Shown: positions 1 to 64,000 of the stretch, one piece after another | How positions within the stretch are numbered: the stretch's first letter is position 1 | Layout of the letters: each line of letters begins with the position of its first letter | Source of the DNA: Aneurinibacillus soli | Lineage (GTDB): Bacteria > Bacillota > Bacilli > Aneurinibacillales > Aneurinibacillaceae | Length of the DNA: 64,000 nt | Direction of reading: 5' to 3' | Assembly (NCBI RefSeq): GCF_002355375.1 | Contig: NZ_AP017312.1 | Location: forward strand, 1,567,001 to 1,631,000 | Notes under the pieces: model-generated | Told to the model about the DNA's origin: nothing | Database searches by the model: none | Seen by the model: the letters and a program-made list of their open reading frames with translations, nothing else | Program-made: the position numbers and the translations under genes

Positions 1-1599
1 TTATGTGGGTATCCGAAGCGAAATGAAAGCGAGCATGACGTATGGGAGACGGGGCATAGCAGTACATCACTATCAGCGGCTATGGGGATGGCCATTGCCC
101 GTGACCTCAAGAAAGAAAAGAGTCATGTTGTGGCGATTATCGGGGATGGAGCATTAACGGGCGGCATGGCGTTCGAAGCGATGAATCATATGGGGCATGA
201 TGGCCGAAATGTAACGGTCATCCTTAATGACAATGAAATGTCCATCGCACCGAATGTAGGGGCAATGCACAATTATCTTAGCAAAATCCGTACGAACGAT
301 GGTTATAAACGGGCTAAGGAAGAAGTTGAATACTTGCTTAAGCGCATCCCGGCAGTGGGCGGCACGATGGCCAAAATTGCTGAGCGGTTAAAAGACGGCT
401 TAAAGTATTTACTTGTCTCCGGTATATTGTTCGAAGAGCTTGGCTTTACGTATCTCGGTCCAGTCGATGGTCATGATTTCAAGGCGTTGATGGAGGCGAT
501 GAATCAGGCGAAGCAGACAAAAGGTCCGGTGCTTATCCATGTGATTACGAAAAAAGGTAAAGGGTATGCACCGGCCGAGGATGATTCGGATACGTTCCAT
601 GGTGTGGGCATGTACAAAATCGAAAGCGGTGAAACTCTCAAGTCTGAGGGACCGCCGAGCTATACAAGTGTATTTGGGAACACCATTACGAAGCTGGCGG
701 CAGACGATAAGCGAATCGTGGCCATTACGGCTGCCATGCCAGGTGGAACCGGACTTAAGAAGTTCGCACAGACATTCCCTGATCGTTTCTTCGATGTGGG
801 GATTGCTGAGCAGCATGCGACCACGCTTGCTGCAGGCATTGCGACACAGGGGTTGAAGCCGGTATTTGCTGTGTACTCCACATTCCTGCAGCGCGGCTAC
901 GACCAGTTGGTGCATGATGTGTGCCGCCAGAATTTGAATGTTGTATTTGCGATCGACCGGGCTGGATTGGTCGGAGCAGACGGGGAAACACATCAAGGTG
1001 TGTTTGATATTGCGTACATGCGCAGTATACCTAATATGACAATTATGATGCCAAAAGATGAAAACGAACTGCAGCACATGCTCTATACAGCCACCTGTTA
1101 CGACGGTCCGGTTGCGGTCCGTTATCCACGCGGCAATGGGGTTGGTGTGCCGTTGGATGATGTATATAAACAATTGCCGATCGGAAAAGCAGAAGTGCTG
1201 CGTGAAGGCAAGGGTGTAGCGATACTGGCGTTTGGTAACATGGTGCCGCTTGCGGAAAAAGCAGCGGACATGTTGGAAGCTGAAGGGCACAAACCGATGC
1301 TTGTGAATGCACGTTTTGCCAAGCCGCTTGATGAAGAGCTTTTGCTCAGATTGGCAAAAGAAGGCTACCATGTCGTCACAGTCGAGGAAGGCGCTGTGCA
1401 GGGAGGCTTCGGCAGTGCGGTTCTCGAATGGTATGCAGAGCACGGCTGCCATGATGTAGTGGTAGAACTGATGGGGATTCCTGATTTCTATGTAGAACAT
1501 GGTAGTGTAAATGAACAGCGACAGGAAGTTGGTCTGACAGCGGAAGACATTGCTAAGAAAGCACATACGCTCTGGCCAGCAGGGAGGAAACAGGCATAA
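1..1599 (+). CDS. dxs: 1-deoxy-D-xylulose-5-phosphate synthase (5' end outside window)
   Basis: The reading frame is open from base 1, so the start lies upstream; 532 residues are present, and family members of about 620-630 residues suggest roughly 95 are missing. The protein condenses pyruvate and glyceraldehyde 3-phosphate to DXP with thiamine diphosphate, the first step of the MEP isoprenoid pathway. Visible family marks are the [15 protein letters not shown] segment at the window edge, the thiamine-diphosphate [13 protein letters not shown] motif, and the transketolase-like [17 protein letters not shown] segment. It is followed after 3 bases by tlyA, as in B. subtilis (dxs-yqxC). Confidence 0.97.
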
Positions 1600-1602
1600 C
1601 GA

Positions 1603-2421
1603 ATGAGTAAAAAAGAACGAATTGATGTCCGGCTTGTGCAAGAAGGATTCTTCCCGAGTCGGGAAAAGGCAAGGGCGGCAATTATGGCCGGTCTCGTCTA
1701 TGTGGGGACGGAACGCTATGATAAGCCCGGTACGAAAGTAGAAACGGATAAAGAACTAAAGGTAAAAGGACAGGTTCATCCGTACGTCAGTCGTGGCGGT
1801 CTGAAGCTGGAGAAAGCCATCCGTACATTCGGCATTGACTTGACAGATGCAGTTGTTATGGACATAGGAGCTTCCACGGGTGGTTTTACGGACTGTGCCT
1901 TGCAGCACGGCGCACGGCTCGTGTATGCGATTGATGTCGGCTACGGACAGCTCGACTGGTCGCTGCGCCAGGATGAACGGGTTATCGTGATGGAGCGGAC
2001 GAACTTCCGCCATCTGAAGGCAGACGAATGGGACGGAGAAAAAGTCGGGTTTGCCACGATTGATGTTTCGTTTATTTCCCTGCGCCTGATCTTGCCTGTG
2101 CTGAAAGATTTTCTCGATACAGGCGCACGTGTACTTGCACTTGTGAAGCCGCAGTTTGAAGCGGGGCGCGAGCAAGTCGGCAAGCACGGCATTGTTCGGG
2201 AGCGTAGTGTGCATGAAGATGTGCTGCGGACGATGATGCGTTTTAGTGATGAGCTGGGCTTCCGCGCACGCGGGCTGTCGTTTTCTCCGATTACAGGTGG
2301 GGAAGGAAACATTGAATTCCTCCTCGATCTGGAGTGGGCGAACGAACCGAAACCGGGCACATCCGATGAGCATGAAGCGGACATTGTACGTACCGTACAG
2401 GAGGCACATGCAACATTTTAG
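1603..2421 (+). CDS. tlyA: TlyA family rRNA (cytidine-2'-O)-methyltransferase / YqxC
   Basis: The 272-residue protein has an N-terminal S4 RNA-binding domain (about residues 1-60, starting with RIDVRLVQEGFFPSREKA) and a FtsJ-like Rossmann methyltransferase domain with SAM motif DIGASTGGFTDCALQ near residues 86-100. Family members modify rRNA; in the Bacillales the substrate is not well established. The ATG lies 3 bases after the dxs stop and the nearest purine-rich stretch is inside dxs, so translation is probably coupled. A strong terminator follows, closing the dxs-tlyA unit. Confidence 0.93.
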   Translation: MSKKERIDVRLVQEGFFPSREKARAAIMAGLVYVGTERYDKPGTKVETDKELKVKGQVHPYVSRGGLKLEKAIRTFGIDLTDAVVMDIGASTGGFTDCALQHGARLVYAIDVGYGQLDWSLRQDERVIVMERTNFRHLKADEWDGEKVGFATIDVSFISLRLILPVLKDFLDTGARVLALVKPQFEAGREQVGKHGIVRERSVHEDVLRTMMRFSDELGFRARGLSFSPITGGEGNIEFLLDLEWANEPKPGTSDEHEADIVRTVQEAHATF

Positions 2422-2426
2422 TGGCG

Positions 2427-2454
2427 AAAAAGACAGGGCAACCTGTCTTTTTTC
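2427..2454 (+). terminator. Rho-independent terminator after tlyA
   Basis: AGACAGG (2431-2437) pairs with CCTGTCT (2442-2448) across a GCAA loop. Runs of A before and T after the stem make it partly bidirectional. Confidence 0.9.
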
Positions 2455-2543
2455 TGCATTTTTATGCAGCCGCAGGGGAAAGAAGATATAATGGAGAATA
2501 AGAAATTTGTGCAACTCACCCTGTGGATATTGAGGTGTTGGTA

Positions 2544-3401
2544 GTGAAAACGATAGGAATTGTTATGAATAAAGATAAACCGAATTCCTGGCTGGTTGCC
2601 AAGGAGCTGGTACGTTTGCTTGAAGTAAAACAGGCAGGCGTGTATATTGATCATGTGGTGGCCGCTCATATAGGCAGACAGGATCTGGCACTTCCAATTA
2701 GTGACTTCCACCAGGTGGTTGACCTGATTTTTGTGCTGGGTGGTGACGGTACGTTGATTGGACTCGCCCGTGAAATCGCCCCGTATTCCATTCCTATTCT
2801 CGGTATTAACCTCGGGCATTTAGGCTTTTTGTCTGAGTCGGAACCGGACGATCTACCGGATGCCGTTGATCGAATTTTACACGGGGATTATTGTGTGGAA
2901 GAACGCATGATGCTCGAGACGGAAGTAAGGCGTGCAGGGGAGATCATTCATCACTCTATTGCCTTAAATGATATTGGCATTGCTAAGGGAAGCTTCGGGC
3001 GCATGATCAAATGTCACGTATATGCGGATGATTTGTTTGCCGGAACGTATAACGGTGACGGCATTATTATCTCGACACCGACTGGCTCTACTGCGTATTC
3101 TCTGTCAGCGGGTGGCCCGATTGTAGTGCCCCATATTAATGTGATTCTATTGACACCAGTTGCACCGCATTCTCTGACAGCCCGCCCGCTCGTTTTGCCT
3201 GCGGAAGGAGTGCTGCAAGTCAAGGTAGATGCGACGCATACAGATATTGGTCTAACCATAGATGGCCAGATTGGGTATCCACTTGAGCTTGAAGATGAAA
3301 TTATCATTCGTCGTTCTTCTCATATTACCTCATTGATTAAGTGGAAGGAACGGAGCTTTTTTGAAGTTGTACGCAAGAAACTACAAGGGGAGACAGACTA
3401 A
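2544..3401 (+). CDS. nadK: NAD kinase
   Basis: Phosphorylates NAD to NADP with ATP in the cytoplasm. The diagnostic GGDGT motif is at residues 66-70 and the second signature [14 protein letters not shown] near residue 180. The GTG at 2544 is chosen because TGAGGTG lies 6 bases upstream and the protein then begins [10 protein letters not shown], the usual family start; an in-frame GTG at 2523 would add seven residues without a ribosome-binding site. It lies between tlyA and ahrC, where B. subtilis has no such gene, and is 2 bases from the ahrC reading frame. Confidence 0.95.
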
Positions 3402-3403
3402 AA

Positions 3404-3898
3404 ATGGATGAACATCAAACACAGGACGCGCTGTCCGGCGGCAAGACGATGAACAAAGGGCAGCGTCATATTAAAATTCGGGAGATCATCACCCGTAATG
3501 ATGTAGAGACACAGGATGAACTGGTTGAGCTGCTTTGTGAGGCAGGATTCAACGTAACACAGGCTACCGTGTCGCGCGATATTAAAGAGCTTCATCTCGT
3601 CAAAGTTCCGACGAATGATGGACGTTATAAATATTCATTGCCAGCAGACCAGCGCTTCAACCCACAGCACAAGCTGAAACGAACGCTCATTGATAGCTTT
3701 ATTTGCATTGACCAGGCAGACAATCTTCTGGTCATGAAGACAATGCCGGGCAATGCGAACGCCATTGGAGCATTAATTGATAATCTGGAATGGCCGGAAA
3801 TTCTAGGCACGATTTGCGGCGATGATACGATTCTCATTATTTGTCGTTCAACAGACTATGCGACCGCGATGTCCCAGCGGTTCATCGATATGCTGTAG
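3404..3898 (+). CDS. ahrC: Arginine repressor ArgR/AhrC
   Basis: N-terminal winged-helix DNA-binding domain ([19 protein letters not shown]) and C-terminal arginine-binding, hexamer-forming domain ([26 protein letters not shown]). It represses arginine synthesis and activates catabolism genes with arginine as co-repressor. The ATG at 3404 has AAGGGGAG 11 bases upstream; the in-frame ATG at 3449 gives the usual 149-residue AhrC starting [13 protein letters not shown] but has only a weak site, so the extra 15 residues are uncertain. In B. subtilis ahrC mRNA is the target of the small RNA SR1, and an SR1 homologue is present near 15.3 kb here. Confidence 0.95.
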
Positions 3899-3920
3899 CG
3901 CAACAGGAGGGCCTTCACAC

Positions 3921-5648
3921 ATGCTGCTTGAGCTTACCATCAAAAATTTTGCGGTTATTAAAGAGGTCTCCGTTTCATTTGGACGGGGACTTACCATTTT
4001 GACAGGGGAAACCGGAGCGGGGAAATCCATTCTGATTGATGCGATCGGCATGCTGCTTGGCGGACGTGGCTCAGCAGATTACGTTCGCTACGGCTGTAAA
4101 AAGGCGGAAATTGAAGGGTTGTTTGATTTTGTGGATGACGCTCCCGCCCTCGCGATGTTACGTGAAATTGGCGTAGAGACAGAAGAGGGCATGATGATTG
4201 TACGCCGGGAAGTGATGAGCAGCGGCAAGACGGTCTGTCGTATTAACGGGCAGCTTGTTACGTTAGCAATGCTTCGAGAAGTCGCGCCGTGGCTGATCAA
4301 CATTCATGGCCAGCATGAGCACCAATCGCTTATGCAGGGGGATCGTCACCTTGAATGGCTGGATGCATTCGGTGATGAGAAGTCGGCTCGTACGAAGCAG
4401 GAATTCGGAAAGTTGTACGGACAGTATAAGCAGATTCGCTCTGAACTTGAATACATATCCACCAATGAACGCGAGCTTGTACAGCGCATGGATATGCTTC
4501 GTTTCCAGCTGCAGGAGATTGTCGAAGCTGATCTGAAGCCGCTCGAAGATGAGGAGCTGCAAAAGGAGAAGAAGCGACTGTCTGGCGGTGAAAAAATGGT
4601 GCGTGGCTTAGAAGATGCGTACCGCTCTCTCGTCGGAGAACAGCGAGGTGTGGACTGGATTAGCAATACCATGAGCAATCTGGAGAGTGTGCTTGCGTAC
4701 GATGAAGAATTGAAGGAAACGTATCAGATGGTCGAACAGGCGTTTTATCAGATGGAAGAAGCGGCTCGTTCGATTCGTTCGTATCGAGATAACATTGAAT
4801 TTGATCCGGAGCGACTGTCACAGATCGAAAGCCGCCTTGACGAGATCAATCGGCTGAAGCGGAAGTACGGTCTATCTGTGGATGAGATTCTGGAATATGG
4901 GGCATCAATTGAAGATGAACTCGACCAGATGGAAAATCGGGAGAGCCGGATTGAAGCGTTGAATAAGAAACTAAAAGAAGCAGCGCTTGACTTAGCGGTA
5001 GAAGCACAGGAATTGTCCGAGCTTCGCCGCCGGATCGCATCTGAGCTTGCCACATCCATCGAACAGGAACTGCGGGATTTGCATATGTCCCGCGCTCGAT
5101 TTGAAGTGGCGGTCACCCAAATCGAGGACGAGCACGGTCTCGATGTGAACGGCAGTCGTGTACGAGTAACCGGCACGGGCATTGATCAGGTAGAGTTCCT
5201 GATCGCACCGAATCCGGGAGAACCCCTGCGTCCAGTAACAAAAATCGCATCCGGTGGTGAACTTTCGCGCATTATGCTGGCAATGAAGACCATTCTTGCG
5301 GATGCGGAACGGATTGACACGATGATTTTTGATGAAGTGGATACCGGGGTAAGTGGACGTGCTGCGCAGGCTATCGCTGAGAAGCTTGTACGTGTCTCTC
5401 GCAGACGGCAGGTTCTCTCCATTACGCATTTGCCGCAGGTGGCGAGCATGGCGGATACGCACCTCTACATTGAGAAGCATATGAATGAAACCGAAACCGA
5501 AACGCATGTTACAGCACTCTCGCATGAAGAACGAGTCATTGAACTGGCCCGCATGCTCGGTGGAGCGCAGGTGACCGAGACAACAAAAGATAACGCTCGC
5601 GAAATGTTGGCACAGGCAGATGCATTAAAAAAGGAAATGCAGGAATAA
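3921..5648 (+). CDS. recN: DNA repair protein RecN
   Basis: SMC-like ATPase of 575 residues recruited early to double-strand breaks. Walker A GETGAGKS is at residues 29-36; a long coiled-coil region rich in Glu/Leu/Arg occupies the middle; the ABC signature ASGGELSRIMLAMK and Walker B MIFDEVDTGVSG are near the C-terminus. Start ATG 3921 is preceded by AGGAGG at 3905-3910. It follows ahrC by 22 bases, the order known from B. subtilis (ahrC-recN-spoIVB-spo0A). Confidence 0.97.
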   Translation: MLLELTIKNFAVIKEVSVSFGRGLTILTGETGAGKSILIDAIGMLLGGRGSADYVRYGCKKAEIEGLFDFVDDAPALAMLREIGVETEEGMMIVRREVMSSGKTVCRINGQLVTLAMLREVAPWLINIHGQHEHQSLMQGDRHLEWLDAFGDEKSARTKQEFGKLYGQYKQIRSELEYISTNERELVQRMDMLRFQLQEIVEADLKPLEDEELQKEKKRLSGGEKMVRGLEDAYRSLVGEQRGVDWISNTMSNLESVLAYDEELKETYQMVEQAFYQMEEAARSIRSYRDNIEFDPERLSQIESRLDEINRLKRKYGLSVDEILEYGASIEDELDQMENRESRIEALNKKLKEAALDLAVEAQELSELRRRIASELATSIEQELRDLHMSRARFEVAVTQIEDEHGLDVNGSRVRVTGTGIDQVEFLIAPNPGEPLRPVTKIASGGELSRIMLAMKTILADAERIDTMIFDEVDTGVSGRAAQAIAEKLVRVSRRRQVLSITHLPQVASMADTHLYIEKHMNETETETHVTALSHEERVIELARMLGGAQVTETTKDNAREMLAQADALKKEMQE

Positions 5649-5766
5649 GATCACGGAAGAGATTGTTTAGAGTGAGCGAGTTATAAATGCACGGCAGTCC
5701 GGCAACATTAGTAGTACAGATAAAATGGAGGTGTAGGTAGGGAACGTGTAGGAGCGTGATGACCCG

Positions 5767-7089
5767 TTGAACACCCGTAACAAACAGAAAATGATCATTG
5801 GCTGCTTTGTACTTGTACTCGCTCTTTTCACTTTCTCTTCAGCCCCTTTTCAGCAGTTCGCCTCATTTCCGGAAAAAATCCGCATGTTCCAGGGGTCGCT
5901 TACGGAGCTGTCACTGACCATGCCGGTTACCGCTACCGTTGAAACGAGTGATCCGGATGTTGTGCATGTAGCCGCTGCTGTAGATCAGCAGGTGGACTTG
6001 CGTCATCCGCTTACCATTCAGCCAGGGCATCCGGGAGATGCGAAGGTGATGTTGAAAGTTGCCAATATCCCGGTGAAAACCGTTGATGTGGAAGTGTTGC
6101 CGGACTTGAAAGTTATCCCAGGTGGACAGTCCATTGGTGTGCAACTACAGACGGTTGGGGTTCTTGTTGTCGGTCATCATCTTGTCGAAAGCCGTGGACA
6201 GAAGACCTCGCCTGGAGAGCAGGCAGATGTGAAAGTCGGGGATATGATTACGCGCATTAATGGTACCGAGATTCACGGCATGAGCCAGGTGGGAAAGCTC
6301 ATCAATGAATCCGGCCGCAACGGAAAAAAGGTCGAGTTGACTGTCCTACGCGGCAAGCAAACACTCAGAACGGAGCTTGTCCCAGCTCTTGATGAGAAAG
6401 AAAACATGTACCGTATGGGACTCTACATTCGTGATTCGGCTGCAGGTGTTGGCACGCTGACTTTTTATGAACCGCAGAGCACAAAATACGGTGCGCTTGG
6501 GCATGTGATCTCGGATGTCGACACAGGAAAACCGATTACAGTCGGCGGCGGGCATGTAATTCAGTCAAGTGTTACCTCGATTGAAAAAGGTGAAAGCGGT
6601 GCGCCAGGCGAGAAGTTCGCCATTTTTAAGAACGAGCGAGTAAAGCTCGGTTCAATCGAGAAGAACACGCCATTCGGCATTTTTGGTACCATGCGTCAAC
6701 TTCCAGATAACACTATAGGTAAAAAGCCGATTCCCGTTGGATTAAGTGAACAGGTCAAGCCGGGACCGGCCGAGATTTATACGGTGGTCGATGGGCAGAA
6801 AGTAGAGAAGTTCAAAATCGAAATCGTAAATGTGATTCCACAAAAATATCCGTCCACTAAGGGGCTTATCCTGAAAGTAACTGACCCGGTGCTCCTGAAA
6901 AAAACGGGTGGTATTGTACAGGGGATGAGTGGGAGTCCGATTATTCAGGACGGTAAACTAGTTGGTGCTGTCACACACGTATTTGTGAACGATCCGACAA
7001 GCGGCTATGGCACCTACATTGAGTGGATGCTACAGGACGCAGGAATCGACATTCGGAACCGAGCTGAACAGCAGAGCAGGGCGAGTTAA
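5767..7089 (+). CDS. spoIVB: SpoIVB sporulation serine peptidase (family S55)
   Basis: Made in the forespore, this peptidase is secreted into the intermembrane space, where it cleaves SpoIVFA and releases pro-sigma-K processing. The 440-residue protein has an N-terminal transmembrane segment (about residues 8-30), a PDZ domain (about 125-205; [22 protein letters not shown]), and the S55 catalytic domain with His in ALGHVISD near residue 246 and Ser in GMSGSPIIQ near 388-390. Start is TTG with TAGGAG about 12 bases upstream. A terminator overlaps the stop codon. Confidence 0.95.
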
Positions 7090-7106
7090 TGCCCTGCTTT
7101 TTCTTT
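7075..7106 (+). terminator. Terminator overlapping the spoIVB stop
   Basis: AGCAGGGC (7075-7082) pairs perfectly with GCCCTGCT (7091-7098), followed by a T-rich run. It should separate spoIVB from spo0A transcription. Confidence 0.88.
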
Positions 7107-7119
7107 TTATTGAAGATTC

Positions 7120-7191
7120 CGTCGAAAAGAAAAGAGATCCGTCGAAAACTATTGTAAGGAGGCTGGAAGGATATACATGCGTAACGTCGAA
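7120..7191 (+). promoter_or_regulatory. Three CGTCGAA boxes, possible Spo0A sites
   Basis: CGTCGAA occurs at 7120-7126, 7140-7146 and 7185-7191, all in the same orientation. The known 0A-box is TGTCGAA, so each copy differs at the first base only. B. subtilis spo0A has 0A-boxes in its own upstream region, so autoregulation is a reasonable inference. Confidence 0.45.
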
Positions 7192-7260
7192 ATTTACGAA
7201 AGAGGAATGAATGTGTACATAGATGTAATTTACACAGGGATTTACAGTCGTGTGCTGTGA
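7177..7260 (+). CDS. Candidate 27-residue small ORF before spo0A
   Basis: ATG at 7177 opens 27 codons (MRNVEIYERGMNVYIDVIYT... ending SRVL). TAAGGAGG lies about 15 bases upstream and AAGGA about 5 bases upstream. I do not recognise the product. The ORF contains the third CGTCGAA box and the -35 element of the spo0A promoter, so it may be only coincidental coding within a regulatory region. If real, it would be transcribed from a promoter upstream of the 0A-like boxes. Confidence 0.35.
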   Translation: MRNVEIYERGMNVYIDVIYTGIYSRVL

Positions 7261-7269
7261 AAATATAAT
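7241..7269 (+). promoter_or_regulatory. Sigma-A type promoter of spo0A
   Basis: TTTACA (7241-7246), a 17-base spacer, and TATAAT (7264-7269) give a near-ideal vegetative promoter. The predicted transcript start near 7276 leaves a leader of about 25 bases with AAAGGAG before the TTG start of spo0A. Confidence 0.75.
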
Positions 7270-7301
7270 AGATAGCAGGCAAAAAAAGGAGCGAGCGTAC
7301 T

Positions 7302-8090
7302 TTGAAAAAAATTCAAGTGATTCTTGCGGATGATAATCGCGAGTTTACAGAGTTGCTTCAGGAATACCTGAACGCACAGGAAGACATCGAAGTAGTCGGT
7401 GTCGCATTTAACGGGAATGAAGTGCTCAATCTAATGAGCCATACGTTGCCGGATGTGTTGATTCTTGACATCGTTATGCCGCACCTGGACGGACTGGCTG
7501 TGCTTGAACAGATCCGAAATATGAAGCTGCCGGTTATGCCGAAAATCATCATGCTGACAGCGTTTGGTCAGGAAGAAATCACAAAGAAAGCAGTCGAATT
7601 GGGCGTTTCTTATTATATTTTGAAACCGTTTGATATGGAAGTACTAGTGAATCGCTTGCGCCAGGTCGTGGGTGTATCCGCTGTCGTGACATCTTCTATA
7701 CATATGTTGCGTCCACCGGCACTACCGCCAAAAGGAAAAACACTGGACCAGAATATCACGAATATTATTCATGAGATTGGTGTGCCTGCTCATATTAAAG
7801 GATATCTATATCTGCGGGAAGCGATTACGATGGTGTATAATGATGTGGAGTTACTTGGGTCCATCACAAAAATTTTGTACCCGGAAATCGCAAAGAAATT
7901 TAACACGACCGCCAGCCGTGTAGAGCGTGCCATTCGCCATGCAATTGAAGTGGCATGGAATCGCGGAAATATGGAATCGATTGCCCGCCTATTCGGCTAT
8001 ACGGTAAGCAATGCAAAGGCGAAGCCCACCAATTCAGAGTTCATTGCGATGGTGGCGGATAAGCTGCGAATTGAGCATCATGTGTCATGA
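7302..8090 (+). CDS. spo0A: Sporulation response regulator Spo0A
   Basis: Master regulator of entry into sporulation. The receiver domain (1-125) has acidic pocket Asp10-Asp11, phospho-acceptor Asp56 in LILDIVMP, and Lys in ILKPFD. The C-terminal DNA-binding domain carries the highly conserved recognition helix [18 protein letters not shown]. The start is TTG with AAAAGGAG about 11 bases upstream. Its own promoter and a strong following terminator make it a single unit. A Spo0E-like phosphatase, which would dephosphorylate this protein, lies 240 bases downstream on the other strand. Confidence 0.98.
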
Positions 8091-8106
8091 TGTAGAATGA
8101 GATGAA

Positions 8107-8144
8107 TAAGCGGCAGACTGGTATGCAGTCCGCCGCTTATTTTA
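8107..8144 (+). terminator. Terminator after spo0A
   Basis: An A/T-flanked stem of AAGCGGC plus AGACTG (8108-8120) pairs with CAGTC and GCCGCTT (8126-8138) around a GTATG loop, with one unpaired base, and is followed by ATTTTAT. Confidence 0.88.
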
Positions 8145-8229
8145 TACGAAAATGTTCCTTTTCGTTGAAAATGCTTTGTAAACATGGTATTTTTAGCTAT
8201 GGTTATGGAAAGTAAGGGGGTATATGCTT

Positions 8230-8319
8230 GTGCGACTGAAAAAAGCCTATATGATTATTTCCATCATTATGGTGCTGTCCCTGGTGTTGTCCATGATTTT
8301 GCCGTTTATTCGGGGATAG
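8230..8319 (+). CDS. 29-residue membrane miniprotein, possibly Prli42-like
   Basis: GTG at 8230 has AAGGGGG nine bases upstream; ATG at 8224 would add two residues but leaves a 3-base spacing. The peptide has two Lys near the N-terminus (MRLKKAYMI), then a single hydrophobic helix ending PFIRG. Size, positive N-terminus and helix resemble the stressosome-anchoring miniprotein Prli42 of Firmicutes, but with so few residues this is only a suggestion. It converges on the Spo0E-like gene with 6 bases between the two stop codons and no terminator. Confidence 0.55.
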   Translation: MRLKKAYMIISIIMVLSLVLSMILPFIRG

Positions 8320-8325
8320 ATCCAA

Positions 8326-8508
8326 TTAGTGCGAAGTAAGAGTCCGGTAATGCAGATTCAGCTTTTCATCCAACAATTGGCTGATGCGTACAACGTCCGG
8401 GTCGGTCAAATTCTTTTTCTCACGAGCGATATTGTGCATGAGATCGCGTAAGGACTGAATTTCGTGCTGGAGGACATGCAGGCAAGGGGACGATTCAATC
8501 GTAGACAT
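8326..8508 (-). CDS. Spo0E-like aspartyl phosphatase
   Basis: A 60-residue protein with the Spo0E family pattern: LRDLMHNIAREKKNLTDPDVV followed closely by the signature SQLLDEKLN. Such proteins remove phosphate from Spo0A~P and delay sporulation. The start at 8508 is set by ACCTCCTT (complement AAGGAGGT) ten bases away; an upstream in-frame start would add 16 residues. Its position right after spo0A, transcribed towards it, is suggestive. The stop codon is 6 bases from the stop of the convergent small membrane gene. Confidence 0.85.
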   Translation of the reverse strand: MSTIESSPCLHVLQHEIQSLRDLMHNIAREKKNLTDPDVVRISQLLDEKLNLHYRTLTSH

Positions 8509-8607
8509 GACATGTTCGACCTCCTTCATTAAAAGCAGTATATGCGGGAAGAACATGCAATATGTACATAAGAAGAGTGATTACAAACTTAAGGAGGATA
8601 TGACAGA

Positions 8608-9378
8608 ATGAATTTATTGAAAGATAAAAATATCGTAGTAATGGGCGTCGCGAATAAGCGCAGTATTGCATGGGGAATTGCCCAGTCATTGAATGCAGCG
8701 GGAGCGAATCTCATTTTTACATATCAGGGAGAGCGCCTGAAGGAAAACGTGCAGGAACTGGTTGAGACACTGGGTCAGAAGCGCACAATTCTTATTCCTT
8801 GTGACGTAACGAATGATGAAGATGTTCGGACTGCGTTTGCCAGCATTAAAGAAGAAGTGGGTGTGCTGCATGGTCTCGCGCATTGCATTGCCTACGCGAA
8901 AACGGAAGATCTGGAAGGCAACTTCAGCGCTACATCCCGTGACGGATTCGCACTGGCGCATGATATTAGTGCGTACTCGTTCGTGTCCGTATCGAACGCG
9001 GCGCGTGAGCTGATGACAGAAGGTGGAAGCCTTGTAACCCTGACATACCTTGGCGGTGAACGCGTCGTGCCGAATTACAACGTGATGGGTGTGGCGAAAG
9101 CAGCGCTTGAGATGAGTGTTCGTTATCTGGCATCTGATCTGGGCAAGGAGAACATTCGTGTGAATGCAATCTCAGCCGGTCCGATTCGCACGCTTGCTGC
9201 GAAAGGCATTCGCAACTTCAATGATCTGACAAAGAATGTGCCGGAGAAAGCACCGCTTGGCCGCACGATTGATCAGAGCGAAGTAGGGGATGCTGCGTTG
9301 TTCTTATTCAGCCATCTGTCACGCGGCATTACAGGGGAAGTGCTGCATGTAGATGCAGGCTTCAATGTAATGGCATAA
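8608..9378 (+). CDS. fabI: Enoyl-[acyl-carrier-protein] reductase (NADH), FabI type
   Basis: Short-chain dehydrogenase of 256 residues reducing trans-2-enoyl-ACP in fatty-acid elongation. The N-terminal nucleotide fold (GVANKRSIAWGIAQSL), the active-site pair Tyr/Lys in YNVMGVAK, and the C-terminal ITGEVLHVDAGFNVM are all FabI features. TAAGGAGG precedes the ATG by about 10 bases. It is a single-gene unit with its own terminator. Confidence 0.97.
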   Translation: MNLLKDKNIVVMGVANKRSIAWGIAQSLNAAGANLIFTYQGERLKENVQELVETLGQKRTILIPCDVTNDEDVRTAFASIKEEVGVLHGLAHCIAYAKTEDLEGNFSATSRDGFALAHDISAYSFVSVSNAARELMTEGGSLVTLTYLGGERVVPNYNVMGVAKAALEMSVRYLASDLGKENIRVNAISAGPIRTLAAKGIRNFNDLTKNVPEKAPLGRTIDQSEVGDAALFLFSHLSRGITGEVLHVDAGFNVMA

Positions 9379-9400
9379 GGCATATACAAACAGTTTTGAA

Positions 9401-9428
9401 AAAGACGGGATTTCCCGTCTTTTTTTCC
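9401..9428 (+). terminator. Terminator after fabI
   Basis: AAAGACGGG pairs with CCCGTCTTT around ATTT and runs into TTTTTT. Confidence 0.9.
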
Positions 9429-9470
9429 GTTATACTAAGAACATCACAAAATTCGGATGAGGTGAAAGAG

Positions 9471-10316
9471 ATGAGAGCAGATTTACATTCGCATACAACG
9501 GCGTCAGATGGAACATTTACACCACGCCAGGTAGTCGAGCGGGCAAAAGCAAAAGGGCTTGCCGTACTTTCCATTACCGATCATGATACGGTGGCGGGGC
9601 TTTCGGAAGCGCAGGCAGCCGGGATGGAGCACGGGATTGAGATTGTGCCGGGAATTGAGATCAGTTCCATTTATAAGGGTCGTGATGTGCATGTGCTTGG
9701 CTATTATATGAATATAGCAGACGAAGTATTTCTTGCCCGGCTCACAGAGCTGCGCGATGTGCGCCAGTTGCGCAATAAGATGATCATAGCCCGGCTTGCG
9801 GAGCTTAACATTCACATTACGCTTGCAGAAGTTGCGGCGCGCAAAAAAGAAACAGTCGGCAATGTTGGTCGCCCCCATATTGCAGAAGTTCTCATCGAGA
9901 AAGGAATTGTTTCTTCTATGGAAGAAGCATTCACCCGTTACTTGGGCAGTACGGGAGCTGCGTATGTCAATCCGCCGCGCATCACACCGGAGGAAGCGAT
10001 TGATCTCATTCATGCGGCAGGAGGCGTGGCCGTGCTTGCGCATCCGGGTCTGTACAAAAATCCTGAACTTGTCCGCACGCTTATTGTGCATGGGCTTGAT
10101 GGCATTGAAGTATATCATCCGGATAATAACACGGAGGATGAGGTGCTGTATAGCGCACTAGCAGATGAAGCGGGGATTAGTAAAACGTCCGGCTCTGATT
10201 TTCACGGTATGCGGAGCGGTGTCGTGTTTCATGCTGATCTTGGGGACAGATCCGCTCCCCTTACTACTGTACAGGAACTACGGCAGCGTGCTGAAAAGCG
10301 TCAGGCTGCCGTATAG
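9471..10316 (+). CDS. PHP-domain phosphoesterase (YciV/TrpH-like)
   Basis: A 281-residue metal-dependent phosphoesterase. Metal-binding motifs are DLHSHTTASDG (residues 4-14), ITDHDT, GIEIS, AHPG and the C-terminal GSDFHG. Relatives hydrolyse 3',5'-nucleoside bisphosphates or trim short 5' RNA ends; which applies here cannot be told from sequence. The ATG at 9471 is chosen because GAGGTG lies 6 bases upstream and the family motif starts at residue 4; a longer in-frame start at 9396 lies inside the fabI terminator. Confidence 0.9.
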   Translation: MRADLHSHTTASDGTFTPRQVVERAKAKGLAVLSITDHDTVAGLSEAQAAGMEHGIEIVPGIEISSIYKGRDVHVLGYYMNIADEVFLARLTELRDVRQLRNKMIIARLAELNIHITLAEVAARKKETVGNVGRPHIAEVLIEKGIVSSMEEAFTRYLGSTGAAYVNPPRITPEEAIDLIHAAGGVAVLAHPGLYKNPELVRTLIVHGLDGIEVYHPDNNTEDEVLYSALADEAGISKTSGSDFHGMRSGVVFHADLGDRSAPLTTVQELRQRAEKRQAAV

Positions 10317-10386
10317 CTCTATTTATATTTTTGTATAGCATCTCTCTTTTCTGCACACGTTATAAAGTAGGAAAGGAGATGAAAGA

Positions 10387-10566
10387 ATGGGAATTGTGTA
10401 TAGCGTTATTTTATCATTCATTGCACTTCTTCTATTATTTGGAGCAAGCTATCTGCTGGCGGTACTTATGAATAAAGCGGTGGCAAGTACAGAATGGCAA
10501 ACAGCTCACGAATCAGCTCATACAGGAGTTGAGAGTCTGGAGAAGGAGCAGAAAGATCGGTGTTAG
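10387..10566 (+). CDS. 59-residue small membrane protein
   Basis: ATG at 10387 follows GAAAGGAGATG. One transmembrane helix (about residues 5-28, VILSFIALLLLFGASYLLAV) is followed by a charged tail ending KEQKDRC. I do not recognise the family. The stop codon lies in the loop of an intrinsic terminator, so it is a self-contained gene and probably real. Confidence 0.7.
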   Translation: MGIVYSVILSFIALLLLFGASYLLAVLMNKAVASTEWQTAHESAHTGVESLEKEQKDRC

Positions 10567-10581
10567 TGCCGATCTTTTTTT
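10553..10581 (+). terminator. Terminator after the 59-residue membrane gene
   Basis: AAGATCGG (10553-10560) pairs with CCGATCTT (10569-10576); the loop contains the stop codon, and T7 follows. Confidence 0.9.
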
Positions 10582-10718
10582 GTGCCCGTTTTCTACTTTT
10601 TGCATGTAAATAAAGGGAATCATGTCATCGTTTTCTATTGAATATGATATGATAAATAGTACGAGTAAGTTTGCGAGTACTTGTCATCGTGGCGCATAGT
10701 GGGAAGGGGATAAACAGG

Positions 10719-11273
10719 ATGAAGAGACAAATACACAGCAGAGAAGTAAAAGCGGCGGCTTTGCAGCGGCTCGCTGAACGTGGCGTAACCGTAGAGGATA
10801 TCGCCGAAGTGGTCTACTTGATGCAGGCGCCGTACAATGTAGGTCTTAAAATACAGGCATGTATTGAAAGCGTTCACGCCGTTCTAGAAAAGCGGGAAAT
10901 TCAGCACGCGATTCTTGTTGGGACTGAACTTGATATTATGGCTGAGAAGAATATGTTATCTGAGCCGTTGCAATCTATCATTGCAGCGGATGAAGGGTTG
11001 TTTGGTTGTGATGAAACGCTTGCTCTCGGTTCCGTGCTTGGATATGGGAGTATTGCAGTGACGACATTCGGGCATCTTGATAAGCAAAAAATCGGCATTA
11101 TTAAGCGTTTGGATACGAAGCGAGGAGGAGGAATCCATACATTCCTTGATGACCTCGTAGCAAGCATTGCAGCATCCGCATCAGGCCGGATGGCACATCG
11201 TCTGCGTGATGAACAGGAGCGAGAAGAAGAGCGCCAGTCCGAGCTGCAGGCTAATGATGAGCAGGTTGGATGA
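10719..11273 (+). CDS. pgpA: Phosphatidylglycerophosphatase A family protein (YutG-like)
   Basis: Similar to PgpA/YutG, which converts phosphatidylglycerol phosphate to phosphatidylglycerol. The core GYGSIAVTTFGHLDKQKIGIIKRLD region (about residues 108-132) and the Asp/Glu-rich active-site segments fit the family, and like YutG it lacks the membrane helices of E. coli PgpA. The start at 10719 is preceded by GAAGGGGA with 8-base spacing; an in-frame start at 10671 has no site. The C-terminal 30 residues are very Glu/Arg-rich. The gene ends at its own terminator. Confidence 0.82.
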   Translation: MKRQIHSREVKAAALQRLAERGVTVEDIAEVVYLMQAPYNVGLKIQACIESVHAVLEKREIQHAILVGTELDIMAEKNMLSEPLQSIIAADEGLFGCDETLALGSVLGYGSIAVTTFGHLDKQKIGIIKRLDTKRGGGIHTFLDDLVASIAASASGRMAHRLRDEQEREEERQSELQANDEQVG

Positions 11274-11284
11274 ATACACATAAG

Positions 11285-11311
11285 ACGTCCGGGGATACCG
11301 GGCGTTTTTTT
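11285..11311 (+). terminator. Terminator after pgpA
   Basis: ACGTCCGG (11285-11292) pairs with CCGGGCGT (11298-11305), one G-U pair, followed by T7. Confidence 0.88.
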
Positions 11312-11414
11312 GAGTTTTTATATAATCGTAACGTGTGGACTGGCTTTGAAACTGGCTTACGGATAAGCCCGCCGTGCATATACTACTGTGAAGCATACAT
11401 AAGGAGGCGGTACT

Positions 11415-11570
11415 GTGAACGAAGGAGTGGTTCAACAAGTCTTGTTCGTCGGAGCATCTGTGGTGATGGACGTATGGAATTACCATCTTGCCTGGCGTAT
11501 CTCGATTGATTTGCCGCATGATCCCCCGTTTATCCCACCGGTAGATCCTCCTGAAGACCGGGTAGCTTAG
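11415..11570 (+). CDS. 51-residue hypothetical protein
   Basis: GTG start at 11415 with a full AAGGAGG at 11401-11407, seven bases away. The product (MNEGVVQQVLFVGASVVMDV...) has a moderately hydrophobic first half and a proline-rich acidic tail (DLPHDPPFIPPVDPPEDR). No family recognised. The strong ribosome-binding site is the main reason to believe it. Confidence 0.55.
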   Translation: MNEGVVQQVLFVGASVVMDVWNYHLAWRISIDLPHDPPFIPPVDPPEDRVA

Positions 11571-11634
11571 CGAAACAAAGCAGCCTTTTGTACGTATAAC
11601 TGTGTAGGATGATAGAACGGAGAAGAGGGAAATA

Positions 11635-12264
11635 ATGAAAGCGAAAGCGCTCATACTACTTGCATTGCTGTGTATGTCCAGTGTGGCTACAGCAGCTTCA
11701 GGAGGGGAATATCTCGGAAAATACCCCATAGTGGATGTGAAATGGAACGGGACAGCATTTGGCCTGGATGGTCAACCGCCTGCTATTGATTTGGAGGGTG
11801 TAACGATGGCTCCACTCGCTGAACTGGCGAAAAAGACGGGGGCCTTTCTTTCCAAAGATAAGGAAGACGGGACGATCAATGTCGTAAAACCGAATGTGAA
11901 TATGATTGTGGCAGCGGGAATTCAGGAAGCCGGAGATAAAGAATACAGCATTCGTTCTCCTTTTATGGCGGTAGCGACAGGTAGCAAAGCGTCATTTGAT
12001 GTGTTTGCTGATATTGATAATGCGCCCCCAGACAGCGTGCTCGTTTTCAAAATCGTGGTTCGTGATCCTTCTGGAGCGGAGCAGTACGTCAGTTATCCGC
12101 AGAACTATTCGACAGCCCGGAATGGAACGGCTTTTCTGTATACGCATAATGTAAAAGGGATGGACTTTCGGCAGGCTGGAGATTATCGGGTACAATTGAT
12201 TATGAAGCGGGATTCAGATGAAGAGTACATGATAGTTGGAGAGAATCTCATACATGCCCAATAG
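11635..12264 (+). CDS. Secreted protein with copper-amine-oxidase-type stalk domain
   Basis: A signal peptide (KAKALILLALLCMSSVATAAS) is followed by a stalk-like segment (about residues 35-85; VKWNGTAFGLDGQPPAIDLEGVTMAPLAELAKKTGA), which in Bacillales surface proteins pairs repeats of this kind into a rigid stalk. The C-terminal half resembles an immunoglobulin-like beta domain. Probably exported and cell-wall associated; the specific role is unknown. GAAGAGG precedes the ATG. Confidence 0.75.
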   Translation: MKAKALILLALLCMSSVATAASGGEYLGKYPIVDVKWNGTAFGLDGQPPAIDLEGVTMAPLAELAKKTGAFLSKDKEDGTINVVKPNVNMIVAAGIQEAGDKEYSIRSPFMAVATGSKASFDVFADIDNAPPDSVLVFKIVVRDPSGAEQYVSYPQNYSTARNGTAFLYTHNVKGMDFRQAGDYRVQLIMKRDSDEEYMIVGENLIHAQ

Positions 12265-12379
12265 TCTTTTGCCTGTCCTTGTATTTCTATTCCATGTAAA
12301 CGATGGTATAATAATAGCTACTATCGTTAGGAATTTTTAGCAGTGTCTACTTTATTATAGAAAGGAAAGAGAGCAGCGG

Positions 12380-12760
12380 ATGAAAGCGAAGCCTAAGAGG
12401 CGTGCGTCCAGTACAGATATGGATGGTCCGAGTCTACGTGTCGCATGGAAAGATACACAATCGCTTGTAGCAGTATGGGATGTAGGAGAACAGCAGAGGA
12501 AGGCTATTGAGGAATGGTTTACGATTCCAGTGGGAGAGTTGCCATTCGTGCTTCGGCTGTACGATATTACGGACAGAATGATCAAGAATGATGGACTGGA
12601 TACGTACGTTGATTTCGATATCAATTTCCAGTGCGCGAATTGGCTTTTGTACGGGGTTGAGTCTCAGCGCAAGTATTGTGTGGAACTGGGAGTGCGCATG
12701 ATTGACGGTCGGTATTATTCGCTGAAACGATCCGATCAGATCCTTCCCTATGTAGGGTAG
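12380..12760 (+). CDS. DUF4912 domain protein
   Basis: 126 residues. The segment VAVWDVGEQQRKAIEEW...LPFVLRLYDITDRM matches the DUF4912 pattern, in which a WxV motif is followed by LRLYDVT. No catalytic residues are apparent; function unknown. A TATAAT at 12307-12312 with a poor -35 may serve as promoter. The gene ends with a clear terminator. Confidence 0.72.
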   Translation: MKAKPKRRASSTDMDGPSLRVAWKDTQSLVAVWDVGEQQRKAIEEWFTIPVGELPFVLRLYDITDRMIKNDGLDTYVDFDINFQCANWLLYGVESQRKYCVELGVRMIDGRYYSLKRSDQILPYVG

Positions 12761-12776
12761 TAAGGTTTGGAAAAGG

Positions 12777-12802
12777 GAGCAGCTCTGTCTGCTCTTTTTT
12801 TT
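12777..12802 (+). terminator. Terminator after the DUF4912 gene
   Basis: GAGCAG (12777-12782) pairs with CTGCTC (12789-12794), followed by T8. Confidence 0.88.
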
Positions 12803-12842
12803 ATATTACATTATAGAGAAAGAAAAAGGCTGGGGGATATTG

Positions 12843-13328
12843 ATGAACCACGAACAAAGGGCCAAAGAAGCACTTATGGGTGCGATCACTGTGCAAGAGT
12901 TGGCAGATTATTTACAGACTGAAGGGTATAAGGCGGTACAGGCTGTAATTTTTTATTTGGAAAAGGAGCTTAGAGCTGCTGTAGATGAAGCAGGACTTGC
13001 GGCCTGGGAGGAGGCATTCGAGCGGGCATACGCCGCTGTGCCCACTCCGGGTCAGTACAGTCCATCCTGGCATGATATTTGGGACGAGCTTAGGGCTGTA
13101 CAGCAGGGGAAAACAAAAGTATTGGCACGAGTGGCACCAGAGGAGCGCACAGGTGTGTGGCAGGTAACCTTTGATAATCCGTATTCTACAGAGGGAGTGG
13201 TCTGTCATCCTGGACTTTCCCTTGCAGATGCTGCGTATTTGTATGCTGGATATCGGTATAACTTGAAGAAAAATGAACACGTATGCTTGCAGAAAGTACA
13301 GACATACGCAGATGAGGCAGGAGAATAG
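12843..13328 (+). CDS. Hypothetical protein, 161 residues
   Basis: Soluble, acidic and mostly helical at the N-terminus (residues 1-75), then a predicted beta-rich C-terminal half (GVWQVTFDNPYSTEG...). No family recognised. The ATG at 12843 sits 4 bases after GGGGGA; a TTG at 12840 is closer still. It converges on the DUF1885 gene, and the two share a long bidirectional hairpin. Confidence 0.65.
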   Translation: MNHEQRAKEALMGAITVQELADYLQTEGYKAVQAVIFYLEKELRAAVDEAGLAAWEEAFERAYAAVPTPGQYSPSWHDIWDELRAVQQGKTKVLARVAPEERTGVWQVTFDNPYSTEGVVCHPGLSLADAAYLYAGYRYNLKKNEHVCLQKVQTYADEAGE

Positions 13329-13330
13329 CA

Positions 13331-13379
13331 CAACTAAAACAGCTGTATGGGTCAATGGCCCATACAGCTGTTTTAGTTG
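13331..13379. terminator. Bidirectional terminator, 21-bp perfect stem
   Basis: Bases 13331-13351 are perfectly complementary to 13359-13379 with a 7-base loop. The stem contains AAAA/TTTT near its base but no long T run follows on either side. It sits between two convergent genes and ends 3 bases before the DUF1885 stop. Confidence 0.85.
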
Positions 13380-13381
13380 GA

Positions 13382-13861
13382 TTATTTACGCGGATTGAAA
13401 TACATAACACGATTGTTAAACAGATGCAACTCGGCTTTGTATTCGCTTGCAAGGTAGCGACATAGCTCATTAGCCTTACCTTTATCTCCATGTGTAGATT
13501 GTTCGGTAAGTGTGATCTGTATGTATGACTGCTCTTTTGGAACGGTACGTGTGCGCGTTTGGCCTTCATGATCTGGATCTGCTTCTGTGACGGTCTGCTC
13601 AATTGTACGTGTTCCTACTCCGATCAGGATGTAGCGGTACAGAGTCTCATCGATTCCTTTAAGATAAAACCATTGCCCCTGCCCTTCCGGTTTTTCCTGA
13701 ATGGTATATGGGAAGGCAAACTGGCCATACGCCCAGTCCAGCTGCGTTCCTGTTTTTTTGAGGATGGTTGTATACTGGTCTAGCTTCTGCTTCACATCAT
13801 CTACAGAGGCCTGTGCGACCGTAGAACCTTCCACAAATGTGATATAAGCGCTTCTGCTCAC
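13382..13861 (-). CDS. DUF1885 family protein
   Basis: 159 residues beginning SRSAYITFVEGSTVAQASVDDVK, which fits the DUF1885 family of Bacillales (small alpha/beta proteins of unknown role). The start is GTG with GGGAG about 10 bases upstream on the minus strand. No signal peptide or membrane segment. It stands alone, divergent from the MarR-type regulator. Confidence 0.6.
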   Translation of the reverse strand: MSRSAYITFVEGSTVAQASVDDVKQKLDQYTTILKKTGTQLDWAYGQFAFPYTIQEKPEGQGQWFYLKGIDETLYRYILIGVGTRTIEQTVTEADPDHEGQTRTRTVPKEQSYIQITLTEQSTHGDKGKANELCRYLASEYKAELHLFNNRVMYFNPRK

Positions 13862-13976
13862 AGTTTCTCACTCCCACTTGGATTTTTCGTCCATCTAACG
13901 TTGAGTTTAGCATTGGAGGGATACTTTGGCAACTGATCTTCCTCCGAAAAAATGGGGATAATCAAGAATTAAGTTG

Positions 13977-14014
13977 TTGACTAAATTTTTAGAAAAATGT
14001 ACTATTATATAGTA
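13977..14014 (+). promoter_or_regulatory. Promoter and palindrome before the MarR-type gene
   Basis: TTGACT (13977-13982), 17-base spacer, TACTAT (14000-14005). The -10 box is the left arm of TACTAT-TAT-ATAGTA (14000-14014), an inverted repeat placed where a MarR-type repressor would block RNA polymerase. Autorepression is inference. Confidence 0.6.
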
Positions 14015-14069
14015 GATAAAATAATTAGAATATAGGAATATTTATTGGAGGGGGAAGGAGAGGCGTATC

Positions 14070-14597
14070 ATGGATAACAAAGAAAGTCACAGTCAGCATG
14101 ACTTGCATCAAGTTTTGAACACGCTGCGCGCGATCGCAGTTGTAAATAAGGACGATTGGGAGGCAGCAGCCCGGAAGTTGGGGCTTGACTCAGCTGTTCA
14201 GCTGAATATTCTGTCAATTGTATATTCTTATGAAGGGGTGCGCGTTACGCAGATTGCGGATTGGACGTTCTGGCACCCTTCATCTGTTGTCATTCATGTA
14301 AAGAAGATGATGGAGAAGGGACTTGTAACGATTGGGAAGAGCGATAAGGATGGTCGAGTTGTTAATGTGTTTTTGACCGACCGTGGCCGAGAAATTGTGG
14401 AACTCAATGAAGGGCAGGCACCAGACGTATTTCGGATTACGAATGCGCTTGCGAGTCTGGAGCTTCGTTATGGACGCAATGTATCGGCTCTTTTCTATGA
14501 GTGCCTTGATTTTCTTGCAGAGGAACTGCATGGACCAGAAAAGATTTACTGGCTACGGGACAGTGAGAAGAACAACCGTAGCATAGCTGCGACATAA
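14070..14597 (+). CDS. MarR family transcriptional regulator (Hpr/ScoC-like)
   Basis: 175 residues with a winged helix: recognition region VTQIADWTFWHPSSVVIHVKKM (about 62-83) and wing KSDKDGRVVNVFLTDRGREI. The WHPSSV element recalls the helix of Hpr (ScoC), the protease and sporulation repressor of Bacillus, but overall length and the rest differ, so a general MarR call is safer. GGAGGGGGAAGGAG precedes the ATG. It has its own promoter and terminator. Confidence 0.8.
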   Translation: MDNKESHSQHDLHQVLNTLRAIAVVNKDDWEAAARKLGLDSAVQLNILSIVYSYEGVRVTQIADWTFWHPSSVVIHVKKMMEKGLVTIGKSDKDGRVVNVFLTDRGREIVELNEGQAPDVFRITNALASLELRYGRNVSALFYECLDFLAEELHGPEKIYWLRDSEKNNRSIAAT

Positions 14598-14646
14598 CCG
14601 ATATGAAACATATTGCAGTTGCTCACTTATATAAAGAGAAATAAAG

Positions 14647-14679
14647 AAAACCGCCTTCGTAATGGAATGGCGGTTTTTT
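14647..14679 (+). terminator. Terminator after the MarR-type gene
   Basis: AAAACCGCC (14647-14655) pairs with GGCGGTTTT (14669-14677), with T6 in all. Confidence 0.9.
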
Positions 14680-14790
14680 ATAATGAAAGCGCTTAAAAAT
14701 AGGTAATTTGAAATATTTCGTTATATGGTCCCTTTATGATAAGATAAACGAAAGAAGTTAATCCATAGTGGACAAGGAGGTTTCAAAAAC

Positions 14791-15084
14791 ATGTTCGAAA
14801 GATTGTACAGTACATCAGAATCAACGAAAGTAAACTTTGTTGGCTTCGTATCCGAGAATGCCCGTTATGATTTTGGCATTGTTTACACGAACCAGTTTTT
14901 TGGAAAACCTCTGGTCATCTGCATGCAGACAGGACGTTCCTCCCTTATGTGCGCGGAAGATGCGCAAAACCTTGACGTTCTGAAAAGAAAATTTGCCATT
15001 TCTACTGAGGATGAGGCACGTGAACTGGCTGTCTTCTTAGAAAGCCAGCTGCCGCATACCGATCATGCCATGACGCAATATTAA
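14791..15084 (+). CDS. DUF3055 family protein
   Basis: 97 residues; the segment VNFVGFVSENARYDFGIVYT followed by FFGKPLVICMQTGRSSLM is highly characteristic of DUF3055 proteins of Bacillales, a small soluble family without known function. ACAAGGAGG lies about 10 bases before the ATG. Monocistronic, closed by a long terminator hairpin. Confidence 0.85.
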   Translation: MFERLYSTSESTKVNFVGFVSENARYDFGIVYTNQFFGKPLVICMQTGRSSLMCAEDAQNLDVLKRKFAISTEDEARELAVFLESQLPHTDHAMTQY

Positions 15085-15120
15085 CGTTTCGTACAATGCT
15101 ATACACTATATCGTACGTAC

Positions 15121-15170
15121 AGAAGCTGTCTTACAGTCGTTGCATATGACGATTGAGACAGCTTCTTTTT
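15121..15170 (+). terminator. Terminator after the DUF3055 gene
   Basis: AGAAGCTGTCT (15121-15131) pairs perfectly with AGACAGCTTCT (15156-15166), with a further inner AGTCGT/ACGATT stem, and T5. Confidence 0.9.
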
Positions 15171-15217
15171 GCGTTGAGCATGGCTAAGCATCATGTAAAA
15201 AAGGGCTAAAATACCGG

Positions 15218-15246
15218 TTGACGACATTAGTATGTCATATTATAGT
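15218..15246 (+). promoter_or_regulatory. SR1 promoter with CcpN-type site
   Basis: TTGACG (15218-15223), 17-base spacer, TATAGT (15241-15246). Between the boxes, TATGTCATATT (15231-15241) fits the CcpN consensus TRTGHYATAYW at every position. In B. subtilis CcpN represses sr1 under glycolytic conditions, so the same control is a strong inference here. Confidence 0.8.
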
Positions 15247-15252
15247 AATGAT

Positions 15253-15474
15253 ATAACATATTGAGCGCGAATAAGCGAGGAGGAACCGGCTGTGGGAACA
15301 ATTATTTGCCAGCATTGTGACACAATCATTGAGCATTATGAAACGGAGAAAGTAGAAGTATTGTATGCAAATACATGCGACTGCTCTTCCTGTGGTGAAC
15401 AGAAATAGTATGACACAATAGAAAAGGAGGCTGTCTCAAAAGCCAGAACATGGCGAACGGGACGGCCCTTTTTT
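15253..15474 (+). ncRNA. sr1: Dual-function regulatory RNA SR1
   Basis: Transcript predicted from about 15253 (7 bases after the -10 box) to the T run at 15469-15474, about 220 nt, close to the 205 nt of B. subtilis SR1. It encodes the SR1P peptide and lies near speA, the same neighbourhood as in B. subtilis (between pdhD and speA). In B. subtilis the RNA base-pairs with ahrC mRNA and blocks its translation; whether pairing is kept with the ahrC at 3.4 kb was not tested. The terminator hairpin (15429-15437 with 15459-15467) belongs to the left end of the adjoining repeat element. Confidence 0.78.
15292..15408 (+). CDS. sr1P: GapA-binding peptide SR1P
   Basis: 38 residues beginning MGTIICQHCDTIIEHYETEK with a second cysteine cluster (CDCSSCGEQK) at the end. 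MGTIxCQxC, the EK-V-LY segment and paired C-x2-C motifs are the SR1P pattern. The B. subtilis peptide binds glyceraldehyde-3-phosphate dehydrogenase GapA and promotes its interaction with RNase J1. GTG start at 15292 with GCGAGGAGG about 8 bases upstream. Confidence 0.88.
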   Translation: MGTIICQHCDTIIEHYETEKVEVLYANTCDCSSCGEQK

Positions 15475-16151
15475 GTAGAATCGACAACGCTTGGTGGTGA
15501 GGGAGTGGGAGAAGGGAGGAACCGTTCGCTTGAGTACGCTTGCAGGGAAGCGGCGGCTGTCCGCTCCGTGAGCCCGGCGAACTGGCCCGCAAAGAAAGCC
15601 AATGATGTTGATTCACCGAAGGATTGCGGGCAAAGGCTCGTTCACCGTTCTCGCTCCGCTGAGTAGACGCGTACAGGCGCTTTCTTATTCCTCCCTTCTC
15701 CCACTCCCTGCACAACGTTTCGGTTTACAAAAAACACGCGACGCCAGAACGGATTTGCTCGGGTCGCCACTGGTTTTTTGGAAGTCTGATTCCTTTGTTT
15801 TTTACCTACATAGCAAAGCTCAGCCTCTTGATTATACTTGAAGAGCTTCGTCCAAACTGTGTCAGGAGCGGGATCGGGCGGGGAAACGGAACGCCTGTAC
15901 ACGACTCCCCAGCGGAAGGGGGCTGGCGAATGGGCTTTTGCCCACAATGCTTCTGTGCAAATACATCATGGTCCTCTTTTGTGGGCGAGTTCGTCTGGCA
16001 CCTGGAGCGGACAGCCCTCACTCCTTAGCGAGCGTACCGAAGTGACGAGGCACCGCCCGATCCCGCTCCTCCACCACACTTTGGAGAAAACCTACACTAA
16101 GAAAAAAGAGGCCGTCTCAGTCGCCGTGTTACAGCTTTTGAGACAGCCTCC
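15426..16151. repeat. Palindromic repeat element, copy 1 (full length)
   Basis: A 726-bp non-coding element between convergent SR1 and speA, bounded by near-identical inverted ends GGAGGCTGTCTCAAAAGC (15426-15443) and its complement (16134-16151); similarity of the ends runs inward about 45 bp. It holds two hairpin modules in inverted orientation. Module 1: bases 15501-15521 pair perfectly with 15688-15708 (21 bp), inner stem 15585-15592 with 15624-15631. Module 2: 15864-15881 with 16053-16070 (18 bp), inner stem 15940-15947 with 15979-15986. Module 2 is a diverged reverse complement of module 1 (for example CTGTCCGCTCC at 15557 and its complement at 16004). No transposase. The short ORFs inside are not credible genes. 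Confidence 0.88.
16102..16150 (-). terminator. speA terminator formed by the right end of the repeat
   Basis: On the minus strand, GAGGCTGTCTCA (16150-16139) pairs with TGAGACGGCCTC (16119-16108) with one G-U pair, followed by T6 (16107-16102). It begins 10 bases past the speA stop codon. Confidence 0.85.
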
Positions 16152-16159
16152 CCATCGAA

Positions 16160-17644
16160 TTAGCGAATCGCCGGGTTGCGCTTGATGACTTTGATCATCT
16201 CAATCGACTCGTCTTCTGGTCCTTGTACCGGCAGTCCAGCTTCTAAGTTCTCGATGATGTAATCAATATTATCTTGTGTAAGCATTTCACCCGGCAGAAC
16301 AATCGGAATGCCAGGTGGATAAACCATAATAAATTCTGCCATAATGTGTCCGGCTGCTTCGCGCAGCGGCACAAGTTCTGTCTCTGCATAAAAAGCTTCC
16401 CGTGGAGAAAGGGCAAGATCCGGGATTTTTGGCAGATGAACGGTTAGCGGTTTAATGGATTCCTTACCCAGTTGAATGCGAGCAAGTTCACGCAGCGCCT
16501 GTACGAGTGTCGTCACGGTTAGGATGGAATCTCCCGGTGTCACAATACACAAGATGTTGTATAGATCACTCAGTTCGACTTCGATGTTATATTTCTCACG
16601 CAGCCATACTTCTACTTGATGTCCGGTTAAACCAATGCCACGCACCTGGATAATCAGTTTGGATGGGTCCATGTCATATGTGGCAGCACTTCCGAGGATC
16701 TCTTCACCCACACAGTACAAACCTGGGATGCTATTGATCTCAGAGCGGGTATGATTCGCGAGCTCAAGTACGTGGTCCATCATCTCTTTGCCGTGTAGAA
16801 CGAGCTGTTTGCGTGCAGTATCCAGTGAAGCAAGCAGGATATATGATGTAGATGTTGTCGTCAGCATGCTAATTACAGATTTGACCCGGTTCGCCGACAC
16901 AAGCCCTTCCCGTACGTTCAGCACGGAGCTTTGTGTCATGGAACCGCCAAGCTTATGCACGCTTGTTGCGGCCATATCAGCGCCTGCCTGCATAGCTGAC
17001 ATCGGCAGATCATCATGGAAGTGAATATGAACACCATGCGCTTCATCTACCAGAACAGGGATGCCATGTTCATGGACGACATCCACGATCTCCTTGAGAT
17101 TGGCCGATACTCCGAAGTACGTTGGATTAATAACAAGTACCGCTTTAGCAGTTGGATGCTGCTTAAGTGCGTTGCGGACGGAGTCGGTTGTGATGCCATG
17201 TGCTAGCCCCAGATTCGGGTCCATGACGGGATGGACGAATACGGGGATCGCGCCTGCAAAAATAACGGCAGACAGGATCGATTTATGCACGTTGCGGGGC
17301 ACGATAATTTTCTCACCTGGCCCGACAACTGACATAATCATCGTCATAATGGCTCCGCTTGTTCCCTGAATAGAGAAAAACGTATAGTCAGCGCCAAACG
17401 CCTCCGCTGCGAGGTCCTGTGCTTCTTTGATTATTTTTTTCGGATGGTGTAGATCGTCGAGCGGCGCGATGTTAATCAGGTCAATCGACAGCGCGTTCTG
17501 CCCGATGAATTCGCGGAATTCCGGATACATACCTGAGCCTTTTTTATGCCCCGGAATATGGAATTGAATCGGATTGCGCCGTGCATGCTCTACAAGCCCT
17601 GTAAACAGGGGAGTTTTTGTCTGATCCACTGCTTCATTCCCCAT
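16160..17644 (-). CDS. speA: Arginine decarboxylase SpeA (Orn/Lys/Arg decarboxylase family)
   Basis: PLP enzyme of 494 residues converting arginine to agmatine, the first step of polyamine synthesis in Bacillus. It is close to B. subtilis SpeA along its whole length: QFHIPGHKKGSGM near residue 27, DEAHGVHIHFHD near 200, and PLP-binding Lys231 in ATSVHKLGGSMTQS. The ribosome-binding site is weak (AGAAGA). It is monocistronic and convergent with SR1. The S-adenosylmethionine decarboxylase needed for spermidine is also in this window at 22.7 kb. Confidence 0.95.
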   Translation of the reverse strand: MGNEAVDQTKTPLFTGLVEHARRNPIQFHIPGHKKGSGMYPEFREFIGQNALSIDLINIAPLDDLHHPKKIIKEAQDLAAEAFGADYTFFSIQGTSGAIMTMIMSVVGPGEKIIVPRNVHKSILSAVIFAGAIPVFVHPVMDPNLGLAHGITTDSVRNALKQHPTAKAVLVINPTYFGVSANLKEIVDVVHEHGIPVLVDEAHGVHIHFHDDLPMSAMQAGADMAATSVHKLGGSMTQSSVLNVREGLVSANRVKSVISMLTTTSTSYILLASLDTARKQLVLHGKEMMDHVLELANHTRSEINSIPGLYCVGEEILGSAATYDMDPSKLIIQVRGIGLTGHQVEVWLREKYNIEVELSDLYNILCIVTPGDSILTVTTLVQALRELARIQLGKESIKPLTVHLPKIPDLALSPREAFYAETELVPLREAAGHIMAEFIMVYPPGIPIVLPGEMLTQDNIDYIIENLEAGLPVQGPEDESIEMIKVIKRNPAIR

Positions 17645-17842
17645 TTCTTCTATCTTCTCGCCTATACGAGCGGCGATTTATTCGCAAGCTTGCAAACATA
17701 ATTGAGTATAACAAATGCTCTCACAATTTTCATCCTGAATCCTATTTTTATCATTCCAAAAAAACAGACAGGATTTTGGTATATAGAAGCGAATAGTAAG
17801 TTATACAACAGTATTCTACCCAAGTGAGAAGGAGAGACAGGC

Positions 17843-18823
17843 ATGAAAACACGAGTGACTGAAATTTTTGGCATTGAGTATCCGATTGTGCAGGGAGGGC
17901 TTGCATATCTTGCTTATGCAGAGCTAGCGGCGGCCGTATCGAATGCAGGGGGCCTCGGGCAGATTACAGCGATGACGTTGAGAACACCGGAAGCGTTGCG
18001 TGCCGAGATTCAAAAGGTGCGTCAACTAACTGAGCGACCGTTCGGTGTGAACTTTGCGATTGGGCAGCACGGTCATTCCTATGAAGCTATGCTGGATGTG
18101 GCCATCGAAGAAAAAGTTCCGGCGATCTCCATTACAGGTGGCAATCCAAAGCCGATTTTTGAGCGTCTTGCCGGAACGGGCATTCGAACGCTTGTGCTGA
18201 TTGCTGGTGTGCGCCAGGCGCAGAAGGCAGAGGAGCTTGGAGCGGATGCAGTCATGGCAGTCGGCCAAGAAGGTGGCGGTCATCTTGGACGTGACGATAT
18301 CGGGACGATGGTGCTTATTCCGCGTGTGGTAGATGCCGTATCCATTCCGGTGCTTGCGAGCGGAGGGATTGGAGATGGACGCGGACTTTTGGCAGCGCTT
18401 TCGCTTGGCGCAGAAGGTATTGAGATGGGAACGCGTTTCATTGCAACAAAAGAGTGTGTGCATGCGCATGAGACGTACAAACAGGCGCTTGTAGAAGGTA
18501 AGGAAACGGATACAGTTATTATCAAACGGACGATTGGCGCACCTGGCCGTACATTGCGTACTAAGCACGCGCTTGATATTATTGCGCGGGAGGCGCAGGG
18601 GGCGGATTACGAGGCGTTGAAAGATATGATCAGCGGCAGCGCGAACCGTAATTACATTTATGATGGTAGCGAAGAGGAGGGCTATGGCTGGGCCGGACAG
18701 GTCATCGGGTTGATTGATGATGTGCCGACTGTTCAGGAGCTAATTGATCGCATGATACTCCAAGTAAAAGAAGGCACATCTCGCTTGAATCGTGTGCTCG
18801 AAGGGATAAACGTGCGCGGATAG
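17843..18823 (+). CDS. FMN-dependent nitronate monooxygenase / FabK-like oxidoreductase
   Basis: TIM-barrel flavoprotein of 326 residues with N-terminal GIEYPIVQGGLAYLAYAELAAAVSNAGGLG, AVGQEGGGHLGRDD near residue 140, and the FMN phosphate-binding ASGGIGDGRG with GTRFIATKE. The superfamily contains 2-nitropropane dioxygenases and the enoyl-ACP reductase FabK; they are hard to tell apart without a tree. FabI is present at 8.6 kb, so a FabK role would be redundant. GAAGGAGAG precedes the ATG. Confidence 0.85.
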   Translation: MKTRVTEIFGIEYPIVQGGLAYLAYAELAAAVSNAGGLGQITAMTLRTPEALRAEIQKVRQLTERPFGVNFAIGQHGHSYEAMLDVAIEEKVPAISITGGNPKPIFERLAGTGIRTLVLIAGVRQAQKAEELGADAVMAVGQEGGGHLGRDDIGTMVLIPRVVDAVSIPVLASGGIGDGRGLLAALSLGAEGIEMGTRFIATKECVHAHETYKQALVEGKETDTVIIKRTIGAPGRTLRTKHALDIIAREAQGADYEALKDMISGSANRNYIYDGSEEEGYGWAGQVIGLIDDVPTVQELIDRMILQVKEGTSRLNRVLEGINVRG

Positions 18824-18828
18824 AGAAA

Positions 18829-18858
18829 GAGAGGAAAAGGCGAATGCCTTTTTCTCTA
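18829..18858. terminator. Bidirectional terminator between the FMN enzyme and yktB
   Basis: AGAGGAAAAGGC (18830-18841) pairs with GCCTTTTTCTCT (18846-18857), one mismatch, GAAT loop; A and T runs allow use from both sides. Confidence 0.82.
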
Positions 18859-18860
18859 CC

Positions 18861-19499
18861 TCAATTCGTTCTGATGTTCTCACTATACGTCAACTTATAC
18901 AGTGGCTGCATTGTATAGAAGGTGTCTTCAATCTTTGCGAGTAGCTCCTGCTCATCTAGTTGCAGCGCCTCATCTTTAGGAAGAGTAATGCCGCATAGAA
19001 GCTCTGATTTTTTGACGCGTGCAAGGCGCTCACCAGCGTCTGTGATTGCGGTTGTATCCATGGATGTGTGTGGAATGGTGCCTGGCTTCGTATGATCGAA
19101 GGACCACATATATGAAGCTGGTACGAGTGTATCGATATGTCCCGCCTCCGCAACGAGCCGTGCTCCGAATGCAGGCTTTACGGGTGCTTCATAAATGACG
19201 GCAAACCAGATGAACAGATGGGTTTCCCACATGCCGACCTGGAAGTGGGGCAACATTTTGTAGCCTCGCTTGCTTGCTGCCCATGCGACCCATGTATCAC
19301 TTGGCGGATTAATCGTCCGCCGGGCGTGCTTGGCAACATGCGCAAACATCTCCTCGCCGCACTGAGCGGACAGGACAGGCGCAATCCGCGCTCCGAGTGT
19401 TTCAAGCTTCGGTCGTACAGTGGCTTTCAGCGCTTCCATGCGTGCATCCAGACCTGGGATGGTAAAAACAGCGAAATCTTCTTCCGTAAAGTAGGACAT
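18861..19499 (-). CDS. yktB: DUF1054 (UPF0637) family protein YktB
   Basis: 212 residues starting SYFTEEDFAVFTIPGLDARMEALK, typical of the YktB family, which is widespread in Bacillales and has no assigned function. Other family segments are HVAKHARRTINPPSDTWVAW and KRGYKMLPHFQVG. The start at 19499 is preferred because AGGAGG is 5-6 bases upstream on the minus strand; a start at 19541 would add 14 residues. Confidence 0.88.
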   Translation of the reverse strand: MSYFTEEDFAVFTIPGLDARMEALKATVRPKLETLGARIAPVLSAQCGEEMFAHVAKHARRTINPPSDTWVAWAASKRGYKMLPHFQVGMWETHLFIWFAVIYEAPVKPAFGARLVAEAGHIDTLVPASYMWSFDHTKPGTIPHTSMDTTAITDAGERLARVKKSELLCGITLPKDEALQLDEQELLAKIEDTFYTMQPLYKLTYSENIRTN

Positions 19500-19645
19500 A
19501 ACGGCCTCCTGTCTATGTATGCTGTACGCTGATCGTATCATACTGGACCAGGTATGTTAACACCGAAAACGTGTTGCTTTCATAAAAGAAATACGATACA
19601 ATAAATATAAGAAAATTCAGATAACTCCAGAATGGAGGGAATTTC

Positions 19646-20245
19646 ATGCATGTATATGACCAGATCGAATACAGTGATGTAGTCTTGTGGTTTGATGAGT
19701 TTCAGATTCATAGTCTGATTGCCCATATGACAGCGCAAGGTATGAAGGTCGCCTGGAAAGAAACATCACGATATTTCTCTCTGTCCGTTACGACTGATTC
19801 GCAGCGGCATCGCCTGATATTTCGCAGGATTGGCAAGAAATACAGGATGCGAGATCGGCATTATAATATTTTAGATCCGAATTTCGAGAAAATTTTGTAT
19901 TATTTTATCGAGCAGGCACGTGGACATGCTGTCGTGAAGATTTATTCCGGCGGGCAGTTGATGGTGCAGCGTATTCGCTACGGAGAGGCCGAGCAGATTA
20001 TCAAGATCAATGGTTCGCTTCGTGAAATTGTGTTTGAGAAAGCGTGTTCTGTATCCATGGAAGATGTGAAAATGGCGTTGCAACGCCGAGATGCAGAAGA
20101 GCGCATTCCGGAGTTGGTGCAGGAAGTAGACGCGGAGCTTGATTGCTTGAGTCAAGCGCTCGCTGAAGATGACACGACAGAGGCAGAGCGAGCAAAAGCA
20201 CGGCTTGCTGAGTTGCGCCACGAGATGCTTTTATTGGAAGTATAG
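19646..20245 (+). CDS. Hypothetical protein, 199 residues
   Basis: No family recognised. The first ~135 residues look alpha/beta with many aromatic and basic residues (MHVYDQIEYSDVVLWFDEF, RHRLIFRRIGKKYRMRDRHY); the last ~55 are a charged heptad-like helix (VDAELDCLSQALAEDDTTEA...RLAELRHEMLLLE) that may form a coiled coil. ATGGAGGG lies about 9 bases before the ATG. Single gene followed by a terminator. Confidence 0.7.
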   Translation: MHVYDQIEYSDVVLWFDEFQIHSLIAHMTAQGMKVAWKETSRYFSLSVTTDSQRHRLIFRRIGKKYRMRDRHYNILDPNFEKILYYFIEQARGHAVVKIYSGGQLMVQRIRYGEAEQIIKINGSLREIVFEKACSVSMEDVKMALQRRDAEERIPELVQEVDAELDCLSQALAEDDTTEAERAKARLAELRHEMLLLEV

Positions 20246-20280
20246 GCAGGAAATCGCTTTCTTTATAAGGAATATAGTAC

Positions 20281-20316
20281 GCATGCTTCTGTTTCCATCA
20301 GGGGCATGCTTTTTTT
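20281..20316 (+). terminator. Terminator after the 199-residue gene
   Basis: GCATGC (20281-20286) pairs with GCATGC (20304-20309), with inner CTG/CAG pairing, followed by T7. Confidence 0.82.
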
Positions 20317-20359
20317 GTGGCATACTATAAACACATACATTTTGCGGAGGTGCATCACG

Positions 20360-21868
20360 ATGAAGGTAAAACTATCGACGGAAGATATCGCAGCAATTGC
20401 TACAGATTGTTTAATCGTAACGTATTGCGAAGATCAGGATACGCTTAAGGGTCATGCCAAAACGGTAGACAGTGCACTCGGTCATCGTATTTCACAGCTC
20501 ATTGCTGAGAAAGAAATCAAAGGAGAATTCGGAGAAGTAACATTGCTGCATAACTGGGGGAAAGTCCCGGCAAAACGAACCATCGTGCTTGGCCTTGGCA
20601 AAGAAGCGGGGCTTACCGTAGATAAAGTGCGCGACGCCGTTGGCATTGCCGCTCGTCATGCCCAGAAAAAAGGCGTGAAAAATTTGACATTCGGTGTGGC
20701 TGATTACTATGTGCAGCGATCGCTCTGGAATCCAGTCGATATCGTACAGAGCGTAGTAGAAGGGGTGGAGCTTGGTACATACGTATTTACCGGCTACAAA
20801 CAGAAGGCAGATCCTGTGCCTGCGATTGAAGAATTCGTTCTTGTTGTGGAAGAAGGAATGGGAAAATCAGCTGTCGAAGCGGGTTTTCATCGTGCGGATG
20901 TGATGGCGTATTCCACGAATTTGGCGCGTGATCTTGTCAATGAACCGGGCAACAAAATGACCCCGGCTATTCTCGCCGAGCGTGCACGTGGCATTGCCCG
21001 TAATCATAATCTTGAAATTACAGTGCTGAATAAGGGAGAGCTAGAAGAACTCGGGATGGGAGCCTTGCTTGGCGTTGGACAGGCGAGTGCAAACGAGGCA
21101 AAAATGATTGTATTGAAATACAATGGTGCACCGGACAGCCGGGAGGTACTTGGTTTTGTCGGCAAAGGTGTTACGTTCGATACAGGTGGCATTCAAGTGA
21201 AGCCGGATGAAGGCATGGGCGAGATGAAAACGGACATGGCTGGTGCGGCGGCTGTGCTTGCGGCGATGGATGGCATTGGCGCTCTGCAACCACATGTGAA
21301 TGTGATTGCGGTTATTCCGACATGTGAGAACATGATTGGGGGCAATGGCCTGAAGCCGGCGGACGTGATTACATCTTTTTCTGGAAAAACCATTGAGATC
21401 GTGCATACAGATGCGGAAGGACGCCTCATTCTGGCAGACGGTGTGGCATATGCGAAGCATCTTGGTGCCACGAAGCTTGTTGATGTGGCAACGCTTACAG
21501 GATCTGTGATTTCTGCTCTCGGACATGCGGCGACCGGGATGATTACGAACAATGAAGAGTGGATCGGTGAAGTGAAGGTTGCTGCACGCATCGCGGGAGA
21601 AAAAATGTGGCAACTCCCGAACTTTGAAGATTATCAAGAATACATTAAGAGTGATATTGCAGATATCAAAAATGACGCCGGTCGGCCAGCTGGCTGTATC
21701 CAGGGCGGGATTTTTATCGGAGCATTTGCGGAAGATACGCCATGGGTACATCTCGATATCGCCGGAACAGCGACCGTCGATAAGGATCGCGGTCATCATC
21801 CGGAAGGCGCAACGGGTGCCGCTGTGCGCACACTCATTCAACTTGCAATCCGCTTTGGTGGGAAGTAA
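20360..21868 (+). CDS. pepA: Leucyl aminopeptidase (M17 family)
   Basis: Di-zinc aminopeptidase of 502 residues. The C-terminal catalytic domain shows VGKGVTFDTGGIQVKP with the metal-binding Lys/Asp, the KTDMAGAAAVLAA helix, and the family signature NTDAEGRL in the form HTDAEGRLILADG. It releases N-terminal amino acids from peptides in the cytoplasm. ATG 20360 has GCGGAGGTG upstream; an earlier in-frame start at 20306 lies in the previous terminator. Confidence 0.95.
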   Translation: MKVKLSTEDIAAIATDCLIVTYCEDQDTLKGHAKTVDSALGHRISQLIAEKEIKGEFGEVTLLHNWGKVPAKRTIVLGLGKEAGLTVDKVRDAVGIAARHAQKKGVKNLTFGVADYYVQRSLWNPVDIVQSVVEGVELGTYVFTGYKQKADPVPAIEEFVLVVEEGMGKSAVEAGFHRADVMAYSTNLARDLVNEPGNKMTPAILAERARGIARNHNLEITVLNKGELEELGMGALLGVGQASANEAKMIVLKYNGAPDSREVLGFVGKGVTFDTGGIQVKPDEGMGEMKTDMAGAAAVLAAMDGIGALQPHVNVIAVIPTCENMIGGNGLKPADVITSFSGKTIEIVHTDAEGRLILADGVAYAKHLGATKLVDVATLTGSVISALGHAATGMITNNEEWIGEVKVAARIAGEKMWQLPNFEDYQEYIKSDIADIKNDAGRPAGCIQGGIFIGAFAEDTPWVHLDIAGTATVDKDRGHHPEGATGAAVRTLIQLAIRFGGK

Positions 21869-21987
21869 GCAGCAGGATTTCTTTAGAAAGAGATAAATTC
21901 ATGTGGTCTCTACTGTCCATCTGTTTTACAATAAAAGACGTCATGGATTTAATGCAGTGAAAGGATGGAACAACAGTGGAGGTATGG

Positions 21988-22479
21988 ATGACGAAAGAAA
22001 TCGCTGCGGGAGTTGCTGGAGCTGTACTGCTGCTCGTACTCGTTCTGCTTCTGTGGAACATTGTGCTCACCGTAAAATTCGGCGGTCTGAAGAAGCGATT
22101 TCGTCGTTTGGCACAGGGATCGTCTAAAGAAAACCTGGAACAGATTCTCGAGAAGTTATTTGGCCGGATGGAGGTGCTGGATGAATCCCAGCGTGAAGTC
22201 AGTGCGCTTGCAGAGGAGATGCGCAAGCGGGTTCGTGAACAGAAGAGCAACCTGGGAATTGTTCGCTTTTGCGCCTTTGAGCATGAAGGAAGCGATCTTA
22301 GCTTCTCGCTTGCACTTGTGGACGAAACGGGGTCTGGAATGGTCATGACAAGTATTTATGGCCGTCATGAATCACGCGTGTACGCGAAGCCAATCGAGGG
22401 TGGACAGTCGTCTTATACGCTGTCAGAAGAAGAACAGCAGGCACTTGACGCCGCGTTGAAAAGTGCGGATAGAGAATAA
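21988..22479 (+). CDS. DUF4446 family membrane-anchored protein
   Basis: 163 residues: one N-terminal transmembrane helix (GVAGAVLLLVLVLLLWNIVL), a helical linker of about 60 residues, then the DUF4446 domain (VREQKSNLGIVRFCAFEHEGSDLSFSLALVD...SIYGRHESRVYAKPI). It is conserved in Firmicutes, often near chromosome partition genes, with no known role. ATG 21988 follows TGGAGG by 5 bases; GTG 21976 is a weaker alternative. Confidence 0.82.
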   Translation: MTKEIAAGVAGAVLLLVLVLLLWNIVLTVKFGGLKKRFRRLAQGSSKENLEQILEKLFGRMEVLDESQREVSALAEEMRKRVREQKSNLGIVRFCAFEHEGSDLSFSLALVDETGSGMVMTSIYGRHESRVYAKPIEGGQSSYTLSEEEQQALDAALKSADRE

Positions 22480-22489
22480 GAAAAAAAGG

Positions 22490-22518
22490 TTGCAAGATAT
22501 CCGTATCCATGTTATTTT
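22490..22518 (+). promoter_or_regulatory. Promoter of speD
   Basis: TTGCAA (22490-22495), 17-base spacer, TATTTT (22513-22518). Predicted start near 22525 gives a leader of about 135 nt, which is the structured segment described next. Confidence 0.5.
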
Positions 22519-22540
22519 AGTTTTCGTCAGGGAAATCAAT

Positions 22541-22660
22541 TAGGAACCAGGATTCACTTAAAGGGTGGGATTTTCTCGTGCTCACTCGCCCCCGTGGTGA
22601 ATGACGTAGGTCCTAGCGATGTTTAACCACATTACTCATCCTAGGAAGGGGGACCGGAAG
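22541..22660 (+). promoter_or_regulatory. Structured 5' leader of speD, candidate riboregulator
   Basis: Three nested stems are visible: TAGGAACC (22541-22548) with GGTCCTA (22609-22615, one bulged A); ATTCAC (22552-22557) with GTGAAT (22597-22602); GGGTG (22563-22567) with CGCCC (22587-22591). TCCTAG (22611-22616), the 3' strand of the outer stem, is also complementary to CTAGGA (22641-22646), which abuts the AAGGGGG ribosome-binding site. This gives a possible two-state switch on translation. It matches no riboswitch class I know. Confidence 0.5.
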
Positions 22661-23059
22661 ATGGAATACTCAACTTTCGGCAGACATGTAGCAATTGATG
22701 TGTGGGGAGTCGACTTCGAACTTCTCAACAGCGCAGAGTTTTTGAAGAACCATATGGTGGAAGCTGCGGAAGCGTGCGGTGCGACAGTATTGTCCGTGCA
22801 GGCGCAGCAGTTCGAACCGCAGGGTGCAACGGTACTGGTTATGCTTTCAGAAAGCCATATCTCCATTCATACGTACCCGGAGAAAGGGTTCGCTGCTCTA
22901 GATTGCTACACATGCGGGGAAACAGTGGATCCGCAGATTGCCATCGACTACATGGTTTCGATTCTGAAGCCAGAGAAATACTATGCCAAGAAACTCATTC
23001 GTGGCGTAGGGGAGATGGAAGTCGTAACACCAGAAGTAAAAGAATACGTGAATGCGTAA
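22661..23059 (+). CDS. speD: S-adenosylmethionine decarboxylase proenzyme
   Basis: 132 residues, the short bacterial form (SpeH/SpeD of B. subtilis). It self-cleaves at Glu64-Ser65 in LSESHISIHTYPE to make the pyruvoyl cofactor; the catalytic Cys lies in LDCYTCG. Its product, decarboxylated SAM, donates aminopropyl groups for spermidine. ATG 22661 follows GGAAGGGGGA; a longer start at 22619 lies in the leader. No speE is in the window. A terminator follows directly. Confidence 0.95.
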   Translation: MEYSTFGRHVAIDVWGVDFELLNSAEFLKNHMVEAAEACGATVLSVQAQQFEPQGATVLVMLSESHISIHTYPEKGFAALDCYTCGETVDPQIAIDYMVSILKPEKYYAKKLIRGVGEMEVVTPEVKEYVNA

Positions 23060-23068
23060 CGAACGGTA

Positions 23069-23098
23069 AAGGAAGATGCTCTGCATCTTCCTTTTTTG
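23069..23098 (+). terminator. Terminator after speD
   Basis: GGAAGATGC (23071-23079) pairs with GCATCTTCC (23083-23091) around TCT, followed by T6. Confidence 0.92.
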
Positions 23099-23189
23099 CG
23101 TATAAGAGTTGTATTTTGGACGTGAGGTCGGTACTATTAAAATGAAAAGCTGTAGCGAGTCGACTTCTACCACTAAGAGGAGCAGAGCC

Positions 23190-23462
23190 ATGAAAATTGA
23201 AACCGCACTGTTTGATTACTTGCAGATTAAAGTAGTCGCCGATACGCGTCCGGACGATACGGCAGCGCAGCAGACTGCTGATTTTTTTCGCTCGATTCTT
23301 GAGCAGGACCATCAGCTTGAAGCACTCGATGTTACGCAGGATGACACGATGTACCATATCAAATACACAGCCGCCGGCAAAACGAAAATGCGTATGTATG
23401 ATCGGGAATCAGTGGAAGTGATGCTTGTAGCGATTGAGCGTGAGCCGCGCTATGGACAATAA
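23190..23462 (+). CDS. Hypothetical protein, 90 residues
   Basis: Small soluble alpha/beta protein (MKIETALFDYLQIKVVADTRPDD...) with no recognised family. ATG 23190 has AAGAGGAG upstream. A possible promoter TTGTAT-17-TACTAT lies at 23109-23137. It precedes the large sigma-54 activator by 53 bases with no convincing terminator between, so they may be co-transcribed. Confidence 0.65.
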   Translation: MKIETALFDYLQIKVVADTRPDDTAAQQTADFFRSILEQDHQLEALDVTQDDTMYHIKYTAAGKTKMRMYDRESVEVMLVAIEREPRYGQ

Positions 23463-23515
23463 AGTAAGAGAAGGTACTTGCCTTTTCCTTCTTTTAACGA
23501 GAAGGAGGTAGCTTC

Positions 23516-25648
23516 ATGTGGGTGCGTGATTATATGACACCGAATCCAATCGTGCTGTACAAAGAGGAAACTATGAGCCGTGCAGCCTCGTTAATGGTCG
23601 AATACCGCATTGACGGGTTGCCTGTTGTAGACCGGGCACATAAGTTGATTGGACTGATTACGAAATCACACGTATTTCGCGCCACCAAAAACCGCCTGCC
23701 GGAAGAAACACCGGTCGAGCAGTTGATGCAGACCCGACTAGTGACGCTGTATGGAGATCAGCAAATTTATGAAGGATGGGATGAAGAACTCGATGCAGGT
23801 CGCTTGCCTGTCATTGATCGAACGGGAACGCTGATCGGAATTTTGACCCGGACGGATATTCTTCGAGCATTTGAACATCAGACACGCCGGACGATTTCAC
23901 AGCTCGATGCGATTTTACAGTCGACCTATCACGGAATTGTTGCTGTGGATCTATCCGGTCGGGTACTGTCGATCAACCAGGCAGCCGAGCGTTTGCTAGG
24001 CTTCCGGCAGAAAGACATTGTGCGCAAGTCGCTTACCGAATTGGTATCGGATCAGACGTTGCTCTCTCTCTTGCTTTCTCTGGAGAAAAAAGAGATGATG
24101 CGGCTTGATTACGGTGGCCGTCGTCTGCTCATCAATCATACCCCGATCGTCACGGATGAGGGGCGAAAAATTGGTATGGCAAGTGTCATGCAAGATATTA
24201 CGGAACTAGAAGGTATATCCGCTGAGCTGACAGCGGTACAAAAGCTCAACCAGGAGCTTGATACGATTATTGAATCGTCTCATGATGGAATTGTAGTGAC
24301 GGATCATCGCGGTGTCATTCGTCATTTTAATCAGGCGTTCAGTCGCATGACGGGCGTGTCAGCAGAAGACGCGATCGGTATGAATGAAGAGGAGTTAGAA
24401 CGTCGGGGGATTATCTCGCAAACGGTGAGTAGCATGGTGATTGAGCAGCGCAGGCGGGTCAGTGTTATTCAGAATCTGATGAACGGAAGCGTACTTTTGA
24501 CGACCGGAACTCCGATTTTTGATGACCAAAGTGGAGAAATCTCACAGGTTGTCATGAACTGTCGAGATTTGAGTCAGTTGAATCAGGTGCAGGCAGAGCT
24601 TGCCGAAGCGAAACAGCTGTCCGAACGTTATCATTCTGAACTTGAAGTGCTGCGTGCCCAACAGATGGAGATCGAAGGCATTGTGGCAGAAAGCGAAGAG
24701 ATGCGCAATATTATCCAGATGTGTATTCGCATTGCGCAGGTTGATACGTCGATTCTTATTCTCGGAGAGTCCGGCGTCGGCAAAGGTGTGCTTGCCAAGC
24801 TGATCCACCAGCGCAGCACCCGGGAGCGCGGACCGTTTATCTCGATTAATTGCGGTGCGATTCCAGGTAACCTGCTCGAGTCTGAGTTGTTTGGATATGT
24901 GCCGGGTGCTTTTACAGGTGCTCAGCAAAAGGGTAAGCCCGGTCTGATTGAGCTTGCCGATAGTGGAACGCTGTTTCTTGACGAGATTGGGGATCTTTCG
25001 CTTGATCTGCAGGTGAAGCTTTTGACGGTGCTTCAGGAGAAGTCTGTCATACGTATTGGGGATGTGAAGGAGAGAACGGTGGATTTCCGGCTGGTGGCGG
25101 CTACGAATGTTAACCTGCTGGAAAAAGTGCGGGCCGGCCTTTTTCGTGAAGACTTGTATTATCGAATTAATGTAGTCCCGATCGAGATTCCTCCATTGCG
25201 CAGGCGACCGGATGATTTATTCCCGATGATTCATTATTTTCTTAGTAAATTCAATGAGAAGCACCGACTTGATAAGCGCATGTCGTATGAAGCGCTAGAA
25301 GTGATGCAGGCGTATACGTGGCCGGGCAATGTACGAGAGTTAGAAAATATTATTGAACGTTTGATTGTGACAACGATTGGACCGATTATTGAAGTGAAGC
25401 ATCTACCGAAAGTGATGCTTGATGCGCCAGGACATGTTTCTGGTGCAGGTGCTTCTGAGACACAGGTCATAAAAGAGGAAATTATACAGCGGCCTGCTAC
25501 GCGAGACGAGGAGCGAGAGGAATTGCTTTGTCTGTATGAACAGTATCGTAGCACCCGCAAAGTAGCCCAGGTACTTGGCGTTCATCAGTCGACCATTGCA
25601 CGCCGCTTAAAAAAACATGGTATAATCCAAAAATCTGATGCGCATTGA
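23516..25648 (+). CDS. Sigma-54-dependent activator: CBS-CBS-PAS-PAS-AAA-HTH
   Basis: 710 residues. Two CBS domains (about 1-125; [21 protein letters not shown]) suggest nucleotide or related ligand sensing, two PAS domains follow (about 125-230 and 250-355), then a short helical linker, the AAA+ domain with Walker A GESGVGKG near residue 420, the sigma-54 contact loop GAFTGA near 463 and Walker [11 protein letters not shown], and a C-terminal TyrR/Fis-like helix-turn-helix ([20 protein letters not shown]). It should activate SigL promoters in response to a small molecule. Ribosome-binding site AAGGAGG. An array of GATGC repeats begins in its last codons and a sigma-54 promoter lies 130 bases past the stop, making that the likely target. 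Confidence 0.92.
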
Positions 25649-25694
25649 TGCGCTTTCGATGCGAAATTGATGCAATCCGCATCGAAAGTGCATC
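25637..25694. repeat. Phased GATGC/GCATC array, probable upstream activating sequence
   Basis: GATGC starts at 25637, 25647, 25658 and 25669; the complement GCATC starts at 25679 and 25690. Intervals are 10, 11, 11, 10 and 11 bases, one helical turn each. The middle portion also forms an inverted repeat (25647-25663 with 25678-25694, one mismatch) followed by GGTTTTTATTG, so it could double as the terminator of the activator gene. The array ends 85 bases before the sigma-54 promoter, a normal enhancer distance. Confidence 0.7.
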
Positions 25695-25778
25695 GGTTTT
25701 TATTGCAAAAACAGTTGTGCTTATTAAAAGTGACGATTTTTCTTAGATTTTTAAAGTATTTTGTGACAAAAGGTTTTT

Positions 25779-25794
25779 TGGCATGCTGCTTGCA
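25779..25794 (+). promoter_or_regulatory. Sigma-54 (SigL) promoter
   Basis: TGGCATGCTGCTTGCA gives GG at 25780-25781 and GC at 25792-25793, exactly ten bases apart, and matches the TGGCAC-N5-TTGCA consensus at all but one base. Predicted start is near 25805. A TATAAT at 25798-25803 has no -35 partner at proper spacing. Confidence 0.8.
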
Positions 25795-25804
25795 GTGTAT
25801 AATA

Positions 25805-26046
25805 GATATACAGAGAGGAATAAGAACCGTCGCCCGCCTTCGGTAGGAGAGACCGAAAGCAAAAAAGAAAAAATAGGAATTTTATTATTTTTATCCATAC
25901 TATGATAAAAAATTATACAGAGATAAAAGATGGCGAAAGCCCGTATGCAGAGTGGAGATTAACCGATATGAGCGGAATTGGCGCGGGCGAAGGTTCTTAT
26001 TCTATTGAGGATACCCTTATTTTCTTGTAAAATAAGGGTATCTCTT
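25805..26046 (+). ncRNA. Structured non-coding RNA under sigma-54 control (candidate)
   Basis: About 240 nt with no credible ORF. GAATAAGAACC (25818-25828) pairs perfectly with GGTTCTTATTC (25992-26002), and just inside GCCCGC (25832-25837) pairs with GCGGGC (25983-25988) across a symmetric 3x3 internal loop. Inside are a hairpin TTCGGT/ACCGAA (25839-25857) whose loop reads AGGAGAG, an A/T-rich hairpin around 25880-25915, and a GGCGAAAGCC tetraloop near 25932-25941. It ends at a 14-bp terminator. I could not match it to SRP, 6S, RNase P, tmRNA or a riboswitch class known to me. It may act alone or as the leader of the following flavoprotein gene. Confidence 0.55.
26010..26046 (+). terminator. 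Terminator of the 25.8-kb RNA
   Basis: GATACCCTTATTTT (26010-26023) pairs perfectly with AAAATAAGGGTATC (26029-26042) around CTTGT. The following TCTTCATTTCT is only moderately T-rich. It ends 12 bases before the ribosome-binding site of the next gene. Confidence 0.78.
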
Positions 26047-26067
26047 CATTTCTAAGGAGGTTTGCTT

Positions 26068-26523
26068 ATGCCGGAAGTTGTTGCGCACTCTCTCAGCCAG
26101 GAGTTACTTGCCCTGTTGCGTCACGAGCGGTTTGCGATGCTTTCTACGATTAGTAAACAGACAGGGAGCCCATATACGAGTGCGCTTTCCTGGGTGTATG
26201 CATTGGACTGTTCTACGGTGCGTTTGGCGGTCAACAGCAAATCATCCATCATTGAGAACGTAGCTGCGAATTCGCAGGCAGCACTTAATGTGTTTGCGGC
26301 TGGATCATTTTATGCAATCAGTGGACAGGCGCGTATTGTGCAGGAGCGCATGGAAGATGTACCGCTTAAACTCACACTCATTGAGCTTGCCATCGCAGAA
26401 GTGCGCGATGTTATGTTTTATGGTTCACGTATTGCCACAGAGCCGCAGTATGTCAAAACATATGACGAACAGGCGGCAAAAAAATTAGATATGCAAGTTA
26501 TGAACGCGTTAAAAAATGCCTAG
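26068..26523 (+). CDS. Pyridoxamine 5'-phosphate oxidase-like FMN-binding protein
   Basis: 151 residues; the split-barrel pattern LLALLRHERFAMLSTISKQTGSPYTSALSWVYAL...STVRLAVNSKSSIIENVAAN followed by GQARIV fits the PNPOx-like/general stress protein 26 group. Substrate unknown. ATG 26068 lies 7 bases after AAGGAGG. It follows the sigma-54-driven RNA, so read-through would place it under the same activator. Confidence 0.78.
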   Translation: MPEVVAHSLSQELLALLRHERFAMLSTISKQTGSPYTSALSWVYALDCSTVRLAVNSKSSIIENVAANSQAALNVFAAGSFYAISGQARIVQERMEDVPLKLTLIELAIAEVRDVMFYGSRIATEPQYVKTYDEQAAKKLDMQVMNALKNA

Positions 26524-26546
26524 TCTAGTCGACCGGGCATTTTTTT
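26513..26546. terminator. Bidirectional terminator between the PNPOx-like gene and ylaJ
   Basis: AAAATGCC (26513-26520) pairs with GGCATTTT (26535-26542); A and T runs on both sides serve both convergent genes. Confidence 0.82.
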
Positions 26547-26559
26547 GTGCAAATGTCTG

Positions 26560-27051
26560 TTAGCGCTGGTTTGGATTGCGGGCGGGTGCCTGCGGAATGA
26601 TGCGTCCCGCGATGTCTGCTAACTCTTTGGCGAATCCTGAAATGGGACGACCGCGCATAATCTCTTCGTTCATTTCACGAAGGCGTTGCACGATATCCGC
26701 ATCTGCCGTAACGAGTGCGCGTGCTCCCTGCGGATCTTTGTGCAGAGCTTCGGTAACAGAATACTTGATCGTGCCAACTCGGGATCGGTCCAGCTTCGCA
26801 TCGACATCAATGCCGACAATGGCGACATTGCCGAACACAATCGCGGTTGCTCCGTTAACTTTTGGAACGCGAGAAGCAAGTGTTGACAGATGTTTCGCCA
26901 CAGCGGTCGCATTTTGTGGCTTTGGTGCTGCGGGCGCCGTTTGCTGAACGTGTTGTGTTTTCGCAGGAGCGGATTTTTCCGGTGCATTTTTAGAGGTGCA
27001 GGCTGTACACAGCACGAATATACAGAGAAGGGTGAGCAGTCGTTTCATCAT
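26560..27051 (-). CDS. ylaJ: YhcN/YlaJ family sporulation lipoprotein
   Basis: 163 residues with a lipoprotein signal (KRLLTLLCIFVLCTACTSKN, lipobox CTAC), an Ala/Pro/Gln-rich linker, and the YhcN/YlaJ domain (TAIVFGNVAIVGIDVDAKLD, RALVTADADIVQRL, GRPISGFAKELADI). The B. subtilis homologue is a spore protein involved in germination. It is divergent from ylaK, its neighbour in B. subtilis as well. Two possible starts (27051 and 27048). Confidence 0.85.
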   Translation of the reverse strand: MMKRLLTLLCIFVLCTACTSKNAPEKSAPAKTQHVQQTAPAAPKPQNATAVAKHLSTLASRVPKVNGATAIVFGNVAIVGIDVDAKLDRSRVGTIKYSVTEALHKDPQGARALVTADADIVQRLREMNEEIMRGRPISGFAKELADIAGRIIPQAPARNPNQR

Positions 27052-27306
27052 GGATCATCCTTTCGCATGGACAAACAGATCGTTTTCAGGCGTAGTGTGT
27101 CACAGAATGCTTGGGTATATGCACGAGTTTTTCCTTCTAGATTATTTTTTGTCACATACACTATCAACAAACCTCCGGAAACCATACAGTAAAGTAAGTG
27201 ATGGTAAGAAATTCAATAAAATGGATGTTGCCATTAGCTTTACCAGCCGTACACCCGGTTTGGTTGTCGGCTAGATGCTCATATACATTGCCCGGGAGGC
27301 GAGATA

Positions 27307-28641
27307 TTGAAAAAAGTCTACGTCTTAGACACGAATGTATTATTGCAAGATCCGCTGGCGATTTTTTCATTTCAGGACAACGACATTATTCTCCCCGCTG
27401 TTGTGCTGGAAGAAATTGATTCTAAAAAGCGGCTGATGGATGAAATCGGAAGGAATGCAAGGTATGTGGCCAAACTACTCGATGGCCTCAGGCTCAAAGG
27501 ACAGCTCCATACAGGGGTTACGATGGATAATGGTGGTGATCTGCGAGTCGAGCTGAATCATCGGTCATTTGCCCGTATGCAGGAGTTATTCTTGGATATG
27601 ACGAATGATAATCGAATTCTGGCTGTGGCACTAAATCTGCACGCAGAAGAGCAGCAGAAAGAAAAACCACGTATGGTTATTCTTGTCACGAAGGATGCGC
27701 TTCTGCGGGTAAAGGCGGATGCGCTTGGACTTTTGGCCGAAGATTTTTTATCAGATCGTGTGGTACACGAATTTTCTAGTCTGTACAAAGGTTACACAAC
27801 GCTTTCTGTATCGGTGGATGTAATTCAGAAGTTTTATGGTCCCGGTCCATTTGATATGAAGAAGTATTTACCACAGTATGACTTTTTGCCGAATGAATTC
27901 CTTATTTTGAAAGACGAGCTGGGCTCTTCCTCCTCGGCGATTGGTCGGGTCAGCGGTGATAGCCGCTACTTGCTGCCGCTTGTATTCGGGGATGAGATTG
28001 TCTGGGGAGTGAAGGCGCGTAATGCACAGCAGAAAATGGCGATGGAACTTCTCCTGAACAAAGATATTCCGCTCGTTACATTGACTGGAAAAGCGGGCAC
28101 AGGGAAAACGCTCCTCTCGCTTGCTGCTGGCTTGATGCAGATTGAAGACGAGCATGCCTATAAAAAGCTGCTGGTGGCGCGTCCAATCGTGCCACTCGGT
28201 AAGGATCTTGGGTATTTGCCGGGTGAGAAAGAAGAGAAGCTGCGCCCGTGGATGCAGCCGATCTACGACAATCTTGAATATCTCTTCAACACGAAACATT
28301 CCAGTGATCTCGATAAGATTCTGGCTGGGCTTGGCAGCATTCAGGTAGAAGCACTTACGTACATTCGGGGGCGCAGTATACCGGAACAGTTCATCATCGT
28401 CGACGAAGCGCAGAACCTGACCAAGCATGAAGTCAAAACGATTCTGACCCGGGTGGGTGATAACAGTAAGATTATTCTCATGGGCGATCCGCAGCAGATT
28501 GACCATCCGTACCTTGACGAAGTGAATAATGGGCTGACATACGTAGTGGAGAGGTTCAAGCAGCAGAAAATGTCGGGGCATATTACACTGCATAAGGGAG
28601 AACGCTCCAATCTTGCTCAGTTGGCGGCTGACTTGTTATAA
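27307..28641 (+). CDS. ylaK: PIN-PhoH ATPase (PhoH2/YlaK)
   Basis: 444 residues: N-terminal PIN ribonuclease-like domain (VYVLDTNVLLQDP, LPAVVLEEID, with further acidic residues VTKDALLRVKA) and C-terminal PhoH ATPase domain with Walker A GKAGTGKT at about 261-268 and Walker B FIIVDEAQNL. Such PhoH2 proteins can unwind and cut RNA. TTG start preceded by GGGAGG. A terminator of AAAAGC-type stem follows. Confidence 0.93.
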   Translation: MKKVYVLDTNVLLQDPLAIFSFQDNDIILPAVVLEEIDSKKRLMDEIGRNARYVAKLLDGLRLKGQLHTGVTMDNGGDLRVELNHRSFARMQELFLDMTNDNRILAVALNLHAEEQQKEKPRMVILVTKDALLRVKADALGLLAEDFLSDRVVHEFSSLYKGYTTLSVSVDVIQKFYGPGPFDMKKYLPQYDFLPNEFLILKDELGSSSSAIGRVSGDSRYLLPLVFGDEIVWGVKARNAQQKMAMELLLNKDIPLVTLTGKAGTGKTLLSLAAGLMQIEDEHAYKKLLVARPIVPLGKDLGYLPGEKEEKLRPWMQPIYDNLEYLFNTKHSSDLDKILAGLGSIQVEALTYIRGRSIPEQFIIVDEAQNLTKHEVKTILTRVGDNSKIILMGDPQQIDHPYLDEVNNGLTYVVERFKQQKMSGHITLHKGERSNLAQLAADLL

Positions 28642-28672
28642 CAGGCAGGCGGAGTACCATACAGCTCGTCTG

Positions 28673-28704
28673 AAAAGCTCTGCCTCTTGTGCGGGGCTTT
28701 TCTG
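28673..28704 (+). terminator. Terminator after ylaK
   Basis: AAAAGCTCTGC (28673-28683) pairs with GCGGGGCTTTT (28691-28701) with two G-U pairs. Confidence 0.75.
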
Positions 28705-28763
28705 TTCATGTGCACGAATGGAAAAAAGATGATACACTGAAGAAAACATAACAGGAGGACATT

Positions 28764-29396
28764 ATGCGTATTCATACTTTTCCGCTAGGGCCGCTACAGA
28801 CGAACTGCTATGTGGTAGCCAATGAGCTGACGAATGAAGCGATTATTATTGACGCTGGTATGCAGCCGCGTGTGCTACTTGAATGTGCGGCCAATTATCA
28901 GGTACGGGCGATTCTGCTTACCCACGCACATTTTGACCATATGGGCGGTCTTGACCTGATTCGCAAAAAGACCGAAGCGCCGGTATACATCCATCCAAAC
29001 GAACAGGAGTGGCTGACGAATCCGGATTTGAATGGGTCTTCTCGCTGGCCCATGATCGAAGGTGTGATGCAGACAGATCGGGCTGAGCATGAGCTTGCAG
29101 ATGAGCAGATACTCTCTCTTGCCGGACTTCATATTCGTGTACTGGCGACGCCGGGACATACACCGGGTGGCGTTTCGTTTTTGATTGGCGAGCATCTGTT
29201 TAGTGGCGATACATTGTTTGCTCATTCTATTGGTCGGACTGACTTGCCGGGCGGCAGCTATGAACAGCTAATTACGAGCATTGAAGAGAAGCTTATGCCG
29301 CTTGCGCCAGAGATACAAGTTTACCCGGGACATGGCCCAGGGACGACGATTGGATTTGAAAAAGTACATAATCCGTTTATTAACGGAAATAATTAG
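28764..29396 (+). CDS. MBL-fold metallohydrolase (YqgX/glyoxalase II-like)
   Basis: 210 residues with the metallo-beta-lactamase signature LTHAHFDHMGG (about 52-62), ATPGHTPGGVS, FSGDTLFAHSIGRTDLPGG and YPGHGPGTTI. The set resembles the YqgX/YcbL type-I glyoxalase II group, which hydrolyse thioesters such as S-lactoylglutathione. With BshC also encoded, a bacillithiol thioester is a possible substrate; this is inference. ACAGGAGG precedes the ATG. Confidence 0.88.
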   Translation: MRIHTFPLGPLQTNCYVVANELTNEAIIIDAGMQPRVLLECAANYQVRAILLTHAHFDHMGGLDLIRKKTEAPVYIHPNEQEWLTNPDLNGSSRWPMIEGVMQTDRAEHELADEQILSLAGLHIRVLATPGHTPGGVSFLIGEHLFSGDTLFAHSIGRTDLPGGSYEQLITSIEEKLMPLAPEIQVYPGHGPGTTIGFEKVHNPFINGNN

Positions 29397-29427
29397 ATAG
29401 GGATAAAAAAGAGGAGAAATGCGTTTG

Positions 29428-29467
29428 ATGAGCACATCTGGAAATAAGTAGATATGCTCATTTTTTG
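29428..29467 (+). terminator. Terminator after the MBL hydrolase
   Basis: ATGAGCACATCT (29428-29439) pairs with AGATATGCTCAT (29450-29461), one mismatch, followed by T6. Confidence 0.85.
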
Positions 29468-29571
29468 TGTGCAATTTTCTTTAAATTATTGCAAAATATG
29501 ATATGATGTTCATGCAACTGGGTAGGCCCCGCCTAAGTATCAGGCTAAACGGTAAGTGAGGCAAACATATC

Positions 29572-31083
29572 ATGAATGATAAAACAAAGTACGCATATGC
29601 AGAAGAACATATTGAGCTTTTGCGGCTGTTGAATCAGGTAAATGCTGAAATAGCAGGCACGACAGAACTGGAACGGGCTCTCACTGTGATTGGAGACGCG
29701 ATTCGGAGTGGGATCGGGGCAGGTACATGTGTGTCGTTGTTGGAAGAAGAAGAAAAAAACTTGCAAGTATGGTTGAATACCGATCACAAAGAGAGTCGAT
29801 ATTGCTATGTGCTTCCAGATCATGCTGTAGAACGTCAGGTAATGGAGACTGGACGACCGCAGACATTGTATCCACGACGTGAATTATCGGGGGTTACGTT
29901 GCTACCCCTTCTAGAATATGGGGCGATCTGGATGTATCCGGTTTCATGCATGGGAGAAACACTTGGTGTGCTGTATGTGTTTCATAAACAGGAGTGCGAT
30001 CTTCCGGAACATAGTAAGGAATTTCTTACTTGTTTAGCGGTCCGGCTCGGCATTGCAGTTTATAATTGGAAGCAGCAGGAAGAGATTTTGTATCAGCGTC
30101 GTAAACTTCAGTTTCTCTACACCATGATGGCAGTGGCGGCTGATGCGGAAGCGACTATAGAGGATGAGCTTGAAGTCGTTCATTCACAGATTTCGAGTAC
30201 ATTTGGGTTCAGTAGGGTGATTATTGGACTCCTTGATGAGAAAGAGCACCGCATTCGCATTGCGCGTGCCAGCGGGTTTGTGCCGGAGGAATGGGCAAGG
30301 GAACTCGTTCTGCCTGCTCGTCCAGGGGATACTCGGCATGAAGAAGCATTTCGTACCGGATTGCCAGTCGTGGTGCAGGATGCGAAACATGATGTCCGCT
30401 GTCTTGGAGCAGCGCAGCAGCTTGGACTGTACAGCGCTGCGGCAGTCCCGGTTATGTATAAAGAGCAAGCGCTTGGAATTATTTATGTAGACAGCGGGGA
30501 TTATCGTCGATTCTCTGAGCTTACTCTTCAGTTCCTGACATCCATTGCCCGTCAGCTTGGTACAGTACTAATGAATGCCCGTCAGTATGATCATATTCGT
30601 CGGTTGGCGATTACGGATGGCTTGACAGGACTTCATACCCGCCAGTACTTTTCGGAACGGTATCAGGAGGAGTTCGCGGCAGCGGAACGCTCAGGAGATC
30701 CGCTTTCTCTGATTATGATTGATATTGATGACTTCAAGAAAATCAATGATACGAATGGTCATCTTGTTGGGGACCGGGTACTGGTACATGTATCTCATAT
30801 GCTTCAGACACAAGTACGGCTGTCCGATACGGTTGCCCGCTATGGTGGAGAAGAATTAATTGTGCTTCTTCCCCGGACAACTCTTGAGCAGACCTGCATG
30901 ATCGCAGAACGAATCCGGTGTGCCTTTATGGAGCTGCCTTTTCCGTTTTCTGTGACGGCCAGCATTGGCATTGCAGTCTATCCAGAGCATGGGATAGAGA
31001 AGGATACGCTTCTGATGAAAGCGGATGATGCGATGTATCGCGCCAAGCACGAGGGGAAAAATCAAATTCGTATCGCCCGCTGA
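29572..31083 (+). CDS. GAF-GAF-GGDEF diguanylate cyclase
   Basis: 503 residues: two GAF-like sensor domains (about 20-165 and 185-330) and a GGDEF domain (about 335-503) with ITDGLTGLHTRQYF, IDIDDFKKINDTNGHLVGD and the active-site loop written GGEEL near residue 425. GGEEL is an accepted active variant. It probably makes cyclic di-GMP in response to a ligand bound by GAF. The inhibitory-site RxxD five residues before GGEEL reads SDTVARY, so product inhibition may be absent. The ribosome-binding site is weak (GTGAGG). Confidence 0.9.
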   Translation: MNDKTKYAYAEEHIELLRLLNQVNAEIAGTTELERALTVIGDAIRSGIGAGTCVSLLEEEEKNLQVWLNTDHKESRYCYVLPDHAVERQVMETGRPQTLYPRRELSGVTLLPLLEYGAIWMYPVSCMGETLGVLYVFHKQECDLPEHSKEFLTCLAVRLGIAVYNWKQQEEILYQRRKLQFLYTMMAVAADAEATIEDELEVVHSQISSTFGFSRVIIGLLDEKEHRIRIARASGFVPEEWARELVLPARPGDTRHEEAFRTGLPVVVQDAKHDVRCLGAAQQLGLYSAAAVPVMYKEQALGIIYVDSGDYRRFSELTLQFLTSIARQLGTVLMNARQYDHIRRLAITDGLTGLHTRQYFSERYQEEFAAAERSGDPLSLIMIDIDDFKKINDTNGHLVGDRVLVHVSHMLQTQVRLSDTVARYGGEELIVLLPRTTLEQTCMIAERIRCAFMELPFPFSVTASIGIAVYPEHGIEKDTLLMKADDAMYRAKHEGKNQIRIAR

Positions 31084-31104
31084 TCTAGCGGGCATTTGTT
31101 TTTG
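31075..31104 (+). terminator. Terminator overlapping the stop of the cyclase gene
   Basis: GCCCGC (31075-31080) pairs with GCGGGC (31088-31093); the stop codon is in the loop and ATTTGTTTTTG follows. Confidence 0.83.
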
Positions 31105-31117
31105 TAGAGCATAATAA

Positions 31118-31238
31118 AACGCCACCCTGGGGTAAGGGTGGCGTTAGGGGGAGGGTTAGAAATTAGGGTTAAACTGAAATAGGGTTAGGGCTATGCCCTT
31201 AGGTTTTACATATGGGATGTTATGTATATAGTAAAACA
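31118..31238. other. Hairpin, G-run cluster and inverted repeat before the methyltransferase gene
   Basis: AACGCCACCC (31118-31127) pairs with GGGTGGCGTT (31136-31145). Five G runs follow at 31147-31151, 31153-31155, 31166-31168, 31182-31184 and 31188-31190, three of them in the context AGGGTTA. GTTTTAC (31203-31209) and GTAAAAC (31231-31237) form a further inverted repeat. The use of this region is unknown. Confidence 0.5.
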
Positions 31239-31284
31239 AGTTTATTAACTATGTCAATAGTGAAAATTAGAAAGAGGGGGAAAA

Positions 31285-32433
31285 ATGCGGGAGACAGGCG
31301 TGCATACCGTACTGATTGATCGGATTAGCCAAAGTCCGGAAGGGAGTATTCCGTTTCGTACGTTTATGGAGACAACTCTTTATGATCCAGAATTCGGATA
31401 TTATTGTAAAAAAAGAGTGAAAATCGGGAAAGGCGGAGATTTTTATACGAGTGCTTCAGTCGGTTCTGTATATGGACAGACGCTTGCTCGTGTTATTGCT
31501 GACATGCTACATACCCTCCCGGCTGATCGTATGTGCAGCATTGTGGAGATGGGGGGAGGGAGTGGTTCTCTTGGTGCAGATGTGCTTGGAGCACTGAAAG
31601 AAAAAGGAGTTCTTCGCGATCGACGTATACGCTATGTAATGATTGAGATAAGTGCATATCATCGAAATCTTCAACAGGCTTCTCTGTCCGCTTTTGCTGG
31701 AGAAGTGGAGCTATGCTGGTATGACACAATAGCCAAAGCAAAAGAAGCGATACCGGAGTTGTACGGTGTACTGTTCTCCAATGAGCTGTCGGATGCGTTT
31801 CCTGTCCATCTGGTGGAACGGGGAAATAAAGGGTGGCAAGAAGTGCATGTATCGCTTGGAGAGGATGGACGTTTTGTGGAGCGGCTGCTGCCTCTTGTTG
31901 ATAAGGAAGTGATGGCATATATTCAGCGTGAGCGTATTCCAGCTCTAAACGGCTATCGGACCGAAGTGAACCTGGAAGCTATTTACTGGATGAAGGAGGC
32001 AGCGGCGTGGCTTACATGCGGGTATATGCTGACTGTCGATTATGGCTACCGGCGTGAACAGTTGTATACGCCGAGCCGTCGTACTGGCACGCTATTATGC
32101 TATCGTGAGCATACGGCCACAGACAATCCGTATGAACAGCCAGGTGAGGCGGATATTACATCCCATGTGAATTTTTCGGCGCTCATGGATACGGGAGAGA
32201 CAGCAGGACTTGCTACGCTTAGCTTCTCGTCCCAACGTGATTTTCTTGTGGCAGCGGGAATTTTAACGCAGCTTCAGGAGCATGGTGGGGGTGATCCATT
32301 TCGCAATCCTGTGGCTAAGCGCAATCGCGCCATTATGCAGTTGATCGCAGAAAGCGGCATGGGGCGTGCGTTTTGTGTGCTTGTGCAGGGGAGAGGGGTA
32401 AAGGCGCTGTCTTATTTGCAGGGGCAGGTATGA
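31285..32433 (+). CDS. SAM-dependent methyltransferase, COG1565 (MidA/NDUFAF7-like)
   Basis: 382 residues. The N-terminal IPFRTFMETTLYDPEFGYYCKK, KIGKGGDFYTSASVGSVYGQ and the SAM-binding IVEMGGGSGSLGADVL are characteristic. The mitochondrial relative methylates an arginine of complex I; bacterial targets are unknown. AGAGGGGG precedes the ATG. The last ~11 codons (after VLVQGRG) overlap the left end of repeat copy 2, so the C-terminus may have been altered by arrival of the element. Confidence 0.88.
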   Translation: MRETGVHTVLIDRISQSPEGSIPFRTFMETTLYDPEFGYYCKKRVKIGKGGDFYTSASVGSVYGQTLARVIADMLHTLPADRMCSIVEMGGGSGSLGADVLGALKEKGVLRDRRIRYVMIEISAYHRNLQQASLSAFAGEVELCWYDTIAKAKEAIPELYGVLFSNELSDAFPVHLVERGNKGWQEVHVSLGEDGRFVERLLPLVDKEVMAYIQRERIPALNGYRTEVNLEAIYWMKEAAAWLTCGYMLTVDYGYRREQLYTPSRRTGTLLCYREHTATDNPYEQPGEADITSHVNFSALMDTGETAGLATLSFSSQRDFLVAAGILTQLQEHGGGDPFRNPVAKRNRAIMQLIAESGMGRAFCVLVQGRGVKALSYLQGQV

Positions 32434-33000
32434 GCAAACGGACAGCTTGTTTTTGTGATATTGACAACGTTTGGTGGGGAGGGAGTGGGAGAAGGGATAA
32501 ACCGTTCGCTTCGGTACGCTTGCAGGGAAGTATGAACTGTCCGCTCCGGGAGCCCGGCGAACTCGCCCGCAAAAGAGGACCCACGATGTTGATTCACCGA
32601 AGTGTTGCGGGCAAAGGCCCGTTCGCCGTTCTCCCTTTGCTGAGTAGGCGCGTACAGGCGCTCTCTTGCTTATCCCTTCTCCCACTCCCCGCACAACGTT
32701 TTGGTTTATCAAAACCCACTCGACACCAGAACAGATGTGCTCGATCGTGACTGGCTTTTTGGAAGCCTGCTTCCTTTTATTTTTATCTGCGTAGCAAAGC
32801 TCAGCTTCTTGACATTACTTGATGGTGTTTAACCAAAGCGTGCTAGGAGCGGGAGCGTACAGTCCCAACTTCTCAGCAAGCGTACCAAAGTGACGAGGCC
32901 CCGCCCGATCCCGCTCCTCCACCACACGTTGGAGAAAACCACGCCAAGAAAAACGAGGCTGTCTCAGTCGCTATGTTCTAGCTTTTGAGACAGCCTCGTT
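32404..33000. repeat. Palindromic repeat element, copy 2 (second module truncated)
   Basis: About 597 bp, clearly homologous to the element at 15.4 kb and in the same orientation between convergent genes. Module 1 is intact: 32481-32500 pairs perfectly with 32670-32689 (20 bp), inner stem 32565-32572 with 32605-32612. Module 2 keeps only the outer stem (AGGAGCGGG at 32845 with CCCGCTCCT at 32910) and lacks most of the interior. The right end is GCTTTTGAGACAGCCTCG (32981-32998). The left end is degraded and runs into the methyltransferase gene, but GCTGTC (32406-32411) and GACAGC (32441-32446) plus TTGTTTTT still form a terminator-like hairpin. Confidence 0.85.
32947..33000 (-). terminator. 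Terminator of the 33-kb regulator gene formed by the right end of repeat copy 2
   Basis: On the minus strand, AACGAGGCTGTCTCA (33000-32986) pairs perfectly over 15 bp with TGAGACAGCCTCGTT (32966-32952), then TTTCTTGG. It starts 10 bases past the stop codon at 33011. Confidence 0.88.
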
Positions 33001-33010
33001 TGGTATGAAA

Positions 33011-33715
33011 CTACGAAATCTGTAGTACCGTGTAATCGCATGATTTGCATCCGGATAGCATGGAAGAGTCTTCCGCGAGTTTTACTTCTTCATTAAAATA
33101 GGTTTCGAAAATGCCGAGCAGAAGTGCATGATGCATCTGGCATACACTTTCGGAGTTTTTCTGGGCTATTTCCTTAAACGTGCAATTAAATACACGGAAT
33201 CGTAAAGTTTGATCATCTAGGATCTCGATCTCCGGGTTCAGTCCTTGAGCTAACACAAGACGCTGGATCGATTCGATTTTGGCATCAAGCGACATGTTGG
33301 ATACGAGGAAGCGTTCTTTTTCTAATGCATGGCGTGCAGCTTCATGGCCAAATTTTTTACCCATCTCATACAGGGCCTTCTGGCCGACTTCGCCAAGAGA
33401 GGTGAGGGTTTCAATGGCAATGTTAGCGAGCATTTGATAGTCACGTGGTGGAAATTGGAGACTGATCACTTGATCAGACAGTGAGTACAGTCGGCTTGGG
33501 CGACCACCTTTTCCAGTTTTCTCAGATGCGGAGTTGAGAAGATTCACATCTTCTAGCTTAGTGAGATGCAGACGAGCCACGTTCGGATGTATATCGAATT
33601 GCTCCGCGACTTCTTGTACCGTTACAGCACGGTGACGGCCTACCACATATTGATAGATCGAGAATCGCGTGGGGTCAGCGAGCACGCTCGTTAATTTTAA
33701 AGTTTCGTTTTCCAT
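33011..33715 (-). CDS. Winged-helix regulator with C-terminal cysteine cluster
   Basis: 234 residues. The N-terminal ArsR/SufR-type winged helix (LADPTRFSIYQYVVGRHRAVTVQEVAEQFDIHPNVARLHLTKLE) is followed by a sensor-like domain ending in FNCTFKEIA, SVCQMHH and GCKSCDYTV. The arrangement of Cys and His resembles iron-sulfur-sensing SufR-type regulators, so a metal or Fe-S ligand is plausible but unproven. It is divergent from the Spx-like gene. Confidence 0.8.
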   Translation of the reverse strand: MENETLKLTSVLADPTRFSIYQYVVGRHRAVTVQEVAEQFDIHPNVARLHLTKLEDVNLLNSASEKTGKGGRPSRLYSLSDQVISLQFPPRDYQMLANIAIETLTSLGEVGQKALYEMGKKFGHEAARHALEKERFLVSNMSLDAKIESIQRLVLAQGLNPEIEILDDQTLRFRVFNCTFKEIAQKNSESVCQMHHALLLGIFETYFNEEVKLAEDSSMLSGCKSCDYTVLQIS

Positions 33716-33802
33716 TAGGAAATCCCCCTCATTATTTCTTATATCTGGTGTTAATTATAGTATAAATACGGACAAGGGTAAATGAAAGTTTTGTAAACAC
33801 TA

Positions 33803-33832
33803 TTGACATAGAATTAAGTGAAATAATATAAT
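33803..33832 (+). promoter_or_regulatory. Promoter of the Spx-like gene
   Basis: TTGACA (33803-33808), 18-base spacer, TATAAT (33827-33832), both boxes perfect. It lies in the 169-bp divergent region with the cysteine-rich regulator, which may control it. Confidence 0.8.
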
Positions 33833-33884
33833 AAAGTTGCTTATAAGTCGGATGTTAATTGTTTAACTAAGGAGATGAAGGGCG

Positions 33885-34241
33885 ATGAGTGATCATCTTA
33901 CTTTCTTTACGTACCCAAGCTGCACGTCCTGTCGAAAAGCGAAGGCATTCCTGAAGGAGAAAGGCATCGAATACGATGAGCGTCACCTGTTTAAGAATCC
34001 TCCTTCTGCAACGGAGCTTCTCGAAATCATCAAGATGAGCCATAATGGAATGGATGATATTTTGTCGACACGTAGCCGCAAATTCAAGGAGCTCGATAAA
34101 GACATTGAGGATATGACCGTGTCTGAGTTGCTTGAAATGCTCAGTGAAGAGCCTCGTCTGCTGCGCCGTCCGATTTTGTTTGACGGGGAAAAGCTGATTG
34201 TTGGATATAATCGCAGTGCCATGCAGGATTTGCTGGCATAA
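33885..34241 (+). CDS. Spx/MgsR family (ArsC-like) regulator
   Basis: 118 residues with the thioredoxin-like start FFTYPSCTSCRKAKAFLKEKGI containing the redox switch CxxC, then ILSTRSRKFKELDKDIEDMT and RRPILFDGEKLIVGYN. Spx and MgsR bind RNA polymerase alpha and activate thiol-stress genes when the CxxC is oxidised. It differs from canonical Spx enough that MgsR or another paralogue is possible. GGAGATGAAGGG precedes the ATG. Confidence 0.88.
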   Translation: MSDHLTFFTYPSCTSCRKAKAFLKEKGIEYDERHLFKNPPSATELLEIIKMSHNGMDDILSTRSRKFKELDKDIEDMTVSELLEMLSEEPRLLRRPILFDGEKLIVGYNRSAMQDLLA

Positions 34242-34248
34242 TACATAG

Positions 34249-34279
34249 GGCCGCCAGGCATTGCCGGGCGGCCTTTTTG
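34249..34279 (+). terminator. Terminator after the Spx-like gene
   Basis: GGCCGCC (34249-34255) pairs with GGCGGCC (34267-34273), with inner GGC/GCC, followed by T5. Confidence 0.9.
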
Positions 34280-34339
34280 TTGTTCACTTATATTCGTGAT
34301 ACTATGATGAGACGGAGAAACGAAAGGGTGGAAAAGAGA

Positions 34340-35215
34340 GTGCAGGCATCACAAACAATTATGCTTATTGATGGTATGTCGCTTTTGTTTCGTGGATACT
34401 ATGCGACTGCTTACAGCGGGCGCATCATGCGAACAAGTGCGGGCGTGCCGGTGAATGGGATTCATGGCTTTATGAACTATTTTCTAGATGCGATTGAGAC
34501 GTTCGCACCGACACATGTCGTTTGCTGTTGGGATATGGGCAGCCAGACATTTCGGACGGATCGGTATGATCAGTACAAGGCAAATCGAGGAGCGCCACCG
34601 GATGAATTGCGCCCGCAATTTGATCTGATTAAAGACGTGATGGATAGCTTTGGCGTGCCGAATATCGGCCTATCTGGTTATGAAGCAGATGATTGTATCG
34701 GGACACTGTCCCGGCTATATAGCGAGGATGCAGACACCAAGGTGCAGATTTTGACGGGAGACCATGATAGTCTTCAACTGTTGAAGAATAACGTCCACGT
34801 CATTATTATGAAAAAAGGGGTATCCAATTACGCCGTATATACGCCAGAGGTTCTGTTCGAAGAGAAAGGGGTTCGACCGGAACAGCTTGTTGATGTGAAG
34901 GCGCTGATGGGAGATTCGAGTGACAATTATCCGGGCGTGAAGGGGATTGGCGAGAAGACGGCGTACAAGCTTGTTTGTGAGTATGGATCAGTAGCAGGTA
35001 TTCTGGACAATCTGGCCGATCTGGCGCCTGGTGTTCGCCGCAAGATTGAGACGGAGCTTGCGATGCTGCATCTGTCACGTGAACTTGCTGAGATTGATGT
35101 GCAGGTTCCAATTGCGTGTCTGCTTGAGGATTGTTGCTGGATGCCAGATACAGAGCAGGTGCGTCAGCAGTTCGAGGCGCTGGAATTACGCGCGTTTTTG
35201 AAGCGGCTTGGCTAG
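34340..35215 (+). CDS. 5'-3' exonuclease / flap endonuclease (YpcP-like)
   Basis: 291 residues from GTG 34340, chosen because AAAGGGTGG is 8 bases upstream and the protein then starts MQASQTIMLIDGMSLLFRGYYAT, in line with the family; longer in-frame starts exist back to 34277. Metal-binding motifs VCCWDMG, LSGYEADDCIG and LTGDHDSLQLL, and the helix-hairpin-helix GDSSDNYPGVKGIGEKTA, are present. It removes 5' flaps or RNA primers; it lacks the polymerase domains of PolA. Confidence 0.9.
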   Translation: MQASQTIMLIDGMSLLFRGYYATAYSGRIMRTSAGVPVNGIHGFMNYFLDAIETFAPTHVVCCWDMGSQTFRTDRYDQYKANRGAPPDELRPQFDLIKDVMDSFGVPNIGLSGYEADDCIGTLSRLYSEDADTKVQILTGDHDSLQLLKNNVHVIIMKKGVSNYAVYTPEVLFEEKGVRPEQLVDVKALMGDSSDNYPGVKGIGEKTAYKLVCEYGSVAGILDNLADLAPGVRRKIETELAMLHLSRELAEIDVQVPIACLLEDCCWMPDTEQVRQQFEALELRAFLKRLG

Positions 35216-35223
35216 TATAAAAC

Positions 35224-35243
35224 ATAAGGGAAGCTTCCCTTAT
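35224..35243. terminator. Perfect 20-bp palindrome after the exonuclease gene
   Basis: ATAAGGGAAGCTTCCCTTAT is a perfect inverted repeat 9 bases after the stop codon. No long T run follows, so it is a weak terminator or a processing hairpin. Confidence 0.5.
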
Positions 35244-35287
35244 TCGCCCGGAGAAGTCCGAACATTATGAATGAAGGAGTGGAGTAG

Positions 35288-36049
35288 ATGAATACTATTT
35301 TACTAGAGAAAAAAGACGGCATTGCACTTGTTACATTGAATCGTCCGGAGGTACGGAATGCGATCAGCTTTGAACTAGTGGAAGAACTTGATGGTTGCTT
35401 AGATGAGCTGGCAGCGGACCAGGATGTGAAGGTAGTTATTTTTACAGGCGCGGGTGATAAAGCGTTTGTATCAGGGGGAGACCTTGGGCAGTTCCTGTCA
35501 GTGCGCACGAAGGACAAGTCGTATCCGATGCTCATGCGAGTCGGTCGCCTGTTAAGCAGAATTGACCGCTTTCCGAAGCCGACGATCGCGATGATGAATG
35601 GTGCCGCGATTGGAGGCGGCTGTGAATTCGCGGCTTCCTGCCGTTTCCGCTTTGCAAGTGAGCAGTCTCGTATGGGATTCGTCCAGATCGGCATGCACAT
35701 TATTACCGGATGGGGCAGCGGTACACGCCTAATGGAGAAAATCGGGACGAATAACGCGCTGACAATGCTTCTGACTGGCGAGATGTTCGATGCGGAAGCA
35801 GGTCGACAGATTGGTTTTATTGACCGAGTATACAAACATGAAGCGTTACGAGAAGAAACATTTGCATTCGCAGCAAAAATCGCGGCTCAGCCGATAGAAG
35901 GTATTGCAGCGTATATGAAAGTCGCCAAACTCGTAGATTCCGGCCTGCCGCGCGAAGTGTGTATTGAAGAAGAGATTGATCTCTGTTCGGACATGTGGGG
36001 ATCAGACGCGCATTACGGCGTAGTACAGAAGTTTTTGCAGAAAAAATAA
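35288..36049 (+). CDS. Enoyl-CoA hydratase/isomerase family protein
   Basis: 253-residue crotonase-fold protein with KAFVSGGDLGQF (oxyanion region) and NGAAIGGGCEFAASCRFRFAS. The first catalytic Glu (GGCEFA) is present, but the second, normally in LPE before LGIIPG, aligns with Gln in MGFVQIGMHIITG, so ordinary hydratase activity is doubtful. It precedes an incomplete yng-type catabolic cluster, where YngF is also a crotonase. Ribosome-binding site GGAGTGGAG. Confidence 0.85.
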   Translation: MNTILLEKKDGIALVTLNRPEVRNAISFELVEELDGCLDELAADQDVKVVIFTGAGDKAFVSGGDLGQFLSVRTKDKSYPMLMRVGRLLSRIDRFPKPTIAMMNGAAIGGGCEFAASCRFRFASEQSRMGFVQIGMHIITGWGSGTRLMEKIGTNNALTMLLTGEMFDAEAGRQIGFIDRVYKHEALREETFAFAAKIAAQPIEGIAAYMKVAKLVDSGLPREVCIEEEIDLCSDMWGSDAHYGVVQKFLQKK

Positions 36050-36184
36050 TGGGAAGCAAACCTCCCTCTGTTTAAATCTCACAAAAGCTGGACACACTGG
36101 TTTAGTAGAAAATCAGTCTATGAACCCTAGCAAGTGAATAGAGATAGTGTAAAGCCATTGAGGTATTGAAACGGAGGGATTGAC

Positions 36185-36847
36185 ATGACAGCAGCACGTC
36201 AGGATGCCTGGACGCCAGACGATGATCTGATGCTGGCAGAGGTGACGCTTCGTCATATTCGAGAAGGAAGCACGCAATTGTGTGCATTTGAGGAAGTGGG
36301 CGAACGTCTGAGTCGAACAGCCGCCGCCTGCGGATTTCGTTGGAATAGTGCGGTCCGAAAACAGTATGAAGATGCCATTCAACTGGCAAAATCCCAGCGT
36401 CAGGAACGCAAGAAAGCGAAGCGCAAGCTGAAAACAGCTGTTTATATGACAGAAGCAGGAGAAGAGAGCATGTATGCCACTCCTGACGTTGAAGCGCCAG
36501 TCAGCATGCGCGGTGAAATGCCGGAGGAGCTTTCGTTTGATGTTGTCATCCGCTTTTTGCGCGGTCAAAAAGACGTATTTCGGCAGATGAAGCGTCTTGA
36601 ACGAGACATGGAGGTCAGTCGCCGTGAAGCAGAAGAACTTCGCGCTGAGAACGAAAGTCTAAAAGAAGAAATCGCCTTGCTAAAATCAGACTATCAAGTT
36701 GTAAACGAAGATTACAAAGCGTTGATTCAGATTATGGACCGTGCTCGCAAAATGGCGTTTCTCGGAAGTAACGAAGAAGAAGTTGATATTAAACCCCGAT
36801 TTAAAATGGACGCGAATGGTAATCTCGAACGCGTCGATTATCGGTAA
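36185..36847 (+). CDS. rsfA: RsfA family transcriptional regulator
   Basis: 220 residues. The N-terminal Myb/SANT-like domain (DAWTPDDDLMLAEVTLRHIR, STQLCAFEEVGERLSRTAAA, CGFRWNSAVRKQYE) is the RsfA signature. The middle is basic (QERKKAKRKLK), and residues about 120-185 form a coiled coil. In B. subtilis RsfA fine-tunes sigma-F genes in the forespore. GAGGGATTGAC precedes the ATG. Confidence 0.92.
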   Translation: MTAARQDAWTPDDDLMLAEVTLRHIREGSTQLCAFEEVGERLSRTAAACGFRWNSAVRKQYEDAIQLAKSQRQERKKAKRKLKTAVYMTEAGEESMYATPDVEAPVSMRGEMPEELSFDVVIRFLRGQKDVFRQMKRLERDMEVSRREAEELRAENESLKEEIALLKSDYQVVNEDYKALIQIMDRARKMAFLGSNEEEVDIKPRFKMDANGNLERVDYR

Positions 36848-36863
36848 CATATGAGTATGTGAC

Positions 36864-36903
36864 AATCACCCCTCTCACAATGAGATGGGTGATTCTTGTT
36901 TTT
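36864..36903 (+). terminator. Terminator after rsfA
   Basis: AATCACCC (36864-36871) pairs with GGGTGATT (36887-36894), with inner TCTC/GAGA, followed by CTTGTTTTTA. Confidence 0.85.
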
Positions 36904-37024
36904 ATGATAGCGATTTCAATTTATAAAAAATTTAGAAATTACAGAAAGGAATTCTTCCAACACATGTAGAATTCACATATACAGGCAGTACAAAGAGCAC
37001 TCGTAATTGAGAAGGAGTGAGCAT

Positions 37025-38377
37025 ATGGAAATCAAGACTGTCCTCATTGCGAACCGGGGGGAGATTGCCCGCCGGATTATGCGCACATGCCGCGCTAAAG
37101 GGATTCGTACGATTGCAGTTCATTCAGAAGCAGATGTGGATATGCCATTTGTGCGGGAGGCAGATGTAGCTGTCTGCATCGGGCCGCCACCGGTTGCGAA
37201 GAGCTATCTTAATATGGAGGCTATACTCGTTGCGGCCAAAGAACACGGAGCAGATGCGATTCATCCGGGTTACGGCCTGCTGTCCGAAAACGGGACATTT
37301 GCCAGCCGCTGTGCGGAAGAAGGCATTGTATTTATCGGACCGCGCCCCGCTGTCATGGATGCGATGGGAGATAAAATTCGCGCCCGTGCTGCCATGGTCG
37401 AGGCTGGTGTTCCAATTGTACCGGGTTATGATGAGAGTATTCCGACAGCAGAAGACGCCTGCCGTATTGCAGCGCAGATTGGCTACCCAGTTATGCTTAA
37501 AGCGAGTGCGGGCGGTGGTGGGATCGGCATGCAGATTTGCCGTGACGAAGAAGAAATTATGAAAGCGTTTCAATCAGCGAAAGGCCGCGCGAAAGCGTAC
37601 TTTGGCAACGATGCGATGTTCATCGAGAAGTATATCGAGAATCCGCACCATATTGAAGTACAGGTTGTCGGTGATGAGCAGGGGGCGATTGTTCACCTTC
37701 TGGAGCGAGAATGTTCCATACAGCGCCGTCATCAGAAAGTGATTGAGGAAAGTCCATCTCCATTCCTTGATGTAGCGACCCGGGAGGCGGTATGCGCGGC
37801 TGCCGTACGCGCGGCGCAGGCTGTGAACTATACCGGCGTTGGAACAGTAGAATTCATCATGGGAGAGGATAAAGCGTTTTATTTTCTTGAGATGAATACG
37901 CGTCTACAAGTTGAACACCCGGTTACAGAGTCCATCACAGGATTTGATCTGGTAGAGTTACAGCTAACGATCGCGGAAGGGCATCCAATTCCGTTTGTAC
38001 AGAAAGATGTCATAGCGCATGGACATGCAATTGAGATGCGTATTTATGCCGAAGATCCGAACACGTTCTTCCCGTCTCCGGGAACGATTATAGCTTATGT
38101 CTCCCCGGAAGGAGATGGAATCCGCATTGATGATGCTGTACAATCTGGCACAACCATCTCGCCGTTTTATGATCCAATGATCGGCAAGTTGATTGCAAGT
38201 GGAACGACTCGAGAGGAAGCGCTCGATCGAGCCAGAAAGGCCATACAGCAGTATGAAATTACAGGGATTAAGACAAATCTGTCGATGCTTGCAGATGTAC
38301 TCGAAGACGAGCGCTTTGCGGTCGGTACGTATACAACAAGCTTTGTTGAAACGATGAAACGAACTACAACAAAATAG
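37025..38377 (+). CDS. Biotin carboxylase subunit (YngH-like)
   Basis: 450-residue ATP-grasp enzyme that carboxylates biotin on a carrier protein. Seen are the N-terminal IANRGEIARRIMRTCR, HPGYGLLSENG, the ATP-binding KASAGGGGIGM, catalytic FLEMNTRLQVEHPVTE, and the C-terminal domain RIYAEDP. ATG 37025 follows AAGGAG by 7 bases. First gene of a four-gene acyl-CoA carboxylase operon (carboxylase, carrier, HMG-CoA lyase, carboxyltransferase) as in B. subtilis yngH-yngHB-yngG-yngE. Confidence 0.94.
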   Translation: MEIKTVLIANRGEIARRIMRTCRAKGIRTIAVHSEADVDMPFVREADVAVCIGPPPVAKSYLNMEAILVAAKEHGADAIHPGYGLLSENGTFASRCAEEGIVFIGPRPAVMDAMGDKIRARAAMVEAGVPIVPGYDESIPTAEDACRIAAQIGYPVMLKASAGGGGIGMQICRDEEEIMKAFQSAKGRAKAYFGNDAMFIEKYIENPHHIEVQVVGDEQGAIVHLLERECSIQRRHQKVIEESPSPFLDVATREAVCAAAVRAAQAVNYTGVGTVEFIMGEDKAFYFLEMNTRLQVEHPVTESITGFDLVELQLTIAEGHPIPFVQKDVIAHGHAIEMRIYAEDPNTFFPSPGTIIAYVSPEGDGIRIDDAVQSGTTISPFYDPMIGKLIASGTTREEALDRARKAIQQYEITGIKTNLSMLADVLEDERFAVGTYTTSFVETMKRTTTK

Positions 38378-38386
38378 GAGGGATTC

Positions 38387-38605
38387 ATGATGAAACAAGT
38401 AGTCGCGAATATGGCAGGAACGGTTATCAATGTACTCGTAAATACAGGAGATAGCGTACAGCCTGGAAGTGATGTGGTAATGCTCGAATCGATGAAAATG
38501 GAAGTGCCCGTAACCGCGGAAGCAGCTGGCATAGTGGCACAGGTAAAAGTTACGATCGGTGATTTTGTCAACGAAGGCGACGTGCTCATTGAGATTGAAG
38601 ACTAG
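38387..38605 (+). CDS. Biotin carboxyl carrier protein (YngHB-like)
   Basis: 72-residue biotinyl domain with the biotinylation site ESMKM (Lys near residue 37) between the two half-barrels (MAGTVINVLVNTGDSVQPG and AGIVAQVKVTIGDFVNEGD). A stand-alone carrier serving the enzymes encoded on both sides. AGGAGGG precedes; either ATG 38387 or 38390 could be used, the second with better spacing. Confidence 0.93.
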   Translation: MMKQVVANMAGTVINVLVNTGDSVQPGSDVVMLESMKMEVPVTAEAAGIVAQVKVTIGDFVNEGDVLIEIED

Positions 38606-38616
38606 GAGGCAGAGCG

Positions 38617-39558
38617 ATGAGCGACCGGGTGAGCCTATTTGAAGTGGGACCGCGTGACGGACTACAGAACGAAAAAGAAACGGTGTCCACGCTACGTAAA
38701 GTTGAACTGATTGAGCGATTAGTCAGTGCTGGTCTACAAAAAGTAGAAGCGACTTCATTTGTGAATCCAAAATGGATTCCGCAGCTGGCTGATGCCGTAG
38801 AGGTACTAGAACAAGTACGGCGGGAGCCTGGTGTTCTGTATAGCGCGCTCGTTCCGAATCTTAAAGGGCTTGAGCGCGCTCGGCAGACGCGGATGGAAGA
38901 AGTTGCAGTGTTCATGTCGTCCAGTGAGGCGCATAACAAAAGTAACATCAACAAAACAATCGAAGAAACCTTTCCTGTACTGCGGGAAGTGGTAGAAGCA
39001 GCCCGAGCGGCTGGCATGCGGGTGCGCGGGTATGTGTCCACCGCATTCGGCTGTCCGTATGAAGGAGAAGTACCGCTTGCGTCTGTTACGCGGGTTACCC
39101 AAGAGCTATTCGATATGGGTGTGTATGAGGTGTCGATTGGCGATACGATCGGTGTCGGCACACCGATCGTGGTGCGGGAGCGCTTTGCTGCTCTTGCGGC
39201 TGAATTCGGAGCGGAGCGGCTGGCCGGGCATTTTCATGATACACGCGGCACAGGTCTTGCCAATGTATATGCGGCGCTTGAAGCAGGAATTCGCACATTT
39301 GACAGCTCGATTGGTGGACTTGGCGGTTGTCCGTATGCGCCGGGAGCATCCGGCAATATTTCGACGGAAGACGTAGTTTATATGCTGCATGGCATGGGGA
39401 TTGAAACGGGTGTATCGTTCGAGAAGCTAATCGAAGCTGGGCTGTTTATGGAAGAGACGCTCGGACGCACGCTGCCGTCACGCGTGCTGCAAGCAATGAA
39501 ACATACTGTGGAAGGGGAATGCGGCAATGGATACACAGCAGACAAAGCAAACGCTTGA
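38617..39558 (+). CDS. Hydroxymethylglutaryl-CoA lyase (YngG-like)
   Basis: 313-residue TIM-barrel enzyme cleaving HMG-CoA to acetoacetate and acetyl-CoA, the last step of leucine breakdown. VGPRDGLQNEK binds the metal; HFHDTRGTG and the signature GGLGGCPYAPGASGN with the catalytic Cys are present. Its 3' end overlaps the carboxyltransferase gene by 32 bases, so translation is likely coupled. Confidence 0.95.
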   Translation: MSDRVSLFEVGPRDGLQNEKETVSTLRKVELIERLVSAGLQKVEATSFVNPKWIPQLADAVEVLEQVRREPGVLYSALVPNLKGLERARQTRMEEVAVFMSSSEAHNKSNINKTIEETFPVLREVVEAARAAGMRVRGYVSTAFGCPYEGEVPLASVTRVTQELFDMGVYEVSIGDTIGVGTPIVVRERFAALAAEFGAERLAGHFHDTRGTGLANVYAALEAGIRTFDSSIGGLGGCPYAPGASGNISTEDVVYMLHGMGIETGVSFEKLIEAGLFMEETLGRTLPSRVLQAMKHTVEGECGNGYTADKANA

Positions 39559-41080
39559 GAAGGCACTGCAGGAGCGCATCGAACAGATTCAGAAAGGCGG
39601 AGCGGAGAAATACCATGCCAAAAACAAAGAGCAGAATAAGCTGTTTGTACGCGACCGCTTGCAGCTGTTATTTGATGATGAATACCAGATTGAAGATGCG
39701 CTGTTTGCGAACAGTCTGGCAGGCGATCTGCCAGCAGATGGTGTTGTGACAGCGATTGGCCGTGTGAATGGTCAGAAAGTGTGTGTCATGGCAAATGATT
39801 CAACCGTTAAAGCGGGATCATGGGGCTCACGCACCGTTGAAAAGATCATTCGTATCCAGGAAACGGCGATGAAGCTACGTGTACCGATGATTTATCTCGT
39901 GGATTCCGCTGGTGCACGCATTACGGATCAGATTGAGATGTTCCCGGGCCGCCGCGGGGCGGGGCGTATTTTCTACAATCAAGTAAAAATGTCTGGCATG
40001 GTGCCACAAGTATGTGTGCTGTTCGGGCCGTCTGCGGCGGGTGGTGCGTACATTCCGGCATTTTGTGATATTGTGATCATGGTAGAGGGCAATGCGAGTA
40101 TGTATCTTGGCTCACCGCGCATGGCTGAGATGGTGATCGGTGAGAAAGTCACGCTCGAAGAAATGGGCGGCGCTCGTATGCACTGCACGGTGAGCGGTTG
40201 TGGTGATGTACTTGTGCCATCTGAACAGGAAGCAATTGCATCGGCTCGCCAGTATTTGTCGTATTTCCCGGCGAACTGTCAGCAGAAGCCGCCGGTTGTA
40301 GAAGCGAAAACGCCAAAAGCAGATAGCCGTACAGTTGAAGCGATTGTGCCGACGAATCAGAATGCACCATTTGATATGTATGAACTCATCCATGCGATTA
40401 TTGATGAAGACTCATTCTATGAAATCAAAAAACTGTTCGCTGCCGAGCTTGTGACCGGGTTTGCCCGCATGGACGGCAAAGTGGTCGGCATCATCGCCAA
40501 CCAGCCGCGTGTCAAAGGCGGTGTGTTGTTTGTTGACTCCGCTGATAAATCAGCACGCTTCATGACGCTGTGTGATGCATTTGGCATTCCGCTTCTGTTC
40601 CTTGCTGACGTTCCGGGATTTATGATCGGAACAAAAGTGGAACGTGCAGGCATTATCCGTCATGGAGCAAAGATGATCTCGGCGATGTCGGAAGCGACTG
40701 TCCCACGAATTTCCGTTATCGTTCGTAAAGCGTATGGAGCCGGGTTGTATGCGATGTCGGGTCCAGCATTCGAACCGGATTGTTGCCTGGCTCTTCCGAC
40801 CGCTCAGATAGCCGTTATGGGTCCGGAAGCGGCTGTTAACGCTGTGTATAGTAATAAAATTAACGCGATTGAAGATCCGAAAGAGCGCCAGGCATTCATT
40901 ATGGAGAAACGCAAGGAATATCAGGAAGATATTGATATTTATCGTCTTGCATCCGAAATGATTATTGACGGCATTATTGAAGGCAGTCGCCTGCGTGCTG
41001 AGCTGATTGACCGCCTGGAGGCGTATAGCAGCAAACAGCTGACATTCTCTGAGCGTAAGCATCCTGTTTATCCTGTGTAA
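39527..41080 (+). CDS. Acyl-CoA carboxylase carboxyltransferase subunit (YngE-like)
   Basis: 517 residues with two crotonase-like halves: VYLVDSAGARI-type segment (YLVDSAGARITDQIEMFPGRRGAG), FGPSAAGGAYIPAFCD, and C-terminal FLADVPGFMIGTKVERAGIIRHGAKM and RKAYGAGLYAMSGPAF. These are features of propionyl- or methylcrotonyl-CoA carboxylases; with an HMG-CoA lyase alongside, methylcrotonyl-CoA is the likelier substrate (inference). AAGGGGA lies before the ATG. Confidence 0.94.
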   Translation: MDTQQTKQTLEKALQERIEQIQKGGAEKYHAKNKEQNKLFVRDRLQLLFDDEYQIEDALFANSLAGDLPADGVVTAIGRVNGQKVCVMANDSTVKAGSWGSRTVEKIIRIQETAMKLRVPMIYLVDSAGARITDQIEMFPGRRGAGRIFYNQVKMSGMVPQVCVLFGPSAAGGAYIPAFCDIVIMVEGNASMYLGSPRMAEMVIGEKVTLEEMGGARMHCTVSGCGDVLVPSEQEAIASARQYLSYFPANCQQKPPVVEAKTPKADSRTVEAIVPTNQNAPFDMYELIHAIIDEDSFYEIKKLFAAELVTGFARMDGKVVGIIANQPRVKGGVLFVDSADKSARFMTLCDAFGIPLLFLADVPGFMIGTKVERAGIIRHGAKMISAMSEATVPRISVIVRKAYGAGLYAMSGPAFEPDCCLALPTAQIAVMGPEAAVNAVYSNKINAIEDPKERQAFIMEKRKEYQEDIDIYRLASEMIIDGIIEGSRLRAELIDRLEAYSSKQLTFSERKHPVYPV

Positions 41081-41169
41081 GCGCATAGATATTTTGATTG
41101 ATCGCTTTTCCCAACAGCTTCGGATGTGCTATGATGAAGCATATTGTAGCAAATAGGGAGTCTAACGAT

Positions 41170-41739
41170 ATGAGCGTCTCTTATCAGCAGCGAATCTTAG
41201 CGGCTGCGAATAAAATTTTTATTGAAAATGGCTATCGCTTGGCTGATATGCGATCCATTGCTAAAGAGGCAGGGATTGCGGTTGGAACGATCTATAATTA
41301 CTATCCGAACAAGGCTGTGTTGTATCAGGCGATTCTAGACCAGCAGTGGGAAGAATTTGACCGCCACATTAATCAGATCGTAACGGATTTGGCATCTTCA
41401 ACCCGTGAGAAGTTACAGCATGTTACGGAGCACTTATTTGGCTTTGTGGCACGCCATATGAGCATGTGGCGTGAGATTATCGACGATCCGCAGCGTGATG
41501 ATTTTCAACTGCTTGATGAAGGACATAAGGCACAGCAGAAGGCACACAATCAATTAAAAGAGCACTTGCGTCGCGTGTTCAGCGAGCATAAGCCGGAGCC
41601 GTCATGGATTGTGGAGCGGCATATTCTGGCGTACATGGCCGCCGTTACGCATATCGGCATGTTGTTTCCGAATGAAACGGAACAAAATATCAAGTATATT
41701 ATGGGCATGATTGATAACATGCCCCGTCTGTCCACATAG
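41170..41739 (+). CDS. TetR family transcriptional regulator
   Basis: 189 residues. N-terminal helix-turn-helix: QRILAAANKIFIENGYRLADMRSIAKEAGIAVGTIYNYYPNKAVLY. The ligand domain is not diagnostic. ATG 41170 has AGGGAGT 8 bases upstream; a start at 41098 would add 24 unlikely residues. Its place at the end of the acyl-CoA carboxylase operon suggests control of that pathway, as FadR/LiuR-type TetR proteins do (inference). Confidence 0.88.
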   Translation: MSVSYQQRILAAANKIFIENGYRLADMRSIAKEAGIAVGTIYNYYPNKAVLYQAILDQQWEEFDRHINQIVTDLASSTREKLQHVTEHLFGFVARHMSMWREIIDDPQRDDFQLLDEGHKAQQKAHNQLKEHLRRVFSEHKPEPSWIVERHILAYMAAVTHIGMLFPNETEQNIKYIMGMIDNMPRLST

Positions 41740-41742
41740 AGG

Positions 41743-41781
41743 GCAGCTGGCATCCGATCGATGCTGGCTGCTTTTGTTTTT
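41743..41781 (+). terminator. Terminator after the TetR gene
   Basis: GCAGC and GCATC (41743-41754) pair with GATGC and GGCTGC (41760-41771), then TTTTGTTTTTG. Confidence 0.85.
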
Positions 41782-41843
41782 GGCATTTGGCAGCGAGAAT
41801 GGTATACTTCCCTTTAGTAAGCAGTTAGCTTTGAGATGAGAGG

Positions 41844-43484
41844 ATGAACAACGTGCAAATCGAGTCGATCAAGCTTCCATTTGGACAAAACATCGTAAAT
41901 GATTACATAGATTATTATCCAAAAACCGCGGAGTTATATCCGTATCATCCGTATCAACAGGAAAGCTATGAGCGCCGCCTGCGCTGGCTTTCTGAACATC
42001 CACACGAAAACCGTGCTGCGCTTGTGGACGGGCTTCTAGATTGGAATACAAGGGTAGGCAACACACATGAGCGTGTGAGAGAGAATATAGAGGCGCTCAG
42101 CCATCCTGATACGTACACGGTCGTCACCGGACAGCAGGCGGGCGTTCTGACCGGGCCGCTGTATACGATTCACAAGGCGATTACTGCACTTCGGATTGCG
42201 GAGGAACAGCAGAGACGACTTGGCGTACGTGTCGTTCCCGTATTCTGGATTGCAGGGGAAGATCATGACTACGAGGAAGCGAATCATGTATATGTGCAGA
42301 CGAGAAGTGGAGAGGTTTGTAAGCAGCGTCTGGACTATGAAACAGAAGGGCGGACGTCTGTTACACATCTTTCGATTCCGCAGGATGTCTGGCAGGCGTA
42401 TATCGATGGATTTTTTGCCGAGCAGATCGAAACAGAATTTACAGGCGACCTAAAAGCGCACCTGCATACAATAGCTGGGGAATCAAAGACACTGACAGAT
42501 TTCTTTGCCCGGACGATTGCCTGGCTGTTCGGTGAGGCAGGGCTCATTCTGATTGATTCGGCGGCCCCGTTTGTCCGTGTGTTGGAACAGGATGGATTTG
42601 CCCAGGTCATTCGCCGAAACGAGGAATTGAATGAGGCGGTAGCGGTGCAGGGACAGAAGCTCACGGCACTTGGCTATCATCGCCAGGTGGAGACGGAGCG
42701 TTCCTCTGCCCAGTTTTTTCTGTATCGAAACGGGGAGCGCAGCGGTGTAGAACGGCTCGCAGATGGTACATTCCGCACGCGGGATGGTGTGGTGTATACG
42801 GAAGAAGAATTGCTCGCTCTGCTTATGAATGAGCCGGAATCGTTCAGTGCTAATGTGGTAACACGACCGCTTATGCAGGAATGGTTGCTGCCGGTGCTTG
42901 CGTTTGTCGGTGGGCCGGGGGAAGTCGCTTACTGGGGGCTGTATGCCCGCATGTTTGATGTATTCGGATTAGAGATGCCGCCGGTTGTGCCGCGTCTGTC
43001 GTTTAGCTTGCTGGAAGGTGCTGTACAGAAGAATATGCGCAAGTTTGAACTCAGCACGTACGATGTGTTGACGAAGCTTGCAGAGAAGCGGGATGCGTAC
43101 CTTGTAGCGCAAGATACGCTGCATCTGGATGAAAAATTCGCGGCAGTAAAGCGACAGATGAGGGCGCTTTATACGCCTCTTATCGAAGAAGCATCCGGAA
43201 TTGAGCAAGGATTACGTCCACTTGGCGAAAAAAATCTCGACAAAATTCTAGAGCAGGTCGACTTTTACGCCAAACGCAGTCAGTCAGCGTTCGTCAAAAA
43301 ACACGAATCGTCCCTGCGACAGTTCGACCGTATTCGTACAGCGGTGTTCCCGATGGACAAACCGCAGGAACGCGTTTACAATGTATTTGGTTATCTTAAT
43401 AAATATGGGATAGGGTGGTTCCGTGAATTCCGCTCGTATCCATACGATGTAACACCTGAACACCTCGCTGTACGCGTGGACTAA
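41844..43484 (+). CDS. bshC: Bacillithiol biosynthesis cysteine-adding enzyme BshC
   Basis: 546 residues; TVVTGQQAGVLTGPLYTIHKAITA, VPVFWIAGEDHDYEEANHVYV and VAYWGLYARMFDVFGLEMPP are strong BshC signatures, with a C-terminal coiled coil. It joins cysteine to GlcN-malate in the last step of bacillithiol synthesis, the low-molecular-weight thiol of Bacillales. Location just upstream of the division cluster is typical. GATGAGAGG precedes the ATG. Confidence 0.95.
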   Translation: MNNVQIESIKLPFGQNIVNDYIDYYPKTAELYPYHPYQQESYERRLRWLSEHPHENRAALVDGLLDWNTRVGNTHERVRENIEALSHPDTYTVVTGQQAGVLTGPLYTIHKAITALRIAEEQQRRLGVRVVPVFWIAGEDHDYEEANHVYVQTRSGEVCKQRLDYETEGRTSVTHLSIPQDVWQAYIDGFFAEQIETEFTGDLKAHLHTIAGESKTLTDFFARTIAWLFGEAGLILIDSAAPFVRVLEQDGFAQVIRRNEELNEAVAVQGQKLTALGYHRQVETERSSAQFFLYRNGERSGVERLADGTFRTRDGVVYTEEELLALLMNEPESFSANVVTRPLMQEWLLPVLAFVGGPGEVAYWGLYARMFDVFGLEMPPVVPRLSFSLLEGAVQKNMRKFELSTYDVLTKLAEKRDAYLVAQDTLHLDEKFAAVKRQMRALYTPLIEEASGIEQGLRPLGEKNLDKILEQVDFYAKRSQSAFVKKHESSLRQFDRIRTAVFPMDKPQERVYNVFGYLNKYGIGWFREFRSYPYDVTPEHLAVRVD

Positions 43485-43502
43485 GAACTAGGGGGATCTA
43501 CA

Positions 43503-44765
43503 ATGAACACAACGAATAAGAGTATTGTGCGCGATATGAGCCTTGCGCCAAACGGCCATCTGAAAATTGACTGGGTTAAAGAACATATGCCGGTATTAAA
43601 CCGCATTCGTGAGCAATTTGAGAAAGACCAGCCGTTCAAAGGATTGAAAGTGGCGATTTCCCTTCACCTTGAAGCAAAAACAGCTTACCTGGCGAAAGTG
43701 GTTCAGGCGGGTGGTGCAGAAGTTACAATTACAGGTAGTAACCCGCTCTCTACACAGGATGATGTAGCAGCAGCGCTCGTTGAAGACGGCATTACTGTAT
43801 TTGCCAAATACAATCCGGACCCGGTTGAGTACAAAGAGCATTTCATCAAAACGCTGGAAACAAAACCAGACCTGATCATTGACGATGGTGGCGATCTCGT
43901 AACAATTCTGCATGCCGAGCGTCCAGACTTGCTTCCGCAAGTGCGTGGCGGCTGCGAAGAGACAACAACAGGGGTAATCCGCAACCGTGCGCTGGAGAAA
44001 TCGGGTGAACTGAAATTCCCGATGATTGCTGTAAACGATGCGTTCTGCAAATATTTGTTTGACAATCGTTATGGTACAGGCCAGTCTGTATGGGATGGCA
44101 TTAACCGTACAACAAACCTCGTTGTAGCAGGCAAAACCGTTGTCGTAGTCGGTTACGGCTGGTGCGGACGCGGCGTGGCGCTGCGCGCAAAAGGTCTCGG
44201 TGCGAAAGTAATCGTAACGGAAATTGATGGCATTAAAGCGATTGAAGCGTATATGGACGGCTTTGAAGTGATGCCGATGATCGAAGCGGCGAAGCATGGT
44301 GACTACTTCGTAACCGTAACAGGTAACCGCGATGTTATTCGTGGTGAGCATATTGAAGTGATGAAAGATGGTGCAATTCTATCTAACGCAGGTCACTTCG
44401 ATGTGGAAATCAATAAGCCAGAACTAGAAGCACTGTCCACGTCTACTCGTGTCGTGCGCAAAGATATTGAAGAATATGTGATGAAAGACGGCCGCAAGAT
44501 CTACCTGCTTGCAGAAGGACGTCTCGTAAACCTCGCAGCAGGCGATGGACACCCGGCAGAAATCATGGATATGACATTCGCTTTGCAAGCAATCTCACTT
44601 GCCTATGTAAATGAGAAATATGAAGAAATCGGTGCACGTGTCCTTAACGTACCGTATGAGCTTGATGAGAAAGTAGCACGTCTGAAGCTGGAAGCACTAG
44701 ACCTTGGCGTAGATACACTCACAGAAGAACAGAAGTCATATCTTGACAGCTGGAAAGAAGAATAA
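43503..44765 (+). CDS. ahcY: Adenosylhomocysteinase
   Basis: 420-residue NAD-dependent enzyme that splits S-adenosylhomocysteine into adenosine and homocysteine. Seen are [33 protein letters not shown]-binding [18 protein letters not shown] and the [10 protein letters not shown] motif. It lacks the insert of plant and some bacterial enzymes. Many Bacilli use MtnN plus LuxS instead, so its presence is worth noting. It occupies the place where mraZ normally starts the dcw cluster. Confidence 0.96.
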
Positions 44766-44783
44766 AATAGGAATATAATCACG

Positions 44784-44822
44784 AATGTCGAACGGTCTTT
44801 AGACCTGTTCGACATTTTTTTT
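44784..44822 (+). terminator. Terminator after ahcY
   Basis: AATGTCGAAC (44784-44793) pairs with GTTCGACATT (44807-44816), with inner GGTCT/AGACC, followed by T8. Confidence 0.93.
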
Positions 44823-44908
44823 ACGTATTTAGTGGCAAATTAGTAAAAAAACTTATTTTTTTTATAGAAGGAAATCATTTTCTAAGCTAGAATTACGTAT
44901 GTGCATGA

Positions 44909-44936
44909 TTGCGTGGTATTTCGTACAGGCTAGAAT
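44909..44936 (+). promoter_or_regulatory. Candidate promoter of the dcw cluster
   Basis: TTGCGT (44909-44914), 16-base spacer, TAGAAT (44931-44936), about 60 bases before rsmH. It is the best candidate between the ahcY terminator and rsmH. Confidence 0.5.
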
Positions 44937-44994
44937 ACAGCAGTTATACAGCATGATTTTGATTTGGTTTTGAACCACGTTGGGAGGAAGCAGG

Positions 44995-45933
44995 ATGTTT
45001 CATCACATCACAGTGCTGCATGAAGAAGCAGTGGACGGGCTTAACATCAAACCGGGCGGTATTTATGTTGATTGCACGCTTGGGGGTGCGGGCCACAGTT
45101 CACTGATCGCGTCACGGTTGACAGAGGGGGCTAGGCTCATCTCGATTGACCAGGACGATACAGCACTCGCCGCTGCACGCGAGCGTCTTGCTCCGTATAT
45201 GGACCATGTTACACTCGTAAAAAGCAATTTTCGCCGCATTAAGCAAATCCTTCACGATTTACATATTACGCAGGTGGACGGCGTGTTATTTGACCTTGGT
45301 GTATCATCGCCGCAGCTTGATGAAGCCGAGCGCGGGTTTAGTTATAATGCAGAAGCAGCACTTGATATGCGCATGGACCAGCAGCAGGAGCTTACCGCTT
45401 ACACCATTGTGAACGAATGGGAAGAAAGCGAAATTGCGTCGATTATTTTCAAATACGGGGAAGAGAAGTTTGCCCGTCGCATTGCGCGGGAGATCTGCCT
45501 CGAGCGTGCCCGCAAGCCGATCGAGACGACCGAGGAGCTAGTCGAGCTGATTAAGCGAGGTATCCCGGCACCGGCTCGCCGCACAGGAGGACATCCGGCC
45601 AAGCGTACATTTCAGGCGATTCGAATCGCGGTAAACGACGAATTGAATGCGTTTAAGGAAGCACTCGAAGACAGTATTGAGATGCTAGCACCGGGTGGGC
45701 GGACAAGCGTGATCACCTTCCATTCACTTGAAGACCGGATTTGTAAGCAGACGTACCAGGAATACAGCAAAGGCTGCATCTGTCCACCAGGACTTCCGCA
45801 GTGTGCATGCGGACAGAAGCCCACGCTAAAAATTCTTACCCGCAAGCCCATTATTCCGACAGATGTCGAGCAGGAAGAGAATCGAAGGGCGCGTTCTGCC
45901 AAACTGCGAGTCGCCGAGAAGCTTGCCAAATAG
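44995..45933 (+). CDS. rsmH: 16S rRNA (cytosine1402-N4)-methyltransferase
   Basis: 312 residues (MraW). [21 protein letters not shown], the SAM motif [26 protein letters not shown] and the C-terminal [11 protein letters not shown] are all family marks. It methylates C1402 of 16S rRNA in the P site. GGGAGG lies 7 bases before ATG 44995; the in-frame TTG at 44980 has no site. First gene of the dcw cluster here. Confidence 0.96.
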
Positions 45934-45951
45934 AAACGGAGGAGAGGAAAC

Positions 45952-46329
45952 GTGCGACCTTATAATCAGGGGAATCTCGCAACAAAGATTCGGCATGAAG
46001 CCGAAAAAACAGCCCAGAAGAAACGAGTTACAACCGTTCGCTACGGAATTAGCGGCGCAGAGAAATTAATTTATTTCTTTACTGTTGTTGCTCTTGTTAT
46101 GGTGTCCTCGTTTTTAGTTGCCCGTTATGCGGAAATCTCTCACTACAATTACGAGACAATTTCATTGAAGGGCGATATCAAAAAGCTGAACGAACAGAAC
46201 GCCGAAATGAGTGCAAAAATTGATGAATTGAGCAAGCCGGAACGCATTCGTACGATTGCCGAAAAAATGGGGCTTACCCGGCAGGATGATACGGTACGTG
46301 TGTTTAACGGTGGCAAGGCGGCGAATTAG
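45952..46329 (+). CDS. ftsL: Cell division protein FtsL
   Basis: 125-residue bitopic protein: basic cytoplasmic N-terminus, one transmembrane helix (LIYFFTVVALVMVSSFLVA, about 39-57), and an extracytoplasmic leucine-zipper-like coil (SLKGDIKKLNEQNAEMSAKI). It forms the FtsL-DivIC-DivIB complex of the divisome. GTG start with GGAGGAGAGG. Position between rsmH and pbpB supports the call, since sequence conservation is low. Confidence 0.9.
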   Translation: MRPYNQGNLATKIRHEAEKTAQKKRVTTVRYGISGAEKLIYFFTVVALVMVSSFLVARYAEISHYNYETISLKGDIKKLNEQNAEMSAKIDELSKPERIRTIAEKMGLTRQDDTVRVFNGGKAAN

Positions 46330-46343
46330 GAGGATAGGCGCAC

Positions 46344-48542
46344 ATGAAGATTCAGGATAAAATCAAATGGCGCACATACTTATTAGGAGGGCTGTTTACG
46401 GTCCTCCTTTTTGTGATTATCGGGCGAATGTTCTGGCTGCAAAACATAGGAAGCGCAGAACTTCTGGTAAAAGCGCGGAAGACATGGGAGAAAAGCAATG
46501 TGATTAACCCGAAGCGCGGTGAGATCATTGATCGCAATGGTCAGCAGCTTGCATACACGGGTAAAGCGTATACCGTTATCGCCCGGATCGCGCCATATGA
46601 AAATGACAAAAAAAACAAAGACTATGTACAGGATAAGCAAGAAACAGCAGCTAAACTAGCACCGATCCTGGGGATGACATCCTCAGATATTCTGTCCAAG
46701 TTGGATAAAAAGGCGGAACAGGTGGAGCTTCGTCCGGGTGGATGGAAGATTCCGAAAGAAAAAGCCGACCAGATCAAGGCACTGAAGTTGCCCGGCATCT
46801 CGCTGTATGAAGAAACGCGGCGCTACTACCCGTACGGAGTGTTTGCTTCGAGTGTGCTCGGGTATACGAATCTCGATGGTCAGGCACAGATGGGAATCGA
46901 GCTGTCTCAAGATGAGCAGCTGCGTGGTGAGAAAGGTAGCTTTACGTTCAAGAAAGATGGTAGAGGCAATCAGCTGCCAGACGGGCTTGAATCGTACAAA
47001 CCAGCTATTGATGGCAACCAGATTACCTTAACGCTTGATCACAGCATTCAATCGTACATAGAGGATGCACTAAACCAGGCAGCATCTCAGTACAAAATGA
47101 AAGGGATCGCTGCGATTGTAGCGGATCCAAATACCGGGGAGATTCTTGGGATGGGCAGCCGACCATCCTTTAATCCGAACGCACCCGTTGGCATCGAAAA
47201 TTACCGTAATCTGATGGTTGGAACAAACTTCGAACCGGGCTCCACGTTTAAGATTGCGACACTCGCTGCAGCGATTGAAGAAGGAGTATTCAATCCAAAT
47301 GAGCTGTACATGTCTGGTACGTATAACAAGATCAAAGGCAGCAAAGAAATTCGCGATCATAATGGCGGACAGGGCTGGGGCATGATTTCTTTTAAAGAAG
47401 GGGTCAAGCATTCTAGTAACGTAGCTTTTGTTATTTTGGGATATGAACGACTTAAGCAGGAGAGGTTATTTAACTACTTGCAAAAATTTGGATTTGGAGA
47501 AAAAACCGGAATTGATCTGCCGGGTGAAGAACGCGGGCTTTTTAATGTAAATCGCCACTATTATGCCCGTGATATTGCGTCCATCTCATTCGGACAAGGG
47601 GTCGGCGTAACGGCCATTCAACAGGTAGCCGCTGTGGGAGCGGTTGCTAATGGTGGCAAACTGATGAAGCCGTATGTCATTAAAGAAATTCGTGATTCGA
47701 AAACAGGTGCCATTGTTGTCCAGAAAAAGCCGCAGATGGTGCGTCGTGTTGTATCAGAAAACACAGCCAGCCAGGTGCGTGACCTGCTAGATGCGGTCGT
47801 AAATGAAAAAAACGGAACAGGACAGCCGTTCGCTCTTCCGGGCTATCATGTAGCCGGGAAAACCGGTACTGCGCAGGTGTCGCGTAACGGCCGCTATGTA
47901 CCGGGTAAATACATTAATTCATTCATCGGCTTTGCTCCGAAGGATAATCCGAAGCTTTTGATTTATGTACTTGTAGACGAACCGGACATCGAAACTCCAT
48001 CTGCAGGCGGTAAAATCATTGCCGCTCCTGTATTCAAATCGATTATGGAACGCAGCTTGCAGTATATGAAATTGTCACCGGATAAGACAGCGCCTGTTGT
48101 GACGGTGCAAGATGAAACAGCAATCATGCCGCAGCTTGTCGGTACGTCGGTTAGTCAAGGAAAGGGAGTGGCGACACAGGCCGGGCTAAAAGTGGAAATG
48201 CTCGGAAACGGTGCTAAAGTTGTGGCACAGTATCCGGAAGCTTCCGCTGAGCTAACAAAAGGTTCAATCGTATACGCGCTAACAACCAAGACAGGTGTCA
48301 GTCTGCCCAATCTAACCGGGAAAACGCTGCGTGACGTAATGGAGATCGGTACTTTACTGAATCTGAATGTGACCGGTGTAACGGGTGAAGGATACGTCAC
48401 ATCGCAGAGCATTCCACCGGGAACGGTCGTGAAGCCGGGAGATAAGCTCGCTGTGACCCTGACGCCAAAATCATCCGTGCCTCCTGTTGTGCCGGAGACA
48501 GAGAAAAAAGCAGGTGCAAAAGACAAGTCAACTGCGAACTAA
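46344..48542 (+). CDS. pbpB: Penicillin-binding protein 2B (division transpeptidase)
   Basis: 732 residues: N-terminal transmembrane anchor (TYLLGGLFTVLLFVIIGRMF), PBP dimer domain, transpeptidase domain with active-site Ser300 in GSTFKI, SSN (HSSNVAF) and KTGTAQ near 506, then two C-terminal PASTA domains (about 585-705). It cross-links septal peptidoglycan. It is 14 bases after ftsL and followed by its paralogue spoVD. Confidence 0.95.
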   Translation: MKIQDKIKWRTYLLGGLFTVLLFVIIGRMFWLQNIGSAELLVKARKTWEKSNVINPKRGEIIDRNGQQLAYTGKAYTVIARIAPYENDKKNKDYVQDKQETAAKLAPILGMTSSDILSKLDKKAEQVELRPGGWKIPKEKADQIKALKLPGISLYEETRRYYPYGVFASSVLGYTNLDGQAQMGIELSQDEQLRGEKGSFTFKKDGRGNQLPDGLESYKPAIDGNQITLTLDHSIQSYIEDALNQAASQYKMKGIAAIVADPNTGEILGMGSRPSFNPNAPVGIENYRNLMVGTNFEPGSTFKIATLAAAIEEGVFNPNELYMSGTYNKIKGSKEIRDHNGGQGWGMISFKEGVKHSSNVAFVILGYERLKQERLFNYLQKFGFGEKTGIDLPGEERGLFNVNRHYYARDIASISFGQGVGVTAIQQVAAVGAVANGGKLMKPYVIKEIRDSKTGAIVVQKKPQMVRRVVSENTASQVRDLLDAVVNEKNGTGQPFALPGYHVAGKTGTAQVSRNGRYVPGKYINSFIGFAPKDNPKLLIYVLVDEPDIETPSAGGKIIAAPVFKSIMERSLQYMKLSPDKTAPVVTVQDETAIMPQLVGTSVSQGKGVATQAGLKVEMLGNGAKVVAQYPEASAELTKGSIVYALTTKTGVSLPNLTGKTLRDVMEIGTLLNLNVTGVTGEGYVTSQSIPPGTVVKPGDKLAVTLTPKSSVPPVVPETEKKAGAKDKSTAN

Positions 48543-48642
48543 AGGAAAGCCTGTTCTATCTCTTTCCTTCATCGAATAGGGTTATGGTGAGACCGTAGAC
48601 TGCTCCCGGACTGCCGGGACTATTCGTGAGGAGGAGAAAGCG

Positions 48643-50556
48643 TTGCGTGTATCTGGAGTAACGGTTCGCCGCCGTATATTCATTTCACTTGTGATCGGGT
48701 TCTTCTTATTTTTGCTGCTCATTACACGCCTTGGGTATGTGCAGATCTGGAAGGGAAACTGGCTGATGGGAGAAGCGCAAAATTTGTGGAGCCGGGATAT
48801 TCCGTTTGAAGCGAAGCGAGGACGAATTCTCGACCGCAATGGTGAGGTGTTGGCGTATAACATTAGTGTCCCTTCTTTGATGGCGATTCCGGTTCAGATT
48901 AAGGATAAAGAAGGAACGGCGCGAAAGCTTGCGCCGCTCTTAAAACAGGATGAAAAAGTCATTCTAAAGGCGATCAGCAAGCGTACGTCTATGAACCGCA
49001 TTCCAGGAGGACGGCGTATTGAGCCGGAAGTAGCCAAGCAGGTGCAGGCACTTAATCTCCCGGGCATTCATGTGACGGAAGATAGCCAGCGCTATTATCC
49101 GCATGGTAAGCTAGCTGCTCATATTCTCGGCTTTACCGGGGTAGACAATCAGGGGCTGACTGGAATTGAGCGGGTATACAACAAGCAGCTGAGTGGAGAG
49201 GATGGGAGTATTTCTTATTATTCAAACGTGAAAGGCGAGCCGATGCCAGGGCAGTCCGACACGTTTACTCCGCCAAAAGACGGACAGGATTTATATTTAA
49301 CGATTGATGCTAACATCCAGGCGATTATTGAGCGGGAGCTGGATCAGGCGATGACCGTATACCAGCCGGATGATGCCATTGCCATTGCGTTTTCTCCGAA
49401 AACAGGAGAAGTGCTTGGGATGGCCAGCCGACCGGACTTCGATCCGGGCAATTACAAGCAGTATCCGGTTGAAACATACAACCGCAATCTGCCGATCTGG
49501 AAGACATACGAGCCAGGTTCCACATTCAAAATCATCACACTGGCGTCAGCACTTGAAGATAAAAAAGTGAATCTTGATAAAGATACGTTCAACGATCCGG
49601 GTTCGATCAAAGTAGCGGGTGCGACACTGCGCTGCTGGAAGCGGGGCGGGCATGGGCATCAAACATTCCTTGAGGGAGTCGAGAATTCCTGCAACCCGGG
49701 GTTCGTTCTGCTTGGCCAGCGCTTGGGCAAGGAGCGTTTATTCCACTACATCAAAGAGTTCGGATTTGGAAAACGGACGGGCATTGACCTGCTCGGAGAG
49801 GAGAATGGGGTACTTTTCTCGCTGAACCGTGTTGGCCCGGTGGAGCTTGCGACGACAGCATTCGGGCAAGGGGTATCGGTGACACCGATTCAGCAGGTAC
49901 AGGCGGTAGGAGCAGCTGTTAATGGCGGTAAGCTCATGAAGCCGTATCTCGCCAAAGAGTGGCATGATCCGAGGACAGGAAAGCCGCTGTCTGTGAACGC
50001 TCCTAAGATGGTCCGCCAGGTTATCTCCCCGGAAACATCAGCGGAAGTGCGGCGTGCATTAGAAAGCGTAGTAGCGAACGGAACGGGTCGCAATGCTTAT
50101 ATTGATGGCTATCGGGTCGGAGGCAAGACCGGTACAGCGCAGATTGTCGAGAACGGTGTATACTCCAAAAGCAAACATATCGTATCGTTCATCGGGTTTG
50201 CTCCGGCGGATGATCCGCAAATTGTTGTGTACACCGCGATTAACAATCCGAAGGGAATTCAGTTCGGCGGTGTAGTTGCTGCACCAATCGTGCGTAACAT
50301 TATGGATTCGACATTACGCTATATGAAAGTGCCACCGCGCACGAACCAGATGGAGAAAAAATATCAGTACCCCGACAAAAAAATTATCGAGGTACCGAAT
50401 CTTATCGGGATGAAACGCGATGAGATCAAACAGGCGTACTATGGATTTCCGCTTGATATCGCAGGCGGTGGTCAGAGTGTTTCCTATCAGTCACCGCAGC
50501 CGGGTGCACGTTTGGAAGAGGGTGCAACAATTCGTGTGTATCTGGGTGACAAATAG
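48643..50556 (+). CDS. spoVD: Sporulation-specific penicillin-binding protein SpoVD
   Basis: 637 residues; single N-terminal transmembrane segment (IFISLVIGFFLFLLLITRLGY), dimer domain, transpeptidase domain with GSTFKI near 293, NSCNPGF and KTGTAQ, and one C-terminal PASTA domain (about 575-637). SpoVD makes spore cortex peptidoglycan with SpoVE. TTG start with GAGGAGGAG. Two cysteines lie in the transpeptidase domain (ATLRCWKRG and NSCNPG); in B. subtilis SpoVD such a pair is reduced by StoA. Confidence 0.93.
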   Translation: MRVSGVTVRRRIFISLVIGFFLFLLLITRLGYVQIWKGNWLMGEAQNLWSRDIPFEAKRGRILDRNGEVLAYNISVPSLMAIPVQIKDKEGTARKLAPLLKQDEKVILKAISKRTSMNRIPGGRRIEPEVAKQVQALNLPGIHVTEDSQRYYPHGKLAAHILGFTGVDNQGLTGIERVYNKQLSGEDGSISYYSNVKGEPMPGQSDTFTPPKDGQDLYLTIDANIQAIIERELDQAMTVYQPDDAIAIAFSPKTGEVLGMASRPDFDPGNYKQYPVETYNRNLPIWKTYEPGSTFKIITLASALEDKKVNLDKDTFNDPGSIKVAGATLRCWKRGGHGHQTFLEGVENSCNPGFVLLGQRLGKERLFHYIKEFGFGKRTGIDLLGEENGVLFSLNRVGPVELATTAFGQGVSVTPIQQVQAVGAAVNGGKLMKPYLAKEWHDPRTGKPLSVNAPKMVRQVISPETSAEVRRALESVVANGTGRNAYIDGYRVGGKTGTAQIVENGVYSKSKHIVSFIGFAPADDPQIVVYTAINNPKGIQFGGVVAAPIVRNIMDSTLRYMKVPPRTNQMEKKYQYPDKKIIEVPNLIGMKRDEIKQAYYGFPLDIAGGGQSVSYQSPQPGARLEEGATIRVYLGDK

Positions 50557-50640
50557 AACAAAGACCATTAAAATAGATGCGGGTATGAATTCATCAAGGA
50601 AAGCGGAACACTCGCTGAACAAGAAAGAAGGAGAAAGAAC

Positions 50641-52122
50641 ATGCAGGCAGACGACCTACTGGCCGCGCTCACATTGTGGCGCTCGGCAGGGGAAGTATCC
50701 ATGGAGATTACAGGGATTGAAATTGATTCACGCCGGGTGAAGCCGGGAGACTTGTTCGTATGTCTTCCGGGTTTTACTGTGGACGGACATGATTTTGCAG
50801 CGAAAGCGGTGGCGAATGGAGCGGTAGCGGTACTCGCACAGCGTCCGCTTGCTGTTTCGGTTCCGGTTATATACGTGCCGGACACGAAGCGGGCGCTTGC
50901 GGTGCTCGCTGATCGTTTTTACGGGCAACCGTCTCATGCGCTGCGCGTGATCGGCGTCACCGGAACGAACGGTAAAACGACGACGACGAGTTTGATTGAG
51001 CGTATTCTGACAGAAGCGGGACATCGGTGTGGTCTAATCGGCACAATTGAGATGCGGCTTGGCGACGACGTGCGTGAAGTGAAAAACACGACGCCAGAAG
51101 TGCTTGAGCTGCACCGGGCATTCCGCTGGATGAAAGACGGAGGTGCGGACTATGCGGCGATTGAAGTATCGTCTCATGCACTTGACATGGGGCGGGTGCG
51201 CGGTGTGCGGTTCGTTACGGGTGTCTTCACGAACTTGACACAGGATCACCTCGATTATCATAAAACAATGGAGAACTATCAGCAGGCGAAAGGACTGCTT
51301 TTCTCCCAACTGGGCAATGAATATGGAGACGGACAGATGAAGCATGCCGTGCTGAATGTAGATGATCCGGCAAGTGCTGAATTTGCCCGTATGACACCCG
51401 CTCAGGTTATTACATACGGCATTCACAGTGAGGCAGACGTACGGGCACGTGATATTCATATTACCGCACATGGCACAAAGCTTGTTGTGGATACATGGAA
51501 AGGCAGTCTCGATTTGACGCTGAAGCTTATCGGGAATTTTAATGTGTATAACGTGCTTGCTGCAACTGCTGCCTGCCTCGTAGAAGGAATTACGCTTGCG
51601 CAGTTGAAGGCGACGCTTGAACGTGTGGAAGGCGTGCGCGGACGGTTTGAGCCAGTTGTGGCAGGTCAGCCGTTTTCCGTTATTGTCGATTATGCGCATA
51701 CACCGGATAGTCTGGAGAATGTGCTCAAAACGATTCGTGGATTTGCGGAAGGCCATATTTATTGTCTTGTCGGATGTGGCGGTGATCGTGACCGAACGAA
51801 GCGGCCAATTATGGCACGCATTGCAGCACAATATGCCGATATGGTCGTGATTACATCGGATAATCCGCGCTCAGAAGACCCGAAACAAATTATCGACGAT
51901 ATGATTGCTGGACTGGATGAAGCAGGAGTACGTGAAGAAACGTACATGACCATCATGGATCGTCGGGATGCCATTCGTGAGGCGATCAAGCGTGCACAGC
52001 CAGGGGATGTGGTGCTGATCGCGGGCAAAGGACATGAAACCTATCAGATTATTGGCGATCAAACGATTCATTTCGATGATAAAGAAGAGGCCTATCAAGC
52101 CATACTAGATAAAGAAAAATAG
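50641..52122 (+). CDS. murE: UDP-MurNAc-tripeptide synthetase (meso-diaminopimelate adding)
   Basis: 493-residue Mur ligase. ATP loop GVTGTNGKTTTT near residue 107, conserved NLTQDHLDYH, YAHTPDS, and the specificity motif DNPR (TSDNPRSEDP, near 408) that marks meso-DAP enzymes. GAAGGAGAAAG precedes the ATG. Confidence 0.96.
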   Translation: MQADDLLAALTLWRSAGEVSMEITGIEIDSRRVKPGDLFVCLPGFTVDGHDFAAKAVANGAVAVLAQRPLAVSVPVIYVPDTKRALAVLADRFYGQPSHALRVIGVTGTNGKTTTTSLIERILTEAGHRCGLIGTIEMRLGDDVREVKNTTPEVLELHRAFRWMKDGGADYAAIEVSSHALDMGRVRGVRFVTGVFTNLTQDHLDYHKTMENYQQAKGLLFSQLGNEYGDGQMKHAVLNVDDPASAEFARMTPAQVITYGIHSEADVRARDIHITAHGTKLVVDTWKGSLDLTLKLIGNFNVYNVLAATAACLVEGITLAQLKATLERVEGVRGRFEPVVAGQPFSVIVDYAHTPDSLENVLKTIRGFAEGHIYCLVGCGGDRDRTKRPIMARIAAQYADMVVITSDNPRSEDPKQIIDDMIAGLDEAGVREETYMTIMDRRDAIREAIKRAQPGDVVLIAGKGHETYQIIGDQTIHFDDKEEAYQAILDKEK

Positions 52123-52152
52123 GATGAGGAGAAAAAGAAAGGAGGATGCGGA

Positions 52153-53115
52153 ATGTTTGTACCTGTTTTATTTTTTTCCATTGCCGCAGCTTTTCTCATA
52201 GCCGTTTTACTTGCTCCGCTCTTCATCCCTGTACTTAGACGATTGAAGTTCGGCCAAACAATTCGGGAAGAAGGTCCAAAGGGGCACCAGAAAAAGGCGG
52301 GAACGCCAACGATGGGCGGCATTATTATTTTGCTAGCTCTTGCTTTTACCGTTCTGAAATTTTCTAATTGGTCTGTAGAGATTATGTTGCTTCTGCTGAT
52401 TACACTCGGCTACGGGCTGATTGGTTTTCTGGATGATTTCATTAAGATTGTCCTCAAACGTAATCTAGGATTAACAGCGAAGCAGAAACTGTTCGGTCAG
52501 TTCGCGATTGGCGCGGTATTTTATTATGTATTAACCCAGACTGGCTATGACACATCGGTGTCTGTTCCTGGAACAGGTATTAAAGTAGAGCTTGGCTGGA
52601 TGTACTTGCCGCTTGTACTCATTATGACAATCGGAACATCTAATGCAGTGAATTTAACAGACGGTCTGGATGGCTTGCTGGCAGGCACGAGTGCGATTGC
52701 GTTTGGCGCATACGCGATTATCGCCTGGATGAGCAGCCAGATGAACATCGCTATTTTCTCGGCGGCTGTTGTCGGTGCGGTGCTTGGATTCCTCGTCTTT
52801 AACGCGAATCCGGCTAAAGTGTTCATGGGGGATACTGGATCACTCGCACTCGGCGGGGCACTTGCTGGGGTAGCGATTCTAACGAAAACAGAAATTTTAC
52901 TGATCGTCATTGGTGGTGTCTTCGTTATGGAGGCGCTGTCCGTTATTATTCAAGTTTTTTCATTTAAAACGCGCAAAAAACGGGTGTTCCGCATGAGTCC
53001 GCTTCATCATCATTATGAACTGGGTGGCTGGTCAGAGTGGCGGGTCGTAACGGTATTCTGGTTTGTTGGACTTATTTGCGCCAGCCTGGGCGTATACATT
53101 GGGGTGTGGAGCTAA
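52153..53115 (+). CDS. mraY: Phospho-MurNAc-pentapeptide transferase MraY
   Basis: 320-residue polytopic membrane enzyme with about ten helices that makes lipid I. Family motifs: [40 protein letters not shown], and the HHHYE loop ([11 protein letters not shown]). AAAGGAGG precedes the ATG by about 7 bases. Its stop overlaps the murD start (TAATG). Confidence 0.97.
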
Positions 53116-54536
53116 TGGGTATGGAGAGAGGCAAGCAACAGTATGAGGGAAAACAAATCGTGGTGCTCGGCATGGCGAAAAGCGGTGCGGCAGCAGCACG
53201 GGTGCTAGCTGAATGCGGTGCGACTGTAACGCTGAATGACCGCAAGCCGGAAGCGGAATGCGAGGGTGTGGCAGAGTTACGTGCAGCGGGCATTACCGTA
53301 ATCTGCGGTGGACATCCTGATGATCTCATTCATGCAGGGATTGATCTTGTTGTAAAAAATCCAGGGATTCCGTACGAGGCGCCGCCGGTACAGGCTGCGC
53401 TTGCTGCTAACATTCCGGTTGTAACTGAGGTGGAGATTGCGTACCAGCTATCGGATGCGCCGATTATTGGCATTACTGGCTCGAACGGTAAAACAACAAC
53501 GACAACGCTCATCGGTGAAATTCTTGATGCGGCGGGTCTGTCCCCTGTTGTCGCAGGGAATATAGGCACACCCCTTAGTGAGCAGGCGGCACATATCACA
53601 TCAGAACAGAAACTCGTGGCTGAGTTAAGTAGCTTCCAGCTCAAAGGCACAAAGACGTTCCGTCCCGAGATTGGCTGCCTGTTGAATGTGTACGATGCAC
53701 ACCTCGACTATCATAAAACGAAAGACGATTACATACAGAGCAAGCAGAAGCTGTTCAATAATCAGGATGCGTCTACTATTGCGGTGCTGAATTATGATAA
53801 TTCGTTCTGCCGTGAGATGGCAGATCGGATTGAGTCGACTGTTCTCTGGTTTAGCTCGGTGGAAGAAGTAACACAGGGGTGCTTCGTTCGGGATGGCATG
53901 GTTGTATTCAAACGTCCGATCGATGGGCCAATTGCAGCTCGATTTGTGGATGCTCCGGCAGAAGAAGAGATCATTCGCCTGGATGAAATTGCGCTTCCAG
54001 GTGCACATAATCTGGAGAACGTGCTGGCGGCTGTATGCGCTGCGCGTGCGGCAGGTGCACCTGTAGAGGCGCTGCGCCATGTTCTTAGCACATTCTCCGG
54101 TGTGGAGCACCGTCTTGAGTTTGTAGCCGAGATTGACGGAGTCAAATATTATAACGATTCGAAGGCGACGAATCCGGAAGCGGCTAGCCGGGCATTGACG
54201 TCGTTTGCAGCACCTATCGTCTGGATCGGCGGTGGACTGGATCGAGGCATTGACTTCAAGGAGCTGGTGCCGCTCTTGCGCCAGCATGTGAAAGCGGCAA
54301 TCGTATACGGCCAGACCGCCGAAAAATTATTGGATCGGGCAGAAGATGCAGGGATTATTCGGGCGGAGCGCGTCGATACTGTTACGGACGCGGTTAATGA
54401 GGCCCGCCGTATCGCACAACCGGGAGACATTGTCCTGCTTTCGCCAGCGTGCGCGAGTTGGGACATGTACAAATCGTTTGAAGAGCGGGGGGTCTTGTTT
54501 AAGCAGTCTGTGCATAAGCTTAAAACAAGCCCGTAA
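53115..54536 (+). CDS. murD: UDP-MurNAc-L-alanine:D-glutamate ligase
   Basis: 473 residues; N-terminal nucleotide-binding fold (IVVLGMAKSGAAAARVL), ATP loop GITGSNGKTTTT, LNVYDAHLDYHKT and YNDSKATNPEA. It adds D-Glu to UDP-MurNAc-Ala. The ATG at 53115 overlaps the mraY stop; ATG 53121 has better spacing from GGAG and may be the true start. Upstream in-frame codons lie within mraY. Confidence 0.95.
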   Translation: MGMERGKQQYEGKQIVVLGMAKSGAAAARVLAECGATVTLNDRKPEAECEGVAELRAAGITVICGGHPDDLIHAGIDLVVKNPGIPYEAPPVQAALAANIPVVTEVEIAYQLSDAPIIGITGSNGKTTTTTLIGEILDAAGLSPVVAGNIGTPLSEQAAHITSEQKLVAELSSFQLKGTKTFRPEIGCLLNVYDAHLDYHKTKDDYIQSKQKLFNNQDASTIAVLNYDNSFCREMADRIESTVLWFSSVEEVTQGCFVRDGMVVFKRPIDGPIAARFVDAPAEEEIIRLDEIALPGAHNLENVLAAVCAARAAGAPVEALRHVLSTFSGVEHRLEFVAEIDGVKYYNDSKATNPEAASRALTSFAAPIVWIGGGLDRGIDFKELVPLLRQHVKAAIVYGQTAEKLLDRAEDAGIIRAERVDTVTDAVNEARRIAQPGDIVLLSPACASWDMYKSFEERGVLFKQSVHKLKTSP

Positions 54537-54630
54537 CCGCTGTTCGCTCTAAATCTTTCCTTTAAAATCAGGAGGTAGAACGGACAGGCATGGTAGGGCA
54601 AAATCCTGTGCTGGTTAAGAGGTGTTTTGC

Positions 54631-55722
54631 ATGACCAAGGCCCGTTCAACTCCTGATTTTATTATTATTGTTGTGACGTTTGTTCTGCTTGCTGTCGGTG
54701 TTATTATGGTGTACAGCTCCAGTGCTGTCGTGGCGGCCCAGAAGGGGGACGCGTTCTTTTTCACGAAGCGGCAGCTTATTTTTGCCATACTTGGTGTTGT
54801 TTCCATGTTTGTTACGATGAATGTGGATTACTGGGTGTGGAAAAAATGGGCCAAACCGGGGCTGTTCTTTTGTTTTTTTCTGCTTGTGATTGTCCTAATT
54901 ATTGGCCGGGAAGTAAATGGTGCTAAGTCCTGGCTTGGTTTTGGTGCATTTGGGATTCAGCCAGCGGAGTTTACGAAGCTAGGCATGGCTACGTTTCTCG
55001 CAAAATGGTTGTCAGATAATCAGAAAGACATTGGCTCTTTCACCAAAGGGCTGATACCGACATTAGGGATTGTATGTGTGGCGTTTGGTTTGATTATGCT
55101 CCAGCCCGATCTGGGAACAGGAACGGTACTTCTTGGCACGTCTGTTCTGATGATTTTCATAGCGGGCGCCCGCTTGCAACATCTGTTTGGTCTCGCTTTT
55201 CTCGGCTTGATCGGATTTGCAGCACTGATTGCGGTTGCCCCGTACCGGATGAAGCGGATTACCGCCTTTATTGATCCGTGGCAGGACCCGCTTGGCGCAG
55301 GGTATCAGCTGATTCAGTCATTGTATGCGATTGGTCCAGGTGGCCTGATGGGGCTTGGCCTTGGAATGAGTCGGCAAAAGTTTTTGTATTTGCCGGAGCC
55401 GTATAATGATTTTATTTTTTCCATCCTTTCCGAAGAACTTGGATTTATCGGTGGAACTACGGTTCTGCTTTTGTTCCTTTTACTTTTGTGGCGGGGGATG
55501 CGGGTTGCAGTGACGGCACCGGATTTATTCGGCAGTCTGCTGGCTTGCGGTATTATCGGGATGGTTGCCATTCAGGTTGTCATCAATGTCGGGGTTGTTA
55601 CAGGGCTCTTTCCGGTAACGGGAATTACCCTCCCGTTTTTAAGTTATGGAGGCTCCTCGCTTACACTGATGCTGACCGGGATCGGTGTCTTGCTGAACAT
55701 TTCACGCTATTCGCGTGCGTAA
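54631..55722 (+). CDS. spoVE: SEDS glycosyltransferase SpoVE (FtsW family)
   Basis: 363 residues, about ten transmembrane helices. SEDS marks: GREVNGAKSWLGFGAFGIQPAE, LQPDLGTG, the catalytic-loop segment GAGYQLIQSLYAIGPGGLMG, and FPVTGITLPFLSYGGSSL. Polymerises lipid II. Position between murD and murG matches spoVE of B. subtilis, but an FtsW role cannot be excluded. AGAGGTG precedes ATG 54631; a 14-codon ORF (54590-54634) overlaps the start. Confidence 0.92.
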   Translation: MTKARSTPDFIIIVVTFVLLAVGVIMVYSSSAVVAAQKGDAFFFTKRQLIFAILGVVSMFVTMNVDYWVWKKWAKPGLFFCFFLLVIVLIIGREVNGAKSWLGFGAFGIQPAEFTKLGMATFLAKWLSDNQKDIGSFTKGLIPTLGIVCVAFGLIMLQPDLGTGTVLLGTSVLMIFIAGARLQHLFGLAFLGLIGFAALIAVAPYRMKRITAFIDPWQDPLGAGYQLIQSLYAIGPGGLMGLGLGMSRQKFLYLPEPYNDFIFSILSEELGFIGGTTVLLLFLLLLWRGMRVAVTAPDLFGSLLACGIIGMVAIQVVINVGVVTGLFPVTGITLPFLSYGGSSLTLMLTGIGVLLNISRYSRA

Positions 55723-55769
55723 TGGAGTAAATTTACGAAGAGAGAAACCGGGTAAAGAGGAGAGGTTTT

Positions 55770-56867
55770 ATGAACATCGTCATTAGTGGAGGAGGGACGG
55801 GAGGCCACATCTACCCGGCCCTCGCTCTCATTCAGGAAATAAAACAGCACGAGCCGGATTCACGTGTGCTCTACATTGGCACCGAGCGTGGGCTTGAAGC
55901 GAATCTTGTTCCAAAAGAAGGTGTTCCGTTTGAATCGGTGTACATTACCGGATTTAAACGGAGCCTTTCGTTTGAGAACGTAAAAACCATTCTGCGTTTC
56001 TTTAAAGCGACGAGTCGGGCGAAGAAACTGATTCGAGATTTTAAGCCAGATGTGGTAGTCGGTACAGGTGGATATGTATGTGGTCCTGTTGTATACGCAG
56101 GTCATTCACTCGGCATCCCGACACTGATTCACGAGCAGAATGTCATTCCAGGACTGACTAACAAATTCTTGTCTCGCTATACAGAACGTGTGGCTGTTAC
56201 ATTTGAAGGGTCTGCGCCGCATTTTCCAGCAGAGAAAACGGTTATTACCGGCAATCCGCGTGCTAGTGAAGTGGTCCGAGCAAACGGTGAGGCGGGGCTT
56301 GCTTCGCTTGGCGTTCCTGCGGGCAAAAAGTATGTGCTCATTGTCGGGGGAAGCCGGGGGGCTAAAGCGATTAATGATGCCGTGATTCAACTTGTTCCGC
56401 ATCTCCGTGAACATGTCGACTATCATATTGTATATGTAACAGGAGAGGTGCATTACGAACAGACCGTAAAGGCAATTGGGGATGTGCCGCCGAATATGAC
56501 GATTCGCCCGTTTATTTATAACATGCCGGAAGTGCTAGCGGGGGTTGATCTAATCGTAAACCGTGCCGGAGCGTCGTTCCTTGCAGAGATTACAGCTCTC
56601 GGCCTGCCATCGATTCTCATTCCATCACCGTATGTAACGAACAATCATCAAGAGAAAAATGGACGCTGGCTGGAAGAGCAAGGAGCAGCCTGTGTCATTT
56701 TGGAATCCGAACTGAGTGGCAAAACGTTGATGGAGTCGATTGATAGCATTCTGAAAGACGAGAGTCGCGCCCGAACTATGAGCGTAGCGTCACGCTCGCT
56801 CGGCCAGCCGGATGCGGCTGTGCTTGTATACAATGAATTAAAAGCAATTATGAAGGCGCCGAAGTAA
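55770..56867 (+). CDS. murG: UDP-GlcNAc:lipid I N-acetylglucosaminyltransferase
   Basis: 365-residue GT28 enzyme that makes lipid II at the membrane. [19 protein letters not shown] at the N-terminus, [24 protein letters not shown]-type loop ([14 protein letters not shown]), and [25 protein letters not shown] are diagnostic. AGGAGAGG precedes the ATG. Confidence 0.97.
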
Positions 56868-56955
56868 CACAGTAGGCGCGGTAGGCATACAGTATTCTAG
56901 GCGCGTGGCCAACGGGCAAACGCGCATTACGCAGCAAGGAGGAGAGGTTCGATCA

Positions 56956-57861
56956 ATGCAGAAGTTGATGGGAGAGCTTATAGAAGCTAATGTCGGAGCC
57001 GTACTTATGAATGAGCCGCTAGCCAATCACACCACATGGAAGATTGGCGGGCCGGCAGATCTACTAATTGAACCGACCGATAGAGAGGCGCTTGCACGCA
57101 GTATGAAACTCGTATATAAGCATGGTGTTCCATGGCGCGTACTTGGAAGAGGTTCCAATCTGCTTGTACGGGACGGGGGAATCCGCGGAGCTGTTTTTAA
57201 ACTGGCTGACGGGTTTGAACACCTTACCTTTAACGGAGAAGAAGTAGAGGTGGGAGCCGGCTACTCTTTCATTCGCTTAGCGGTAATGGCGGGGAAAGAG
57301 GGGCTGACCGGGCTTGAATTCGCTGGCGGCATTCCCGGTACTGTAGGCGGCGCTGTCTATATGAATGCGGGTGCGCATGGCTCGGATGTGTCACGTATTT
57401 TGCAAGTTGCTGACGTGCTGCTTGAGAACGGGGAGCAGGTACGCTGGACGAAAGAAGAACTGGGCTTTGGTTATCGCAAATCAACCCTGCAGACACAACA
57501 GGCGATCGTAACAGGTGCTGTGTTCAGGCTGGCCCATGGTGACCGGAAGACAATCGCTGGGCAGATGGCGTCCTACAAAGATCGCCGTCGCCAGACACAG
57601 CCGCTCTCGATGCCATGTGCGGGCAGTGTATTCCGCAATCCGCCGGGAGATCATGCGGGGCGTCTAATTGAGAGTGCAGGACTAAAAGGCATGACTGTTG
57701 GAGGGGCCCAGATTTCGGAGAAGCATGCCAACTTTATCGTCAACATCGGCAACGCGAAAGCGCAGGACGTCCTTGACCTGATGCAACAGGCAAAAACGAT
57801 TGTAGCAGAGCGCACAGGGATTGAGCTTGTGCCAGAAGTGCTTGTTATCGGCGAGGCGTAA
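56956..57861 (+). CDS. murB: UDP-N-acetylenolpyruvoylglucosamine reductase
   Basis: 301-residue FAD enzyme, type IIa as in Gram-positives. NHTTWKIGGPADLLIEP, LGRGSNLLVRDGG, GIPGTVGGAVYMNAGA, the catalytic Ser in CAGSVFRNPPGDHAG, and the C-terminal ISEKHANFIVN with terminal Glu. ATG 56956 follows AAGGAGGAGAGG by 8 bases; a GTG at 56905 would add 17 residues. Confidence 0.95.
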   Translation: MQKLMGELIEANVGAVLMNEPLANHTTWKIGGPADLLIEPTDREALARSMKLVYKHGVPWRVLGRGSNLLVRDGGIRGAVFKLADGFEHLTFNGEEVEVGAGYSFIRLAVMAGKEGLTGLEFAGGIPGTVGGAVYMNAGAHGSDVSRILQVADVLLENGEQVRWTKEELGFGYRKSTLQTQQAIVTGAVFRLAHGDRKTIAGQMASYKDRRRQTQPLSMPCAGSVFRNPPGDHAGRLIESAGLKGMTVGGAQISEKHANFIVNIGNAKAQDVLDLMQQAKTIVAERTGIELVPEVLVIGEA

Positions 57862-57875
57862 ACGGAGGTGAAATC

Positions 57876-59129
57876 TTGGAAGCATTCGTAATTGAGGGAG
57901 GAGTTCCGCTTACGGGAGAATTGCGCATTCAGGGCGCAAAAAATGCGGCGTTGCCGATTTTGGCCGCCACAGTGCTCACCGGTGGCTCATATACCATTTA
58001 CGATGTTCCTCATCTCTCAGACATTGAAGTAATGCTCAAAATATTGACTGAACTCGGTGCGGTCTGCCGCCATGAGGCGACGACTGTACATGTAGATACA
58101 ACAGGACTTACATCATTTGCTGTACCAGAAGAGTTGATGGGGCAGATGCGGTCTTCGATTTTTCTGATGGGGCCGCTCATCGCACGCTTTGGGGAAGTGA
58201 TTTTGTCACATCCAGGGGGATGCGCGATCGGCGAGAGAAGAATCAACCTGCATTTGAAAGGACTAGAAGCGCTCGGCGCTACGATTACGAATCATGATGG
58301 ATTCATTCGCTGTTCAGCTAAACAACTACGTGGTGGTATGATTTTTCTGGATTATCCGAGTGTAGGCGCAACGGAAAATATCATGATGGCTGCTGTGCTA
58401 GCAAAAGGGGAGACGATTCTCTCCAACGCAGCACGCGAACCAGAGATCATTGATCTACAGAATTTCCTGAATCAGCTTGGCGCGCGCGTCCGTGGGGCTG
58501 GCACAGATAAAATTATTATCGAAGGTGTGTCGGCACTTCAGGCTGCTGATTATCAAGTGATCCCGGATCGTATTGTCGCAGGCACAATGATGCTGGCGGC
58601 AGCCATTACTGGGGGAGACATCACCTTGCGTAATGTCAATCCGATGCATATGGTTGCATTGTTAGATGTTGTAAAACAAAGTGGTGTTGAAATCGACTAT
58701 GAGCATGATATAATTACCGTGAAGGGGAAGCGTCCGTTTCATGCTGTGGAGCGCATTATAACTGCACCGTATCCAGGGTTTCCGACGGATATGCAGGCGC
58801 AGATGATGGCGTTTCTTTCGCTTGCTGATGGCTGTAGTATTATGAAGGAAACTGTTTTTGATGGACGATTTAAGCATGTGAATGAATTGTGCCGCCTCGG
58901 TGCGAACCTTTACGTGGACTTAAATAATGCCTTTATTCGGGGGGTACCACATCTTTCCGGGGCCGTTGTGGAAGCAACGGACTTACGTGCCGGTGCGGCG
59001 CTTTTGATTGCCGGTCTGGCTGCAGAAGGAGAAACGACTGTCACCCGTATCCATCATATCGACCGTGGGTATGACCGGATTGAAGCGCAGCTTGCAAGCC
59101 TTGGAGCTCGTATCCGGCGCCAGTCGTAA
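57876..59129 (+). CDS. murA: UDP-N-acetylglucosamine 1-carboxyvinyltransferase
   Basis: 417 residues; first committed step of peptidoglycan synthesis. QGAKNAALPILAATVL at the start, and the fosfomycin-target cysteine at about residue 116 in HPGGCAIGERR. TTG start with GGAGGTG. In B. subtilis murAA is outside the division cluster; its presence here between murB and divIB points to Paenibacillaceae-type order. A terminator follows, splitting the cluster. Confidence 0.96.
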   Translation: MEAFVIEGGVPLTGELRIQGAKNAALPILAATVLTGGSYTIYDVPHLSDIEVMLKILTELGAVCRHEATTVHVDTTGLTSFAVPEELMGQMRSSIFLMGPLIARFGEVILSHPGGCAIGERRINLHLKGLEALGATITNHDGFIRCSAKQLRGGMIFLDYPSVGATENIMMAAVLAKGETILSNAAREPEIIDLQNFLNQLGARVRGAGTDKIIIEGVSALQAADYQVIPDRIVAGTMMLAAAITGGDITLRNVNPMHMVALLDVVKQSGVEIDYEHDIITVKGKRPFHAVERIITAPYPGFPTDMQAQMMAFLSLADGCSIMKETVFDGRFKHVNELCRLGANLYVDLNNAFIRGVPHLSGAVVEATDLRAGAALLIAGLAAEGETTVTRIHHIDRGYDRIEAQLASLGARIRRQS

Positions 59130-59147
59130 ATCACATACTGACAAATG

Positions 59148-59180
59148 AAGCGGCATATGTATCGTATGCCGCTTTTGTAA
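59148..59180 (+). terminator. Terminator after murA
   Basis: AAGCGGCATA (59148-59157) pairs perfectly with TATGCCGCTT (59165-59174), followed by TTGT. The T run is short, so some read-through into divIB is likely. Confidence 0.75.
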
Positions 59181-59210
59181 GTTTAAGAGGAGAAAAGCGA
59201 GGGATGGTGA

Positions 59211-59990
59211 ATGGCCAAGCTTGAAAAAGTGCCGCATCTGCGGCAGGAGAAGCGAAAGAAAAACACGAACCGCCAAATACTTGTGCTGATGCTGTTGTTT
59301 TTTCTCATCGTATTGCTCGTACTTTTCTTTCGCTCATCCATGAGCCGGGTGCAGGATATTTCGGTAACCGGTACGGAGATTGTTAAAGCTGATGAAGTGG
59401 TGAAGCAATCGCAGGTCAAATTGAATATGCAGTATTTATTTGTGGACACAGATAAGGTATCTACTTCTATTAAAAACAGCATTCCGGCGATTGATACAGT
59501 TCATGTCGAGAAATCGTTTCCCGGGAAAGTACGTATTATCGTAAAAGAAAAACCGCGTGTAGCACTATGGATGGATGCGCGTGGAACGCTCTATCCTGTC
59601 ACAGCCATGGGTGATATTTTAAAAGAGTATGCGAATCCAGGTGACTCTGTGGACAAGCCAATCATTCGCCAGTGGCAGACCGCAGCGCTTTTGCCGACAT
59701 TTGCAGCGGAACTGGCAAAAATGGATCAGGGGGTTAGACAGCAGATCTCAGAGATTAGCCATCAGCCGTCCGCAAGTGATCCCGAAAAAGTTATTCTATT
59801 TATGAAAGATGGCTACGAAGTACATACGACTGTTACTAATTTTGCACAAAATATGGCCTGGTATCCTTCCTTCGTTCAAAGCTTGAAGCGGGAGGGACGC
59901 ACAGAAGGGATTATCAATCTTTCAGAGGTGAAGTGGTTTGAACCGTACAAACAGCAGCAAAAGCAGGGGAAAAGTGACAAAAAGTCTTAA
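59211..59990 (+). CDS. divIB: Cell division protein DivIB/FtsQ
   Basis: 259 residues: basic N-terminus (RQEKRKKNTNRQ), one transmembrane helix (ILVLMLLFFLIVLLVLFF), a POTRA domain starting VQDISVTGTEIVKADEVV, and a beta domain. Bitopic divisome protein stabilising FtsL. Its last bases overlap the next gene by 17. Confidence 0.92.
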   Translation: MAKLEKVPHLRQEKRKKNTNRQILVLMLLFFLIVLLVLFFRSSMSRVQDISVTGTEIVKADEVVKQSQVKLNMQYLFVDTDKVSTSIKNSIPAIDTVHVEKSFPGKVRIIVKEKPRVALWMDARGTLYPVTAMGDILKEYANPGDSVDKPIIRQWQTAALLPTFAAELAKMDQGVRQQISEISHQPSASDPEKVILFMKDGYEVHTTVTNFAQNMAWYPSFVQSLKREGRTEGIINLSEVKWFEPYKQQQKQGKSDKKS

Positions 59991-60744
59991 AGTGCGGCGT
60001 ATTCATGTGTATTTAAGTAGTGTGCTGCTTATGTTCGGTTTTATTGCTGCCTATTCTGTGCAGGTAACAGACCGGAGTAATCGGGAAGTAGGAGATCGGG
60101 CAGACAGTGAATGGAAACAAAAGGTTCTCATGAATGAGAAAATCATTCATGAGAAAGAAACAAATGAAATACTGCAAGAGCGTCTGCAAAAGCTGCGTAC
60201 AGAAGTAAATACAAAAGAAAAAGATTTGTCAGAGCGCCAGGCGATCTCCCAGCAGGTATTGCATGAACTTGAAATGCTGCGGATGCAGGCGGGGCTGACC
60301 CCGGTTGTTGGACAGGGTGTGACGGTTACGCTTGAAGACAGTAAAACAGCCCGTGATTTCAAAAACGTTGCGGATGGCATTGTACACGACCAAAATTTGC
60401 GCGATGTAGTGAATGAACTGTTTGCGGCAGGGGCAGAAGGAATTGCGATCAATGATCAACGCCTTGTTAGTGGATCAAGTGTCCGCTGTGTGGGTCCAAC
60501 CATTATCGTCAATGACATTAAGCTGGCGCCGCCGTTCGTCATCCGGGCAATCGGTGAGAAGGAAACACTCGTATCAGCGTTGAAAATGCCGGGTGGGATT
60601 ATTGATGGGTTAAAACAGCGGACAATCGGCGTAACGATCAGTGAGTCCAATCGAATCGAACTGCCGGCCTATGTCGGAGAGAATGATGAGAAGAAAGCGA
60701 TTAGCCTGCGGGAAGAAAGTAATGGGGAGGGCGGGAAAAAATGA
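59974..60744 (+). CDS. ylxW: DUF881 protein YlxW
   Basis: 256 residues: N-terminal membrane helix (IHVYLSSVLLMFGFIAAYSV), coiled coil (about 55-115), then the DUF881 domain (VGQGVTVTLEDSK, DLRDVVNEL-type helix, GAEGIAINDQRLVSGSSVRC, GPTIIVNDIKLAPPFVIRAIG). Location divIB-ylxW-ylxX-sbp-ftsA matches B. subtilis. GTG 59974 has AGGGGA only 3 bases upstream and overlaps divIB; a later GTG at 59992 is possible. Function unknown. Confidence 0.85.
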   Translation: MTKSLKVRRIHVYLSSVLLMFGFIAAYSVQVTDRSNREVGDRADSEWKQKVLMNEKIIHEKETNEILQERLQKLRTEVNTKEKDLSERQAISQQVLHELEMLRMQAGLTPVVGQGVTVTLEDSKTARDFKNVADGIVHDQNLRDVVNELFAAGAEGIAINDQRLVSGSSVRCVGPTIIVNDIKLAPPFVIRAIGEKETLVSALKMPGGIIDGLKQRTIGVTISESNRIELPAYVGENDEKKAISLREESNGEGGKK

Positions 60745-61475
60745 AAAATAATCGGCAGGTCCCATTCATAATTACGGGCGTAAGTATTATTATTGGAGTC
60801 ATGCTAGCTGTCCAGTTCCGTTCTAACCAGCCCTCCCTTACTATGCAGAAGCAGGACGTTTTTCAGCTTCGGCAAAATCTCCAGAAAGAAATGGAGACGC
60901 ACCAGAAACTTCTGGGTGACATTTCGAAGTATAGTACGCTTCTTTCCGAATATAATGCATCCATGAGCGAAGGAGGCAGTCCGAAAGTGATTGCGGACGA
61001 GCTGGCACACGTTAAAAAAGAGAATGGCTTTACAGAAGTAAGCGGAAAGGGAATCATCCTTACAATTGATGAGAACGGGTCTAAAGAACTAACACCAGAG
61101 AAACTTCAGTCTCCTGTCATTGATCAGGATTTGACAGATTTGACGAGTCTGCTTTTTGCTAATGGAGCAAAAGCGATTTCCATCAACGGCCATCGTCTTA
61201 TTGTGAACAGCTCCATTCGTACAGTCGGGGAAGGCATTCAGGTCGATACACGTGCAATTAGTATGCCGTATGTACTGCATGTATTGGGTGATCCGCAGAG
61301 CCTTGAAGCGGCCGTGCGTCTGCCTGGTGCAGACCGTGAGTCGATGGAGGACTGGTTTCATTTTCTCAACAAGAAATTCATCCTTGAAAAAAAAGACAAT
61401 CTAGCAGTTCCTGCCTACGCAGGAAGCAGTAAGGTTCGGTATATGAAACCACTTGAGAATAAAGGAGCGTCATAA
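60741..61475 (+). CDS. ylxX: DUF881 protein YlxX
   Basis: 244 residues, a paralogue of the preceding gene: membrane helix (FIITGVSIIIGVMLAVQF), coiled coil, and DUF881 domain (SGKGIILTIDENG, LTDLTSLLFANGAKAISING, HRLIVNSSIRTVGEGIQVDT). It overlaps ylxW by 4 bases (ATGA), indicating coupled translation. GGAGGGCGGG precedes. Function unknown. Confidence 0.87.
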   Translation: MKNNRQVPFIITGVSIIIGVMLAVQFRSNQPSLTMQKQDVFQLRQNLQKEMETHQKLLGDISKYSTLLSEYNASMSEGGSPKVIADELAHVKKENGFTEVSGKGIILTIDENGSKELTPEKLQSPVIDQDLTDLTSLLFANGAKAISINGHRLIVNSSIRTVGEGIQVDTRAISMPYVLHVLGDPQSLEAAVRLPGADRESMEDWFHFLNKKFILEKKDNLAVPAYAGSSKVRYMKPLENKGAS

Positions 61476-61478
61476 ACG

Positions 61479-61841
61479 ATGTGGCTACCTGTACTCGGTT
61501 TAGTGATCGGGGTCATTCTCGGCCTCTCGTTTGAAGTTCGCGTTCCAGAAGAATACAGCAGCTACTTGTCCATTGCGTTGCTTGCCGGTCTGGATACGAT
61601 ATTTGGCGGGATTCGTGCCTATTTGGAAGACTTTTTTGATATTAAAGTTTTTGTTTCTGGTTTTTTCTTTAATACTCTTCTAGCAGCAGGCCTGGCATTT
61701 CTGGGCGTATATATGGGAGTAGACTTATATTTGGCTGCCATTTTTGCTTTTGGTGTTCGCCTGTTTAATAACATTGCGGTAATTCGCCGAATTCTGATTG
61801 GTCGCTGGTTTAAGGATAAGGAAGAAGTAGATAGGAACTGA
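61479..61841 (+). CDS. sbp: Small basic protein Sbp (DUF1290)
   Basis: 120-residue integral membrane protein with three to four helices (LPVLGLVIGVILGLSFEV, FFFNTLLAAGLAFLGVYMGV) and the conserved LLAGLDTIFGGIRAYLE segment. Always found before ftsA in Bacillales; role unclear. It begins 3 bases after ylxX. Confidence 0.9.
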   Translation: MWLPVLGLVIGVILGLSFEVRVPEEYSSYLSIALLAGLDTIFGGIRAYLEDFFDIKVFVSGFFFNTLLAAGLAFLGVYMGVDLYLAAIFAFGVRLFNNIAVIRRILIGRWFKDKEEVDRN

Positions 61842-61970
61842 TCTCTGTAATTTTTTCGATTTTTTCTCATAGAAAAAAAGGGGAAAAAACATAGTGTGTG
61901 GAAGTAGAGTAGGTAAATTACTTTTAACGACAAATTTGAGCGAATTTAACGCAAAGAGGAGGTGCCAAAT

Positions 61971-63248
61971 ATGAACAACAACGAATACATCGTCAGCTTA
62001 GATATTGGTACATCCAAAGTCAGAGTAATCATTGGAGAAATTAATAGCGGGAGCATTAACATCATTGGAGTCGGAACGGCGGATTCGCACGGAATTAAGA
62101 AGGGTGCGATTGTGGATATTGATGAAACGGTTCAGGCCATTCGTGAAGCTGTAGAGAAAGCGGAACGCATGGTCGATTTGCCAATTCATCACGTTGTAGT
62201 CGGAATTTCCGGTAACCATATACAACTTCAGGCGAGCCAGGGGGTAGTCGCTGTATCGAGCGAAAATCGCGAGATCGGTGATGACGACATTGAGCGCGTC
62301 ATGAAAGCTGCACAGGTGATTGCGATTCCGCCGGAGCGAGAGATTATCGACGTTGTTCCTGTTCAATATATCGTAGATGGACTCGGAGAAATTAGTGATC
62401 CGAGGGGCATGCTCGGCGTGCGTCTGGAGATGGAAGGAACAATTATTACCGGGTCAAAGACGGTTATACATAACATTATGCGCTGTGTAGAACGAGCAGG
62501 TTTATCAATTGTCGGAATGTATTTAATGCCGCTTGCGTCCAGTGAAATTGCCTTGACGAAGGATGAGAAAAATCTTGGAGTGGTTCTCGTAGATATTGGT
62601 GCTGGTTCTACTACGGTATCGGTATTTGAACTTGGTACATTAAGTGCCTTTTCTGTACTTCCAATTGGCGGGGAATACATTACGAATGATATTGCGATTG
62701 GACTTAGAACGACAACAGAGGAAGCGAAGCAAATTCAGACTAAGAGTGGCTGTGCGCTTGTAGAGGAAGCAAATGAGGACGAGCGTTTTCATGTAAAGCG
62801 AATTGGCAGCGATGTGGACAAGGAGTTTACACAGATCGAACTTGCTAATATTATCGAGCCACGTGCCGCAGAGATTTTTGAGCTTGTAGAAGAAGAACTT
62901 GAATCTCTTGGATACGACGCCACGATTCCAAACGGTTTTGTCCTGACGGGAGGTGTGGCCAGCATCCCAGGACTGTTGGAGTTAGCACGCTATGAGCTTC
63001 AGGCGCCCGTGCGGATTGCTATTCCCGATTATATCGGAGTGCGTGACCCAGGGTATACAGCGGGAGTGGGATTGATCAAATACGCTTCCAAATACTATAT
63101 GAATCAGATGCCGCAGCAGTTCGAAGCGAAACAAAGTCAACCGAAAGCGGTACGCAAGCAGCCAGCTGCACCGAAAGCTTCGAAAGAGCCGAAGGAGCAA
63201 GGCGGATTCGTCCGGAAAGTGAAAGACTGGTTCAGCGAGTTTATCTAG
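61971..63248 (+). CDS. ftsA: Cell division protein FtsA
   Basis: 425-residue actin-like ATPase tethering FtsZ to the membrane. IVSLDIGTSKVRVIIGE, the SHS2/1C domain with HVVVGISGNHIQ, VVLVDIGAGSTTVSVFE, GFVLTGGVASIPG, and a C-terminal amphipathic helix (GGFVRKVKDWFSEFI) joined by a Pro/Lys/Ala linker. GAGGAGGTG lies about 7 bases before ATG 61971. The 129-bp gap before it probably contains its promoter, but no clear boxes were found. Confidence 0.96.
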   Translation: MNNNEYIVSLDIGTSKVRVIIGEINSGSINIIGVGTADSHGIKKGAIVDIDETVQAIREAVEKAERMVDLPIHHVVVGISGNHIQLQASQGVVAVSSENREIGDDDIERVMKAAQVIAIPPEREIIDVVPVQYIVDGLGEISDPRGMLGVRLEMEGTIITGSKTVIHNIMRCVERAGLSIVGMYLMPLASSEIALTKDEKNLGVVLVDIGAGSTTVSVFELGTLSAFSVLPIGGEYITNDIAIGLRTTTEEAKQIQTKSGCALVEEANEDERFHVKRIGSDVDKEFTQIELANIIEPRAAEIFELVEEELESLGYDATIPNGFVLTGGVASIPGLLELARYELQAPVRIAIPDYIGVRDPGYTAGVGLIKYASKYYMNQMPQQFEAKQSQPKAVRKQPAAPKASKEPKEQGGFVRKVKDWFSEFI

Positions 63249-63284
63249 AACTGTTTGCATGATAAGTGGGGGGGACTTTATTAC

Positions 63285-64000
63285 ATGTTGGAATTCGACC
63301 TTGAAATGGATACACTAGCACAAATAAAAGTAATTGGGGTTGGGGGCGGTGGAAGTAACGCTGTTAACCGAATGATTGAAGGTGGCATTCAGGGCGTTGA
63401 ATTCATCTCGGTCAATACAGATTATCAGGCGTTGAATCTGTCTAAAGCACAGCATAAGTTGCAGATTGGCGGTAAACTTACACGTGGTCTTGGAGCTGGA
63501 GCGAATCCAGAAGTCGGCAAGAAAGCAGCGGAAGAAAGTCGTGAACAGTTAGAGCAGGCACTGCGTGGCGCAGATCTTGTATTTGTAACAGCCGGTATGG
63601 GTGGCGGTACAGGTACGGGAGCGGCTCCGGTTATTGCAGAGATCGCGAAAGAAATCGGTGCGCTCACAGTAGGGGTTGTAACCCGACCATTTACATTTGA
63701 AGGGCGCAAGCGATCCCAGCAGGCCGACAGCGGAATTTGTTCTTTGAAAGAAAAAGTAGACACACTCATCGTCATTCCAAACGACCGCCTGCTTGAGATT
63801 GTGGACAAGAATACACCAATGCTCGAAGCATTCCGCCAAGCGGATAATGTGTTGAGTCAGGGTGTGCAGGGCATCTCAGACTTGATTGCGGTTCCGGGCT
63901 TGATTAACCTTGATTTCGCAGACGTCAAAACGATTATGACGGAGCGTGGATCTGCCTTGATGGGAATCGGGATTGGAACAGGTGAGAACCGTGCAGCGGA
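63285..64000 (+). CDS. ftsZ: Cell division protein FtsZ (3' end outside window)
   Basis: Open from ATG 63285 to the last base (238 complete codons, about 60% of the gene). Tubulin-like GTPase forming the Z ring. [21 protein letters not shown], the tubulin signature [15 protein letters not shown], and [15 protein letters not shown] are present. The common QAASGI helix reads [13 protein letters not shown] here. GTGGGGGGGAC precedes the start. Confidence 0.97.

Follow-up and report, generated by a model that had tools for sequence, protein, structure and literature searches.

Group IIC introns insert next to intrinsic terminators, and the repeat described here likewise sits by such terminators; no Rfam intron model (group II intron core or domain V) matched it, and no reverse transcriptase was seen in the copies examined. 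REP sequences are the targets of IS621 and related insertion sequences of the IS110 family (PMC1525189, PMC11208160). Our repeat resembles REP/BIME with their IS110-family insertions in being an intergenic palindromic repeat used as a site-specific IS target, but its module of ca. 220 nt with long-range pairing is very different from a REP hairpin of 20-40 nt and, unlike in the REP/RAYT system, the distribution of Y1 transposase genes does not follow the repeat. With the MITEs derived from the ISL3 family it shares the non-coding nature and the high copy number, together with AT-rich duplications of 8-9 bp and ISL3-like ends that are found in its single-module relatives. However, MITEs are not defined by a covarying internal fold kept across families, and the unit in the window (the whole stretch of 64,000 nucleotides that was analysed) has neither ISL3 ends nor a target duplication. 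MRSC-65-2, which comes from comparative RNA discovery (PMC11109978), is also multi-copy, supported by covariation, of unknown function and possibly relevant as DNA; set against the structured motifs from such searches, the element has no Rfam 15 family match, although no homology comparison with MRSC-65-2 was made. Bcr1 and the stem-loop repeats of Bacillus (Okstad 2004, cited in PMC2267715) are interspersed folded repeats of Bacilli as well, but the module described here is far larger (the sequences were not compared).

We interpret the repeat as a terminator-associated, non-autonomous, high-copy mobile element, the core of which is a module of ca. 220 nt with a selected secondary structure, and give this reading a probability of roughly 70%. 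An earlier note on this DNA had offered a selected fold and a non-autonomous mobile element as alternatives; our analysis supports both at once, and the structural features that the note described are all borne out by the sequence. It also goes beyond that note: the single module probably came before the double unit, the end hairpins are predicted terminators that point inwards, gene terminators are the places occupied, and the module is a landing site for an IS110-family insertion sequence. The system brings an IS110-family IS with a single target together with terminators and a non-autonomous element.

A double unit at gene ends

Positions 15426-16151 of the window hold one copy (copy 1) of a repeat family in a complete genome of 4,116,770 bases (G000). 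A BLAST search of this copy against its own genome recovered dozens of copies, with full-length paralogues 81-86% identical to it, and the double unit is typically ca. 720 bp long. Its order is terminator, module A, spacer, inverted module B and terminator. The inverted ends, which had been put at about 45 bp, are 49 nt long and 82% complementary (15426-15474 and 16103-16151). They form the end hairpins T1 (15426-15475, plus strand, -22.6 kcal/mol, z -3.8) and T2 (16102-16151, minus strand, -29.1 kcal/mol, z -6.5), each a GC-rich hairpin followed by a T run (a T6 tail in both) that meets the criterion for an intrinsic terminator and points into the element, although this is a prediction without termination data. 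We also considered T1 and T2 as a target-site duplication and rejected this for the window genome, as the hairpin loops are inverted and not direct. A separate terminator-like hairpin, with 31-nt arms 1 nt apart and 87% complementary, is found at 13324-13386.

Module A (15496-15716) corresponds to module B (15862-16076, plus strand) when taken on the minus strand, with fold energies of -114.2 and -100.8 kcal/mol, respectively, far under those of dinucleotide shuffles (z -8.1 and -4.2). The outer stem of module A (15500-15521 with 15688-15709, minus strand) is perfect over 22 bp, one more than first counted, and the second module is indeed a diverged reverse complement of the first (71% over 154 nt). 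The inner stem pairs GCCCGCAA (15585-15592, minus strand) with TTGCGGGC (15624-15631) in module A and GCCCACAA (15940-15947, plus strand) with TTGTGGGC (15979-15986) in module B, so that the paired change pointed out in the earlier note is a compensated one. The spacer (15717-15861), common to the double units, contains AAAGCTCAGCCTCTTGATTA, which resembles the ISL3-type ends of the single-module relatives. No sigma-70-like promoter was found inside the window copy, and an origin as a decayed coding region was rejected because none of the four ORFs tested had a Pfam match. The second copy in the window (at about 32440-32997) has an intact module A (32501-32666), has lost half of module B by deletion and carries a T2 hairpin at its right end; the apical loop said to be common to both first modules, GATGTTGATTCACCGAAG, is found without mismatch at 15604 and 32585 (0.05 occurrences expected). 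At the orthologous site the sister species (G006) has a single terminator hairpin only.

Copy 1 lies between two genes whose 3' ends face it, a small gene of 39 codons including the stop (15292-15408, plus strand), which we take to be SR1P-like and whose neighbourhood with the decarboxylase is conserved in several congeners, and a gene for an Orn/Lys/Arg decarboxylase (16160-17644, minus strand; PF01276, E 1.4e-107). A different repeat (GGGGCAGTAATCCCCCTGC...) occupies the site of the window element in the decarboxylase 3' region of another genome (L216 in G005), and is also found in G004 (L215). Convergent genes flank 54 of the 101 units for which both neighbours could be called; in G006 this arrangement is found in 192 of 1179 gene pairs, which makes a three-fold enrichment (the gene calls for these counts rest on ORF length only). 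Of the 154 unit ends facing the 3' end of a gene, 97 carry a T hairpin, versus 15 of the 55 other ends (p 7e-6). In other families the modules likewise tend to come after a terminator, and their position and neighbours differ between genera. In another family, though in two cases only, the local terminator hairpin is repeated directly and perfectly on either side of a single module, over 25 bp in L288 (1425-1449 and 1721-1745) and 27 bp in L289 (1424-1450 and 1712-1738), which gives the impression that the hairpin served as the target and was duplicated.

Copy number and the conserved fold

The repeat is non-coding and has a high copy number. A 38-base pattern present in both modules gave 109 matches, and its reversed control none. 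With a covariance model (R1) built from 54 modules, which scores 167.2 bits in module A (15521-15685) and 162 bits in module B (15886-16050) of copy 1, we found at least 150 matches in G000 and 93 in G006, a few in three other congeners and none in two more. Across 301 genomes sampled from the class there were matches in 39, belonging to at least seven families of Bacilli; the best E-values outside the window's family reach 2e-21 and the alignments retain the unpaired motifs, while matches with E around 1e-5 are weak and should be taken with more caution, the calibration being short. No Rfam 15 covariance model scored above its gathering threshold on the element. Carriage by plasmids or phages was considered and rejected, as no match to the repeat was found on either. 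We found no published description of the element, within an incomplete coverage of the literature. A covariation-supported module of this spread and number, without an Rfam match, is one reason why the repeat deserves attention, and the covariance model and the many natural variants are at hand for testing the fold as RNA or single-stranded DNA.

The fold of the module is real and, like the repeat family itself and its mobility, well supported; the covariation speaks for selection on it. The joint alignment of the 54 modules, all from within the genus, shows two-sided changes at 19 of 32 pairs, in 151 cells compared to ca. 49 in shuffles and no more than 30 with slid structures. One pair in the GCCCGCAA helix is A-U in 31 of these modules and G-C in 22. 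The 18 matches aligned across families gave 26 covarying pairs of 32 and 132 cells (ca. 39 shuffled, 24 at most in slid controls), although this alignment was fitted to the model and is hence biased towards it; in it, long-range pairs between the interrupted helices (helices 1-3) covary too. Nine compensated double changes separate the consensus of A from that of B, and their double differences number 10 where 3.1 are expected (0 of 20,000 permutations). Finding only two copies and no covariation would have refuted the earlier proposal, and neither holds.

Selection does not appear to be confined to the time before the copies settled. In 11 orthologous pairs of G000 and G006 the divergence was 9.2% in paired columns versus 18-22% in unpaired ones, with 30 double changes from one Watson-Crick pair to another, which indicates that the constraint also acted after those insertions. 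Certain unpaired motifs are kept across families, namely AGCGGA on the 5' side and AGCGG-CAG and CTTCC on the 3' side. On the outward strand G-T pairs outnumber A-C pairs; we do not take this as proof of strand-specific folding, because the unpaired columns show an equal or larger C-to-T asymmetry.

Mobility, ancestry and competing readings

The sequences flanking the G000 copies were mapped to 1.3 Mb of the G006 genome. About two dozen copy sites are common to both genomes, and at ca. 20 others G006 shows either a terminator hairpin of unrelated sequence, one T hairpin alone, the scar of a deletion or next to nothing; such empty sites bear out the mobility suspected before. Where G006 has an unrelated terminator, the old hairpin is missing from the window genome, so insertion either involved a loss of target sequence or was followed by it. 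At the site of copy 1, G006 has GGACCGAATGAGTGTATAGCTCATTCGGTCC and five more congeners have other sequences, mostly ordinary terminators, and copy 1 thus arrived within the window lineage. The palindrome also gets lost, judging by the deletion scars, which lie between short direct repeats; many copies are lost, truncated or deleted in the sister species. Around the window copy no target duplication was found, and with identities of 86% at most among copies within the genome no recent jump is seen.

The single-module relatives bear on the ancestry. Those of the sister species G005 end in GGGTCTACATCAAACTCTGTGCTTGACTG and GGCTCAATATCAAAGAATGTGCTTGACCG, inverted ends of the ISL3 type, which also bound relatives in a second sister species (G003) and in a genome of another genus, g3 (G008, L279, a locus assignment inferred from score); the 49-nt inverted ends of the window copy differ from them in sequence. 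Two relatives have AT-rich target duplications of 8-9 bp, ATATTTAT at L039 (G003) and AAATATATA at L191 (G005). The ends of an ISL3 insertion sequence in G006 (PF01610, PF14690, with the transposase in two frames) match those of the single-module relatives. This ISL3-family IS is located at 2565934-2567426 of G006 (L167), and its end type also bounds a miniature copy of 164 bp at 2698483-2698646 of G000. On the basis of these ends and duplications, the ancestral form was probably a structured MITE. In module trees the A-type modules form one group and the B-type modules another, with one single module intruding into each; in L280 (G007, again assigned by score) the two inverted modules are sisters, so that modules were probably doubled head to head on more than one occasion.

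What moves the two-module unit has not been identified, and its movement, like the role of the fold, is inferred. The transposase with matching ends that the earlier note had proposed to look for did not turn up, as none with T-hairpin ends was found. A RAYT/Y1 transposase was rejected as the mover for lack of correlation with the repeat, with two matches in G000, one in G006 and 12 (partly fragmentary) in G001, which is repeat-free. We envisage a single-module ancestor that an ISL3-type transposase moved as a MITE by acting on its inverted ends; in the window's genus, two diverged modules would then have been joined head to head, acquired inward-facing terminators at both ends and spread as a unit. 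Insertion at gene terminators, mostly between convergent genes, would do little harm because the unit supplies its own terminators. Most likely the fold would serve the element as a single strand (RNA or single-stranded DNA, we cannot decide) bound by a factor not found here, an idea suggested by the conservation of the unpaired motifs across families. The module could even be the nucleic-acid part of an undescribed mobile system, its folded single strand being bound by a protein that acts in trans and directs it to terminator hairpins. The hairpin copies flanking L288 and L289 would fit such a system, and with HEARO, too, the repeats were described before the part played by their protein partner became clear. 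This argument is by analogy and we advance it only tentatively, with a modest chance of being right.

The compensatory changes between orthologous copies at fixed sites, as well as the motifs shared across families, could also be expected if each module were a host non-coding RNA gene or a 3'-end regulatory RNA, selected locus by locus, its mobility being incidental. We consider this unlikely, since the window copy lacks a sigma-70-like promoter, terminators at both ends would stop read-through, the sister species has dispensed with many copies and the setting changes from genus to genus. The preference for convergent genes and the terminators at both ends would fit, instead, a BIME-like element of chromosome architecture or termination, a large terminator or supercoil absorber. 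However, a hairpin of 30-40 bp suffices at the same site in other species, termination does not need a complex fold with conserved internal loops, and relatives carry transposon ends and target duplications, all of which makes this distinctly improbable. Even less credible is that stems are kept in step by quasi-palindrome template switching alone, a process that gives paired changes without selection, so that the covariation would reflect mutation and not function. The long, near-perfect GC-rich stems are the substrate of that process, but the persistence of bulges and unpaired motifs across families and the covariation between the interrupted helices speak against it. A mobile element with a selected fold remains our preferred reading.

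Insertion of an IS110-family element in A-type modules

The A-type module is in turn a landing site for an IS110-family insertion sequence (PF01548, PF02371). Its seven identical copies in G000 (one at 553707-555317, L275, and six further sites) are all in A-type modules, at the same point and in the same orientation. The insertion point, CAAAGAAA, is unoccupied in copy 1, where it lies at 15590-15597 on the plus strand. The non-coding region of the IS holds an 8-nt CAAAGAAA identical to the target; that it acts as the guide is only suggested by this identity. The A-type modules provide a natural series of targets for studies of IS110 guides. Another kind of interruption was seen in a double unit at 1955600-1958110 of G000 (L084), which is split at its centre by ca. 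2.4 kb with genes for a TetR-type regulator and an MFS transporter, a cargo absent from the orthologous unit in G006 (L099).
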